From Sanguinoderma infundibulare (taxonomy: Eukaryota; Basidiomycota; Agaricomycetes; Polyporales; Polyporaceae): a DNA stretch of 64,000 nucleotides. The stretch's first letter is position 1. Each line of letters begins with the position of its first letter. Positions 1-64,000 of the stretch are shown here, one piece after another. The stretch lies in NCBI GenBank assembly GCA_032821775.1, contig JAVLRN010000010.1:806001-870000 (forward strand), read 5' to 3'. A program made the translations under genes and the position numbers. A model generated the notes under the pieces. That model was not told the origin of the DNA and searched no databases. It saw only the letters and a program-made list of their open reading frames with translations.

Positions 1-327
1 CGGTTGCATTCTCCCTTGTCCTTGCTTCGGAAAAAGCCCATCGAGCCGCTGACCTGGACGAGCAAACGACATGAGACGGATTGGATTCTGAACATGACAA
101 TGGTCACCAGAACCTTGCTCAATGCGACGGTAGCTCTGGCCGTGAATGCTGCAAAATTCCGCGACAATGTCAACTCCGCGTTTCCTCGTCATTCGCCAGA
201 CATGACGTCGTTCTACGGCCATCTGGATGATGAACTCGCAACTCAAGGAGGATCAAATTGTGGCATCCGCTTCCGAGAACCTGAATGCCGTGGAGTGCAG
301 ACTGATCAACGTTCGTTCCCGCCACAG

Positions 328-1499
328 GTCTGGTCATGTGGAAACAACGAAGTCGGACAATTGGGCCGAACAACTGCCAAGAACAAGGACGGCGTGGAGG
401 TCGACTCCGCGACATCCGTCCCTCTGCATACACCCGTCCGCATTCGCTGCCTCTCGGACGAGTTCTTCCGCGCCATCAAAATAGCGGCAGGTAGCTGCAT
501 TGCCGCCGCCCTCAGTGACCGCGGCGAACTGCGCGTCTGGGGAGCCTACTACGTCAGTCATCCCAGTGTGCATTTCTTACCAACCTCTAACCCACTGCCT
601 TCCAACATCACCCACAGTTCTCGCAAAACAGCGGCGGGGACAAGTTCATGTTCTCCCCCCAGCTCGACAGGCAGCCCTTCCCGGTCCCGGTCCCAGAGCT
701 CGCCGGCGAACGCTTCTCGGACGTCGTCGCCGGCGCCGACCACCTCGTCCTCCTCACCGTCGACGGCGACGTGTACACCATGGGCCAGGGCGGCGACGGC
801 CAGCTCGGCCACAAGATCCCCAAGGCGACGCCGACGCAGGGCACCGTGCCGTACAAGGTCCTCCGGAACACACACGGCCACCGCGCGGTCGCGATCGGCG
901 CCGCGAACGACACGTCCTTCTTCGTCGACCAGCAGGGCGACGTCTGGGCGTGGGGCCTCAACGGCTACGGCCAGACTGGCACGGGCAGCAAGCAGAACGT
1001 GTTGTGGTACGCGCACCGCGTGAAGCGCGTCTGCCGGCGCGACCTCGGCGGCGAGGCGAGGGTCGTGCAGGTTGCGGGCGGGGACAGGCACACGCTCTTC
1101 CTCGCGTCGGACGGGCGCGTGTTCGCGTGCGGGAACGCGGAGGACGGCCAGTTCCAGCTGCAGGCGGCGGCGGCGAATGCGGGTGCGAAGGCGGACCCGA
1201 AGGTGACGGACCCGCGGCGGGTCAGCGAGCCCGTGCCAGTCGAGTTTCCGCACGACCTGGAGGAGGACCCGATCGTCCAGATCGATGCGTCCAACCGGAT
1301 GAACGCAGCCATCACGCGGGATGGAATCCTTTACACCTGGGGCTTGAACAGCGAGGGCATGCTGGGGACGAAAGTCGAATCTCCGGACGACATCATCAGG
1401 ACGCCGAAGGTCATCGTTCGGAGAGAAGGAGCGTGGTTGGCAAAGGCGGTTTCTTGCGGTGGTCAACATTGTCTTGCGCTGTTGCGGAAGAAGCCTTGA
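328..1499 (+). CDS. RCC1-like beta-propeller protein (5' end unresolved)
   Basis: Probable RCC1/PIM1-type protein, the family that acts as chromatin-bound exchange factor for Ran. Two exons are clear: 328-552, and 618-1499 ending in TGA; the intron 553-617 has GT-AG ends and phase 0. RCC1 repeat signatures follow one another: VWSCGNNEVGQLGR, VYTMGQGGDGQLGH, VWAWGLNGYGQTGTG, VFACGNAEDGQFQL, LYTWGLNSEGMLG, and a closing SCGGQHCLALL strand. A CAG acceptor directly precedes 328, so at least one upstream exon with the first blade is missing; I could not place it in 1-327, and it may lie before the window. The exchange-factor role is inferred from the family; other RCC1-repeat proteins have different partners. 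Confidence 0.85.
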
Positions 1500-1895
1500 C
1501 CTCCTTGGCGATTTTGTCCATTGGCTTGGTTTGTGAGTGGCTGTCAGCTTGTCCCCAATCCACGTTCCTGTTGCTGAGGCCACCGTATCTCTCAGACATC
1601 GAGGCTAGACAATCACCAGTAACCTCCAAGCTCGTCATCTCTCGCACGCTATCTGGCTTTCCAGCATAGATTCGCTCTGTCCGCAATTTGCGCACATATA
1701 TTACTATCTTGTTCCATGCTTATTTGCTGCCGTGACCCCATCTTGACCGGACCGTATAAATATCTGTTGTAAACATCTTGACGCGCATAGAGCGCAATCG
1801 AAACGTGACATCCTTCCCCAGATGATCTCTCAACGAATTGATCTGAAAGGGCACCGAAAGCATGAACGACGATGTAGAGCGGAGTCCGTCCTGGT
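1500..1895. other. Convergent intergenic region
   Basis: Spacer between the 3' ends of the RCC1-like gene and the minus-strand WW-domain gene. It is AT-richer than the flanking exons. No additional coding or RNA feature was seen. Confidence 0.5.
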
Positions 1896-2798
1896 CTATG
1901 TACGCAGCCACGCCGTCTTTGCCAGCTTCTTTTGCTTCTTCTGCTCCCTGAACCGTTCCTGTTGTGCACGCGCTCGCGATCAGCACCGCCCGACCCGCAG
2001 AACCCGCCCGCCGGTCAACGTCCCAAACGCGGATGGACTCACCAGGTCCTTCTTCGTCGGCCGCTTACGCTTCTTCCCTTCCTCTTCCTGCGCCTCCTCA
2101 AGGTGCCTCTGCGCGACGTCGTCCTCCCACGCGTTCACGTCAAAGTAGAACTCGCTCATCCGCTTCGCCCGCTCGTACTCTGACAGGTGCGACGGGTCGC
2201 GGCCCTCCGGGCGGGTGAACGCGCCCGTGCGGGCGTTGAACTTGGCGGTGTAGGTAAAAGCAGCGGGGTTGGTGCTGGAGCCAGCGAGGGAAGGGTCGAG
2301 GTGTGCGAGGGCAGGGTCGATGCCTTGTGCGGCTGCCGCCGCGTAGACGTCGTAGCTGGGGGTGGCGCCGGCTGTTGAGCTCGACGCCTCTGGTGGATTG
2401 GCGTTGGCGTTGGACGGTCCCGCCTCAGCGTTGGGCTGGAGGGGGTTGACCCACGTGGTTTCTTGCGTTACCGGGTTGTAGAAGTAGTAGGCGTTGTGCG
2501 CGGGAGACCAAACCGCCTGCCAGCCGCCTTGGGATCCAGCAGCAACGGTAGGCGCAGACGGCGAGGCCGAGGACGAGTCTGGCGTGGAGGCGGAAGCGGA
2601 GACTGGATCTGCAGCAGAGGTAGAGGCGGAGGTTTCAGCATCGGGCGACTCGCTCTCCGAGTGGTGCGCGGCGTCCGAGTGCCCGCTCTCGCTTTCAGAG
2701 TCAGCCTGCGCGAGATCTGACTCGTCGCGACGCGGCGAGTGCTCGGTGGGGTCGGCTGGAGAGGCAGCGTCGGGGACGGGAGAGGGCGTGCGGGACAT
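1896..2798 (-). CDS. WW-domain protein
   Basis: Two exons, 2798-2043 and 1958-1896, sum to 272 residues plus stop. Residues 1-90 are acidic and serine-rich and probably disordered. A WW domain follows at about residues 92-122, with both signature tryptophans and the aromatic YYFY core (GWQAVWSPAHNAYYFYNP, then TTWVNP). WW domains bind proline-rich ligands. The C-terminal third has the segment MSEFYFDVNAWEDDVAQR and a highly basic end, KKRKRPTKKDL spliced to ERFREQKKQKKLAKTAWLRT, likely a nuclear localisation region. I start at the ATG at 2798; an in-frame open stretch continues upstream but looks non-coding. Partner proteins are unknown. Confidence 0.85.
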
Positions 2799-3180
2799 GG
2801 TCGAGCTGAGGTCGAGGTCGAAGGCCAAGGAGGATTCAAACTCCGCTGCGATCCTGCCGCTGCTTGGCGTCCCAACGCGGAAGGTACGCGGCGCATCCGC
2901 CTCCATCCAAAACACACCCACCACACCCATCGCAGCTCTCAGGTGAGCGTTTTCGAGCTGTTCAGAGTCGACGCCGCTAACTGACGAGGGAGTCACAGTC
3001 TCAGATAGACCCGCACCGCTCAATATAGAGAAGAAGCGGCACGTCTTGAAGAAGGCAAGGTGCGTCCTCTTCTGGGAGGGGCCTGTTGATTACACCCGCG
3101 TTGGACAGCGCATTGCAGCATTTATCCAGGTTTCCGTTCGTATCTCCGAGGACCCGCTGGCCGCTGATCGAGTTGCCAAG
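2799..3180. promoter_or_regulatory. Divergent promoter region, WW gene / USP gene
   Basis: 382 bp between the start codons of two divergent genes; it must contain both 5' UTRs and promoters. No clear TATA box or recognisable operator was seen. Confidence 0.45.
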
Positions 3181-4386
3181 ATGTCGCTGTCAACCCCGGA
3201 GCGCCCCCACTACATCCCTCTCCCGCCGCCGCCGCTTCGTTCTGCCATGAAGCATTCCTCTTCCCGCCCAAGCACTCCCAGCCAGAACCTGCTGTCGTCC
3301 CCATTAATCTCCCCGCCAATAGGTCCCCTCACGCTCTCTCCACCCACGTCATACCTTGGGCTTCCGAGCACTAGTAGCACGGGCCCGACCCCAGGCGTCA
3401 GCGTCGCGCCATCACCATACAGCTCCCCTCATCCGTCTACGTCCATGGTCGCCATCAACCCCTCGCATTCGCAAAGCTCGCCCATGATCGCGGCTACGGG
3501 GTACCAGCCCAAAGTGTCCTTCGACACGCTCGAGAACCCGCAGGCGAGCATGTTCTCCTACACTTTGCACGTCCAGAGCGACGGGTACTCGCGGACGCGG
3601 AGCACCCGCGTCTTCCTCTGTGCGTCCAGTCCAGACGAGAGCGGCAGCCAGGCGCTGGAATGGTGTCTGGAGAGCCTGGTGCAGGACGGGGACGAGCTAG
3701 TCGTCTTCCGGGGCGTCGATCCCGACGACTTCGGTGCGTGTGCCATTTCCTGCGCTTGACTCGGGCGCGTGCCACGTCTCTTACGTGTAGAGCGTGCAGA
3801 TAAAGACCACGACCAATACCGCGAAGACGCGCGGGAGCTGATGCACGCCATTCAGGAGAAGTGCGTCGAGTACGACCCGGAGCGCAAGCTCTCCATCATC
3901 GTCGAGTACATCGCGGGCAAGGTGACGCAGACGATTGACCGGCTGATCGCCCTGTACCGCCCCGACTCGGTCGTCGTCGGCACGCGTGGGCAGCGGGGCG
4001 TGATGCAGGCGTGGGCGGGAGCGTTCGGCGCGCCAGGCGTCGGGAGTGTGTCAAAGTGAGTAATCTACCCTCTTTAATCAACTCCTTCGGATCGCACGGT
4101 TCTCACACGTCCGCGCTCAGATACTGCCTGAGCCATTCGCCGGTGCCCGTCATCGTCATCCGGCCCGAAAGCAAGGTCCGGAAGACGATGGCGAAACGAC
4201 GCGCGGACCCGAAGCGTGGCCAGCACTTTGACAGGTCGGTCTCTTGGTCATCTCAGCCACGTCGCTGAATGTGAACGCAGCGTCTGCAGCATCTGATCGC
4301 TCTCTGCTCCGAATAGATTGACGAAGGCGAAGACGAATAACAACGGCAACCTTTCCGTTCCCATGTTCTCCGCCGTCACTCGATGA
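3181..4386 (+). CDS. Universal stress protein (USP) domain protein
   Basis: Four exons (3181-3733, 3791-4055, 4121-4234, 4317-4386) join in frame to 333 residues. The first 110 or so residues are proline- and serine-rich and low in complexity. The USP-like alpha/beta domain follows: strand VFLCASSPDESGSQALEWCLE, then LVVFRGVDP, the long helix region DARELMHAIQEKC, and the nucleotide-binding type segment SVVVGTRGQRGVMQAW, ending with the strand SPVPVIVIRPES. Fungal USP proteins are poorly characterised; some USPs bind ATP through the G-x2-G-x9-G(S/T) motif, here G-T-R-G-Q-R-G followed by GAPGVGSVS. The call rests on the domain; the role is unknown. Confidence 0.85.
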
Positions 4387-4722
4387 GAATGTGGACCAAT
4401 CGCTCTTGCGCATGACGACGCTCTATTCACGGACTTCATCCATATAGTTTTGCTTCATGGATATACCACTGTTTAGTCACCACTGTTGGAGTCAGTCATG
4501 ACGGTCGCTAGCCGTGTATTATAGCGTTTTACAGGGTCTCGTCGTTGTATCGTAATGGAATGCTCTGCTAGCATGATACCGCGATTTGCCGGTGCAAGTT
4601 TCGTATGTACACAAATATATCGGCCTCTGAATTGACAAGGCAATACATTCTTTCCTGCATTGCATGAAGAAGTCTGATGAGTAGTACCGATTCACAAAAA
4701 ATGTTCCTTCCACTTGTCAATG
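4387..4722. other. Intergenic region before tRNA-Gly
   Basis: Spacer of 336 bp between the USP gene and the tRNA. It is AT-rich. No gene or regulatory site could be supported. Confidence 0.5.
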
Positions 4723-4793
4723 TGCATTAAGGGGGAATCGAACCCCCGGCGGGTCGATGGCAACGACCCAGGTTACCACTACCCCATTAATGC
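4723..4793 (-). tRNA. tRNA-Gly(GCC)
   Basis: Reading the minus strand, the acceptor stem GCATTAA pairs with TTAATGC, with discriminator A. A D arm with GGGGTAGTGGTAACC follows. The anticodon stem GGTCG/CGACC encloses the loop TTGCCAT with anticodon GCC. The T arm GGGGGTTCGATTCCCCC is perfect. The length is 71 nt with no intron. Confidence 0.95.
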
Positions 4794-4898
4794 GTACTTT
4801 TCTTACACCCTATTTATGGTATATGGACGTGATAATCGGCTACTTGGACCATGAAGCGAAGTGTGCTCACCAGGGCCTGATTCTTGTTCAACTTCACA

Positions 4899-6721
4899 AT
4901 GGCTGCCTCAAATACTGTCGCGAAAGCTGCAAGACCTTTTATATCCAAGCCGCCAACAAAGAAGGGCTCTTCCTCGTCTGTCGGCGCACCAGCCCAACGC
5001 AACCAGAGCAGCCGGAAAGGCAAGCGCGCTTGGAGGAAAAATGTCGACCTGGAGGAGGTAGAGGAAGGCTTGGAGGAACTCCGCACAGAGGAGCGGTTGA
5101 CTGGGTGCGTCGTATGCCCTTGCAGCTTCTGCGAGGATGGAGCTGATGCGCGTGTTGTTTGATGTCTGCTTAGAACGACGCTGCAGAAGAAGACGGACGA
5201 GGAGCTGTTCCAGGTCGATGTTGCCGGAGACGACCAGAGTGCGTTCGATTCTTCCTACCCTCATCTCAGAGCTGGAGCTTTGCCAAACGCATCGCGCGCA
5301 GTATTTTTTTTGCCACCGTGGTGGATATTGACATGCGTTGATGCACACAGTCCGCAAGGCCCTCCCAAAATTCTCGGAGCGGGTGCTCACGTCCACCAGG
5401 ATTCTCTCCCGACGCTCCGCTGTGCCCGCCGTCTTCTCTCGCGCGACGCCGTCGTCCGAATCGTCATCGACGAAAGCTGAAAAGCGGAAGGCCGTGCTTA
5501 CGCACGATGACAAGAGTCGGCTGCTCCGGATGGGCAAGAAGCTCAAGCGGGGTCCCTTCAACGCTTACGTGGACCCGGATCAGGTGGGAGAGGGGAGTGC
5601 GATGCTCGAGCTGAGCGAGGCGGCGAAGAAGGCCGGGACTTATGACGTTTGGGCTGAAGAGGCTCCCGAAAGTATCGAAGTGAAGGTGCGTCTGTTTATA
5701 TCGAACCGCATTCCCTCTCGTTGTACAACTTCAACGTCTAGGTACCTCAAACACAACACCCTCGTTCGCTCATCTCAATAGCTGCCGTGCTCGCACCACA
5801 CGAGGGGACGTCCTACAATCCTCCCCTCACCTCCCACCAAGACCTCCTGCGATCTGCGAACGATGTGGAGGAAGAGAAGCTGAAGGCCGTGGCCGAGGTC
5901 GAGGCGATGAAGGCGAGAATGGAGAAGGCACGGCAGCTCGCAGCAGCAGAAGAGACCGCACATACCGCCGTGGGCACCGCCCCGGGCATGACCGTGCAAG
6001 AAATCGCGGAACAGGACGATGACGGCGAGGAAGGAGGCGCGGAGCCGCTGCCCCCAAAGAAGCTGCCGGAGAGGAAGACCAAACAGCAGAGGAAGAAGGC
6101 CGAGAAGCTGCGTGCGGAGGTGCGTCTCCACCGCCAGATACCCGTCCCCTCTCAGGATCTGCTATGCTCACGCGCGCATTGACTCAGAAACGCGCCCTTG
6201 CAGAGAAGGCCGCGCGGAAACGGATGCTCGCGTCCGTCGACTCCGCCAAAGCCCTCCGCAAAGCCATCACGCAGGACCTCGCGACCCGCGAGCGACTCCG
6301 CGTCCAGCGACAGGCACAGATGCGGGAGAAGCTCAGGCAGGGGCTAGCAGGACAGAAGATCGGGAAGCACAAGGTTCCTGAGGGCGAGATCGACGTCCAG
6401 CTCGGCGAGGAGCTCAGCGAGAGCTTGCGTGCGCTCAAGGTGTGTCGCCGTTGCATGGTGTCTTCGTCTCGTTCCGAGGTTATGCTAAAGTGTTTTTGGA
6501 CGTAGCCGGAGGGCAACTTGTTCAGGGACCGGTTCGTGAGCATGCAGCATCGTGCACTCGTCGAGCCGCGCTCCGTCGTTACGTGCGTAACAATGTTGTT
6601 AGCGCATCGGAGTTTTGAAAACGCTGACCGCGGATGGCTTATCCACAGCACCAAGAAGGCGCGGCGCAAGACAAAAGAGTACGAGAAGCACTCGTACAAG
6701 AGGTTCGATAGGGACTACTAA
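4899..6721 (+). CDS. NOP53: Ribosome biogenesis protein Nop53
   Basis: Seven exons (4899-5104, 5174-5238, 5351-5685, 5742-6119, 6188-6439, 6506-6582, 6649-6721) join to 461 residues. The protein is lysine- and arginine-rich throughout with long charged helices, as in Nop53/GLTSCR2. Family-typical segments are SRKGKRAWRKNVD near the N-terminus, FNAYVDPDQVG, the HEGTSYNPPLTSHQDLL motif, ERKTKQQRKKAEKLRAEKRA, and the C-terminal LRALKPEGNLFRDRF followed by RRKTKEYEKHSYKRFDRDY. In yeast, Nop53 is a nucleolar 60S assembly factor that recruits the exosome cofactor Mtr4 for ITS2 processing. The start is the ATG in ACAATGGCTGCC; an in-frame ATG lies 15 nt upstream and is less likely. Confidence 0.93.
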
Positions 6722-8648
6722 GCGAGTGGTGGATGTTCGGAATGTGCATCTACGGCTTAGTGCGCGGAGCGCATGTATAGTTCCTGGTTACCCATCGATC
6801 TTTCGGGGTCCTTTCGCTGCTTCGGAGGTTCGCTAGGGTTCGCTTCACGCGGAAAAACACCGGTGAAGGCTGGCTGGGACATATGCGTTCCGATCGACGA
6901 CCGTTGGGCCGCACTGCGGCCCTCAACATAACAGAGTTTCGCGGGAGGCGATATAAATTACAAACGGTTCCTGCTTCTCGGGGGCTCCAGGCCTCGCGCT
7001 TTCTGGTTCGGCTGATGTGTGGTTACATGTGGCTAAGCTAACGGGACCTTTTAGACTGTACTTGTATACTTGCCGTCAGATAGGACTCGGGTGGCCATAC
7101 CCTTTTGGAGCCGTTCGCTCTCAGCGTGTACGGGCACCGGGGGGCTCCGGGACACACGCGGGTTCTGCTCGCCTCTGGTGATGTCTATGCTTTGAGAAGC
7201 TCCGGATGTTGGAGCATGGAGATGGATCGCAGCTTGGGGACGCTGCCAGGTTCGGTGGCTTTCTTTCCCCCAGATCGTCGGACGATTGCAGGGACGGAGA
7301 CAGTTTGATGCACTGCTGATTCGGCGTTGATTCATCGACATGTCCACGCATGTCCGCGGTGAGTGTCGGGGGAGAAGTATTTGTATTCGAAGGATGTGGC
7401 GCTGGAAGACGGCACGGGCTACTAGGGATACAGGGATAATGCGGGAGCTGCGGGCCCGAAAAACGTCCGGATGAGATAAGACGTTGCGATTGATCTTGGA
7501 CTTTGATCCTGGGAGCGTCGGACGTGCCGATGATCATGGAATAAGTAGGTGGGGCGTTGCGCTCAATATGCGACCGATGGGGAACTACGGCTAGCGTTAG
7601 GATCCAATTAGGATGGAGTTTAAACTCACGGGACTGTGCATCTCACGTCGCTGACAGCGAAGGTAACCGGGGGCCGACGATGGTTCTGAAGATAAAGAGC
7701 GACCACAGGACCTGACATTGACCACAGTCGGCAGGAGAGGGCGGGCGGCCGTTGGCTGTTTACGTCTGAGATGTCAGAGGCTGAGGGGTTCTGGATTCTG
7801 GACCTAGCACTAGGCAAAGTCATCACAGCCTGTAACGACGGCCAAACGCCGAACCGATAGCCTCAGTGGGGCAGAGCGTCTTCCGGGAAGACGCACGTTT
7901 GCGTCCAGGGATCCCGATATGGCGTGGGGCCGGGTGCGCGGGCGCATGTTGGCTAGTACTTGCGCCATCGCCGGAGATAGGCTTGACTGCGTGCCAGAGT
8001 TGTCTCCATGGAGCTGGTACCGGCTTGCAGGCGAAATCACGAAGCGGCGACACGAGGTCGGCCACAGCCCAGGTCGACGGCGCTGAAACCGCTTCATGGC
8101 AAAAAGCAAGAAAATGGCAAGAAATTCAAGAAGTATGCATCCGATAGAACCCAGACAGCGTGGCAGGGCGAGAGCAGCTGGAGTCAAGCCAGTGTGGGCA
8201 TGTGGCTTGCACGAGCGCTAGTGGGGTCGATGGTGGAGAGAAGCTTGTCTCGATTAGGCAGGCCTAGCGCCGGTGAGTGGCTTCGGCAACCTCCGGGTAC
8301 TGTGCAGTTCCAGCAGCCACCCGCTCCGCCAACTTGGGACAGCATACTCGACAGCGGCAGCCCACAGCAAGTTCAAGACAAAGGTATGGCTCGGTGTTGT
8401 CCTTGTGTTCTATGACCTCGTTTTGACCCTGTTGTTGTGCACAGTATCCCTTGAAGCCCTCAAGTGTGAGTTTTCCCCGTCCGTTTTGGTGTAATGTGCG
8501 ACTTGGGAGGAGTTGGAAGAAGAAGGCTATTTCGCACTTGGCTGGCTTTTTGATGGAAAGTGATTCGGTCGAAGGGATGGACGGATCGGACGGATGAGCT
8601 GGTTTCCTCAACGACATCACGCTGAACGTATGCCCCCACAGTCCACCA
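6722..8648. other. 1.9 kb without a supported gene
   Basis: Only short overlapping ORFs without recognisable domains occur here, on either strand. The last few hundred bases are probably the promoter and 5' UTR of RPL34, possibly with an intron in the UTR. Nothing else could be supported. Confidence 0.4.
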
Positions 8649-9113
8649 ATGGCCCAACGCGTCACCCTCCGCAAGCGCACTCCCTACAACACCACCTCCA
8701 ACCGCCGTCGGGTCGTCAAGACTCCGGGTGGCAAGCTTGTCTACCACCACCTCAAAAAGCTCGCCACTGCGCCCAAGTGCGGTGACTGCGGTATTGCACT
8801 CCCCGGCGTACGCGCTCTTTCCGCATCTTGGGAGGGCTATTTCTGAAACTGTCGTGTCTTATGTGCAGGTCCCCGCGCTCCGCCCACGTCAATACGCGAC
8901 CATCTCCAAGACGAAGAAGACGGTTCGTCGGGCGTACGGTGGCTCACGATGCGGTGACTGTGTCAAGTCCCGGTGCGTCTCCCTAACTCGATTTATCCCA
9001 GTCCACAGTCTCTTATATGCGCGCTGTTCAGCATCCTCCGGGCATTCCTCGTAGAAGAGGCGAAGATTGTCAAGAGGGTGATCAAGTCGCAGGAGAAGGG
9101 TGGTCGCAAGTAA
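8649..9113 (+). CDS. RPL34: 60S ribosomal protein L34
   Basis: Three exons (8649-8807, 8869-8972, 9032-9113) give 114 residues, the normal length for eL34. The N-terminus MAQRVTLRKRTPYNTTSNRR and the segment GGKLVYHHLKKLATAPKCGDCG are characteristic. Two CxxC pairs (CGDC and CGDC) form the expected zinc-binding tetrad. The C-terminus is RILRAFLVEEAKIVKRVIKSQEK. It is a structural protein of the large cytosolic ribosomal subunit. The start is fixed by homology and by an ACCAATGGCC context. Confidence 0.97.
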
Positions 9114-9609
9114 ATCTCGTCCGTTGTATTGTGTGGATTCCCTGCGACTTTGTATCCTTCTATGTTACGACCCATTGGGGACAGGTCGGAGGTGTAGCTG
9201 CCGCCGTCCCCTTCTCACACGCTCTCGATGCACCACAACACCATGCCCTCCATCATCATTCCCTCTACATCATGCATTGTACTGCTTACTGTCGCAAACA
9301 AAAGATGACCGATGAGGTCGGTATGCGGTATGCCTGAGTGTTTGCTGCTCCGGAGACGGCAACCCGGACCGCTGAATGCTCGACGTGGTGGTCTGTCAGC
9401 CAAAGCCAATGGCGTCAGTCAAGTCATCGTTCTCAACCTCGATCTCAATCCACGGCCGTGTGCGGCACATGTTGTGATGAGCGAGCGTTGTCAGTAGCGT
9501 TGGCGGCAGAAGCCCGCCCGGATTAGCTCGTCGTCTCCTTCAATCGCGCATACATCGACTCCTCATTTCTCCCGACGGTCGCTCCGGCCTACCGCACTTC
9601 CAATCCACC
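9114..9609. other. Intergenic region, RPL34 to HAD phosphatase
   Basis: Contains the RPL34 3' UTR and the promoter of the downstream phosphatase. The run before the next ATG is pyrimidine-rich (CTCGTCGTCTCCTTCAATC), common in basidiomycete promoters. No other feature was seen. Confidence 0.5.
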
Positions 9610-10866
9610 ATGGCAGTTCGCTTAAGCTCCCGGGAGGACTACGCCAGCTTGCTGGACAAGTACGATACATGGCTGTTTGACTGCGACGGCGTCCTCTGGC
9701 AGGGGGACAAGCTGATCGATGGCGCCACGGACGTCCTGCAGCTCCTCCGGCACCACAGTGCGTTCCCTAGGCTTTGTTTTCATCGCGGAACTCAGTAATC
9801 ATACGATCTTTCGTGGACGACCATAACCTGCGGCGCGCTGCAAGAGAAGTCGGTGCTGTTCGTCACGAACAATGCGACGAAGTCGAGGAGGAACTACAAG
9901 AAGAAGTTTGACTCGCTCGGGGTCGAGGCTCACGTCGTACGTCGTCGTCCTTTGGTGTCAAAGTGCAGAGATCGGGAAGGCTGATTCGAGGGAGGGGACC
10001 CCAGGATGAGATCTTCGGGTCTGCGTACGCATCTGCCGTGTACGTCTCGTCGGTCATGAAGATGCCCAAGGACAAGAAGGTGTACGTGATCGGCATGGCC
10101 GGGCTCGAAGAGGAGCTCGACGAGGAGGGCATCGCGCACATCGGCGGCACCGTGAGTCCCTGCTCGTCCCGTTCGCGCAATCGTCCTCCCTCCCTCAGAC
10201 TGTGAGTTGTAGGATCCGGAAGATAACACCCTCGCGAGCTTCTCGCTCGCGAAGTGGACGCCGGACCCGTCCGTCGGTGCCGTCCTCTGCGGGCTCGACA
10301 CGTCAATCAACTACACGAAGCTCTCGAAGGCGTTCAACTACCTTCTACGGAACGACGGCTGCCAGTTCCTCGCCACGAACGAGGACAGCACGTACCCCAC
10401 CGCAGAAGGCCTACTACCCGGCGCAGGGTCGGTGAGCGCCCCGCTGCGGTGCGCGCTGGGGAAGGAGCCGGTCGCGATCGGGAAGCCAAACAGGACGATG
10501 CTCGACACCATCAAGGCAAAGTGAGTGCTCGATGCGCGATGGTGCCCACCGGGCGGTACGATCGGGTTATAACACGCTTCTCGTGCGTTTGCGTTCACAG
10601 ACACGAGTTCGACCCGAAGCGGACGATCATGGTCGGCGACAGGCTGAACACCGACATCGAGTTCGGCAAGGCGGGCGGGCTGTCGACGCTGCTGGTGCTT
10701 ACGGGTACGTCATGGGGAGTAGGCTTGATTGACGGACGCTGACCGAGCGAGTGCTGCTCCTGCAGGCATCACGAGGGAGAGTGAGATAACGGGCCTGAAT
10801 GCGTCACCGACCGTGCCCGACTACGTTACAGGGTCGATTGGCGATCTCCGTGCCTTGCTTTCGTAG
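9610..10866 (+). CDS. HAD-family phosphatase (PHO13 / phosphoglycolate phosphatase type)
   Basis: Six exons (9610-9757, 9845-9936, 10005-10151, 10213-10520, 10601-10704, 10766-10866) give 299 residues. HAD motif I is [13 protein letters not shown] with nucleophile and acid aspartates (DxD). Motif II is [12 protein letters not shown], including the serine. Motif III is the lysine in [11 protein letters not shown]. Motif IV is [11 protein letters not shown]. The large cap insert between motifs II and III is of the PHO13/PGP type (C2 cap). Family members hydrolyse p-nitrophenyl phosphate in vitro and clear toxic glycolytic side products such as 2-phosphoglycolate and 4-phosphoerythronate. All catalytic residues are present, so activity is expected. 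Confidence 0.94.
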
Positions 10867-11028
10867 TTGGGCGTTGCGGTTCTGTGTCAACATGGGCTCA
10901 GAAGCGCGAGGGAGGGTGGATATGAAGATCCGGACGCGAGCTTGTATAAGTTAGATGAACGCGTGCACAAGTAGAAGCTGCTTAGATCTAGATGCAACGA
11001 CCCGTACGGACGATGGGGATAGCCGGTG

Positions 11029-12209
11029 TCACGATCTCTTCGCCTTTTCCGCTCCTGCATGCCGTCGGCGGTCTGCCTGGGCTAGCTCGAGGGTTGCGCT
11101 CACGACCAAAGCAAGCAAAGAGCCTGCAATAAAACCCGCAACTGCGCCGAACGTTGGAGTGAGCGGCCACGCCTTTCCCACAGAAGTCAGCACCGCGAGC
11201 ACCGGCATAAATCCCAATGCAGAACACACCTGCCAGGGACGCTCCCAGTCGAGCCCAATAGGTATTGCGCCCAACCAGGCTCCGGCAACCGTGCCGATGG
11301 CGGGGTAAACCAATGCCCTTTCGACGGGGCTGCGTGGACTGCGTGCGGGAATTCGTCGGTTTTCTCAAGAGGATAGAGTGGGGTGGGTCGGGAATAATAC
11401 GTACGAAAGTTCTGCAAAAAGGCGAACCCACGTCAGTCGATTGACCAGCGACAGGCTGTCGGACCCAAACGAGGGCGGGCCGAGAGCGTATGCGGCGGGC
11501 AAGACGGTGAGGATAGAAAGGAGAAAGGACATGGACAAAGTGTGAAACGGGCGGCTGCGTGGGGACGGCGCACGTCAGTGAACGCAGGGTCAAGCTTCGA
11601 GAAGGACGAGGAGGGGGAGGCAACTGCTTTACCTGGAAAGTGGTGCGCCGAATAGCACGGCGATTGCGTGGAAGGCAACGGAGGCTGCGAGGGTTGTCGC
11701 TGCGGCCTTTCCGTATTCCTATGCCAGGGAGAGGACGGCGTTTTGAGGTCAGTTTATGGAGATGCCGAAGCAGAAGGCGGACGCACCGCCGAGCGTTCGC
11801 GCTGAACCTTCCACCACCCGTCTCGCTCTAGCTTCTGTTTTGTAACATCTACCTTATCGGCCTTCTGTATTCGTGCAGCAAGCGACCACTCTTTGATCCA
11901 GCGTGCCCACCAGCATTGGAGGATGAGTGCGCCGGTACAGATCCACGCCAGTGTTCGTAAGGGGTTCTCGGTGAGGGTTTTCACGACGTCCCGGCCTTCC
12001 GCGCTCTTCGTGAAGTCCCATCGTGCGAGGATTCCGCCGATAGATGGTGTGGTGCCAGGTAGCAGAAGAGCACTGAATGCGAGAAGCGAGGTGTGGACGC
12101 CCACGACCGAGGTATACCGCGCGAAGGGAAAGTATGCCGGTTCTGGAGATGGTTCAGGTTCTGCTCGAGAAGGAGCAGCCACTGCAGCCTGTCCTTTGCG
12201 CGAAGGCAT
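11029..12209 (-). CDS. GPI11: GPI biosynthesis protein PIG-F / Gpi11
   Basis: Four exons on the minus strand (12209-11787, 11718-11633, 11554-11405, 11329-11029) sum to 319 residues. The protein is multi-pass, with hydrophobic segments such as [57 protein letters not shown] and [20 protein letters not shown]. The diagnostic C-terminal motif is [29 protein letters not shown], typical of PIG-F. PIG-F/Gpi11 works in the ER membrane and stabilises the ethanolamine-phosphate transferases (PIG-O/GPI13 and PIG-G/GPI7) of GPI-anchor assembly. An internal stretch of about 60 residues ([17 protein letters not shown] onward) between transmembrane segments is typical of fungi. The coding frame is fully open across the joins. 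Confidence 0.92.
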
Positions 12210-13948
12210 GTCAGACGGGGGGATGTGGAGGAGGTCGTGATGGTACGGAGTAGAGTCGGCGGCGCGTTCACCGTCCCGCCAGCGCGCTTACCTTCTGCAG
12301 GTTGCGCTCTCCCTTGCGCGACGTCCGAGTCCACGCCGTTTTTGATATCACGGCCACTGGAGCTGCCATTTCGTCAAATGCGTGGCTGCCGGTTCACCTT
12401 GAACGCTTGAGCTTCAGGCCAGTCCTCTGCGGTCATGGTGTTATTGGGATTTCTTCAGGCTCGGGCGACATCGTGATGGCTTGTTAACGTTGATATATGC
12501 TGCTTTGAATATCGTTTCTAGAGGTGCCCTCTCTCCAACGTTAGGCTGAGATGGTTTCGGAGGCTATAGAGGTACGTAAACCCCTTGCGCGTTTGAGTTG
12601 CCAGGCTTAGTCTACAGCCCTCGTTCCTCTAAAGCGACCACCTCCAACTCTTCGATGCTTCCTTGCCCTGATCATCCGCATCCCGCAACAATGCTCCCAG
12701 AAGCTCAGTGTCTGCCGATCTGAAGGTTCCAAGCACGCCAGTTTGAAACAAGGTGCTACGCGAGGTATGAGCGTTCCCCTACTCTGTCTAGCATGTCGTT
12801 CATCGTTCGTCCCGTAGGCCGCTCGAAGACACAGTCATTTGCCGTTAGGTTCTGTCATGGCCCATGCGATTGGTTCGACCGAGGGCTGGAACGGTACACA
12901 GATCCCGCAGGAGACCCTTGCTCAGCCTTGACTAGTATGTCTCTCTGCCAGCTGGAGCTTTGTTCGGCCCCAATATAATCGATTATCGCGGAATACAGTG
13001 CACCTGCGCACCAGGCGCGCCCAACGGCTCTTCTGGTCAATACAATTCTGCGGCAGCTAGCTGCCGCTGAGGGTGCGAAGATCGTTTGGTGCGCCCGGTG
13101 TCGTTCATCGGAACTTATTCAGAGCAACTGATATTCCATCCTAGTGTATAGTGTATCCGCAGGTTGGGTTCAGGAGGTGTCAGGACAGGAGGGGGAACTA
13201 CCACCACCACCCTCGCCTCATGGCAACGCATCTTGCCGCAAAGCAAATTTTACCTCGCGTCCGGTTTTGCCCCATTTTCCCATTTTCTGTGTCAACCATC
13301 GAGCGCTCCGTCGTGACCTCGGAGGTTACCCTTTCCTGCCATCGTCATTGACCACGAACACAACCAAAATACATCCACGGCCTTCGGATGACGATGGCTT
13401 GGGAACGTCTTCCAGCCCAGCCCTCACCGGTCGCGACGAAGCGTCATGTCCGTGCCGCTTCCCGAGCAGCGTGGTGTGCACGTTTAGCCAAAGCCATCTT
13501 ATCTCCCTCGGTAAGTAACATCGCTGACATATATTCTCTTGTTCGCGTGACCCTGAGGCAGGACGAAAGCATCGCAATCGAGCGCTCACCGGCAACCGTG
13601 TGCATACGGGGACAGCAAAGATACAATATCGGTATGTTGTATCCGCGCACGAGGTGAGTAGCTGTAGCATACGTCCGATTTCCCATCGGGGCTTTGAGAT
13701 CCTAATACCACGCCCCCCGGTCGACACAGGAGTTTGATACGCGATACCACCCCACTCGTCGGCCCGCGCCCATGCTCTCTTGATGCAAACCATCGGAATT
13801 CTCGAATCGTCACTCCACCAATCTGCATGCATCGACTACAATTAATATTACAATCATACCCAGCGGCCATAGCGATGCCCGAGGCGACCGAGCTCATGCG
13901 TTCAGTCCGTTCTAGCTTCGCCCATGTTTTGCTTCTCATTACCACGAA
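12210..13948. other. 1.7 kb without a supported gene
   Basis: The first part is the GPI11 promoter. From 12551 an ATG begins MVSEAIE, followed by a short candidate GT-AG intron and an open stretch (STALVPLKRPPPTL and onward) that can be extended through one more splice. I do not recognise it and did not call it. The remainder has only short ORFs. Confidence 0.35.
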
Positions 13949-16032
13949 TCAGCACCACCACTCCGGCCTGTCCCAAACGGTGCGTGTCATCCGAAATCCG
14001 ACATGGTCCTCACTCATCGGGAATTTTGGACTCGGATTCTCTCCTTTGTTGCACGCGGCCACCAGTCTCTCCCATTCCTGTGCGTACCTCCCCTCAATGC
14101 CCGTTGCGGTTGTGACCGCACACTCGATTTCGTGCTCCATCCATTCCCGCATGTGTTCCTCGAACATGTTCATCCGCACTCGCCAATCCTCCAGAAGGTT
14201 CTGGAGCGTGCGCTCTGCCACATCCTGCGCCTCCGCGGACATCGCCGACAGGAGGGCGCCGTCCTTTGACGCGAGGGTGGGGTACTTTTCCTCTCGCGCT
14301 CGTTTCTTCGCCGGAGATGTTTCTGCCGCCGCGAGCTTGGATACCGGCGGCATTGCAGACAAGGGTTCCCTGGCCTCCAGCGATTGGTCTGTGTCCAGCA
14401 CGACAGCGTCGAACCCCCGTATACGCAGCGCTTCGCTGGGCTGTCGGGTAGAATGGACTAAGGTGAGACTTTGATTCTCTCTATTCGGAAGGCAGGGGTC
14501 GGCAGGGACGGCTGTACTCACATCGGCCATGTACTCGACTGACACGAGTATCTGCGTCGCGATCCCGTGCATGTCGAAGTACTCCGCAGTGGCCTCGATG
14601 GTCTCTTCGGCGAGGCGCTTGGCTGTCGGCGACATGGATGACGGCGACTTAGATGACTCTGAGCGAGACAGGCCGTTGCGCACGCTTTTCTGGACAGACG
14701 CCTTCGCTAGCTAGCGCGCGATGTCAGTGGGGATGGCCAGGCGTGCTATCGGAGTCAGGCTTATAGAACTTACCGTTGTGTAGGGGAACGTCACGAAGGA
14801 AGCTCCAGCCTGCGCACAGATAGCGGCATGTGCTAGGCCCGATACGAAAAGAAGGTTCGTCTTCAGGCCGTACTTCTGCTCGAGTCTCCTGGCGGCTATG
14901 ATGCCCTCTTCCGTGGCGGGAATCTAGGTTGCTCGGTTAGAGGTGTGGACATCGTGAGATGGGGTGCGTGGCGTTCACCGAGAAGACGATGCGCTCCGTG
15001 CCGTAACCTTCCGCCTTGAAGAGTTTCACGAGCTCTCTGGCTTGCGTCACCAGCGTGCGAGGGCTGTTCGCGCTTCGTGGGTCTAGGAAGGTGAAGTGTG
15101 GCCCAGCCACTTCCTCAAGTTGCTCCACACCGAGTGAGACCAGCTGGGAATGGTCAGTGTTTGTTTGAACGGTTCGTGCGTGTCTGCTCACATAGCGGTT
15201 TATCGCTTCCTTCAGGACACCGAGCAGGTCCCAATCGTCAATATGCCTAGCAAGACACCTCAATCATAGGATTTCGGCGACGAGCATGCATGATTCACGC
15301 ACCGGTCACGGATGGCGCGCTTGAATCCCATCCATGCGTGGAACGTCCTGTCAACATCATTGAGGCCCTCGCGCAGCAGTCCTGGTGTCATCCACGTCGC
15401 GTTGTATGCCCATTGTTGTTGCGTAAGCACTGAAGAAGCGCACGAGTAGCGCGAACACGCCCGTCAAACCGTCAGTAATGGCCCAATCACCACGACCATG
15501 GAAGTCCAGCCCAATCCCGACACTTACGGTCGCGATCCAAGGTCTGCCCTATCACGGCCTTCCCCCTGTCGAGCAGCGTCTTCCATGCCGTGCCGTACGT
15601 TTCGATCTGGCATTTCCCGTCCTTTTCCTTCCCTTTAGTTGCCTTGTTCAGTCGTAGTCTCCTGCCAAGGAGCGATGGCTTCCGCGGCGCGATGTTCAAG
15701 GCCGGTAAGGGGGCGTCCTCGACTGTGGCGTGAGAGGCGGTAACCACTGGCGATGCAGGCCTGGTGCTCTTCGGGAATGGGATCGGGCACTTCCCCTCGA
15801 ACTTGACCGACGACTTCTTGTTCGGCGTCGGGCTCCGCGGCGCATTGTGGTTGAGCGGTCTGCCCAGGATCGATCTCGGTGGCGACCTGACCGGGATACG
15901 TGATACCGAAGCGTTCTCGTCTTGGACAGGCGTCTTGCGCCTGCTGCGCGCGTTCAGCGACACGGTGGGCATGCGCGGTGGCGTCGAGGGCGACTTGGGG
16001 AGACTGCTGGCTGGCAAGGGAAGCAGAGGCAT
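13949..16032 (-). CDS. Transaldolase-fold protein lacking the catalytic lysine
   Basis: A multi-exon minus-strand gene starting at the ATG at 16032. The first 170 or so residues are basic and Ser/Pro-rich (disordered, e.g. RSPPRSILGRPLNH). They are followed by a transaldolase barrel: LLTQQQWAYNATWMTPGLLREG, IDDWDLLGVLKEAINRY, LVSLGVEQLEEVAGPHFTF, LVTQARELVKLFKAEGYG, IVFS|IPATEEGIIAARRLEQKYG, TNLLFVSGLAHAAICAQAGASFVTFPY. The C-terminal 120 residues carry a charged helical tail. In true transaldolases the strand reads (L/I)IKIPATWEG with the Schiff-base lysine; here that position is serine, so classical activity is unlikely. The splice before TLVHSTRQPSEAL is uncertain (a 45 nt intron or read-through). 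Possibly a pseudoenzyme with another role. Confidence 0.78.
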
Positions 16033-19000
16033 GTTGAGAGAAGGATGCGGTCAGTCGAAAGGCGGTTGTTCGAGTTATGCCCTTACCCCGCTTTGCCTCT
16101 TTGTCCCAACGGCGCATGCCGCGCCATCAATGCGCTTTATGGAGATGAAAGGCGCAACTGTCGCTTGCGCATCAAGGCGGCCCATTGGCAGCACTAGCAC
16201 TCCTGGTGAGTGAGTTCGAGTTGGTATCGTGCCTCAACAAAAGTTACGTATATTCAAGCGTCTGCGCAGGCGGCCAGTCCCAATAAACCGCCACCGTTGC
16301 TTCTGGCGCTCGATGATTCTTCCCAAGTTCATGCCGCTTGCTTCTCAAGCAAAGGGCACGAAGTATGAAGCTTGTGCGTCTATATCCTTCATAAGCCTTC
16401 ATAGCGTTTGTGGTCGACGGCAGGAATCTGATTCACTGTCACCTATCTTCATGAAACCTCTCGATGTCTGTGCAGACTGACGCTGGTCGCCAGTGATCAG
16501 CGGCGCAGTGCGCCTCTCTGACGCGTTCATTAATCCTTCACGTACTCACGTGCCGTGTTCTGTAGGTGTGATCCCAACGAAGTGCATTATCGCTGCCTGC
16601 TATACGGGAACTACGGCGGTCACTCAAACTTTGTTAGGTGGACCTACAGCGGCGAGAAGTCCCGGAGCCGCGCGGCGCACGGATTCGTCCGAACCTTCTG
16701 AGAGAAGGACCCCCTTCGGGCCTTCCAGTCACGGGGCGCATTTTGGCTCAAGAAGCACGGCGACCTGCTCAGGTGGACGATTCCGGCCCACTCTTGCGGT
16801 TGAAAGACTATCTGGCAGAGATGGCCGATGGGCAAGGTCCGAGGAGGAGGAGTGCGTTTGGGTGTGTTTCTTCAGATTCTATGGTCTGAACGCCGAAGCT
16901 GAATGCGATAGTTATTCGGAGTACGGTCCTGACAGGCCCATGCAAAGCTCGCGAACCCCTGTGGCGTTCAGATGCTAGTGAGTCTTCTTTGGCACACGGT
17001 TCACTAATATGGTTCGGATTTATTGGCGAATGGTAGCAAAATCACCTCGCATGAACGGATCGGCGCTTCTGCTTCTTCTAATTGAAGGTTGACGGGGCTC
17101 CGTATCCCTTGGACTTCGAAACAAAGGCCGCGTGAGTCAAGGTCGAATGTTGGCAGCGTGTTCGTCAGGCTGTGGATGCACAAACGGAGGTTCGTCTCAC
17201 CTGTCAAACCGGCAATCACACTCAGGATAGAATCACTTACTACGGGCCGTAGCTTCATTCAAGTGATGAATCATTGACCGGGGAGTGCTGGCGTCGACAT
17301 ACCGTAATCCGGCGCTGCGTGGTCGTGGTAGCCGATTGCGACATACTACACAGTGGGAAGGCACCTTGGAGAATGCTCGACCCGGTCACCCAAACGCAAG
17401 CGCGAGTCGTGGACTTCACGGAGATCGAGGACATTGCCGAGACGCGGCCGGCCTCCCTTTGGAATAGCGCGATGGGGAGAGTGCGCCCGTCTGAGAATCA
17501 ATCGGTGCGCGCTGGGTCTGTATCGCACTGCCTAGAGACTAGGTGTCTAGATCAACGCCAGAATCCTTGCTGGCCTTCAGGGCTCACGGGCGGTGAGTAT
17601 GGGGACTCGTTGGCCTGCTCAGGGCATGAGAACGCCGCGGATTGACCTGGCAACAGCCCGGTAGAAGCCGTCTATACCGGGGAGTGGCGCACGCAGTGCC
17701 CCGGATGGCCGACGGGTGGTAGCGAGTGGAATAAACTCTGCGCCCTTTTCATGGCCGGGTTCTACGTGCCAGGTATGGAAGGGGTCATAATAGACACCGA
17801 GCCCGGCAACTGGGCAGCGGGTTGCAATGCTCAGGAACGCCTAGCACGAACACGGCCGGTCGCTTATTCGTTCATAACACTCGAGAACACTCGCCCCGTT
17901 GCATCCGGCGGCGCGCTCTGGCCAGTGGCGAGTCGGCAGCGACGGCTCACCAATGCGCCTCCTGACATTTCAATGTTCTCCAGGCATCGCTTCTTCGCCA
18001 GTCGCCGCGCGCCGGACTGGGTAGCCGAAGTAAAAATACTACCCGGACGAGAACTGATCATGATGTGGGCCAGGCTACGGCGCTGAGCCGCAGCGGTCAA
18101 TGGCAGTGATGACAACTGGACGACGGACGAGAGCGTATTACTGGCGCGCGAGCTTGCGGCGATGCGGGTGGTACCGTTGCCGATTTGAGACCCTTCGGTG
18201 CCCATGCGTTGGCCTATGGGCGCTGGGCGGTCCGACAGGGCGGGCAGAAGCACAAAGCAGCCTGCGCGGAGCAGAGGATCTATCAAACTTAGCTTGTAGC
18301 TTCGTGGCCGATTGGGCCTAGCGGCGAAAAATCAGAGCGGCGTTCTGTGCTTGAGAAATTTGGGCGATGGATAAGGCAATGTAGCGCACCAGGTTCCTCA
18401 GCGGAAGTGATATGGAAGCCACCTTCCTATCCACTGGGCCAGTTCTCCGAGAGATGTTGGTAGCGCGGCGTTCGCGCAGGGCGGTGAGGCCATGCAGGAA
18501 AATCTAATAAGTATATCCAACACGATGCACCAATCGGCCCGATTCCATGATTCTACAGGTATGATACACGTTTTGGACCCAGAACCTCTCCGGCGGCATG
18601 GGATATTACGTCGAGCAGCAGTAGCGAGACAGACAGGACAGCACGAAAGCAAGCAGGAAATGGGGGAATAGCGACAAGATAGGAAGGGGAGAGCCGGTTA
18701 AGGTAGGTTTTGATGAATGCTTTCAGCGCTCTGACGAATATTGCCAGTGCGCGACAGCCTGCCCTCCGTGACTCGCAGGAAGCGCTGATGAGTAGTGGCT
18801 AGTATTGGTAGTACTGTGATTCGAAGTCTGTGGAAGTTGATGAATGGTCAGATGAGCTACAGCTAAAGTAGGAGGAGAGCGGGTAAACTCACCGTATACT
18901 GGTCGTCCTCTAGTTTGACAAATTCGTACTGAGATGCGCTGTGAGAGAAAGGAGGAAGAGCGGCATGACCATACGAGGACGTCAAAGTTCGGTGATGAGA

Positions 19001-19079
19001 ATGCGATGACAATGAGGAGGGTGCGTAGTCCGAGGGCTGTGGGTGGGAAAAAAGATGCTGTCACTAGGATCCCGAGCTC
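16033..19079. other. 3 kb gene-poor interval
   Basis: Many short ORFs but no protein motif, RNA gene or repeat could be recognised on either strand. It probably holds the promoter of the transaldolase-like gene on the left and the 3' UTR of the bZIP gene on the right. Diverged transposon debris is possible but not demonstrable here. Confidence 0.35.
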
Positions 19080-19942
19080 TCAATAGGCGCAGTTCTGCTG
19101 GAGGGCAGACCCCGCAGAGACGGAGATAACACTCGCCGAGAACGAGGGACTAGACGTCGCGCTCGACGTCGGGGTCTCCGGCGGCACGGGATACCCCGGG
19201 ACCCCGTACGAGTAGTTGCCGAGCGGTCGTGACGAGTACGGCGCGTACCCCGACGTGTGTGTGGCGCTTTGCGAGGAGTACTGGCCGGTGATGGATGGGA
19301 TGGAAAGAGGGGGCGGTGGGGAATGGTTGTGGGGGGAGGAGGTCTGTGAAGAGCGCCGTGTGAGCGATAACCTCCGGTGCGAGTGGAACAACGTACCACA
19401 TAAACGCCGCTCGTGTCCGCCGTTCTGCGCCGCTTCGTCTCGCGGTCAAAGTGTCGGTCGTCAGGGAGAGGGGTATACGCATCGCGCCGAAAGTCCGGTC
19501 GAAGCTGATTATTCTTCATCTCCAGCTGTCGCCGCAGCTCTTCTACTTCACGATGCAGGAGCTCATTCTCCTGCTCTAGCTCGCGTATTCGCATGAGTGG
19601 CGGGGGAATGGCAGCGACCTGGTCTGGCGAGAGCGCGAGGACGGACTGCAGCTTCGTGACAGTCTGCTCCAACTAGATGAAATACGCGTCGCGTAAGTAA
19701 CGGCGGTCATCAAGACACCGAAAACAGTGATCACACCTGCTCGATGTACGCTTTCCGCTTAGCACGGTGACGCGCCTGGGCTGAAATGATGTTTAGTGCG
19801 CGGCGCGATGCGCGGGGCATGGCAGCGACATACCTTTAGCATTTCGTGAACGTTCAGGACGCTCGGCAGAGTGTTGGCTAGGCGGACTGTGGTCCACAGA
19901 ACCATCACGTTGGGATCCAGTCGGCGAAGTCGAGGGCGTCAT
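19080..19942 (-). CDS. bZIP transcription factor
   Basis: Four exons on the minus strand, about 230 residues. Exon 1 (from the ATG at 19942) encodes a Ser/Pro-rich start ending in ERPERSRNAK. Exon 2 (44 nt) continues AQARHRAKRKAYIEQ, and exon 3 continues LEQTVTKLQSVLALSPDQV. The basic region N-A-K-A-Q-A-R-x-R-A-K-R-K fits the N-x7-R rule of bZIP factors. The zipper heptads run from YIEQLEQTVTKLQ to IRELEQENELLHREVEELRRQLEMKNNQL. The tail is Ser/Pro/Tyr-rich and ends SALQQNCAY. It is expected to be a nuclear, DNA-binding dimer; target genes are unknown. The basic region is split by an intron, so single-exon searches can miss the gene. Confidence 0.88.
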
Positions 19943-22900
19943 GTAACGTAAGTCAAGGGGAGCGAAGGCGATCGGGGTTGGAAAACGCAGAGAGGATCAG
20001 TGGGATGCTTATATGGCACAGGACGGTATGTTCAACTAGCCGCCGGCGAGGTTGCCGGTAGAGCCCATGGCGCGGGGACCCGCCGAAGCGACGAAAGACC
20101 CTTGGCTCGAGAAGGCGAGCGGAGGCCTCTCGAGCGGCGAAATGTGAGTTTTTTGGCCAGAGAGACCCCATCGTGGAAATTTATGGCCTCCAGGACACGC
20201 ACAGGACTAGATCGCCGTGCCAGCTGGTTGTTCGCCGGGAGGGAAGAGATCTAGACTTACTGTTTCAGTGCCGCGAAGCTCATCAGTCGCAGACAATTGG
20301 TGCCGCCCAATTCACTCTGGAGAAAAATCAGCCAGATATCACTGCGTATCGCCATCACAACTTGGGACAATTCGAGGTAAAAAAAAAACGCCAAAAATGC
20401 GACGGCTGGGAAGAATACTAACCGTGGAAAGATGTGCAGGGCCGGATGGTTGTGAGATCGGTCGGCGCTCGCTGTTGTCCAGCTGTCCACACTCCGCGAC
20501 GCCCTCGGTACAGATGGGCTTATCTTGTGAGCTGCCTGCAGTATGAATGAACAGGGTGGTAGCCCATATTGCCCAACGAGATGCATTCTCTGACTGGGAC
20601 CGCTGCCGATAGAACGGATGTTTGGGAAAGGGCAAGTGGGAGCATGTGTCCTGACGCTCGGATCGCGGGGTGCCTGGACCTGGAATTTCCCGAACAGTAT
20701 CGCTCCATGCTCCGCCGTCTCCATAGCGTCTTGCTCAGGCGCATGTCGTCCGGAACTAGGGCCTGACCTCCTGAAATGCCTCATAAATATTCCACGTTGC
20801 CTGCCTCGCCCCGAATGGTCCATTCACTCCTCATCCTGGACGCCTTTGGCGATTAAGGGGGCCGCCGTCAGGCGCGTGGTGCAAGATAATAAGTGCGTCA
20901 ATTTTATCAGCAGGAATGACATCCTGCGAGTCTTAACCAGCTTTTGCGTCAACTCGCGCAGGGTCAACGACTGTACATCATATGAGGTGCATCTACTCTC
21001 TGGTTTTTAGATATCTCGGCGAGAACGTGCCGCCGACCACGATCCTAACGCGTGGCGCTTTAACCCCTTGCATACATGCTTTCGCCTCTTCTGGTCCTTC
21101 CTTTCTTTCTTCATTCCATCACGACAGCTTCTCCGGGGACCCCAACATCCTCTTGCCTCCCCTCCCCGTAACATAAGGTAAATGGTGTACGTTATGTTTG
21201 CGCGGGCGCGATCGCAATACAATCTGACATCTGAGACTAACATGATTTAGATAGACGATCGCCGCCCTAAGTTTGGGTCAACGCCTGAGACCTGAGGCCT
21301 GAGGACCTCTGCAGCGTTGTGGCCCATCATGCATCAGGCATCAGACCTCACGACTCAAAATCACTCTGGCTTGAACAAGACCTGAAGGTACCGCTGTCCT
21401 CACTTGTCAATGGCTCTCAACGCCCTCCGCAGCTGCGAGTTTTACGGACGCGCCCAGGGCCCGCACAGCCCGCTATCAGCACGCCCAGAAGGGGCTATCA
21501 ACAGCCGCTTTCTTCTCGGCAGAGCAGTCGAAGCAATGCACGTCCGAAGAGAGGGTCCTCGGGTCGCGCCGCCGGTGGAGGACATCAGCGCCCTCCGCAG
21601 CCTGAAGAAGTGATTCTGATCCGCATGGCACCCGTGGGCACGGACGACGCTGCTCAGTGCTCGAACGTACGACGGCCTGGCAGCTCTCTCTCGCGCACCA
21701 CCGGCGTCCTAAGGGTAAAATTGCACGCTCACCGCGCCGCTGAGCATTCAACGCGGGACGGGATGCTAAGTGTCAGGGAACCTTTCGCGGTGTCCCGGGC
21801 AATTACCATGACAGTGCCGGCGGTATGACGAGAGCAATTCAATTCAGCGGCGGGGAAGGTTCCGATTCCTATGCGAGATTGCGTTCGTGCGGGCGACACC
21901 TGGCGACGCGCGCCCTAAAACTTTGCACGCCCTCGGCGCGGGTATTTGGGTCATGTGCAGGTCAGGGAGCCTTCCTAACCCAGTGATCGCTCGTCTCCAC
22001 TTCTTCCGGAGCGGTCGCTCGAAGATCCTGATGGAGCCCCCTCAGACAATGCCAAATCGATTTGCAAAGTCAGTGATTTCAGATTGACCTCTCGGAATCC
22101 CGCTGATCATAGCGATGCAGTCCAGCAGGAAAGCTGCTGCCCAACCTGGAATGGACCCTCCGCACTGCACTCATGTTCTGGTGAGCAGCGTGCAAGACGT
22201 CCCGGATTGCCCTCCGCGACACGTCGTGGTAGGGTTCTCCCCGAGCCGGCCGGTGACGCCACATACGTGAAGATCCGTGCACATCGGCGAGCAATGCCGG
22301 ATGTCTCGAAAGCCTGCCCGAGGTATACTTAGCCCAGGCTAGTCGCTTACGGCCATTCGAAGGATAGACCACGTATTCCAACGCTTCTGAATGCCTTGAC
22401 TTGCCGTAGCATCCCATCTTTGGACCAATGGGTGAAGATCGTGGCATTGTTCTTAATGATACATCGGTGAGACCTTACTTGCTCTGTCGATAACACCAGG
22501 ACGGTGAACGAACCGGAACGAAACCCAAGGCACTGACGACGATTTGTCCTGCAGGGCGTTGGCGGTTTGTTTTTGCGCACGCGACCAATTTATCTCCCTT
22601 AGGCACACCGTTAATAACCTTCCTGCAGTGGGGATGGCGGTCATAGCAACCAATGGCTGCAATGCATTCCGTCCGAGGCGTTAAAAGATCTGCGAGACCA
22701 GAACTGTACCGCAATTACCCCTTGGACTTCTGGCGTGCTCGAGGATCTGGTGACCCTCAGACCATCGGCCCGTTAAAAGTCGAAGCGCATCATAACATAC
22801 GACGAGATCAGGAAACGACCCGCACTGGCGCAGCAACGGGTTGGCCTGCCTCTAGTTTGACGATTCCTCGTATAGGGAGGGATTCCACAACTTTCTTTAC

Positions 22901-23382
22901 TTAGCCTATTCGACGACAAGATGAGTCGTAGGTCCCCAAGCCTTTATACCTTAACGCGGCCCCTACTAATTGGATCCCTCCGAACATCGGAAAGATATCA
23001 TTGGGTCGGGGAGCAGGCGGCCTTCCTGCTTTCACTGTACAGATCTGATGCATCACGAAATCGTGTTTGACAAACCGACCGCATCGATGCCGGCAGGCAC
23101 ACAGCAACGAGGAACATAGACACTTGGGACCCAGTCGAGGCCGTGATCACTGGTGACTATTCACCACGACATGCGCAATCTGTGCCTATCAGCTCACGGT
23201 GCTAGAATCGATGTCCTACACAGAGAAGCTTGTGTCCAGATTACTCGTAAGTAATCATCGGCCCTGTACTACGGGGACGAGTGGTTTTACTGACGCCGAA
23301 CATCTGGGTTGACCCCTTGCAACAGGCTACTTTCCCATGTGTCCTACACGATAAATCCACTCGTTCCCCCGAGTCTCGAACA

Positions 23383-23398
23383 ATATATATATATATAT
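23383..23398. repeat. AT dinucleotide microsatellite
   Basis: About eight tandem AT units in non-coding DNA. A similar, shorter tract lies near 30077-30088. Confidence 0.8.
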
Positions 23399-24305
23399 TC
23401 ATGCAACAGTCCGCACGGCCTTCGGCCCTTCCACGACGCACGGAGGGGCCCCACTCTGCTGACCTCGTCACCAGCGACGACTCCTTGGCAAGCGGACTTC
23501 CACTCCCACCACTGCACCATGCACACTCGCGGATTCGTCACGGTCGTACTGCCAGAGTTACGTGTACAGCACGCCACGCGATGCGCATCTTGATCGAGGA
23601 GGCGCGATCAACAAAAGGCTCGCAGAATAGGCGTGGATCATCGGGATCGCCCGTCGCCCATCGGGACACACTGGGAGAGGACAGCTGATTCGAGGTCCAG
23701 GGAGGGGATGCCGTACACGACGGCCTGACGACGCTTATTTGGCCAACGACTGCCGTTACTTATGGCATGTCATTTCGGCACTCGCATACGCGTTCGTTGA
23801 ACTGGATCGCATCTCGGTGAGCTCGTAGGCAGCACCGGAGGCAAGTTGCGCCGAGTGACTTGGGACGCTTCCACAAACCTCATGATGCACGACTTCCGTG
23901 CGCGGCGGAGAAGAGCCTAAGGGAGAGAAGATGCGGGCTGTGAACCGGGAGATCTGATAGTCCGTGTGCCATGCTTTGTAAATGAGTTGTATGGCGAGCA
24001 CACGTGCCGGAGGTTCCGACTGCGAGTAAGTATGGTTACCGATCCGCATGAGAGCCGCACCACGCCCCCCGAATCTATAGGGTCGGCGTATTCCTGCAGC
24101 GGCAGCGGCCACGTCGGTGTCCTTTCAATTTTCCATGCGAGGGCATAACGGTATGGCCGCGCCGTAAGACGACGCATGCAGCCGGGTGCAATGTTGTTTG
24201 GGATGATCATGGGACTGCGATCTGCACGGCAGTTTCTGTCGACGGGTGAACGAACGCTGTCTGGCGTACGGTGTTAGACGGCGGTTCTCGCGTTTGAGTT
24301 AGCGT

Positions 24306-24641
24306 TCAACACAGTGGACGGACCCGAGGTCGCGTCGCGAGTGGAGGGTCTTTTCTAGGATTGAGGTCAAACGACCCGTAGATGATGACGCGCCCGGAGC
24401 CGCGGCCTGGATCGTGAGCGAAGTTCTGGCAAGCACCTTGGCAAGTGAAGCTTTGCAGCGGGCCGTTGAATGGAATGCGTGCCATGCCGATTCTGCCAGT
24501 GGAGCATAGCACGGTAAACGGCTTAGCGACGGTGGGCCCGAACACATTTGTCCACTCCTTGGGATGCGCTAGACATAAGGAGGTGTAAGTCCCACCAGCA
24601 TCAACGCACTCGTGATTACTTACCGTTATCCCTTGCGTAGT
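24306..24641 (-). other. Unrecognised open frame with cysteines, possible exon
   Basis: An open frame of about 111 codons on the minus strand, without a start ATG at its head, so it would have to be a 3' exon. It reads ECVDAGGTYTSLCLAHPKEW, then FTVLCSTGRIGMARIPFNG, then FTCQGACQNFAHDPGRGSG and ends near RVRPLC. Several cysteines suggest a secreted protein, but no family is recognised. A nearly identical stretch of about 22 nt (coding DPSRGSG in another frame) recurs 240 bp upstream near 24650. It may be chance; there is no intact gene model. Confidence 0.25.
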
Positions 24642-25019
24642 TTACCCCGGAGCCGCGGCTTGGATCGGTTGTTGGTTTACGCCGGACCAGTAGGGATCCA
24701 CTCTGTCTCCGCTCGCTCCCTATTCGCATTTTCGGTTCCTGGATAATCAGCAGGAGCCAAGACTTACAAGCCCTCGGAAATGCCTCCGAATCTCCTCGCC
24801 TCCTGGCAAATAACCGTGAATTGCGTATATTAGTATTGTTCTCTATGTGTGGCCGGCTGAGGCTGCCTGCGGCAGGTATAGAGATAGTATGGTGCTGTAC
24901 ATTACACAGTCGCGGCGCACAATCGCAGATATGGAAGCTGTACGGTACAGAATAATGTATCGGAGCGGAGAATTGCGTCGATTCGAATGGTACCAGACGT
25001 GGGGGGATCGGGGCCGATG

Positions 25020-26033
25020 CTACGCAGGCGCAGGATCCCTCACCATGCACCATAGCGGGAAGCCGGCGGAGTCCTTCGCCGTGAAGTTCTTAACTGCTCG
25101 ATGTGAAAAGCCAGACTTCCGGAACCAATGGACCTGTAAGAATAGTGACGAGGTGTTTTAGTACACAATTGCGAACCACGGCGGTGCTTGGAAAAGACAC
25201 ACGTCATATGGGCTCTGGACATCTGATACGATACGTCTTGCGTTAGTGTCCGCCTGGGACAGAGGTACGTACTATCAGTGATCATGGGATAAAGGAGATA
25301 CGAATGTGAAGGAGATAGCGTGCCTGTTTGCATATAATGCTTAGCAAAGCCCGGCCCAAGCCTCGTCGTTGCGCGTCGGGATGGACGGCGAGGAGCTTGA
25401 CATGCCATGCCTCTTTCCGCGCGCGTTCTCCTGAGCTGAAAGCAGCTCTATAGAGCTCATCGTAACCCGGAATATACTGAAAAGCCGAAATTTGCTGATC
25501 AGCGTTTGAACATCGTTGCAAGGATGAATGTAGACGTACATGGTATGTATACCACTCGCCGAGGTATGGGGACAGATTCCGTATGAAGTCATCTTGCTGA
25601 CTGCGTGACGTGTGGGTATTGAGTTGAGATGGGTGCTCTAATTCGCATGAAGAAATGAAGGACTAACAAGACATGCCAGTCTTTGCCGGGCGCGATCGCG
25701 GCCACAACGCCTTGTATCCGGCCGTTCACGAGGCCGACGTGGACCTCTCCATGGACGGCAGCTCCACGGATGATTCGCCTGTACATGTCAGCTTGTAGCC
25801 TGGGTGAGTTGCCTGTGCGGGATGCCATGCCGACATCTGTAGCGAGAAAATGGAAAAAGGGCAGGATGATTACGACACGGCGATCCCTGGGGCGCATCAA
25901 AGTAGAGCGACTGACCTTCTCTGAACGCAGCCATGAGGACCTGGGTGATGGCGTCGATGTCCTCGTCTGGAGGCCCGAGATGGTAGACGGTCAGTAGAGG
26001 AGATAGGGCGGCGACGGCGACGGAATTCTGTAC
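25020..26033 (-). CDS. GNAT-family N-acetyltransferase (first exon unresolved)
   Basis: Six exons (26033-25916, 25836-25673, 25596-25540, 25476-25324, 25253-25203, 25133-25020) join in frame. The protein has LLTVYHLGPPDEDIDAITQVLMAAFRED, then GNSPRLQADMYRRIIRGA, then VHVGLVNGRIQGVVAAIAPG. GNAT motif A is AWHVKLLAVHPDAQRRGLGRALL, with the acetyl-CoA pyrophosphate loop Q-R-R-G-L-G. The motif B region is VSDVQSPYDVHWFRKSGF, and the end is FPLWCMVRDPAPA. It resembles fungal GNAT enzymes acting on small molecules; the substrate is unknown. The fourth intron begins CAG|GCACGC, a GC-AG intron. The only nearby ATG (26067) is out of frame with the first conserved exon, so a short upstream exon is missing or the gene start is decayed. 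Confidence 0.8.
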
Positions 26034-29000
26034 CTGAAGGATCGACGATGCGGCGGACGGAGACCATGTAGAATGACGAAAGGCGGAATATCGAGCACGG
26101 AAAGAGATGGATGGGTGATGGGAGTCGGACTAGTGTGTTGGATTGCCTGTGGCACTTGGAACGGTTGGATGGTGGACAGGGCCTATACTTATACGTGTGC
26201 CAGAAAGGATGCAGCATGTCCGGCTTGAGGCATCTCCCAGTCTCCAGTCCACACGGCTCGACATGCCAACCGCGGACGCCGAGGATCACCGCTCGAGTCT
26301 GCGGTGTGTGCCCCGAGGGGTGACGACAAGCGGCTGCTGCTACCAGCTCCTAGCCACTCGCCCTCGAGCCTTTCTTGTCCCCGCCCGCGAGCAATCCAGT
26401 ACACCCGTCCAATCCCAGCTTCGCTGGCTGCCCCAAGCGGAGATATTGGCACTCACGACCCTCGCCTACCAGCAGCCGCGCTCGAATGACACCCTGCTAG
26501 CGCGTCGCGGAGTGTTCAGATTGGCCAAGGAGCGCTACAAAAGATGAAACGATAGGGCAGGGAGATGCGCCGAATCTGAAGAACCGCGACTGCGAGTCTC
26601 ACCTTACGTTACCGTCTCTGAGTTGGCATCTGCCGCGAGTCCGCGTCCGAGTCCTTCGCACCAGCCTTCTCATCTCCGAATCCCGATCCTATTACCCCGA
26701 GTCCCACTCCGAGCCCGCGATAGCCCCACGCCTCGGACCCCCTGCCCCGTCACTGGATACGTCTGGCCCGTCAGTGCTATGCAGCTCGATGACAACTGAA
26801 TCACGAGCCCACCGGGGCTGCAACCGCATTCGTTTTCACATTGTAATCCCCGGTGGGCCATGACCAACACCTTCGGTACATCGCCCATCCATCGCGTACG
26901 CACCATTCGAATCGATGCAATCCGTCTTCATTGAATTGCGGACGAGTCCATGTGCGTCGGCACCACTGCCCCACATCCGGTCAATAGATAAACGCTGCTG
27001 GCTGGGCCGTTTCCTGCGCTCGTGAGCCGGCAAACTGAACGGCTGCGGGGGACGACGTCAGCGGCCATTCATGGCCACGTCGTCCAGGGGCGTCGTGCGA
27101 GCAGAGACGGGGCGGAAGGGGGCATTCGCGGCCCAGGACGATGGTCGTTGGGGGCAAGCTGTGGCTCGGGTGCGATCGAACACACGCTCCTCCGTCCTCC
27201 GCTACGCGCGCGCACATGGGTATGTCCTCACCTCCTTCCGTCATCACTCCCTCTCCATTGATTCCTATCGCCGACGTCTATCAGTCTCTCAGCTCCCGAA
27301 CTCCACCACCCACCCACCCAAGCGTTCTCGATCGTCCTCAACGCTCACAGTGCGGCCCCAGAAGCTGGACACAAGCCACGAGTTCGGTCTCCACGACGCA
27401 GATGATCATCGAGCACTTTGCCTCAGGCTCAGGCTGCAATCTTCTTGTGCGTCCTCTAGCTCAAGAACCACCCTGTCGGACAACGTCCGCCCGTCCCGGA
27501 TTCTTCTCTTGCTAGTACGTGTTTCGCATCGCACCCTAAACCTGACCCGTACGCCTCGAGGCTGGCTGACTGCCCTCGGACTCAGATCACGAAAGCGTAT
27601 GAAAGCACATACCTGACCCCCATCCGCGGGACCCATATCTCCAACGGCTGGCCCCGACACGAACAAAAATGCCTGCGGGAATCCGAAGCCCCACGCCCCG
27701 CGATCCTGCTGCTTAAACCTGCAGAAGCCCGTCAGCCATGGTGACATTTAGACGAAATGAAATGTCATGCCTAGCAGCCGGTGCCCTGCGCTGCTTTATC
27801 GAGCAATGTACGTACTACCCCAGGCCCGCGACACAGCCATGGTCGGCCTCTCAAACTCTTCCAGTAGAACGGGGGAGGAACCCCCTGGACGAGCTTCCTC
27901 GCCAGGTGCTGGAGATGGTCAGATGAACCGTTCTAGTCACCACCGCGCGCGTTCTCATACTAGATGAGCCTGGGAGTCCGCCTGTGCGATGACACGAGCG
28001 AGGGCCCTCGGACCTGGTCCCCCACGGGCCACGGCTGCCAGTGCCAGTCCTGGGCTGGACCCGCGTCGTCATGCATCATGCTTGCCTTGACGCGTCGACA
28101 CGTCCCGCCGCGCGGCCTTGTTGCTCGTCTCCGCGCCTTCGCGTGCATAATAGGACTGTACCCGCGTCCCCGCTTCTTCCTTCCTGCTCGCCCGCCGCCC
28201 GAGTCCCAACAGTGGGCGCGCGCGCTCCCTGCGCCGGCCTTTACCACTCCACACGCGAGAACCCCGCGTCCACCGTGTCTGGGCTCTCGCGCGGGCTCCG
28301 TCGTCGGCGCGAGTCTGCCGCACCGTCCCCAGTCTTGCGCATCCGGCTGCGCCTGGGTCCGCCCAGAACGCGCGGGGCGCGCGCGGGGATGGCGTACACT
28401 GTGCAGTGACTCGCGCGGCGGGGCAGAAGCTCACCATTGTCTATTGTCCATTCAAGGCGTCATCGCTCGGTCCTACGCACTTTCAAATTTCAACCGCTCG
28501 GGACCTCTACCTCTCTGCTGGAAGAGCTCGTCATGAGAGGTGAGGCGCACCCCGCAGGCAAGTGCGTCCCATTATCACCTTCAACGACCTTGTGCAGCAC
28601 CGGCCTTGGGCTTTTTGAACTCCGTACACACATTTTCCCCGGTCCTTGTCGGAGGAACCCTCGCGATGTGGAGAAACACAGGCACGATTTGCGTCTCTCA
28701 ATAACAAATGCACGCTATAGGCCGGGCTGGGCGGGGGTCGCGGTACTTACCGTCCGCGAGCCTCGTCCTAGCTTTAAGCTTCAAGTTAGGGTTGAAGGGC
28801 ATCCAATCGCGCAGGTTGCTATCGAACGTCCTTGTCTAACTCAGAGCCTCACGTCCTCGCAGGCTCAAGATCGTCCGCGTGTGGAAGCGTTCGTCCAACG
28901 AGATGACCACCGACATGACGTATTGCATTCGTTGCATCCTCCTCCTGCAGGCTGCCGGGTACGTCAATGGAAGCCCCATTCACGTAGATAAGACTCCGCC

Positions 29001-29560
29001 TGCGTCGTCTTCTCAAAGTTCCTCGGAAAATTTTAATATTCATTCACCGCTCCGGCATCTTATGGGATAGCTTCTCTCCTTCTCGGTCTTCCACTGCACG
29101 CACTCGTCGGCTACCCGCAGCAGCAGCGTGTTCGCCAACCGCACCCTCCTCCGACCTGGACGCAAGCCGTTCGGCACCCACCACCTCGCCGTTGGCAGCG
29201 GTGCTGCTCGTGCACTCCGCGTGCGCGATGACGTCGTTGTGCATGCTCGTCAACGCGGACCAGGACGTGTTCACGAATCTTCCCCTGTCACGGGAGGAAG
29301 ACGAGGAGCACGGTTGACGTCGTCGGTTGTTGGTCGTTCTCGTGTCTCGTACGAAGGCCATGTCAATGCGGATGCAGACCGAGGATGTCACTTGCACTGA
29401 CTTGTCCACACTCACTACTCAGCACTTACCTCTTCGGAGTCCGCTTGCTCAAGCAAGGAGTTTGTCTGTGCTGCAAGTAGCGTATATGTGCTTTCGCAAG
29501 CCTCTCAGTAAGTACACAGTGTATATATAAAGTGATAAAAAGAGACCTGGAATGAGTTCA
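26034..29560. other. 3.5 kb gene-poor interval
   Basis: The left end must hold the promoter and unresolved first exon of the GNAT gene. The rest has only short ORFs of biased composition (Arg/Ser/Pro-rich, as expected from GC-rich non-coding DNA). No domain, RNA or repeat was recognised. Confidence 0.35.
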
Positions 29561-29642
29561 TGACCGCTGCAGGTGTCGAACCTGCACCTTTCGCGCAAGA
29601 CCCTTGTTATAATCATGCGCATTGCCATAACACCAGGCGGTC
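29561..29642 (-). tRNA. Probable intron-containing tRNA, isotype unresolved
   Basis: On the minus strand GACCGCC pairs with the 3' strand AGCGGTC, with discriminator A and one C-A mismatch at the base. It is followed by TG, a D arm containing TATGGCA, and a perfect T arm GCAGG-TTCGACA-CCTGC. The anticodon arm holds extra bases (GCGCA/TGCGC around ATTATAAC and GGGTCT), consistent with a short intron. TAT (Ile) is the most natural anticodon reading, but the stem then pairs imperfectly, so the isotype is left open. The total length is 82 nt. Confidence 0.6.
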
Positions 29643-30995
29643 ATGATTCTGATAAGTTAAAGGCCTTCACAATGTCGACTATCTCCCCGGGCTTTTCTAT
29701 TTGTTGCGGTTAGAACGTCGTTAGGATGGGTATGACTGGCTAGCGAGTATTCACGTACACTTTTTTTCGCCTTCGCCCTCGTACTCTCTGTGGTTGGCCG
29801 TCTCGCGTCTCCGGGAGGTGCAGGTGATGTGAGGGCGTGAACGTACATGTGGTGACTATTGAGGCGAGGCACTTTCAGACAGTGTGGTTGTGGTTGTGGT
29901 GTGGGAGGCATGCAGATTCATGGCTCGGCCCGGGAGAGCATCGCGGTCCACAGTTCGGTCGTCGACGTCCACGGCGCGTTCTGGGGAGTCGGGGAGTCAG
30001 AGCGACGACCCTTTCGCCGGTTGGTGTGTGTCTGCCGGTCCTCCAGGGCTCGGAGTCGGGGTTCCGCTTATGTATGATATATATATATCTCCTCGCTCGC
30101 GACTCCATCGTATCCTCGTTTTCCTCCCCGTCCTCTCATCTTCTCATTCCCCTACAGATGCCATCAACATTCCGGATTCCCAAGCGCGCCGCCCCCTGTA
30201 CCGGTGTAGAGGTACATACACCACGGTGGGCTTCGACCCCGGCCACACCGCGCTCTTTCTCAGATGCCACCGAGTCGGCTTGTTTGCGTAGGACGAATCC
30301 TCGCACGTAGCAGGGAGTCCGACTCCGTTCGGAGCATGTACGAGCATTGTCAATATATTGCAGCATTGTGCGTTTAAAGTACATGTTCACTCATTGTAGT
30401 TTGGAATTATAAATGATTTCATTGTGTGTTGCAGGTCGCAGTAGAGGTCGACTCGGTGCTTGACATGCTACAGCCCGGTCGTGCTCCCATTGTCCCTCAT
30501 GCCATTCCCTTGTAGCCCTCCCGTCGTCGCGTTCTTGTCCGATCCCATCAATCCCATACCTTTGACATGCACCCAGCGGCCGCGCCCCATGGAGACCGGC
30601 TTCGCCACATACGGGTTACGGTTCGCAAAAGCAACCTAAATCATTCCTCCTTTGACTCCGCCGTCCCGCGCACACCGACGAACGCAGGCAGAGGTTGACC
30701 AGTCGTTGACTCCCAACCCGGACTATTGCCATTGCTAGCAACGTATATAAAACAATAACTAAGAGTACTGAGGTGGTCGACGGGATCCGCAAAACGAAAG
30801 GACGTCTGCAAACGACTGGCGTAAGCTAACTGACCGAACCGACGACGATGTATCTAGACACATTTATACCAAGAGAAATCCAGCAAGCAACGGCAACGGC
30901 AAGCGGGTGGAAAGATCCAGCACAGACCGGTAGATCGTACACAAGTCCACACGACAGCGGCGACAACAGCAACACCGGCACCTGACGCGCGGCGT
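29643..30995. other. 1.35 kb without a supported gene
   Basis: Between the tRNA and the 3' end of noxA. It includes a short AT repeat near 30080. No coding region was supported. Confidence 0.4.
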
Positions 30996-33088
30996 TTAGA
31001 AGTTCTCTGCGCGGCGCAAAAAGAGAACAAGTCAGCATCGTGCAGGCACGAGAACACGAACACGCTGCGCATAGGCAAGCGAAGGAGGGAAGGACACGCA
31101 CCCTTTCCGAAGAAGAACTTGGTGCCCTTGGGCGACGAGTACTTGTTGCACATGACGTGCAGCTGCTTCGAGAGCACCGCGGGACCGCAGAAGAACACGC
31201 CAACGTCCGTCTCCGTGTGCTTCTCCGCGATCGACGTGAACACCCTGTCCCAGTTCGGGCGGCCAAAGTGCGTCGGCGCGCGCAGCGACGTGATCGCGTC
31301 CTTCTCCGCGCCGACGTCCTGGACGATGATGTTGTTCATCTCGTCCTCCTTGATCTTCGCCGTCAGGTAAATGTTGATCTCGATCCGGTTCTGCGTGTCC
31401 TGCTCCTCGATCGCGTGCAGCAGCGAGTGGAACCACTCGGCGGACCCGAAGTCACGGATGACCCACGTGAAGTACACCTTGGAGAGCCGCGTCGGCTTGG
31501 ACGAGTTGAAGTTGTTCATCCGGTACCAGATCGACTTGAGGATGGACGCGAACGGCGTGACACCGATACCGGCGCCGACGAGGAGGATGGTCTCGTAGTT
31601 GAGGAAGTCCTCGGACGCGGAGCCGAAGGGGCCGTCGACCATGACGCGGGGCAGGACGCGGTTGATGGGCGGGTTCGTCACGGTACCGACGACCTTGCCT
31701 CCGGCCTCGCCCTTCTCCTTCCTGTCGAACTCGCAGCCGACGGCCTTGGCCAACGCGCGGGTGAAGTCACCGACGACACGGACGTGAACAGAAATGTAGT
31801 CCTCCTCGGGCGCGCTGTTTTCTTCGTGAGCGAGAAGCTACATTTCCGCGCTAGAAGCATAACGTACCTGGTGAGGGTGAAGGGGTGCCACTGGAAGTAG
31901 GAGATTTCTGGGACACAAATGAAGATATATTGACCAGCCTGGGTGGTCGTCTTTTCCTTCTTGATCTGGAGCTCGATGACCATGGACGGGTGCTGGATGA
32001 CCTTGGAGATGTAGGTACGGTGGCGGGAGCGAACTTCACGAAGGATACGCTCGTAGATCCAAATGACACCGCCAACGAGCCAGTAGCGCTAGATGAACAA
32101 AGTCAGATTCCTGAACTGCCTCTCTGATACGGACCAGGTGGAAGACGCACCCAGAAGACACCGATGGTGTTGAATGAGCAGTAAGGGGGACGGTCGGGCT
32201 TGATCATGCAGAACATGCCGTGGAGCTGCCAGTTGATGAAGAAGACGATGAAGAGGTGGTGCGAGTACCAGAACCACTCGAACTTTGCACGGCGGCGCTT
32301 CTCGATCGCGAACCAAACCATAACACCGAGCGCGGCGGTCATGATCCAGCCGGTCGCGCCGGGGCCGGTGATGAAGTTGGCGGCGACGAAGGCGAAGACC
32401 TTCTGGCCGGTCGTCTTCGCGTCTGGGTCGATCATGGCGAGCTCCGTGAAGTTGACCATGTGGGCGACGATGTGGACGATGGAGAAGATGACGATGGACC
32501 AGGCGACGGCCTTGTGGAAGGTGATGTTCTTGTCGAAGGGGATGACCTGGTTCAAGGAGGTGCGGCGCAAGATGGAGATGAAGTTGCGGCAGACCGGGAG
32601 GAGGATGAAGGCGACATCGACGTGGAGGACGAGCGCGGCGGTACGGGCGATGGCTTTGGTTTGCGCGAGGGACGTTAGAGAGGGGCGCGTTCTAGAACGG
32701 GGAGGTTGTCAAGGTACTTACGGAAGGTGATGCCGAACGTCGCGCGGGAGCCGACCAAGTTGTCTTTGAGCTGGTAGTGCATGAAACCGAAGGCAATGAC
32801 GAGGGCGTGCAAGACCAAGAACATAAAGAAGAACATGCGACGGCCTCCCTCGTTGATCATCCAGTGGTTGTACTTTTCCATCATCGTCTGGGGGACGTAC
32901 GGCGCGACGGGCTGGGCCGTGTTGGTGGTAGTGCGCTGGAGCCCTTGGAGGCGACGACGCTCGGTCTTGTTGCGCTGGAGGTGGCCAGAACCGGTGCCAT
33001 TGATGACAATGTCGGGGTGCTGCTCTAAGGAGGGAATCTTTCCGTCTGAGAAATCCATGCTGGACTGACGCCTCTTGTTGAAGGGCAT
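30996..33088 (-). CDS. noxA: Superoxide-generating NADPH oxidase NoxA
   Basis: Five exons (33088-32722, 32653-32151, 32088-31868, 31814-31102, 31006-30996) sum to 604 residues. The N-terminal cytosolic part is basic. Six-helix ferric-reductase/gp91phox-type membrane domain: MFFFMFLVLHALVIAFGFMHY, then LHVDVAFILLPVCRNFISILRRT, AVAWSIVIFSIVHIVAHMVNF (paired haem histidines) and WFWYSHHLFIVFFINWQLHG. The FAD-binding motif is [23 protein letters not shown]. The NADPH-binding parts are ILLVGAGIGVTPFASILKSI and VFFCGPAVLSKQLH. The C-terminus is GTKFFFGKENF. NoxA makes superoxide with the NoxR/Rac regulators and controls fungal differentiation. The last exon is only 11 nt (rest of E, N, F and stop). 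Confidence 0.95.
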
Positions 33089-33993
33089 AGTCTGTGTGCC
33101 TGGGGCGGCGAGAGGATGGTCGGTCGAGTCAGGTCAGGCCAAGAGCGAAGTCGACGTCCTGCGCAGAGTGAGGGCCTGCCTGCAGTGAAGGACAAGGGCG
33201 GGAGGAGAGGAAGAAAAGAAGGATGGGAGTGGGGCGAAGGTGGTCGTTGGCGGGTGAGATCTTTTGTCACTCGCCTCAGCTTCGCTGTCCACCCCCCACG
33301 CGCGCCAGATGCGACGCACGGCTGATGTTGCTATGCCACCCTTCGACATCCTCTTCCAGGCCCCTTCCAGTCCTTCGCTGCGCCGGTACCGTCCCCCCGT
33401 CACACCCCTCATAACACTCCTCCATCCACCCAACGCTATCCAACCACACCTTGAGCTTCGGGTCTCTCGCACACACACTCCTACCAACGTTCCTGCGTCC
33501 TCCTTGGGAGCGTTTGGCACACTGACACTTGCCACACAACATTCACCGCCCTGAGTGGCGATCATCGCGCTGTCCACGGCATCAAGGGCGACTACGCTGC
33601 CGCTCCGGCACACAACGGTGGCCCCTGCCCTTCTGTCACAGAAGTGGCACCAACATTATTATACACAGTGCTGCGGACAGTTCATCTTTGATAAAAAAAA
33701 CCGCCTCCTACCTCTCCCCGACGTCGAACACTCCATCGTCCGCTCTGCCCATCACTCCTATCAGTCTTTACTCAGCGATAACCGTGTCACCGTTCGCAAA
33801 TCAGATTCACAGCTTCCTGACCGCCGTCCAACATGAACGGTAACGGGTCGCGACGGACCCAGCAGCAACGAATCGGTCGCCAGAAGAAGTCGCCCGCGTA
33901 TAAATATCCAGGCGGGAGCATGCGTACGTGGTTATACATAGCATCCAGCAGCGCACAATTAGAAACATGCTCGGCGGCGAGGTTACCGCACAC
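33089..33993. other. Promoter region of noxA and 3' flank of the GH28 gene
   Basis: 905 bp upstream of noxA; the next gene to the right also runs leftward and ends here. Pyrimidine-rich tracts occur, and an AT-rich ATTATTATACACAG lies near 33655. No further coding region was recognised. Confidence 0.45.
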
Positions 33994-36620
33994 TCACCGG
34001 CACGCTGCACTACCCACGCCCAAAGCCAGCCCGGCGGCAACGCCCACCGCGTTCACACACGCGTATTCCGGAACCTGATCGCTGGGAACGGCAACGTTGA
34101 TGTCGCTGAACGTGAGGTCCGTGCATGGTGCCGCAGGGCTGCATTCAAGATCAACGACTGCGGCACATAGACGATTATCAGTACTCTGTGCCTTCATACG
34201 GAAATACGGAATAAACGCGCTTGTTCCTATGCACCCCAACTGGACGTCGACAATCGACGAGGAGCAAGTCAGGGACTGGCAATCCATCCTCGAAGCTGAT
34301 ACGCGCGAGCTTCGAAGGATGCTATGCTTGCCAGGAATAGAATGCTCCCGTGCTGTGCCACTCCCATCCACGTCCTCGGGAGATGAATTTGGATGATCGC
34401 AAGTGCTCACCTGTAGACGTCTCTGCTGTCCCCGTCCAGTTCGTGAAGGTGAGATTCGTGAATTGTAATGTCGACGGCGCGTCCCCCCTGTTAATCATGT
34501 TTAATTGCATCAGCCCGTCGTGCCGTATATGTACTATTCCAGCATGGAGGGATGATTCATAAAAGAAGAACGGAAGCCGCGGCACTCACGGATGTCCGAG
34601 GTTTGTTTGATAGATCTGGATAGGCGTCGTGACCCGGTCGAGGTTGACGTTCCGCGCGACCACGCCCGATACGCGTCCTGGCATGCAAGAGACGTGCCGT
34701 CGTCAGCGCCGTGTACTTGCTCAAGTTTCCACGACAATCGCGTTCTAAGTGTCAACGGTCAACCTACCGCCACCTGCACCTCCTCCAGTGGGTGGGAACC
34801 CAATCCTCGTACCGGTCCAAGACTTGAAGTACACCTGCAAAGTTCCCAACCCGCGAACCATCAGCGTCCTCCGTTTTCATATGATATACATCCGACTGTT
34901 CGACGTTCGAGACCGACGTACCCCATGTTCCATGAGGGGCTGGACTTGGGGGTCCGGTCGCACCAACTTCCATATTCAATCACAAATTGAACAAACCAAA
35001 CGCCCAGGGCGACGTCGTCAGAGGGACAATCACGCTCCGAAGACGACGACGACGCACCGTTATGTCTTCCAGAAGGACGTTGTCGACGTAGTCAGGCTGA
35101 CGCGGACCGCGGGGTGTATAGCGTCAGCTTCCCACGTCCGTCGTAAATTGCTCTCACTATGTGGACAGATCTAGAGTGGGTGGGGGTGGAGACGGACGCA
35201 CGAGCTGATGATATTGCCCTAGGGACCCGAACGCAATCCCCGTACCGCCCGTGCAGGTGACGTTCTTCGCGAATATGTTCGTCGAGTTCTGTTTGAGCAA
35301 CAGGGCAGAGCGTAAACCCAAATCGGATGACGGTTAACGGTTCGTACGCAAGATGCCTCGGACCCGAGGACGTGGAACTTGGGCGCACCCCCTTGATCGC
35401 CAAGCAATCATCTCCAGACGTGATCTGCGAAGGGTTCCGTAACGGTCGTGCGTCATGAGACCGCGAGTGGAGAGAGGACGACGAATGAGAGAAGATGAGT
35501 TGCAACCAGAGAGAGGCGGACGCACGTCCCAGTTGACCATCGTTATGTTGTCCGATCGGTACGTGTCGATGCCTGTCGGGTCCGAGGCGTTCGCGCATGA
35601 GCGGGTGTGGCCATGACAGGGACAGACATGGACAAGTGGAGCAGTGGCGATGCACGCAGCAATACGTACCGTCCGTGTTCCAAACGATGCTGCCAAGCCG
35701 TCCGAGGCCCTGTCAGTGATCGGCTCCGACTCCACCCTGCTATGCCAAACGAGGAAGAAACAAACGCGGACGTACTTCTGTCCAAACCACGTCTCGTCCG
35801 CGTTGCTTGCCACGCACGTCATCCCGTCGTACAGCACGTCCCGCGAGTCCGCGACGGCGTTGCACCAGAACGGCGGGCCGTCGACCCTGAAGTCGCGCAC
35901 CGTCGCCCGCGTCACGTTGGCGAGAGTGAGGGACACGGGGCGGCCGTCGCCGTCGAGGCGCGTCGCGTTGCCGTACCAGGACCACCAGCGCTGGCCGTTG
36001 CCGACGATGCCGCCGGTGCGGTGGGCGTCGAGGACGAAGTCGTGGCCGGAGAGGACGAACCAGGAGGCTTGGGACTGGATGAAGATGACGCGGTAGGTCG
36101 AGGCGGGGTCCATCCAGTATTCGAGGTCGAAGACGAACTGGTACGGAGATTAGGGTGCGAGGGGTTGGGTGGATCGGGGACACGACTCACGTTGAGAGAG
36201 CCATGGAGGTCGACGCGGGCATTGGCGAGGTCCCAGTGCATTTTTCTGGAGTTGGGTGTCAGAACACTTCGAGCTCGAGTGCAGACAGGTGTTGACGACC
36301 TACCTGGTGATGTTGTACTCGCCAGCTTCCAAGACGGTCGTACCGCCGTGTCCGCATTCAGCAATGGCCGCTTCAATCTGCACGGATAGGGCCAGGGATC
36401 AGCGATGCATACTTGGCATACGACGAGCATATACGGGTCCTGGGCGCATACAACTGGTACTATAGGCGCATATAACCAATCTCACAGCGAATGCAAGCAC
36501 CGAGTGACGCACCTGCGATACATCGCTCTTCCCCGGCCCGAGGGGCTTCAAGGTGCACGTTTTGGCAGCCACTCCGGACGCACATAACGCTACAACGAAG
36601 AAAGCGCTAAGCAGGTACAT
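33994..36620 (-). CDS. Secreted GH28 polygalacturonase-type glycoside hydrolase
   Basis: A minus-strand gene with many small exons. The N-terminus [19 protein letters not shown] is a signal peptide, followed by [15 protein letters not shown]. The parallel beta-helix has [52 protein letters not shown] and [16 protein letters not shown]. Catalytic motifs are IVWNTDG joined across an intron to [26 protein letters not shown], and [16 protein letters not shown] and DD supply the acid/base aspartates. Later exons include [37 protein letters not shown] and [14 protein letters not shown], ending [13 protein letters not shown] and a cysteine-containing tail. GTG instead of GHG is seen in exo-acting and other subgroups, so the exact pectin substrate is open. 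Internal splice sites were only partly resolved. Confidence 0.88.
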
Positions 36621-37564
36621 GTTAGATGTTCCCGACGAATCCGCTCGCCTGTCACGCCGTCGACCACCGTTCTTATAGGCAGCTGGAACGCGAGTTATGG
36701 TATGGCTGTCATTCAGACGGCTCGCCGCTCGGCGCCGATGCGGTCACAAGGAGATCAAGAAGGATTGTCACGAGAAGTTGGCGGGCCGGCACCGAGTCGA
36801 AAGGATGATGTTGAGAAAGTTCAACATATTGGCCGTGATACATGGACCGCTATCTCCGTGGGGCCTAAAGGGAAGGCCTGTACTCCGCGAAGCCACACAA
36901 ACGGCTCAGGGCGACATGCGTGTTGCAAAGCCGTTATATGCGCGCATATGCAGTCGTTCGACAGCTTGAGTACAGTCAATGAGTAAGTGTCGATTTGGAT
37001 TCGACCGTGTTTTGAATATATGGGAGGTTCTCACCCATAGGGACTGCGATTTAAGTCCACTTGCCAGCTGGAGGGATTCGCTTCTGAGCCGCACCGGGTC
37101 CGGGCGACAATGTTGTAGGCGGGCGCAGAGTCGTCTCAGCTAATTCGATGGACGGCATTGGACGAGTGGCTGGGACGATGATAGCTGCCATCCAAGCTCG
37201 CAGCGGTCCGAATCTCCCGTCTCGTTCCGCTGCGCTCGGACACGCTGAGGCTCGCCGAAATGATGGGATAGCTGTCGACGTACTCGAGCTCGATGCCCGC
37301 GACGACAAACTCGTGCTTGGTCGCGACGGACTCGACGCACCGACAGCCACTTTCAGCTCAGCCTGTGCCGTTCGTTCGTCTCCTCTCGGCGCACGAACGC
37401 ACTAGGAGGTACCGCCACGATCATGCTGACTCGCGATAAAGAGCGCGAAGCGGCCAGTCGCACGCGATGCCGGCCGGCGCGTCCTCGATCGCTCTCGAGC
37501 TCTCGCACCGCCCACCACTATCCGAACGCTCCCAACGCCGTACACGTCGTCGAACACGTCCAAA
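36621..37564. promoter_or_regulatory. Divergent promoter region, GH28 / ABCC transporter
   Basis: 944 bp between two divergent start codons. No second gene was found. No recognised binding site could be assigned with confidence. Confidence 0.4.
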
Positions 37565-40500
37565 ATGGCCGTGTGCAGGGGGGCCGACTTGACCACCCTA
37601 TCCGACGCATGCGTGCGCGGCTTTTGGGCTGCCATCCTCCCCACCGCCTTCGTCGGCCTCGTCCTCGTCGCCTCCGTCCCGTCCGTGAAATCCGTACTGC
37701 GGTTCGCGAAGAAGCCGTTCACGAACTTCTTGCCGCTGCACGAGGCAGAGGCCCTCATTGCTGGAGAAGACGAGAAGAGCGCTGAGGAAGTTGAAGAGGT
37801 GGCGCCTGGGGTTCCGCTATGGCGTACGCTCATCCTCTCTACCGTCTCGCTCATAGAATCTCTCCTCTGGCTCGGTGTGGGGTGCTACACCCTCGTCGTC
37901 AATCCTGACGACACGTGGAGCGGCGTCCGGGACTTCCTGGTCGCTGCGACATGGCTATATGCGTCCCTGCGTCCCGTTGTCCGCCCGACCGCTACCGCTC
38001 CGTTCGACCTCCTGACCCTCTTCTCTCTGCACTTCGTTCTCGGCGCCGTCGTCTTCTGTGGACATCTATATGACCGTTATGTCTACCAAATCCCTCTGCC
38101 GACCGCCCTCCGAACGGTCGTGTACACCGTCAACTTGCTCGCCGTTGCAGGCCTCTTAACTCTCGTCCTCAACATGCCGCTTGGCATTCCCAGCAACCGG
38201 GTCAAGAGGGAGGAAATTGTGAGTGGTTTTCTGCCACTCTTGTCTGTAACGAGCCCCGTATATTCTATGTTCTCACCGGTATATGCGAAAACCGTGAAAG
38301 TGGAACTCATCCGTTCAAGGCCGAGGAAGGCAATCCAAAATTGAAAGCATAGTCGCTGACATGAAATTGAACCTCTACAGGGCAAGAAAATCTCCCCGGA
38401 AGACTACACGACCGTCTGGGGCTGGGCATCCTTCCGCTGGGTGCTGCCCCTCCTCGAGAAGGGGACTTACAACACCCTCAACGAGGACGACGTCTGGAAC
38501 CTCTCCCCGAGCATGCAGTCCAAGCCGCTTCACATCAAGTTCTCGCGCTCCCTCGGCCGGCTTCTCTTGCGCCTCTGGCACGCCAACTCGCTCGATCTCG
38601 TCCTCGACTTTTCGCTCACGTACCTGAGCGTCATCTTCAACTACGCGGGCCCATTCTTTCTGAAGCGCATCCTCGACGCGCTCGCACACACCGAGGACGG
38701 ACCGGACCCGGCGAAGCGCGCCCTGGCGTTCGTGTACGCGTTCCTCGCGTTCGCGAGCGCGCTATGCAAGGCGCAGGCGGACGTGCAGCACCTGTGGTAC
38801 GGCCGCCGGGCGTGTACGCGCATCCGGACGGAGTTGATGACGTCGATATACGACAAGGCGCTGAAGCGCAAGGACTTTTCGGGCATTGTCGACAAGGACG
38901 CGGCGGAGAAGGAGAAGGAGAAAAAAGGGAAGGCTGGGGGAAAGGGCAAGGAGGATCCAAAGGGCGACGAGACGAAGCCGGGCGCGGACGTTGGGAAAAT
39001 CGTGAACCTCATGGCGGGCGATGCGAACCGGATCGCTATGATAGTGTCGGGGACGTACTTCATCTACGGAGGTGAGCAGGACCTTGAACTTCATCTGCTC
39101 CACGGAGACGTGTGGCTGACGTTCGCTCTAGCACCGTTCGAACTGTTCATCGCCGGTCTGTTCCTCTATCAGTAAGGGCGTGCTTTCGTGGCGTTTCAAC
39201 TGTCGACGCTTATGTCCATCTGCACAGGCTGCTGGGTTGGTCCGCCTTCGCCGGCTTCTTCGTCCTGGTCCTGACGTGGCCGCTGAACAACTTCATGGCG
39301 AGGCGCGCGGTGCGCATCCAGAAGGGCGTCTCGACCGCGCGCGACAAGCGGATGGGCGTGCTCAACGAGCTCATTAGCGCCGTCAAGTTTATCAAGTTCT
39401 TCGCGTGGGAGGACCGTTGGATCCAGCGCGTGCTCGAGGCCCGCGAGGGCGAGATGCAGTGGATGGTTAAGGGTGCGTATGCGTTATTTGACGGGCAGGA
39501 TAACTTGCTGATCACCGGTGATAGCCCGTCTGAACTCGGTATGCTTCTCGCTGCTGTGGACGACGGCACCAATCCTGGTGTCGGTCACCTCGTTCTTCGC
39601 GTACGTCGCACAGGGCAACGAGTTGACCATCGGTACCGCGTTCACTGTGAGTTCTCATGCCGTCTAACCACGTGGATAGCCAGCTGACGCTTTCGTAGGC
39701 CATCGCGTTGTTCCAGATGGTCCGCCTGCCTCTGAACGTCATTCCTGCATGGATTGTTCAGATTCTCCAGGCACGTATATTGGTAGTATGCCGCTTGCAA
39801 CTCAAACCTAATTCTGGGTCTTCAGTCAAAAGTTGCGCTCGACCGTATCGCGACGTACCTGGATGAGGACGAAGTCGACGAGCAAGTTTCCACCATCAAG
39901 AAGGGCCGCGTCCCCCCGTCCGAAGAGACCGAGACCGGGCTTGGGATTGTCAACGGCTCCTTCAAGTGGAACGAAGTCGAGGAGAAGAAGGACGACATCG
40001 ACAAGAAAGGCAAAGGCAAGAACGCTTCCAACGCCACCAACGACACGAACAACTCCAACGGCTCCGAAGCGGACGAAACCTCGACCGCAGTGGACGACGC
40101 GTCCGTCGGGTCTCCGCTGCCGCATTCCGGCGACCACCGGTTCGAACTCCGGGACATCAGTGTCATGTTCCCTGAGGAACAGCTCACGCTCGTCACGGGC
40201 CCGACGGCGAGCGGGAAGACAGCGCTGCTGATGGCGCTGCTGGGCGAGCTGACGACACTCGAGGGCCGGATCGTGATGTCGAAGAACCCGTCGAGGGTGG
40301 ACGGGTACGGACTGGCGCACACGATCTCGTACGCGGCGCAGACGCCGTGGTTGCGGCACCAGAGCATCAAAGATAACATCTTGTTTGGGTACCCGTACGA
40401 CGAGGAGAGGTACAAGGCGGTCGTGGAGTGCTGTGCGTTGAGACCGGATCTGGATATACTGGAAGATGGGGATGCGACTGAGATCGGTGCACGGTAATTG

Positions 40501-43500
40501 GCATGCTCTATCCAACTTTTGCTTCCAGGCTGACAGTCTTGGGATGCAGTGGTGTCAGTTTGTCTGGTGGCCAGAAGGCACGGTACGTCGTCCAAGTTCA
40601 TTGTTTCTCAGTGATGACGCGTGCTGACTGCTGGCGCGGTTAACAGGGTCGCTCTTGCGCGGGCTGTCTACTCGCCCACAAAGTATGTCCTTCTGGATGA
40701 CCCGCTCAGCGCCGTGGATAGCTACACCGCGCGGTTGTTGTTCGAGAAGCTTCTTTGTGGACCTCTCTTGGCCAAACGTACAGTTGTGAGTGCACGTCGC
40801 TGCCCTCAATCTCGACTTTGGACTGACTTTTTTGCCATTGAGATTCTGGTCACCCACCACGTCGAGCTGGTCCTCCCCGGCGCGCACTATCTCGTCCGCA
40901 TGCTCGACGGGCGCATCGACACACAGGGCACCATCAAGGACCTCCGCGCGAGCGGGATTTTGGACGAAATCGCGCCGACTGAGGAGATCGAGGCGCACAG
41001 GTGTGAGGAAGCCGTCGAGGCTGCCAAGATCGAAGAGAACCCGAACGCTGAGATCGACGCGGACGTCCCGGGCGAGGCTGAGCCCGCGGCAGCTGGCAAG
41101 AGCAAGAAGAAGCCGAGGAAGCTCATCGAGGAGGAACACCGGGAGACGGGCAGCGTGAAGTGGAATATTTACAACACCTATTTGGAGGCTTCGTATGTTT
41201 TCTTGCGCGATTGGGATCGGAGGGCTGCTGACGGAAACACAGATCGTACTGGACGTGGGGAATCTTGTTCACTCTGATCATCCTCACCCAGATATCTGGC
41301 GTCGCTGAGAAATTCTGGATTAAGGTGGGTACCTCCAACTATGTTTTTCAATCAGGTCCTGATCCTGCGCTCGTAGGCCTGGGGTGATGCGTACGGTCAA
41401 AACGCCACCGTCGCCCCCGAGCATTTCTCGTATTCTTACAGGCACTACGCCGAGAACCAGTACGTTCTTGATGACGGCCTCTCGCACTTCCATCACGCCA
41501 CCATCCTGCACACTCCGACTGTTCCGTATACTGCGCTGGAGATCACCTTGCCGCCAGCACAGGAGCGCCCGTACTTCTACATCGGTATCTATGCTGCCAT
41601 CGCGCTGTCCACTGGTATCATCAACATTTTCGGTGTCATCACTCAGTTCACTGGTGCACTCCGGGCGTCGAGAATTCTGTTCGAAAGGCTCTTGCGGACG
41701 GTGGTGTGCGCGACGATGAGGTGGCACGATGTGACTCCTCAAGGTCGCATGCTGAACCGTTTCAGCAAGGACGTCGAGACTGTGGACAGTTCTCTCGCTT
41801 CGACCATGCAGCAAGTCAATTCGTCCTTGGCGCTGTTCGTGGTGTCCATATTGACCGTCGTGTAAGTCGAGAGCCGTTCAAGTTGCGGTGGATGTCGTTG
41901 CTCAAATTGCTTCGTAGTTACGTGTTCCCGCCCTTCATCTTCCCCGCAATCGTCCTGGGGTTCTTTTATCACCGCGCCGCGACTGCGTACCTCAACACTG
42001 GCCGCGACATCCGTCGGATGGAGTCCAACACGCGGAGCCCTATCTTCGCCAACTTCAGCGAGCTGCTCGAAGGCATTGTGACCGTTCGTGCGTTCAGCGC
42101 GGAGGAGCGCTTCCTCGACGATCTTTACGCGAAGATCGACCTGACGACGCGGATGTGGTACACGTTTTGGATGACGAACCGCTGGCTGTTGTTGACGTTC
42201 GACACGCTTGGTGCGGCTGGGATCCTTGCCACGACGCTCTTCGCGCTGTCGGGATACGTGGACGACGCTGGTCTTGCTGGTGTCACTATCACGTCGGCGA
42301 TGTCGTTCACCAACAGTGTCTACTGGGCGTGTCGGTTCTGGACGGCGCTCGAGCTCGATCTCAAGTGAGTAGCTTAATTTATCTCCTGTTCTGAGCTCCT
42401 CCTTATGCTTTCTATCTTACTAGCTCCGTGGAGCGTGTCGTCGAGTACCTTGATCTCCCACAGGAACCCGCTGCGATCATCGAATCTAACCGTCCACCCG
42501 CGTACTGGCCTTCGACGACGAGCGAGAACCGCGACTCGATGCTCGTCGTGGAAGACCTCGTCGTCAAGTACGCACCCGACCTCCCTGCTGTGCTTCACGG
42601 CGTCTCGTTCTCCCTCAAAGCAAAGGAGCGAATCGGCCTTCTTGGGAGGACTGGCAGTGGCAAGTCCACGCTTGCTATGAGTATCTTGCGATTTGTGCGC
42701 AGTTCTTGTTTTTTCTGACCATCACAATTGGGGGCTGACTAGTTGGTATGGTTAGGTTGACCCTGCCAGTGGGAGGATACTCATCGACGGCATTGACGTT
42801 ACCAAAATTGGTCTCCATGACTTGCGGTCTCGGATTGTAAGTACCGCTGTACTGGCATCTGCTTATCATGTCTCCTAATGAGGCGTTTCCCTAGACCTTC
42901 ATCCCTCAGGACGCCACGTTGTTTTCGGGCACTCTTCGCGAGAACTTGGATCCCTTCGGTAAGTCTTGGAGCCGTAGATTGGCATGAGTGGTGCTGAAAG
43001 AGAATCCGGCAGGCGAGCACACCGATGCGGAGTGCATTGACGTTCTTCAGCGCGTGCAAATTATCACGGACAGCCGAGTCGTTTCCCAACGCACCTCTCG
43101 CGAAGCGTCCCGCGCAGCGTCGATCCACGAGGGCGAAGGCGAAGTCGGCCGCGAGGCCACCATCGCCTCCGTGTCGACCTCCCCGACCGAGACGGAGGGC
43201 AAGACGGTCATCACGCTCGACACGCAGGTTTCGCCCGGGGGCACGAACTTCTCGCAGGGCCAGCGGCAGCTGATCGCGATGGCGCGCGCGCTTCTGCGCC
43301 GGAGCGCGATCATCGTGCTCGACGAGGCGACGAGCAGCATCGACTTTGCGACGGACGCGAAGATCCAGGCGACGATCCGCGAGGAGTTTTGCAGCTCGCT
43401 GCTGCTCACGGTCGCGCACCGGCTCCGGACGGTCATCGACTACGACCGGCTGATCGTGCTCGACAAGGGCGCGCTGGCCGAGTTCGACACGCCGCTGAAC

Positions 43501-43614
43501 CTGATCCAGAAGGAGGGCGGGATCTTCAGGGGCATGTGCTTGAAGAGCGGGACGTTCGCGGAGCTCGAGGCGGCGGCGAGGGCGAAGGCGGAGCGCGACC
43601 AGTTCCAGCAGTGA
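37565..43614 (+). CDS. ABCC-type (MRP/YCF1-like) ABC transporter
   Basis: A full-length ABC exporter interrupted by many small introns. The N-terminal TMD0-like region has several hydrophobic segments (GFWAAILPTAFVGLVLVASV, DLLTLFSLHFVLGAVVFCGH). TMD1 begins TTVWGWASFRWVLPLLEKG and contains a long lysine-rich cytosolic insert (EKEKEKKGKAGGKGK). NBD1 has Walker A GPTASGKTA, signature LSGGQKAR and Walker B YVLLDDPLSAVD. TMD2 includes FYIGIYAAIALSTGIINIFGV and ends TALELDLN. NBD2 has Walker A GRTGSGKST, signature NFSQGQRQL, Walker B IIVLDEATSSID and H-loop LTVAHR. Family members move glutathione conjugates, bile acids or organic anions, often at the vacuole; the substrate here is unknown. Catalytic glutamate is present only in NBD2 (NBD1 has DD), as usual for ABCC proteins. 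Confidence 0.93.
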
Positions 43615-43957
43615 TGAGAGGATGAGTCGTGTTTAGTACCTCTCCTGACAGTGTCTTCATGGTTAGACGGGTCATGGTAGAGTGATTTTGGTTTATGTAC
43701 AACAGTTCGCAGACTAATATTTATTACCTCCTCTGGCTCCATCATCCATGAGATCATTTCTAAGACCTAGTTCTGTTGCTTTGCAAGTCCGGCCCGCCGA
43801 GTTATTGCAAGTTACTCTCCGAGCACCACAAATCACCGATGTAACCCAATGATCTACGACACGGATTGGACTGGCTGCGAAGCACAACACGTCTACTGAC
43901 AACATGGAACTCACCGAATCAGATACAGCACAGTACAATCTCACCCGCCGAACCATC
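43615..43957. other. Convergent intergenic region
   Basis: 343 bp between the stop of the ABCC gene and the stop of the minus-strand hypothetical gene. No feature was recognised. Confidence 0.5.
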
Positions 43958-45013
43958 CTACACCTCCACATCCATCTCATCGTCGCTCGACATGACGCGC
44001 CTCCGAGCAACCGCAGTCCTCGGCCTTGCGGCCTTGGCGGACATGGGGGTCACCACGACGGCCTCCATGGCTCTGGTCACGCTCGCCGTGGTCGATGCGC
44101 CACCCGTGCTCGAGCTCGCGCAATCTGCCCCCACCGCGCCCTCGCTCTCGTCCGCATCCGCGCTGTCCACGTCCACGTCCACGTCCTCGACCACGACCGG
44201 CAGCGCCGCCCGGCCTTCTCTCCCCTCCACCTCCTCCTCTTCCCCCTCCTCTGGCCGCGGCCGCTTCTTCCGGCGCGGGTCGATGATCACGCCGACGAAC
44301 GTCTCGTGCGTGTTCGGCGGGGGCCGCGGCATGCTGATGTTCTGCCGCTGCTGGTAGAGGATGGCGTAGCTCGGGAGCGGGATCTTGCTGAAGTCGATCC
44401 CGCCTCCGCTTGGACTTGGATACCCGCCTGTGTCTGCGCCTGGACTTGGACGTGCACCTGTGCGCGGGCGTTTGCGCGAGGGAGGGCCGACGCGCGTGAT
44501 TGGGGGCTTTGGCTTTGGCTGAGGGGGGCCGACGCGCGTGATCGGGGGTTTCGACGTTGAAGGCGCGGCCTCCGCACGGGTTTGCGCGCGAATGCGAGAA
44601 GGCCCCGCATGGGGTAGCTTGCTGGATCCCGGAGATGTGGGGGGATGGGTGGGGACGAGGATCTCTACGACGGGGCGCACGGGCACTGCGGGGGAAGGGG
44701 GGCTGAAAGGGGGCGGACCCGCGTACTCGAGCTCGGGGCTGTCATCGCGCGCTGGGTAGGCGGACACCCGCTCGTCCTTGAGCCGTTCGACGACTAGGGG
44801 CACTACGCGTTGGGATCCGGTCAAGGTCGTGGTCAGAGGTATGGGTACCTGTGTGATATCGGGGCACTCACGTCCGTCCTTTTCGATCGACTGCAGGAGC
44901 TTCACGAGCTCGTTCTTGCGCGCGGTCCTGCTTGTGTAGTCCGCGAGCCCGAAGTCGTGGATGACGAGATTAATTGTTTGGGTTTGGAGTTTGCTCCATG
45001 GCACGAATGTCAT
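43958..45013 (-). CDS. Unrecognised proline-rich protein with short N-terminal helical domain
   Basis: Two exons (45013-44872, 44802-43958) give 328 residues when started at the ATG in MTFVPWSKLQ; an upstream in-frame ATG pair at 45163 adds 50 residues of non-coding appearance. The N-terminus (INLVIHDFGLADYTSRTARKNELVKLLQSI) has the look of a helix-extension-helix, SAP/HeH-like DNA-binding fold, which is inference. The remainder is low in complexity, rich in Pro, Arg and Ser, and contains a tandem PPITRVGPP repeat. It has KIPLPSYAILYQQRQNISMP and ends with an acidic DVDVDVD stretch and the motif RRRVMSSDDEMDVEV. Probably nuclear; function unknown. Confidence 0.6.
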   Translation of the reverse strand: MTFVPWSKLQTQTINLVIHDFGLADYTSRTARKNELVKLLQSIEKDGRECPDITQVPIPLTTTLTGSQRVVPLVVERLKDERVSAYPARDDSPELEYAGPPPFSPPSPAVPVRPVVEILVPTHPPTSPGSSKLPHAGPSRIRAQTRAEAAPSTSKPPITRVGPPQPKPKPPITRVGPPSRKRPRTGARPSPGADTGGYPSPSGGGIDFSKIPLPSYAILYQQRQNISMPRPPPNTHETFVGVIIDPRRKKRPRPEEGEEEEVEGREGRAALPVVVEDVDVDVDSADADESEGAVGADCASSSTGGASTTASVTRAMEAVVVTPMSAKAARPRTAVARRRVMSSDDEMDVEV

Positions 45014-45679
45014 TGGGTGGTTGGAGAGGTTGTCGCGGACTGGGAGAGACCAAGTGTGCACACGCACAAAAGTGCGGGAAGCTGCCTTTGGGGGCGGAGA
45101 TCTCGGCAAATACCGATTGCCCGGCCCGGCTACCCGTAGCGTTCTACATACAACGTTCATCATTCCTGCCTGGAACAGGCCCGCGGCAGTATTGCTTCCA
45201 GTCTCGACTTCCTACCGCGATGTTGACCAACGTCATTCGCAGAGGGTGACAGAATGACTAATCGACAGCGATTGCCATGCAGAAACGCCTGGAACTGAGC
45301 TGAGTTGTCTCCCCAAGCCCAACTCCGGAACGAAGTCCATCAAGGTACGTAGCATTGTCGTCTTCCGCATCTCGCAATACTTATCGTCACCCGTCTAAGA
45401 ATATTTCAAACGGTCGGTATCGGGTAGTTGGAACAGACACTGTAGTTGGGCATTGGCTTTTGTCTGACCCGATTTTCCGAACGCTCCGATCTTCGCCGCT
45501 GCCATCGTCTCTTCAAGTTCCGAGTCCCTCAGAGCCAAATGTGCATAATTCCATTCCTTTTCCAGAGTGGACTTACCCTCAAGGCCTTATAGAAATATGG
45601 CTGATATGATTACATCGGAAAAGAGTATCAGGGGACCTAACGCCGAATCCACTCATCAACTTCGGTCCGTTGCAGCGTC
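45014..45679. other. Intergenic region left of the nuclease array
   Basis: Contains the promoter of the preceding minus-strand gene and the downstream flank of the P450 relic. No coding region was recognised. Confidence 0.45.
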
Positions 45680-46095
45680 CTAGTAGCCCTCAGCAGCATG
45701 CTGGCAAATCAGCACCTCTGCTGCAGCAGATTTTGGTCAAACGTTGCAACGGAGATCTTCAGGGTATCTGAGGACCACGACTTCGTAAGCCGATTCCCAA
45801 CAGTTGAACGACTTCATTTGACTAGACTCACGAGTTCAGCCCATCCGTTGGCCTGTACTGGATCCGGATTGGTTTTCCGTCGTCTCCGAGAGGCGGAGTT
45901 ATGTCAAAGACATGCAGGACCGATGCGACATTGATGAAGAGCCCGGCTTCGGCGAAGTGGCGTCCGGGACAGGCCCTGTATATGACTATAAGCGTCATTC
46001 GCATCATATCTGATCGCTCTAGCTCAATGACATACCTTCGACCGTAGCCGAATATGGACGCTGTGGGATCGCGGACGGTGGGATCTAACTTGCCA
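45680..46095 (-). pseudogene. 5'-truncated cytochrome P450 relic
   Basis: The minus strand retains the C-terminal part of a P450. Exons read KLDPTVRDPTASIFGYGRR joined to ACPGRHFAEAGLFINVASV, which together give the haem-ligand motif FxxGRRxCPGR with its cysteine. Then come LHVFDITPPLGDDGKP and, after another intron, YPEDLRCNV, a stop, and PKSAAAEVL, the usual P450 ending with a nonsense codon inside it. Everything upstream of the haem region is missing at about 46095, where the sequence switches abruptly to a fragment of the partner gene in the opposite orientation. It is a non-functional remnant. Fungal P450s of this kind oxidise secondary metabolites or xenobiotics. Confidence 0.8.
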
Positions 46096-46415
46096 TTATG
46101 ATGCAGTGGGAATATGGGCAGATAATACCGGGCTCGGAGTACCCGTCACCTGGGGGTGGCACACCAACATTCCTGGAGCGGTCGACATCTTGAAGACGTG
46201 GGTCGTCCTTACAGACACCTTTTACGAGGAGAGCGGGATCAACGTTCAGTTGAGAGAGGTGTGGCGCCATGAGCTTCCCGTCATCACCTTCATCTCGAAC
46301 AGGCAGATGTGGACATCACTCTTGATCAGCATCAATCCATAGCCTAGGACCTATTGGAGGATATAGGCTACAAGAAGGCGGATGGCCTCTGTGGTACCTC
46401 GGCAAGAGGGAGCAG
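46096..46415 (+). pseudogene. 5'-truncated copy of the partner gene (module 1 flank)
   Basis: It corresponds to the second half of exon 2 of the partner genes at 55478 and 60817: NTGLGVPVTWGWHTNIPG, AVDILKTWVVLTDTFYEESG, INVQLREVWRHELPVITFIS, then NRQMW. A one-base loss after NRQM shifts the frame, giving an early stop (SLLISINP). Homology continues to GGCAAGAGGGAGCAG|GTGCG, the conserved last splice donor. Its first exon and half of the second are absent, replaced by the P450 relic. The same frameshift occurs in the copy near 57230. Confidence 0.85.
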
Positions 46416-47710
46416 GTGCGAATCATGCTATCTGCCAGCCGGACTGTCGTTCACGTCGTTTCAGTATTGATTTTGTAGATTCTGTGTCTTTCGTAATGGC
46501 GCTCGCGCCAGTTTCCAAGCACAGTCAGCCTCTGTTCACGCTGGCCTGCGAGACGTAGATGCCCGTAATATACACTGACCTATCCAACTCATTCTTCCCG
46601 AATCCTAGTATCGTTTACTCCCTCGCTCGTCCTTTCCCTTTGCCCTTAGGAACATCATCATCACTCGATTCTTCTCCGTCCTGCTGAACGAACATCAGCC
46701 AAACGAACCACGCAAAGACCCAACCGAACTCTCATGTGACTCACCTGTCCAACGTCGGGCTTCGGGGGTGGCGGGACTGCTACGCGTGGATTATAGGGGA
46801 TGACTAGTACTTCGTTCGTCGCATTGCGACTGAGCGGACCAGTCTTTGGCTTCGGAAACCGGATCCAGTCAGGCTTCAATCTTTGGCTAGTCGAAGGCCC
46901 GGCGTTGCCCTGCCAGTGCGTGCCCTGTAAATACGTGTTCTGTTAGCAAGACATGCGGGCTGCGTTACAGTTGTAGATGGGGGATACTACCTGGATCGAA
47001 CTTGAAGGGGCGGCGTGATAACTAGAACCGGCGCTGGAGCCCCATGCGGGAAGCAGGCCTTCGGAGGCGTTCTCGCGCGGTTGATGTCTTACCGGGACCG
47101 TTCCGGCGACGGAGTGTGCGCGGCGTCGATGGGGTCGTGTTGGGGACGGAATGTCGGACGCGACTGCGTAGGGGTCGCGGCCCTGACGCGGTGTGTAGTT
47201 CGCAGCATGGGAGCTTGCGGCCGGTTGTCCCCTACTAGTGCCGCGGTCGTCGGGAGCTCGAGCGTCGTGCGCGTGAGGGACAGCGCCGCCGCCGCCACCA
47301 CTCAGGCTACCACCACTAGGACGGCGGGGAAGAACGGCATTGCTGCGGCTCGGCGGACGATCGTTGAGTTTACTGCCAGAAGGTTCCGCGCGGCGAGCGC
47401 TCGAGCTGTGAGTGATGGTGTCACGTCGCGTTAGAGCTGCACTGCTCGGGACGTCAGTCTTGAGGTTTACTTGGAAAGCACCTGCGGCGCTGGCGCGATA
47501 GGATGCGGGGAGTTGGGGAACGGCAAAGCCATCACGGTCCATTCGCGCCCCGAGCAGAGTGGGGCTGCTCGGGATGGGGATGTCACTGTAGTTCAAGTTT
47601 GCGGAGCTCGGGGGAGGGCGCGCTCGGCGACCGGCGGCGGCGTGTCTGCCTGGTTGATGAGACGGTCCAGGGAGGACCGACGAGCTGGCTGAAGCCCGTG
47701 GGGTCATGAA
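46096..47710. repeat. Near-identical duplicated block, copy 1
   Basis: By eye almost identical to 57025-58640, including introns and non-coding DNA: the broken partner fragment, the spacer and the last three exons of the nuclease gene. Identity falls clearly outside this block, near the segment coding for ADLPEEFDFLSEELVE. Confidence 0.75.
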
Positions 47711-47829
47711 GTCGCTTGGCTGGAATCCTTTGGACCGCTTCAGGCTCATGCGTGCCGTGAACGCAACCGCCAGCTCCTCCACTAGCTCTTCAGACAGGAA
47801 GTCGAACTCTTCCGGCAAATCGGCATTTG
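46615..47829 (-). pseudogene. PD-(D/E)XK nuclease-like gene of module 1, 3' part (split by retrotransposon)
   Basis: The 3' part of the gene whose 5' part lies at 53476-54983. It resumes inside an exon at ADLPEEFDFLSEELVEELAV, runs through the low-complexity region (PGPSHQPGRHAAAGRRARPP; SGGSLSGGGGGAVPHAHDAR), then a 60-residue exon (RLKPDWIRFPKPKTGPLSRN onward) and a last exon ending KGKGKGRARE-stop at 46615. The reading frame and splice sites match the intact copy at 57538-60216. No other disabling mutation was seen; only the LTR-element insertion breaks the gene. Confidence 0.82.
47825..47829. repeat. 5 bp target-site duplication of the retrotransposon
   Basis: ATTTG immediately left of the 5' LTR is repeated at 53476-53480 immediately right of the 3' LTR. 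This shows a single, unrearranged integration into an exon of the nuclease gene. Confidence 0.9.
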
Positions 47830-48046
47830 TGTAAGGTATACGGTTCCCTATTACCTTACTCGGACTCCTTCTCGGCTTACGTATACATAGTATATAGCCT
47901 CTCTCACCTGATATCGTGCTCTCTAGTCTCTTACCGCACGATATCAGGTACGTAGCATACACTCACATGTAGTCTAGTCTCTTACCGCACGATATCAGAT
48001 CTCGTTCCTGTTCTGTTTCGAGTGTTGGAGATACAGTCTCCTTCCA
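47830..48046 (+). repeat. 5' LTR
   Basis: 217 bp, starting TGTAAGG and ending TTCCA. It contains two internal repeats of CTCTTACCGCACGATATCAG. By eye it is identical to the 3' LTR. Confidence 0.95.
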
Positions 48047-48512
48047 CTTTTTTTTTTGAACATCGAACAGGTCTGCGTCGCTGTTCCCAACGGCGACATC
48101 CAGCCTGACTGCACCCGAACCAACGTCTTACTGGGATAGCCATTCGCGGCTGCTGCAGATCCCCGGGAATCGCATTACCCGTCGGCGCTACGCTGTCATC
48201 ACCGCAATACCCGACGACGAACACACCGAGCCCTCGGCACCGTCGCCGGCGGATAGTGAGTCCTCATCACTCTCCTTCATCAGTTCCGCCCCCTCAGTCG
48301 TGTCCATCCCGGACTCGACGCCTCCACCCCCGGAACCCGCACACACCGTACCCGAACCTGTAGAACCTCGTCATACCCCCGAACCGGACGAATTACGCGC
48401 ATACACCCACGTCCCTGAGCAGTCAGAGAGTCTTGACAGCTCTCTATCGTCTATCACCTCATCCCCTGATCAGCTGCGCATCATTTCACCCGCATATACC
48501 CACGCACGCGCC

Positions 48513-51500
48513 ATGCCCACACCAGACGCCACCATCACCACGCGCCAGAAGGCCTCTCCCGTCATCAGTAACGGCAATATCACCCCGGCGATTATCAACG
48601 CTTGGGAATCCGCCTGCCTCAATTACTTCCAAGATCGCGCGATCGACGATGACAAGCAGACATTCAAGGCTTCCATGGGATTCGAAAACACAGTCCTCCG
48701 TGCCTGGTACGACGTGGAGCGCGTCTGTTTCCAGGGGATGCCTTTCGGTCAGTTCGCTGCCGAAATGTGCAGGCGCTTCCTCCCCTCGAACTGGGCAGAA
48801 GATCTCAAGACCAAGATCCTCGTGACCAAACAGTGAGACAACCAGTCCTTCCTCGACTTCGTGCTGCAAATCGACACTCTCAATGCTGAGCTCCTCGCTT
48901 CTCAGGACTTCCTTGACGACGACGGCGTGCGCCTCGTCTTACGCTCCAACTGCGTTGCTGACCTCAAGCCTTTGATCGATGTCGAACACATCAGGAGCGA
49001 GTGCGATTTCGTCGCTTGGAAGACCGCTGTCGCCGCGCAGGACGAGGTACGCATTCGTGCCAACAATGCTATGGATAATAGGATCCGCACTATCCTTGCT
49101 TCCGGCAATGCCAATACGCGTTTCCGGAACAACCCTCCCTCATACACGTACCCTGCCGCTCTCCCCGCTATCACTCCGGATGAACGCTACATACTCGAAC
49201 GCAACCAAGGCTGTTTCAAGTGTCGTCGGCTCAACGTCTTTGACAAAACCTCGCACAACAACCGCCGCTGCCCCAATGGCGTGCCGAAAGCATCAGAGTA
49301 TGTTCCCCTCACTACGCAATACCCACACCTCGCTCCTGGAAAAGAGAATGCGCGTCCCGGTCCCTCCGCTCCTCGTCCTTGTGCCTCTGCGGCTGCAGTC
49401 ACTTCTGGTACCAGCACTGAGGCGAACGATGACAAGCTGGTCGTCCCTGTCGCCGCGTTGACCATCAATGCTGCCACGAACTCTTCTGGATCCCCACCGG
49501 CCTACATCTCCGGCGTCCTGGGCAATGGTTCCGAGTCCGACTCGTACGTCGCTCCCCTCTTCGCTGATCATACCATCCTCCGAGCTCACACTTTGCCTTA
49601 TCCTGACTCCCCCGTATACGACATGCTAATCGACGGTGGCGCGGGCCCAGTTCTGATTAGGTGTGACGTAGCGGATGCCATGGGTGTCCGCATCCGCAAG
49701 CTGCCCACAAAGCATATTCTGGGGAATGCGTGGGGAAACAAAGGTGCTGGCTGCGTGGAGAGTGACGAGTTTGTGAAGCTACCTGTATCATTAGTCGACC
49801 TGTCCTGGACATCACGGGTCTCACAGGCACTGGTCGTCGACGACTTGTGCGCTCCTGTAATCCTAGGGAAAACCTGGCTCGAATCCAATCATATTGTTGA
49901 AGATCACTCTGCTGGTACCCTGATCGACAAGCACACCGGTCGCAACTTGCTGGGGCCTCCCCCTGGCCCCTCCATCCCCATTCCTCCCCCTCGCGTCCGC
50001 CGCCTGGCCGTGCTCGAGGCTCGCACCGCTGCGCACGTAGAGAGATGTGCCAGTAGGTGCTGCTTCCTGCGCGAGCTTGGTGAGCGCATGGCGGAACACC
50101 GTATACGTGCGGATGCTTCTGCCGTGGATGGGATTGCATACGCAGCTAATGCCGTCCGCATGAGAGTAGAGTTCTTGGCGACCATGGAGGCCCTCGAACT
50201 CAAAAACGTCGCGATGAAGGCCAAGTTCGCCGACCGCTTCCCATCTGACATTCCCCACATCTCACAGATGCCCACAGATGTCTACCACCGCTTTGTCCTC
50301 AAAGATGCGAACATGATCATCTCGCGGCGGCAGTACGATTGTCCAAAAAAGTATCGTGAGGTGTGGAAGGTCCTATTGGACGAACATCTGGCGGCAGGAC
50401 ACATCCGTCCTTCCAACAGTCCGTACGCCTCCCCTGCTTTCCTTGTACCCAAAACAGATCCTACAGCAAAGCCACGTTGGGTCAACGACTATAGGGTACT
50501 CAATGCTAACACCATCCCCGACATGCATCCTTTGCCGAAAATCAGCGATATTCTGGCAGACTGTGGTAAAGGGAAGATTTGGGGCAAGCTTGACATGACA
50601 AACTCGTTCTTTCAGACTCTTGTTCACCCCGACGACATCAAATATACCGCTGTTACTACTCCATTCGGCCTCTACGAATGGACGGTCATGCCTCAAGGCT
50701 GTCGTAACGCCCCCTCGACACACCAACGGCGGATGAACGCTGCCCTGCGCCCTTTCATTGGAAAATTCTGTCACGTTTATCTGGACGACATCATCATCTG
50801 GTCGCAGTCGATTGAAGAACACTGCCGGCATGTCGAGCTCATATTGGAAGCCCTGTGCACTGCTCATCTGTACGTTTCGGACAAGAAGACTTCCCTCTTC
50901 CTCCTCGAGGTCGACTTCCTTGGACACCACATCTCCCAACGTGGTATTGAACCGGATGGAAAGAAGGTCGACAAGATACTCAGCTGGCCTACCCCGAAAT
51001 CAGCATCTGCAGTGCGCTCTTTTCTCGGACTAGTACGATATATCGCCGCATTCCTTCCGAATCTTGCTGAACATACTCGTATCCTGAATGCGCTGATGAT
51101 GAAAGACGCAGACACCGCTTGGCCTGGATGGACAGACGTCCATCAGGTCGCATTCGACGCTATCAAAAAGCTCGTCTGCAGCCGCGACTGTCTCACTGTC
51201 GTCGACCACGATGCCCTGGATGTCAACTCCATCTTCATCTCTTGTGATGCTAGTGACTTTCGAACTGGCACAATGCTCTCCTTCGGTCCTTCCCTTGATA
51301 CTGCACGTCCTGTGGCTTTTGATTCCGCTCCCCTTACCGGCGCACAACTCAATTACCCTGTCCATGAAAAAGAACTCCTCGCCATTGTTCGCGCTCTCGA
51401 AAAATGGCGTGTCGACCTGCTGAGTGTCCCTTTCACTGTGTACATGGATCACAGGACTCTCGAGAACTTCTCCTGACAGAAGACTCTCTCCAGGAGGCAA

Positions 51501-53234
51501 GCACGCTGGCAAGAGTTTCTCGCCCAGTACGATTTCAACATCCAGTACGTTCCGGGAGAACAAAACATCGCAGCGGATGCTCTCTCCCGTACCCCATGTG
51601 ACGAGAACACCATCATTCCTGCTTGTGCCGTCTCGCTCTTCCGTGCTGCCTCATGCACTCTTCGGGAACGTCCTGACCCTCTTCCTTCACATGTCGCTAC
51701 TGTCGCTGGATCTCTCCGGGTTGCCACTGATCCTGCCTGGTTAGCCTCGATTCGGGATGGATATCTGAAGGACAAGTGGTGCCAAGCATTACGGGAAAAC
51801 GTCGGTTCAGCCGGGATTATCGACCGTGATGGACTCCTCTTCGTTGGCAATCGTCTAGCGATTCCCCGCATCCATCATCTTCGGGAAGGGCTTTTCCGAT
51901 GCATGCACGATGCCATAGGACACTTCGCATTCGACAAATCGTACGCTTACCTTCGGGATGCCTATTACTGGCCCCAAATGCGGAAGGAGCTGGCGAAGAT
52001 GTACATTCCCTCGTGCGAGAGCTGTCAACGCAACAAGAGCCTTACGACGAAACCTGCCGGACCCATGCATCCTTTACCTGTGCCTGACGGCCGAGGACGC
52101 TGCATTACCATCGACTTCATCGGACGCCTCCCGGACGACGATGACTTCGATTGCATCGCGACCATCACTGACCGCCTCGGCGCTGACATTCGCCTTATCC
52201 CTACGCGCACAGACATCACTGCAGACCAGTTCGCGGCGCAGTTTTTCGATCACTGGTACTGCGAAAACAGCCTATCCACCGAGATCATTTCCGATCGTGA
52301 CAAACTCTTCGTATCAGCATTCTGGAAGGCATTACACCGTCTGACGGGGGTTAAGATCAAGATGTCCACCGCGTTTCACCCTCAGACCAACGGTGCATCA
52401 GAAAGGACGAACAAGACAGTGATCCAAGCTCTCAGGTACCACGTCAACCGGAATCAACGCGGATGGGCGAAGGCACTGCCTCACATTCATTTTGCAATCA
52501 TGTCTGCCATTAACGACTCGACCGGATTCTCTCGTTTCCAGCTGCACCTTGGGCGACAGCCTCGTGTCCTTCCCCCCATATACAATGATGACATCGTAAA
52601 CGCATCCCTATCCGCTCCTGCTGAGGCCAAACTGGCCGCCGAGCTAATCAAGCAGATCGATACTGACGTCTGGGAAGCGCAAGACACTCTGGCTGCGGCG
52701 AAACTGGCACAGGTGACGGCCGCTAATCGTGGGCATTCGCAAGATCCTTCCTACAACGTCAGCGACTTCGTGTTGCTCTCCACCCTGCATCGCCGACAGG
52801 CGTACATGCAGCGCAGAGATAACCGAGTTGCCAAATTCATTGTATGATATGACGGCCCATACAAAATTTTACGTGCGTTCCCAGATTCTTCCGTTTATAC
52901 TCTCGAGCTTCCCACGTCCATGAACATTTTTCCCACCTTTCATGCCTCGCTTTTAAAACCATACCACAAAAACGATGATCGCTTATATCCCTCTCGATCA
53001 TACAACCCACCTGCTCCCATACTTACAGAGAATGGCATTGAAGAGCAGGAAATCGAGAGCATTCTCGACCACCAGCGCCGAGGCCGTGGTTATCGCTTCC
53101 TCGTGCATTGGAAAGGTTTTCCGGACTCTCATGACTCTTGGCTCCCTGGCTCTATCTGCCGTGACTTAGCTGCGCTTGATACATACTTGTTACATAACCC
53201 TGAACTCGTTCCTGATTTTCCTACAGAGTCGTAA
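48513..53234 (+). pseudogene. Gag-Pol polyprotein frame of the retrotransposon, interrupted by three TGA codons
   Basis: One frame, open upstream to about 48059 but with its first in-frame ATG at 48513. Gag carries a knuckle CFKCRRLNVFDKTSHNNRRC. The protease active site reads LIDGGAG instead of the usual D-S/T-G. Reverse transcriptase has the YLDDIIIW catalytic box, RNase H has FISCDASD. Integrase has an HHCC finger (HDAIGHF and CESCQRNK) and the DDE residues in TIDFIGRL, SDRDKLF and HPQTNGASERTNK. The chromodomain is IESILDHQRRGRGYRFLVHWKG. In-frame TGA codons lie at 48834, 51474 and 52845. All three positions are one C-to-T change from CGA (arginine), and no frameshifts were seen. Confidence 0.88.
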
Positions 53235-53244
53235 TCATTTCTTT

Positions 53245-53258
53245 AGAAGGAGGAGGAG
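53245..53258 (+). other. Polypurine tract of the retrotransposon
   Basis: AGAAGGAGGAGGAG directly precedes the 3' LTR, the position expected for plus-strand priming. Confidence 0.8.
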
Positions 53259-53475
53259 TGTAAGGTATACGGTTCCCTATTACCTTACTCGGACTCCTTC
53301 TCGGCTTACGTATACATAGTATATAGCCTCTCTCACCTGATATCGTGCTCTCTAGTCTCTTACCGCACGATATCAGGTACGTAGCATACACTCACATGTA
53401 GTCTAGTCTCTTACCGCACGATATCAGATCTCGTTCCTGTTCTGTTTCGAGTGTTGGAGATACAGTCTCCTTCCA
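53259..53475 (+). repeat. 3' LTR
   Basis: 217 bp copy of the 5' LTR with no difference found by eye. It is followed by the ATTTG target duplication. Confidence 0.95.
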
Positions 53476-54983
53476 ATTTGGGGACATCAAGAAAGAGATA
53501 TCCTGTCATGAGCAAGTCAGTTCAAGCGGTGGAAGGTTATAATGTGTCGAGGAATGACTGCTTACGCTCTTGTTGTTCACCGCTATCGCTTTGGAACCGT
53601 CGACTTGCAGCAGGAAGTCGGCTCCGTCGGAGGGGTCATTGCCCGTCTGTAACACGAAGGCATGAGGTGACAGAAGCGGCAGAGAAACCAAAAATTCACA
53701 GAAGAAGACGTACTGCCGGCTCTCCCCCATCTGGTAACTTGTAATCAGCCGCGAAGCCGTCGTCGTTGGGACGTCCAGCATCCGCCCAGCGATATCCGAG
53801 CTTCATTTCCTCGTCGGTGAGGCTGAACCAGAGCTGTTGGAAATCCGCAGTGGTTATGATGGGCGATTTTGAGTCAACCAATGAAGCGAGGTAGGACTTG
53901 AACCAGGGATTCAGTGCCATCCTTGGTGCGCCAAGTCGCATTATGTGGTATACCACTACACGGTGTCTCGGCTTGAGGGGATCGGCCTTGAACCCGTGTG
54001 ACGACTGAGGCGAGGGTTTGCGTGGCACTGTGTCATCGTATTCGTCGTCCGAGTCGGGTGGAGGGCCGCTCTCTGGTTGTGGGTCACCCTTTGCAGTCAA
54101 CCAGTCGGGAGGCACAAGGTGTTCAACAGTCTCGGGATCATGTGCATCTGGCAAAACGATTATCAGCCTTGAAGTATGCACACACTGTGTAAAGGCATGC
54201 CTTTGGGCTTCTTGTTGGGCTTGTTTCTAGCCAAGCGTCGGAGGCGTTTCATTCCCTGATCATGAGATGGAGGGTTGCTTGCTGTGCTTTGAGGGGCATT
54301 GTCGACCGATGGCCCGCCAGGAAGAGCAGTCCCAGGAAGGAGCTCGCTACGAGAGAAACAGAGTGCAGCCCACCACACAGCGCACGCTAGGAAGGCGTCG
54401 ATTGTCGTTTGGTCTGCATGTTGTAGGAAAGCTAGTCTTGCCTGAGTCCTGACCTGCTTCATCACGTTGGTAAGCAAGGTGAATGCTTTGTCCCTGCCTT
54501 TGCATGTGTTCCACTCGACTTTCGGCAAAGCCTTGATTTCGACGACAAGAAAGATCTTGCGGAGCTTGCTCTTGAGGGCGGAGATGGTGAGGACGAAGTC
54601 AGGCAAACAATACTCCATCACTTTCTGCTTCGGTCCGTCCATGCGGTACAGAAATGGATGCTGGGCTCCACATGTAATGCTCATACCTGGACGGGTGAAT
54701 GTGAGACCCCAAGTCGAGAAGAGGTATCCCCAGGGTTTATACAGATGAGCCTCCCAGGAGCTACACTCTTCGGCAGCCTTGAACATTTCATCGAGCTCTT
54801 CGTGGAACCTTTCGTCGGTAACAGAGAGGGAGAGTAGGGCATGCTATGCGATTCTGTGAGCAAATTAATAATACATACTACGAGGGCAACGGAACAAACC
54901 TCTGGCTGGTCTTGCGCCTGGTTCGCCATCGGAAGCGCAACGGTGGTTGACAGCGTTTGGTGGTTGGCGTCCGGTGGTTCCAT
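53476..54983 (-). pseudogene. PD-(D/E)XK nuclease-like gene of module 1, 5' part (split by retrotransposon)
   Basis: Starts at the ATG at 54983 (MEPPDANHQTLSTT). After an intron ending GCATAG come HALLSLSVTDERFHEELDEM and SSWEAHLYKPWGYLFSTWG. The nuclease core follows: EYCLPDFVLTIS (PD motif), FLVVEIKALP (ExK motif) and VMKQVRTQARLAFLQ (following Gln helix). A basic patch MKRLRRLARNKPNKKPKG comes next. After a GC-AG intron, the second domain includes VYHIMRLGAPRMALNPWFKS and FQQLWFSLTDEEMKLGYRW. The last exons contain DGADFLLQVDGSKAIAVNNKS and DISFLMSPN, where the retrotransposon breaks the coding sequence. The catalytic residues are intact. Confidence 0.83.
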
Positions 54984-55477
54984 GGCTGTGAGATTCGGGA
55001 AGGCACCTCGTCGGCTCCCCCAGTAAAAATGATAAGGGTAAGATGCAAGAAACGGAAAGGGATGGGAGGCAAGCAGTGGAAGGGGACGAAGATTGCAGTG
55101 GCAGAGCGAAATCGATGGTCAAGCTCAAGGCGCGACTTGGAGGCATTTCAACTTCATACGGCGGTTCTCGTTTAGGGATATTGACTCGGAACACCCAAAT
55201 AAGCAGGATGCGTGGATGTCCGTCGGTCGCATCAGGACTTGAAGCCGTACGAGGTCCATCCACGAATGGTCCCTTTGTTCGCTCGATTTGGGCGATGCGG
55301 TCATGTGATGGTGAGAATGTTGGTTGGTAGTGGTATATTGTGGGCAGGCGCTTATATGGATTGCATACCACCGACGACGAACGACGAGCTCAAGGGCGAC
55401 GGCATCCACTTACACTTCGTCCATCTCCCATATCCATCTCACCCAACTTGTCCCAGCACACCAATTGCTCATCAGCT
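54984..55477. promoter_or_regulatory. Shared divergent promoter of module 1
   Basis: 494 bp between the nuclease-gene ATG and the partner-gene ATG. It shares short conserved elements with the module 2 promoter: GACTCGGAACACCCAAAT at 55183-55200, a TTGTTCGCTCGATTTG element near 55278, and GGCGCTTATAT near 55348, a likely TATA element for the partner gene. Conservation of such islands between otherwise diverged spacers suggests coordinated control; this is inference. Confidence 0.6.
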
Positions 55478-56220
55478 ATGGCCGCAGTCGATGAAGCCCC
55501 CGGTCCCTCCACTTTCCCCTTCGCTGATTTCCGCGACGCGTCGGCAGACAACCACTCGGAGGTGTCTGACAGCGAACTCGAATCATCGTCTCGTTCTCCC
55601 AGCCCCGAGCCTGAGAAGCCAGCGGAGGCAGATATTAAACGACCGCCCTTCCCGTTTGTCTATGGGGTATGTCCTTCCACGCTTTCCAGCGCACCATCTG
55701 GAGTTCTAATGCTCTCGCGCCAGAAATTTCGCGTCCGCAATATGCTTCCTCGTCCCGTCCTTCCGCGCCGCCTTGATCCCCGCTTCGTTGCAATCCAGTC
55801 CCCTCTCGATATCCCACTCTGCTGGCTCGGTGTACCTTTCACATTTGAAGCAATAGCTGATTACGCGGAGAACACTGGGCTCGGCGTGCCCGTCACCGAG
55901 GGCTATCACAGCCGCATACCTGGGGCGGTAGACCTCATGAAGACTTGGCTCGTCATCACGGACAACTTCTACGACGAGAGCGGGATCAACATCGAGTTGA
56001 GAGAAGTTTGGGGCCACGATCTTCCCATCATCACCTTCATCTCGAATAGGCAGACGTGCGATATCACATTGGAGCAGCATCAGGCCATTGCGGAGCTCTT
56101 GGAGGACATGGGTTACAAGAAGGCGGATGGACCAATGTGGTACCTAGATAAGAGGGAAGAGGTGCGTTTCCTTCTATCCTGCTACTCCAACTCCATCGCT
56201 GACGTCGTTTCTAGTACTGA
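55478..56220 (+). CDS. Partner protein of the nuclease module 1, function unknown
   Basis: Three exons (55478-55666, 55724-56161, 56215-56220) give 210 residues. The last exon encodes only Tyr and the stop, a structure shared with the second copy. The N-terminal 60 residues are acidic and serine-rich (SEVSDSELESSSRSPSPEPE). The conserved part starts KRPPFPFVYG and continues MLPRPVLPRRLDPRFVAIQS, PLDIPLCWLG, NTGLGVPVTEGYHSRIPG, DESGINIELREVWGHDLPII and GPMWYLDKREE. I recognise no known family and no catalytic motif. The gene lies head-to-head with the nuclease gene. It is intact although its nuclease neighbour is disrupted, as would be compatible with a protective or regulatory partner (inference). 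Confidence 0.8.
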
Positions 56221-56684
56221 GTCCCTGTTCTATGTCTGCTTATGTTCGCTTTGTGATTTTGTATTCGCTCTCCCCTTCTTATGCTGCCCTACTTGTCGGT
56301 CGTATTGCATTGTGTATCATAGGCATAATTGAGTGTTTAAGCACTGCAGAAGAGTCGTAGGACATGCTTCATACCCTGCATTCGTAGTCTACTTCAATGC
56401 GGATGGTCATGTCTGACTTCTACCCGATCGCCCGTGTACCTCCGTATCTAATATGACCAACCGCGTCCCAAGCCATGCACATTCACAGGTGCGCTTCCTC
56501 TCACTGCTCGAGATTGATGCATTGATAGGCTGCACGCAGTGAACATGTCTTCATTACCAACCCGTGGTTGAGCTGAAATTATAGAGCGCCCATCAGGCTT
56601 CCGTTGAACCACCACCTACCACCACGCACCACCCCCTCGACGACTCGACGACGAAAACTCCGTTCCCCTGTATCTGACACGGAC
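56221..56684. other. Spacer between modules 1 and 2
   Basis: 464 bp including the 3' UTR of the partner gene and the 5' flank of the broken partner copy. No other feature was seen. Confidence 0.5.
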
Positions 56685-57337
56685 ATGTCTTCCGATCCCG
56701 TTATTGAACCTCCAGTGTTCGACGACTACCACTCCGACTCGGGGTATGACAGCGAGTCTGAGCGGTCTTCATCCCGTGCTGCAAGCCCCGAGCCCGAGAA
56801 GCTGGCTGACGCTCAAGTCAAGCGACCGCCGTTCCCGTTTGTCTATGGGGTATGCCTTCTACGTTTCCTGCGTCACCCGGGATTCTAATGTTTGCGTACC
56901 AGAAACGTCGCGTCCGCAAAATGCTACCCCGTACCGTGCTGCCGCCCCTCCTGGATCCCCGATGCGTTGCCATCCAGTCGCCTCTTGATATTCCCCTCTG
57001 CTGGCTGGGCATACCTCTTTGCTATGATGCAGTGGGGAGATGAGCAGACAATACCGGGCTCGGAGTACCCGTCACCTGGGGGTGGCACGCCAACATTCCT
57101 GGAGTGGTCGACATCTTCAAGACGTGGGTCGTCCTTACGGACACCTTTTACGAGGAGAGCGGGATCAGCGTTCAGTTGAGGGAGGTGTGGCGCCATGAGC
57201 TTCCCGTCATCACCTTCATCTCGAACAGGCAGATGTGGACATCACTCTCGATCAGCATCAATCCATAGAGGACCTATTGGAGGATATGGGCTACTAGAAG
57301 GCGGATGGGCCTCTGGTACCTCGACAAGAGGGAGCAG
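56685..57337 (+). pseudogene. Broken partner gene copy between modules
   Basis: Starts MSSDPVIEPPVFDDYHSDSG with a first exon that differs from the other copies at its N-terminus but matches from SPEPEKLADAQVKRPPFPF onward. Exon 2 reads MLPRTVLPPLLDPRCVAIQS and CWLGIPLCYDAVGR, then a TGA where the intact copy has a tryptophan codon. After NRQM it has the same one-base loss as the fragment at 46096-46415. Further small deletions lie near GGCGGATGGGCCTCTGG. It is not functional. Intron and splice sites are retained, so the copy decayed in place rather than arising as a processed copy. Confidence 0.85.
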
Positions 57338-58640
57338 GTGCGAATCATGCTATCTGCCAGCCGGACTGTCGTTCACGTCGTTTCAGTATTGATTTTGTAG
57401 ATTCTGTGTCTTTCGTAATGGCGCTCGCGCCAGTCTCCGAGCACAGTCAGCCTCTGGTTCACGCCGGCCTGCGAGATATAGATGCCCGTAATATACACTG
57501 ACCTATCCGACTCATTCTTCCCGAATCCTAGTATCGTTTACTCCCTCGCTCGTCCTTTCCCTTTGCCCTTAGGAACATCATCATCACTCGATTCTTCTCC
57601 GTCCTGCTGAACGAACATCAGCCAAACGAACCACGCAAAGACCCAACCGAGCTCTCATGTGACTCACCTGTCCAACGTCGGGCTTCGGGGGTGGCGGGAC
57701 TGCTACGCGTGGATTATAGGGGATGACTAGTACTTCGTCCGTCGCATTGCGACTGAGCGGACCAGTCTTTGGCTTCAGACGCCGGATCCACTCGGGCTTC
57801 AATCTTTGGCTAGTCGAAGGCCCGGCGTTGCTCTGCCAGTGCGTGCCCTGTAAATACGTGTTCTGTTAGCAAGACATGCGGGCTGCGTTACAGTTGTAGA
57901 TGGGGGACACTACCTGGATCGAACTTGAAGGGGCGGCGTGATAACTAGAACCGGCGCTGGAGCCCCATGCGGGAAGCAGGCCTTCGGAGGCGCTCTCGCA
58001 CGGTTGATGTCTTACCGGGACCGTTCCGGCGACGGAGTGCGCCCGACGTCGTTGGGGCCGTGTTGGGGACGGAATGTCGGACGCGACTGCGTAGGGGTCG
58101 CGGCCCTGACGCGGCGTGTAGTTCGCAGCATGGGAGCTTGCGGCCGGTTGTCCCCTGCTAGTGCCGCGGTCGTCGGGAGCTCGAGCGTCGTGCGCGTGAG
58201 GGACAGCGCCGCCGCCGCCACCACTCAGGCTACCACCACTAGGACGGCGGGGAAGAGCGGCGTTGCCGCGGCTCGGCGGACGATCGTTGAGTTTGCTGCC
58301 AGAAGGTTCTGCGCGGCGAGCACTCGAGCTGTGAGTGATGGTGTCACGACGCGTCAGAGCTGCACTGCTCGGGACGTCGGTCTGGAGGTTTACTTGGAAA
58401 GCGTCTCCAGCGTTGGTGCGATAGGATGCGGGGAGTTGGGGAACGGCAAAGCCGTCACGGTCCAATCGCGCCCCGTGCAGAGTGGGGCTGCTCGGGATAG
58501 GGATGTCGCTGTAGTTCAAGTCTGCAGCGCTCGGGGGAGGACGCGCTTGGCGACCGGCGGCGGCGTGTCTGCCCGGTTGATGAGATGGCCCAGGGAGGAC
58601 CGACGAGCTGGCTGAAGCCCGTGGGGTCATGAAGTCGCTG
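57025..58640. repeat. Near-identical duplicated block, copy 2
   Basis: Counterpart of 46096-47710. It spans the broken partner gene's second half, the spacer and the last exons of the nuclease gene. Confidence 0.75.
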
Positions 58641-60216
58641 GGCTCGAACCCTTTGGACTGCTTCAGGTGCATGCGCGCAGTGAATGCCGTCGCCAGCGCC
58701 TCCACAAGCTCTTCAGACAGGAAGTCGAACTCTTCCGGTAAATCCGCGGTAGGGGACATCAAGGAAGAGATATCCTGTCATGAGAAAGTCAGTTCAAGCA
58801 GTGCACGCTCGTGATCCGTCAAGGAAGGGCTACTCACACTCTTGCTGTTAACCGCTATCGCTTTGGAGCCGTCGAGCTGCAACAGGAAGTCGACACCGTC
58901 AGAGAGGTCCTTGCTTGCTGTCTGTGAAACGAAGACATGATGAGATGGAGAGGAAAATAGGGACTTATGAGCGAAAAAGACGTACCGTAGGTGGCTCATC
59001 CCCATCCGGCAACTTGTAACCTGGAGCAAAGCCTTCATCATTGGGACGTCCAGCATTCTCCCAGCGGTATCCGAACTGCTTTTCCTCATCGGAAAGGCTG
59101 AACCAAACCTTTTGGAAGTCGTCGGTGGCTATGCCCGGCCAACCTCCAATCAACCAAACGAGGTAAGACTTGAACCAAGGATTCAAAGCCTTCCCCGCGC
59201 CGCCAAGCCGCATGATATGATAAACTTCTGGATGATTTTCTGGCTGGAAGGGTCCGCGTTGGGCTCCTTTCCGAAGCTCATCTTGATTATTGGCATCCGT
59301 ATCTGAGTCTTCCGAGTCAGAGGGAGGATCATCCTGCCCGTCATGGTCCACAGACCAGTGACCGGGAGCCTTTTGTTGATCAGTTTTCGAGGCGGGGGCA
59401 TCTAAAAAACGATCATCAGTAATATGCATTATGCACAGGCTAAAACGACGTGCCCTTGAGCTTCTTGTTAGGCCTGTTCCTTTTGGAGCGTCGGAGGCGT
59501 TTTGTCCCCTGATCGCGAGACGGGGGGTCGCTTGCTGTGGACTGAGGTCCGTTGTGGCCCGGGATAACAGCTGTAGGCAAGAGCTCGCTACGAGAGTAAC
59601 GGACTGCGAGCCACCACACAGCGCATGCGAGAAAGGCGTTGATTGTCATTTGATCTTTGTGCTGTAGGAAAGCTAGCCTTGCCTGAGTTTCGGCTTGCTT
59701 CAGCGCGGCAGTGAGTATGGCTAGGGCTTTGGCCTTCCCATTGCGTGTGTTCCAGTCGACGTTGGGCAGCGACTTGATTTCGACGACAAGAAAGACCGGG
59801 CTGAGTTTGCCGTCGAGCACAGAGATAGTGACAACGAAGTCGGGCAAGCAGTACTCGAGAACCTTCTGCTTAGGCCCAGCCATGCGATGCAGGAATGGAT
59901 GCTGCGCTCCGCACGTCATGCTCATATCCGGACGAGAAAAAGTAAGACCCAAAGTTGAGAAGACGTAACCCCAAGGTTTATACAAGTGAGCTTCCCACGA
60001 GGAATTCAATCGGGCCTCCTCGAACATATCGTCGAGCTCTTGATAGAATCTTGCTGCGGTGAGGAATAGACCGGGCTGGGGGTTTTATAATGTGAGCCTG
60101 AATAATCTATCAGAGGGACATGTGGGACAAACCGGTGGTTGATCTTGGGGCCGGTTGGCCGTCGGCAGAGCACCGGTGGTTGACGGCGGTTGCTTGTTCG
60201 CGTTTGGTGATTTCAT
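57538..60216 (-). CDS. PD-(D/E)XK nuclease-like multi-domain protein (module 2, intact)
   Basis: Seven exons (60216-60133, 60075-59454, 59401-58986, 58921-58838, 58774-57914, 57847-57668, 57606-57538) join exactly to 771 residues. Residues 30-200 carry a PD-(D/E)XK signature: Glu56 in SSWEAHLYKPWG, Pro106-Asp107 in EYCLPDFVVTIS, Glu127-x-Lys129 in VFLVVEIKSLP, and a helix with Gln155 and Gln159 in ALKQAETQARLAF. A basic patch TKRLRRSKRNRPNKKLKG may be a nuclear signal. Residues 240-375 hold a second domain (LNPWFKSYLVWLIGG, DDFQKVWFSLSDEEKQFGYR), faintly HMG-box-like. From 403 the protein is mostly low-complexity Ser/Pro/Gly, ending KGKGKGRARE. Intron 2 has a GC donor, also in module 1. The family is not recognised; nuclease activity is inferred from the motif. 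It is divergent with the partner gene at 60817. Confidence 0.82.
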
Positions 60217-60816
60217 CGCTGTAGGGCGGGATGGTGTAGTGATTGGGAAAAAAGCTAGGAGGTGGGTAGGGATTAAGGAAGAGAGATCTGACGTGGTGAA
60301 GTTCAAGCCGATGGTTGGGCCCGGGATATGAAGTTTTAAATATGATGTCCAGCGCGAGTCACCGGGGCTTTAACGGTTTTCATTTCGGGACACTGACTCA
60401 GAACACCCGAATCGGACGTGGGGTCCAGGCGTGCGAGGTCGGAGTGGTTCAAGCGTCTGGGTGGAATCTATTGTGCTGACGGGCTGGAGCCAGCTGGCCG
60501 GCCAGTCCCTCCCTCTGAAGCAGCGGTGGGACGGAGCCTGCGTGGGGTCCTTCCATAGTCGGCAGGAGGAGCGGTAGAAGTTGTGGTACGAGGGGTGCAT
60601 TGTCTTTGTCTGCCAGCCCTTTTGTTCGCTCAATCTGAGGAGGCCGTCATGTGGGTGTGGGAATGTTGACATTGCATTGGCGCCTGTGCGACCTGGCGCT
60701 TATAAGTTATAGCCAACGTTCAACCACCAACGACCACCTGCACCTCTTCCCGCACCTGCACCTCTTCCCTCACCTGCACCTTACCCCAAGTCAACGCGCT
60801 TTTTCTCTTTCTCGCC
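60217..60816. promoter_or_regulatory. Shared divergent promoter of module 2
   Basis: 600 bp head-to-head spacer. It carries GACTCAGAACACCCGAAT at 60395-60412 (one island shared with module 1), a TTGTTCGCTCAATCTG element near 60626, and GGCGCTTATAAG near 60696 as a probable TATA element for the partner gene. A CACCTGCACCTCTTCC direct repeat precedes the partner ATG at about 60735-60785. Confidence 0.6.
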
Positions 60817-61587
60817 ATGTCTGTAGACTCCTCATCATCGTCAGCCATGGCCATCGTCTGTGAGGCGCCCTGTCCCTCCACCTCTCCCTTCACCGATTTC
60901 CGCGACACGTTGGCAGACAACCACTCGGAGGAGTCTGACGGTGATCCCGAGTCTTTGTCCCGTTCATCCAGCCCCGAGCCCGAGAAGCTGGCTGACGCTC
61001 AAGTCAAGCGACCGCCGTTCCCGTTTGTCTATGGGGTATGCCTTCTACGTTTTCTGCGTCACCCGGGATTCTAATGTTGCGTACTAGAAACGTCGCGTCC
61101 GCAAAATGCTACCCCGTACCGTGCTGCCGCGCTGGCTGGATCCTCGATGCGTTGCCATCCAGTCGCCTCTTGATATCCCCCTCTGCTGGCTGGGCATACC
61201 TCTTTGCTATGATGCAGTGGGGCGATGGGCACACAATACCGGGCTCGGAGTACCCGTTACCTGGGGGTGGCACACCAACACTCCCGGAGCGGTCGACATC
61301 TTGAAGACGTGGGTCGTCCTTACGGACACCTTGTACGAGGAGAGCGGGATCGACATTAAGTTGAGGGAGGTGTGGGGGGAGGAGCTTCCCATCATCACCT
61401 TCGTCTCGAACAGACAGATGTGCGACATCACTGCCGATCAACGTGAAGCGATAGACGAACTATTGGAGGATATGGGCTTCGATAAGGAAGCTGAGGGACC
61501 TATGTGGTACCTGGATAAGAGGGAGCAGGTATGCCTCATTCCATCTTGCCAGTCGCACTCGCTCACTGACGCCGTTTCTAGTACTAA
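60817..61587 (+). CDS. Partner protein of the nuclease module 2, function unknown
   Basis: Three exons (60817-61035, 61088-61528, 61582-61587) give 221 residues, again with a final exon of just Tyr and stop. The N-terminal 65 residues are acidic and Ser-rich (SEESDGDPESLSRSSSPEPE). The conserved domain runs from KRPPFPFVYG through MLPRTVLPRWLDPRCVAIQS, NTGLGVPVTWGWHTNTPG, AVDILKTWVVLTDTLYEESG and IDIKLREVWGEELPIITFVS to GPMWYLDKREQ. About two thirds of positions match module 1's partner by eye. No known domain is recognised. Both the head-to-head placement and the repeated co-duplication with the nuclease gene point to a joint function, which is inference. Confidence 0.82.
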
Positions 61588-61779
61588 TTTTCTGTTTTAT
61601 GTCTGTCCTATGTTCGCTTTGGCATCCTGGATTCACTGTTCTCGTCTTATGCTGTCTATACTCGTCAGTCGTATTGCATTGTGTATCAAGTAATGAAGTA
61701 TTTAGGGCCTGTAGAATATCAATAGGATATGTTCCACCTGCATTCGTAGTCTACTTCATCGCGAAAGGCCATGTGTCGA
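61588..61779. other. 3' flank of the partner gene
   Basis: Short non-coding stretch resembling the flank after the module 1 partner gene (GCATTGTGTATCA, then a CACTGCAGAA/CCTGTAGAA-like segment). No gene is present. Confidence 0.5.
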
Positions 61780-62085
61780 GCAAGGGAGATCCTGACTCGG
61801 GCAAGTCAACTCAAGCGGTAGAGGCTTGTTCCAATCTGCAAGGAAAGGCTGCGTACGCTCTGGCTACTGCCATGGCTTTGAAACCGCTCAGTTGCAGCAC
61901 GCAGTGGACACAGTCGGTGAGGTCATCTCAGGTCATCTCCCGTCTGTAACACGACTTAAGGCATGAGGAGCCCACAGGTGAGGAGGAACCAACCTCGCCA
62001 CATCTGTTGACGAAGAGAGGTGGGACTTGAACTAGAGATGCAGTACCACCCCAAGGCACTTTATATGATACATTTGGGAATAGCG
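61780..62085 (-). pseudogene. Relic of a third nuclease-gene copy
   Basis: Degenerate but alignable to the middle exons of the nuclease genes. It keeps AAGTCAACTCAAGCGGTAGA, TTTGAAACCGCTCAGTTGCAGC, CGTCTGTAACACGACTTAAGG and GAGAGGTGGGACTTGAACTAG, matching 53510-53940 in order and orientation but with deletions and no open frame. It marks the former right-hand continuation of the array. Confidence 0.65.
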
Positions 62086-62230
62086 CAATGCGATTCGGTA
62101 GTAGAATACAGCTGCGGCAGTGGGCGGCGGGCGGGACGTCCTCCTGGCTCGATCTCCGCCCGCCACCACGATCTGTGTGGATATGTCTACATGCTTGTAG
62201 GGTCCAGTCATTACACCGACCTTGCGGCAT

Positions 62231-62901
62231 TCACATGCGGAGCTTCCTCTCCATGTCAGCGTGGATGTCCATCGAGTGTGTCATCTCCGCCGCTGTGTGC
62301 GCACGTCGAGTCAGTGCACGTCCGGAAAGCGAGAGAGAGGAGTGAAAAGACGAAGGACGTACCTGAGCCCATGAAGTCTGCGCACTCGACGGTCTCGTCG
62401 CGGCCCATGAGGATGTCGAGATGGAGGTTCGACTGGGGGAGGATGGGCATGTGTGGGTTCTGCCGGAGTGGCGATGAATGCTAGGGGCATGGGACGATGG
62501 ATGGCAAAGACAGAGACGGACCTGGCTGACGATCTTGCGCTCCATGAGAATGCGCATGGGCATGTGGAGCCCGAAGAGCTGGCGCTGCATCTGGAGCTTC
62601 ATGTTGTCTTGTGTCGCCTCCCACTTTAGATAGCAAGAAAACGTTGGTCAAAGTGATGCTACAGACGAAGGAGAGGGCAAGCGTACATTCTCTAGGCGGC
62701 CATGGATCGTGCTTGTCTTCGTCACCTCTGTTGCGAGACTCCGTGGACCGTGTTTGAGGGTATCGTGAAGGCCAAAGCTGTTGCTTGTGTCCTGGACAGA
62801 TGCGGACTTGGTCTCGCGACCGGGGACAATGCGAAGGGAGTCCTAGACATAGAGCCAGTAAGAACAGTGCGCCTTCTCGCAATGTCAGAGATACTCACCA
62901 T
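62231..62901 (-). CDS. UMP1: Proteasome maturation factor Ump1
   Basis: Five exons (62901-62899, 62842-62687, 62623-62522, 62459-62363, 62292-62231) sum to 139 residues. The first exon is only the ATG, directly followed by a GT donor. The protein reads DSLRIVPGRE, NSFGLHDTLKHGPRSLATEV, WEATQDNMKLQMQRQLFGLH, MPMRILMERKIVSQ, SNLHLDILMGRDETVECADF and ends MDIHADMERKLRM; all are hallmark UMP1/POMP segments and the length fits the family. Ump1 is a chaperone that binds half-proteasome precursors, coordinates beta-subunit maturation and is degraded as the first substrate of the new 20S particle. Confidence 0.95.
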
Positions 62902-63255
62902 GGTAGGAGACTAAGAGGATGTATCACAAGGAAGGAGAGAGGAGGCAGCAGGCTGAGGATGAGGATGAGGATGAGGTTGGGATGAGGAGAGGCAGGACGC
63001 GTCATTCTCATCGGCCCGGCGGTCAAACGCTGGGCGTTACTCGACGTTGGAGTCGGTTTGCGCAGGTTTGCGCGTTGTGCCATACGACGGCCACGATTGT
63101 CCACGTCGTGCTTGCCCCATACATCTAATCTGCTTGACGACCTGAACTCTGGAATTGCTGCTACTACCTCTCTCTGCTATTAAGACCTGCTGTTGCTGTT
63201 TGGACACTGTACTGCTATCTCACAACCCCAACTTAAACGCACCAACTCAAACACG
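62902..63255. promoter_or_regulatory. Divergent promoter region, UMP1 / ABC transporter
   Basis: 354 bp between the two start codons, with a GAGGATGAGGATGAGGATGAG repeat tract near 62955. No proteasome-associated control element (PACE-like) was recognised with confidence. Confidence 0.4.
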
Positions 63256-64000
63256 ATGGGCCGGAGCTCCCGCCGCACGCGCTCCACCCGCCCAGGGAAA
63301 TTCGACCCCTCCGACCACACGCGCGTGAAGCACACCCGGATCGGTGTCTGGGATCTCTACGAAGAGGTCAACCCCGCGAGCGCATTCGTCCCAGGCGCAT
63401 CCTACGCCGAGCGCGCGTTCGCCGCGTATGAATGTCTGCCGTACCTCGCGCGGATGGTCTGCGACGTCCTCGCGATCCGCAGCTGTTGGGGGTTGCTCGT
63501 CGCGTATGCCCTTGCGGAGGGTGGGCAGGCGTTATTGCCCGCGATGTCACTGTGGTACGTGTCACGCTCTTCGCGCGAGTTCGAGTTGGGGTCCGAGGGA
63601 GAATTATGCTGAGTGGACGATGGATGGGTCAGGTATTCGGGGCAGCTGATCAACATAGTGCGTATCCAGGCTATTTAATCCCATGCGAGAATATGCTTTG
63701 TATCCTGTTCATTCTTCAACGCACCCTGACGCCCCGCACCTGTCCCGTCCTCCATGAGATCGAGAAATGCAACGCGATATACTAACTTGCCTTTCCAGCT
63801 ACAAACGACAATTGACACCCGAACAGTCGACGCCGACACGCTCTTCCGCGTCTGCGTCGGCCGCGTCGGATGCTCCATCTTCCGCCGCGTCCTCAGCTAC
63901 ATCCTCTCTGAATTGCGTGGGCCTCTCTCCCGGCGCCTCAAAGCACGCTACTCCCTCCACCTCTTCCGCGCCCGAGCAAGACTTGATCTCCCAACGTTCG
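63256..64000 (+). CDS. ABC transporter, N-terminal part (runs off the window)
   Basis: Exons 63256-63554, 63633-63657 and from 63799 onward join in frame. It starts MGRSSRRTRSTRPGKFDPSD, then has LARMVCDVLAIRSCWGLLVA and EGGQALLPAMSLWYSGQLIN as the first membrane segments. It continues LQTTIDTRTVDADTLFRVCV, then a segment ending LKARYSLHLFRARARLDLPT, the typical coupling region (LDxPTF) before the nucleotide-binding half of fungal half-size exporters. The nucleotide-binding domain lies beyond 64000. Subfamily (ABCB-like) and substrate are inferred only. Confidence 0.7.

What the first reader, a model, noticed from the sequence alone, without database searches (positions are those of the whole stretch)
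45680..62085. Tandem array of a two-gene module: PD-(D/E)XK nuclease-like gene head-to-head with an unknown partner gene
Two complete modules plus two broken partner copies and one nuclease relic lie within 16 kb. Each module has a minus-strand nuclease-like gene (PD, ExK and Gln-helix motifs retained in both copies) and a plus-strand partner gene starting 0.5-0.6 kb away. Repeated co-duplication of two unrelated genes in the same divergent arrangement, with decayed copies around them, is what one expects of a selfish or conflict system: a nuclease effector and its cognate inhibitor, or a genome-defence pair. In Podospora, Spok spore killers contain a PD-(D/E)XK nuclease region, which is precedent for such enzymes in fungal drive, but the proteins here have no visible kinase domain and the partner matches no family I know. 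The toxin-antidote reading is inference.
Basis: partly seen in the sequence, partly recalled or inferred. Interest (0 to 1): 0.9.

Follow-up and report, generated by a model that had tools for sequence, protein, structure and literature searches.

The report
Head-to-head nuclease and antidote-like gene family
In the genome of a Ganoderma-like fungus, a gene predicted to encode a DNA- or RNA-cutting enzyme was found at 13 places (two of them broken), each time head-to-head with a small acidic partner gene of no known family, and that partner was found without an enzyme gene of its own at 11 further places; the two likely work as a toxin and its antidote, which would be a new kind of genetic conflict system in mushrooms.

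Summary
The tandem array is real, with one correction. N2-P2 is an intact module (776 aa nuclease-like N2; 221 aa partner P2). P1 is intact, but N1 is interrupted in exon 5 by a 5.6 kb Ty3/gypsy element with identical LTRs. Two broken P copies and an N relic flank the modules. The array is one site of a genome-wide family. Eleven further N loci (one a fragment) on seven other contigs all have a P homologue head-to-head. N and P co-diverge across 12 pairs (Mantel r 0.965). PD, E-x-K and Gln residues are kept in 12 of 12 complete domains; the low-confidence model has a restriction-endonuclease-like order of elements. No N was found without P; 11 of 22 outside P loci have no N of their own, ten with an open domain. 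P folds confidently, with no reliable match to a known family or structure. This fits a nuclease toxin with its antidote better than a housekeeping pair, but nothing here shows toxicity, neutralisation or drive. Named relatives of P were found only in Ganoderma; no description turned up in the paper listings seen. Toxin-antidote is inference, about 45% likely.

The parts
57538..60216 (-). N2, intact nuclease-like gene, 776 aa; exons 60133-60216, 59454-60075, 58986-59401, 58838-58921, 57914-58774, 57668-57862, 57538-57606
   Evidence: Gene model by comparison with N1; introns GT-AG or GC-AG, one open frame. RNA not tested.
59454..60075 (-). PD-(D/E)XK-like domain exon of N2 (CLPDF ... EIK ... 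QAETQAR)
   Evidence: Motif residues invariant in 11 of 11 aligned rows and present in 12 of 12 complete domains; order of elements in the model.
58986..59401 (-). second conserved N domain (exon 3), no known family
   Evidence: Profile match beside each of the 10 complete N domains outside the window; no Pfam match.
46615..54983 (-). N1, nuclease-like gene interrupted by a retroelement in exon 5
   Evidence: Exon pieces located, 5' exons translated, insert mapped.
47830..53475 (+). Ty3/gypsy LTR retroelement with chromodomain inside N1; LTRs 47830-48046 and 53259-53475; target duplication ATTTG at 47825-47829 and 53476-53480
   Evidence: Identical 217 bp LTRs and 5 bp duplication; Pfam RVT_1, RNase H, Integrase_H2C2, Chromo; reading frame split by in-frame stops.
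55478..56220 (+). P1, partner gene, 210 aa; exons 55478-55666, 55724-56161, 56215-56220
   Evidence: Open spliced frame; named homologues in Ganoderma.
60817..61587 (+). P2, partner gene, 221 aa (211 aa if the ATG at 60847 is used); exons 60817-61035, 61088-61528, 61582-61587
   Evidence: Open spliced frame; 71% identical to P1 over the domain exon.
54984..55477 (.). N1-P1 divergent intergenic region, 494 bp
   Evidence: blocks at 55162-55200 and 55271-55322 are 82% and 79% identical to blocks between N2 and P2.
60217..60816 (.). N2-P2 divergent intergenic region, 600 bp
46097..46500 (+). broken P copy at the 3' end of N1
   Evidence: 95% identical to 57023-57422, 78% to P1; partial match.
56577..57350 (+). 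broken P copy at the 3' end of N2; exon-2 part 56888-57337 holds a TGA and a TAG; outer limits approximate
61776..62051 (-). N relic (two pieces similar to the exon 3-5 part of N1)
   Evidence: 70% over 198 columns and 82.5% over 40.

Best explanation
This array is one site of a genome-wide family of two-gene modules in which a gene predicted to encode a PD-(D/E)XK nuclease (N) lies head-to-head with a small acidic partner gene (P), and the pair likely acts as a toxin (N) and its antidote (P). Shown by sequence: linkage, orientation, co-divergence, decay, and P genes without an N of their own. Predicted: a restriction-endonuclease-like fold for N, with motif residues kept. Inferred: N, which carries a basic stretch after the domain that looks by eye like a nuclear signal, cuts DNA or RNA in nuclei or spores that lack P; P, made from the shared promoter region, binds N and blocks it. 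Cells that lose the module lose the shorter-lived protection and suffer, so modules persist and multiply by segmental and tandem duplication. When N decays, P can stay behind as protection against sister modules.
For: Linkage: 11 of 11 N loci found outside the array have P head-to-head, 471-1154 bp between matched domain exons, plus N1-P1 and N2-P2. Asymmetry: two N queries found no N locus without P; of 22 full-domain P loci outside the window, 11 have no N of their own: for ten, none in about 5 kb or more on the N side; the eleventh (C13:247 kb, with a stop inside) lies behind the P of a complete pair. Those ten have an open domain exon. P without N is scattered on the tree: 7 changes, at least 4 forced by well-supported branches. 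Co-inheritance: N and P identities across 12 complete pairs correlate, Mantel r 0.965, reached by 0 of 9999 permutations. Constraint: dN/dS 0.19 (P1/P2) and 0.23 (N1/N2); below 1 in all ten N and all ten P comparisons of pairs that were run, and in ten further ones that involve P genes without N. Nuclease residues kept in 12 of 12 complete domains. P is acidic: domain pI 4.3-5.8 in 23 of 23 computed; P1 and P2 pI 4.6; N1 and N2 domains pI 9.4 and 9.8. Precedents for nuclease toxins: a lysine mutation in the SPOK3 nuclease domain abolishes killing (PMC6660238, passages); SPOK1 kills by targeting DNA (PMC9972908, abstract).
Confidence: 0.45

Rival explanations
1. A genome-defence or self/non-self pair: N is a nuclease effector directed or licensed by P against mobile elements, viruses or foreign nuclei, expanded like an immune gene family.
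Against: No recognition domain was found; KH match far below the reliable range; P acidic; a recent retroelement sits inside N1 itself; no PADLOC match among 11 N domains; solitary P genes are not predicted.
Confidence: 0.2
2. An ordinary host gene pair sharing a two-way promoter, multiplied by segmental duplication with no conflict function; N a repair or processing nuclease and P its subunit.
For: Purifying selection on both genes; duplicated blocks carry neighbours such as a GH10 xylanase fragment; head-to-head genes are common in compact fungal genomes (recalled).
Against: Fast divergence (about 25-33% identity between N2 and the N of other loci), frequent decay, tandem arrays with relics, and P genes kept without N are unusual for a housekeeping complex; named relatives of P found only in Ganoderma at this sensitivity.
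Confidence: 0.22
3. Remnant of a DNA transposon: N derived from a mobile-element nuclease, P an accessory protein, now domesticated or decaying.
For: Dispersed N copies on seven contigs besides the window's; tandem and inverted copies; PD-(D/E)XK enzymes occur in transposition systems (recalled).
Against: No inverted repeat of 60 bp or more in window 40000-64000; copies share flanking host sequence instead of sharp ends; no Pfam transposase match in the N pieces scanned. Short terminal repeats were not ruled out.
Confidence: 0.1

Closest known systems
Spok spore killers of Podospora (Ascomycota)
   Same: [quoted passage not shown] multi-copy fungal family that evolves by duplication and moves between places (PMC6660238, abstract and 12 passages).
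   Different: Spok is one protein with killing and kinase-based resistance domains. Here no kinase domain is found and the candidate antidote is a separate, divergently transcribed gene.
Wolbachia CinA-CinB / CidA-CidB incompatibility factors
Fungal two-locus drivers of Neurospora (rfk-1/rsk, Sk-2 and Sk-3)
   Same: Killing and resistance are recalled to be encoded by separate genes, and resistance can exist without killing (recalled).
   Different: Described as large multi-gene drive elements (PMC6185902, search listing); no nuclease-partner module of this kind known to me there.
wtf drivers of fission yeast
   Same: Large gene family, 25 members in one genome (PMC5478263, search listing); antidote-only copies (recalled).
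   Different: Single-gene drivers expressing both toxin and antidote (PMC10721834, search listing); no nuclease (recalled).

Membership tests
PD-(D/E)XK nuclease superfamily (N) | PD ... (D/E)-x-K active-site residues and Gln in the following helix | tested here: met
   P81 D82, E102, K104, Q130, Q134 invariant in 11 of 11 rows (N1, N2 and nine outside loci); PD, E-[IM]-K and Q-xxx-Q present in 12 of 12 complete domains. The C1 fragment lacks the region. That these motifs define the family is recalled.
PD-(D/E)XK nuclease superfamily (N) | alpha-beta-beta-beta-alpha-beta core | tested here: inconclusive
   [not shown]
PD-(D/E)XK nuclease superfamily (N) | metal-dependent cleavage of DNA or RNA | not testable with these tools
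   Needs purified protein.
Spok spore killers | kinase-like resistance domain in the same protein | tested here: not met
   No Pfam match at E <= 0.1 in six N open-frame pieces of N1 and N2, and no kinase among weak matches of 11 N domains.
Spok spore killers | spore killing in crosses | not testable with these tools
   Needs crosses.
Two-gene toxin-antidote (toxin-antitoxin) systems | toxin and antidote genes linked, and the toxin not kept without the antidote | tested here: met
   13 of 13 N places found (11 outside, of which one is a fragment; N1, interrupted; N2) have P head-to-head; no N without P in two single-protein searches of this genome. Other genomes not tested.
Two-gene toxin-antidote (toxin-antitoxin) systems | antidote can persist without the toxin | tested here: met
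   11 P loci without an N of their own in the stretches read, ten with open domain exon; dN/dS below 1 in ten comparisons that involve them. That P is the antidote is inferred.
Two-gene toxin-antidote (toxin-antitoxin) systems | product of one gene harms, product of the other neutralises | not testable with these tools
   Needs expression tests.
DNA transposon | terminal inverted repeats and target duplications around the unit | tested here: inconclusive
   No inverted repeat of 60 bp or more in window 40000-64000; duplicated blocks run into flanks; short repeats not excluded.
KH domain (P) | beta-alpha-alpha-beta-beta-alpha fold with GXXG loop | tested here: inconclusive
   [not shown]

The most novel reading that the evidence does not exclude
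A new, Ganoderma-lineage nuclease-antidote conflict system: divergent two-gene modules in which a PD-(D/E)XK killer and a dedicated inhibitor of new fold co-diversify into separate specificities, multiply through subtelomeric and tandem duplication, and leave behind solitary antidotes, giving mushrooms a spore- or nucleus-killing drive family of a dozen modules per genome.
Probability: 0.35. Interest if true: 0.9.

Novelty: new variant of a known kind. Interest (0 to 1): 0.72.

Why it matters
Fungal killers known in detail, as far as I recall, come from ascomycetes and most are single genes. A recurrent nuclease-partner module in a wood-decay mushroom would give a directly testable candidate for drive or nuclear conflict in Agaricomycetes, where nuclei of two parents live together for long periods. 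It would also give a possible nuclease inhibitor of unassigned fold and a natural series of 12 pairs for testing specificity. The asymmetry (no N found without P; 11 P without an N of their own) turns a guess into a prediction that one yeast experiment can refute.

Tried and rejected

Rows dropped before counts: alignment A1 left out L022 (C11) and L027 (C1 fragment); A2 left out L035, L041, L057 and L060, whose matched stretch held a stop, and the fragment L039. For identities, dN/dS and trees C14a, C15b and N of C11 were put back with stop-free limits; C13:247 kb and the two broken P copies stayed out; the tree used six of eight outside P proteins (not P0004, P0008).
Full report
Where it lies. 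The window is positions 806001-870000 of contig C10 in an unnamed 48.9 Mb assembly of 87 contigs. The named proteins closest to P1 are from Ganoderma leucocontextum, G. sinense and G. boninense at 62-67% identity, so I call the host Ganoderma-like. Two of them, G. sinense GSI_09193 and GSI_09196, both list a contig of 3,321,861 bases. Locus tags three apart suggest a similar array there; this is an inference, and the genes between were not seen.

Anatomy of the array. Reading left to right: a broken P (+), N1 (-), P1 (+), a broken P (+), N2 (-), P2 (+), an N relic (-). N2 has seven exons and encodes 776 aa: the nuclease-like domain in exon 2, a second conserved domain in exon 3, then a long low-complexity tail. 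P1 and P2 have three exons, the last holding one codon and the stop, and encode 210 and 221 aa. Splice sites are inferred by comparing copies; no RNA was available.

Correction. N1 is split in exon 5 by a Ty3/gypsy element with a chromodomain at 47830-53475, with identical 217 bp LTRs and the target duplication ATTTG, so the insertion is probably recent. The frame runs 27 codons into the LTR and stops, so a shortened N1 with both conserved domains could still be made; this is untested. Next to the insert, N1 and N2 are 94.8% identical over 1729 columns on the 3' side, and 70.7% over 1528 columns on the 5' side. The break lies at the insertion point, as if gene conversion stopped at the insert.

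A genome-wide family. Searching the same genome with N2 and with a diverged N found N at 11 places outside the window, on contigs C1, C2, C3, C7, C11, C13 and C15: ten complete domains and one fragment at C1. Searching with P1 and a diverged P found 22 full-domain P loci outside the window, two partial ones at C7:1.03 Mb that were not examined further (neither N query matched there), and several short C-terminal relics. All 11 N places have a P head-to-head with 471-1154 bp between matched domain exons. With N1-P1 and N2-P2 this is 13 of 13.

Asymmetry. Eleven of the 22 outside P loci have no N of their own. For ten, profile search found no N in about 5 kb or more on the N side, and the domain exon is uninterrupted. 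The eleventh, at C13:247 kb, carries a stop and lies about 1.5 kb behind the P of the complete pair at C13:243-245 kb. On the P tree the with-N and without-N labels need 7 changes, at least 4 forced by well-supported branches, and are no more clustered than shuffled labels (193 of 500 shuffles as low). So loss of N, or copying of P alone, seems to have happened repeatedly. At C1 the shared block ends between the N fragment and P, which points to the copying route in one case.

Co-divergence and constraint. Across 12 complete pairs, P and N identities correlate (Mantel r 0.965; 0 of 9999 permutations as high). Linked genes are expected to do this; it shows no reshuffling of partners between the diverged groups. 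dN/dS is 0.19 for P1/P2 and 0.23 for N1/N2. For the other nine pairs compared it is about 0.3-0.5 for P and up to 0.76 for N. That is constraint, weaker in some recent N copies. I found no positive-selection signal and did not run site models.

How it spreads. Copies share flanks. Ten loci, six with N and four without an N of their own, carry DNA 79-100% identical to a stretch just 3' of P that overlaps a GH10 xylanase-like fragment at C13:329 kb (only that copy was tested by Pfam). This suggests spread by segmental duplication rather than precise transposition. Seven P loci of one clade lie 65-124 kb from the telomere-bearing end of contig C3.

Mechanism. The best fit is a nuclease toxin with a separate antidote. 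The steps shown are linkage, orientation, co-divergence, decay and P genes without N. The nuclease activity is predicted. Toxicity, inhibition and any drive or incompatibility role are inferred. Spok provides the closest fungal precedent: its nuclease domain is needed to kill and a kinase domain in the same protein to protect (PMC6660238, abstract and passages), and SPOK1 acts on DNA (PMC9972908, abstract and outline). The module here is not a Spok: no kinase domain was found and it has a separate partner. Rival readings as a defence pair or an ordinary subunit pair stay open.

Noticed in passing
window 47830-53475: Ty3/gypsy element with chromodomain and identical 217 bp LTRs inside N1; its main frame is split by in-frame stops.
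   Followed up: partly
window 46097-47824 against 57023-58747: Identity between N1 and N2 jumps from about 71% to about 95% at the retroelement insertion point, suggesting gene conversion bounded by the insert.
   Followed up: partly
L063:2969-3313 (C13:329.3-329.6 kb) and nine similar places: GH10 xylanase-like fragment 3' of P, with similar DNA at ten P loci; 97% identical between C13:248 kb and C13:329 kb although the neighbouring P genes are about 71% identical, so the module is more diverged than its flank there.
   Followed up: partly
G000:C13:335654, C13:356119, C15:596293, C13:233960: Short C-terminal P relics in the same orientation as the nearest paired P, the first three on the 3' side of N as in the window.
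   Followed up: no
G000:C3:65-124 kb: Seven P loci of one clade within 60 kb, near a telomere-bearing contig end; two pairs of solitary P genes are transcribed away from each other across 14-16 kb.
   Followed up: partly
G000:C14:290321-294099 and 347058-350820: Two solitary P loci in inverted copies 92% identical over 3.8 kb.
   Followed up: no
G000:C7:1027737-1028006 and 1033493-1033723: Two partial P matches 5.5 kb apart, not examined further.
   Followed up: no
P model against BFVD: Weak fold similarity of P to an uncharacterised Pithovirus LCPAC304 protein (probability 0.97, E 0.024, TM 0.44).
   Followed up: no
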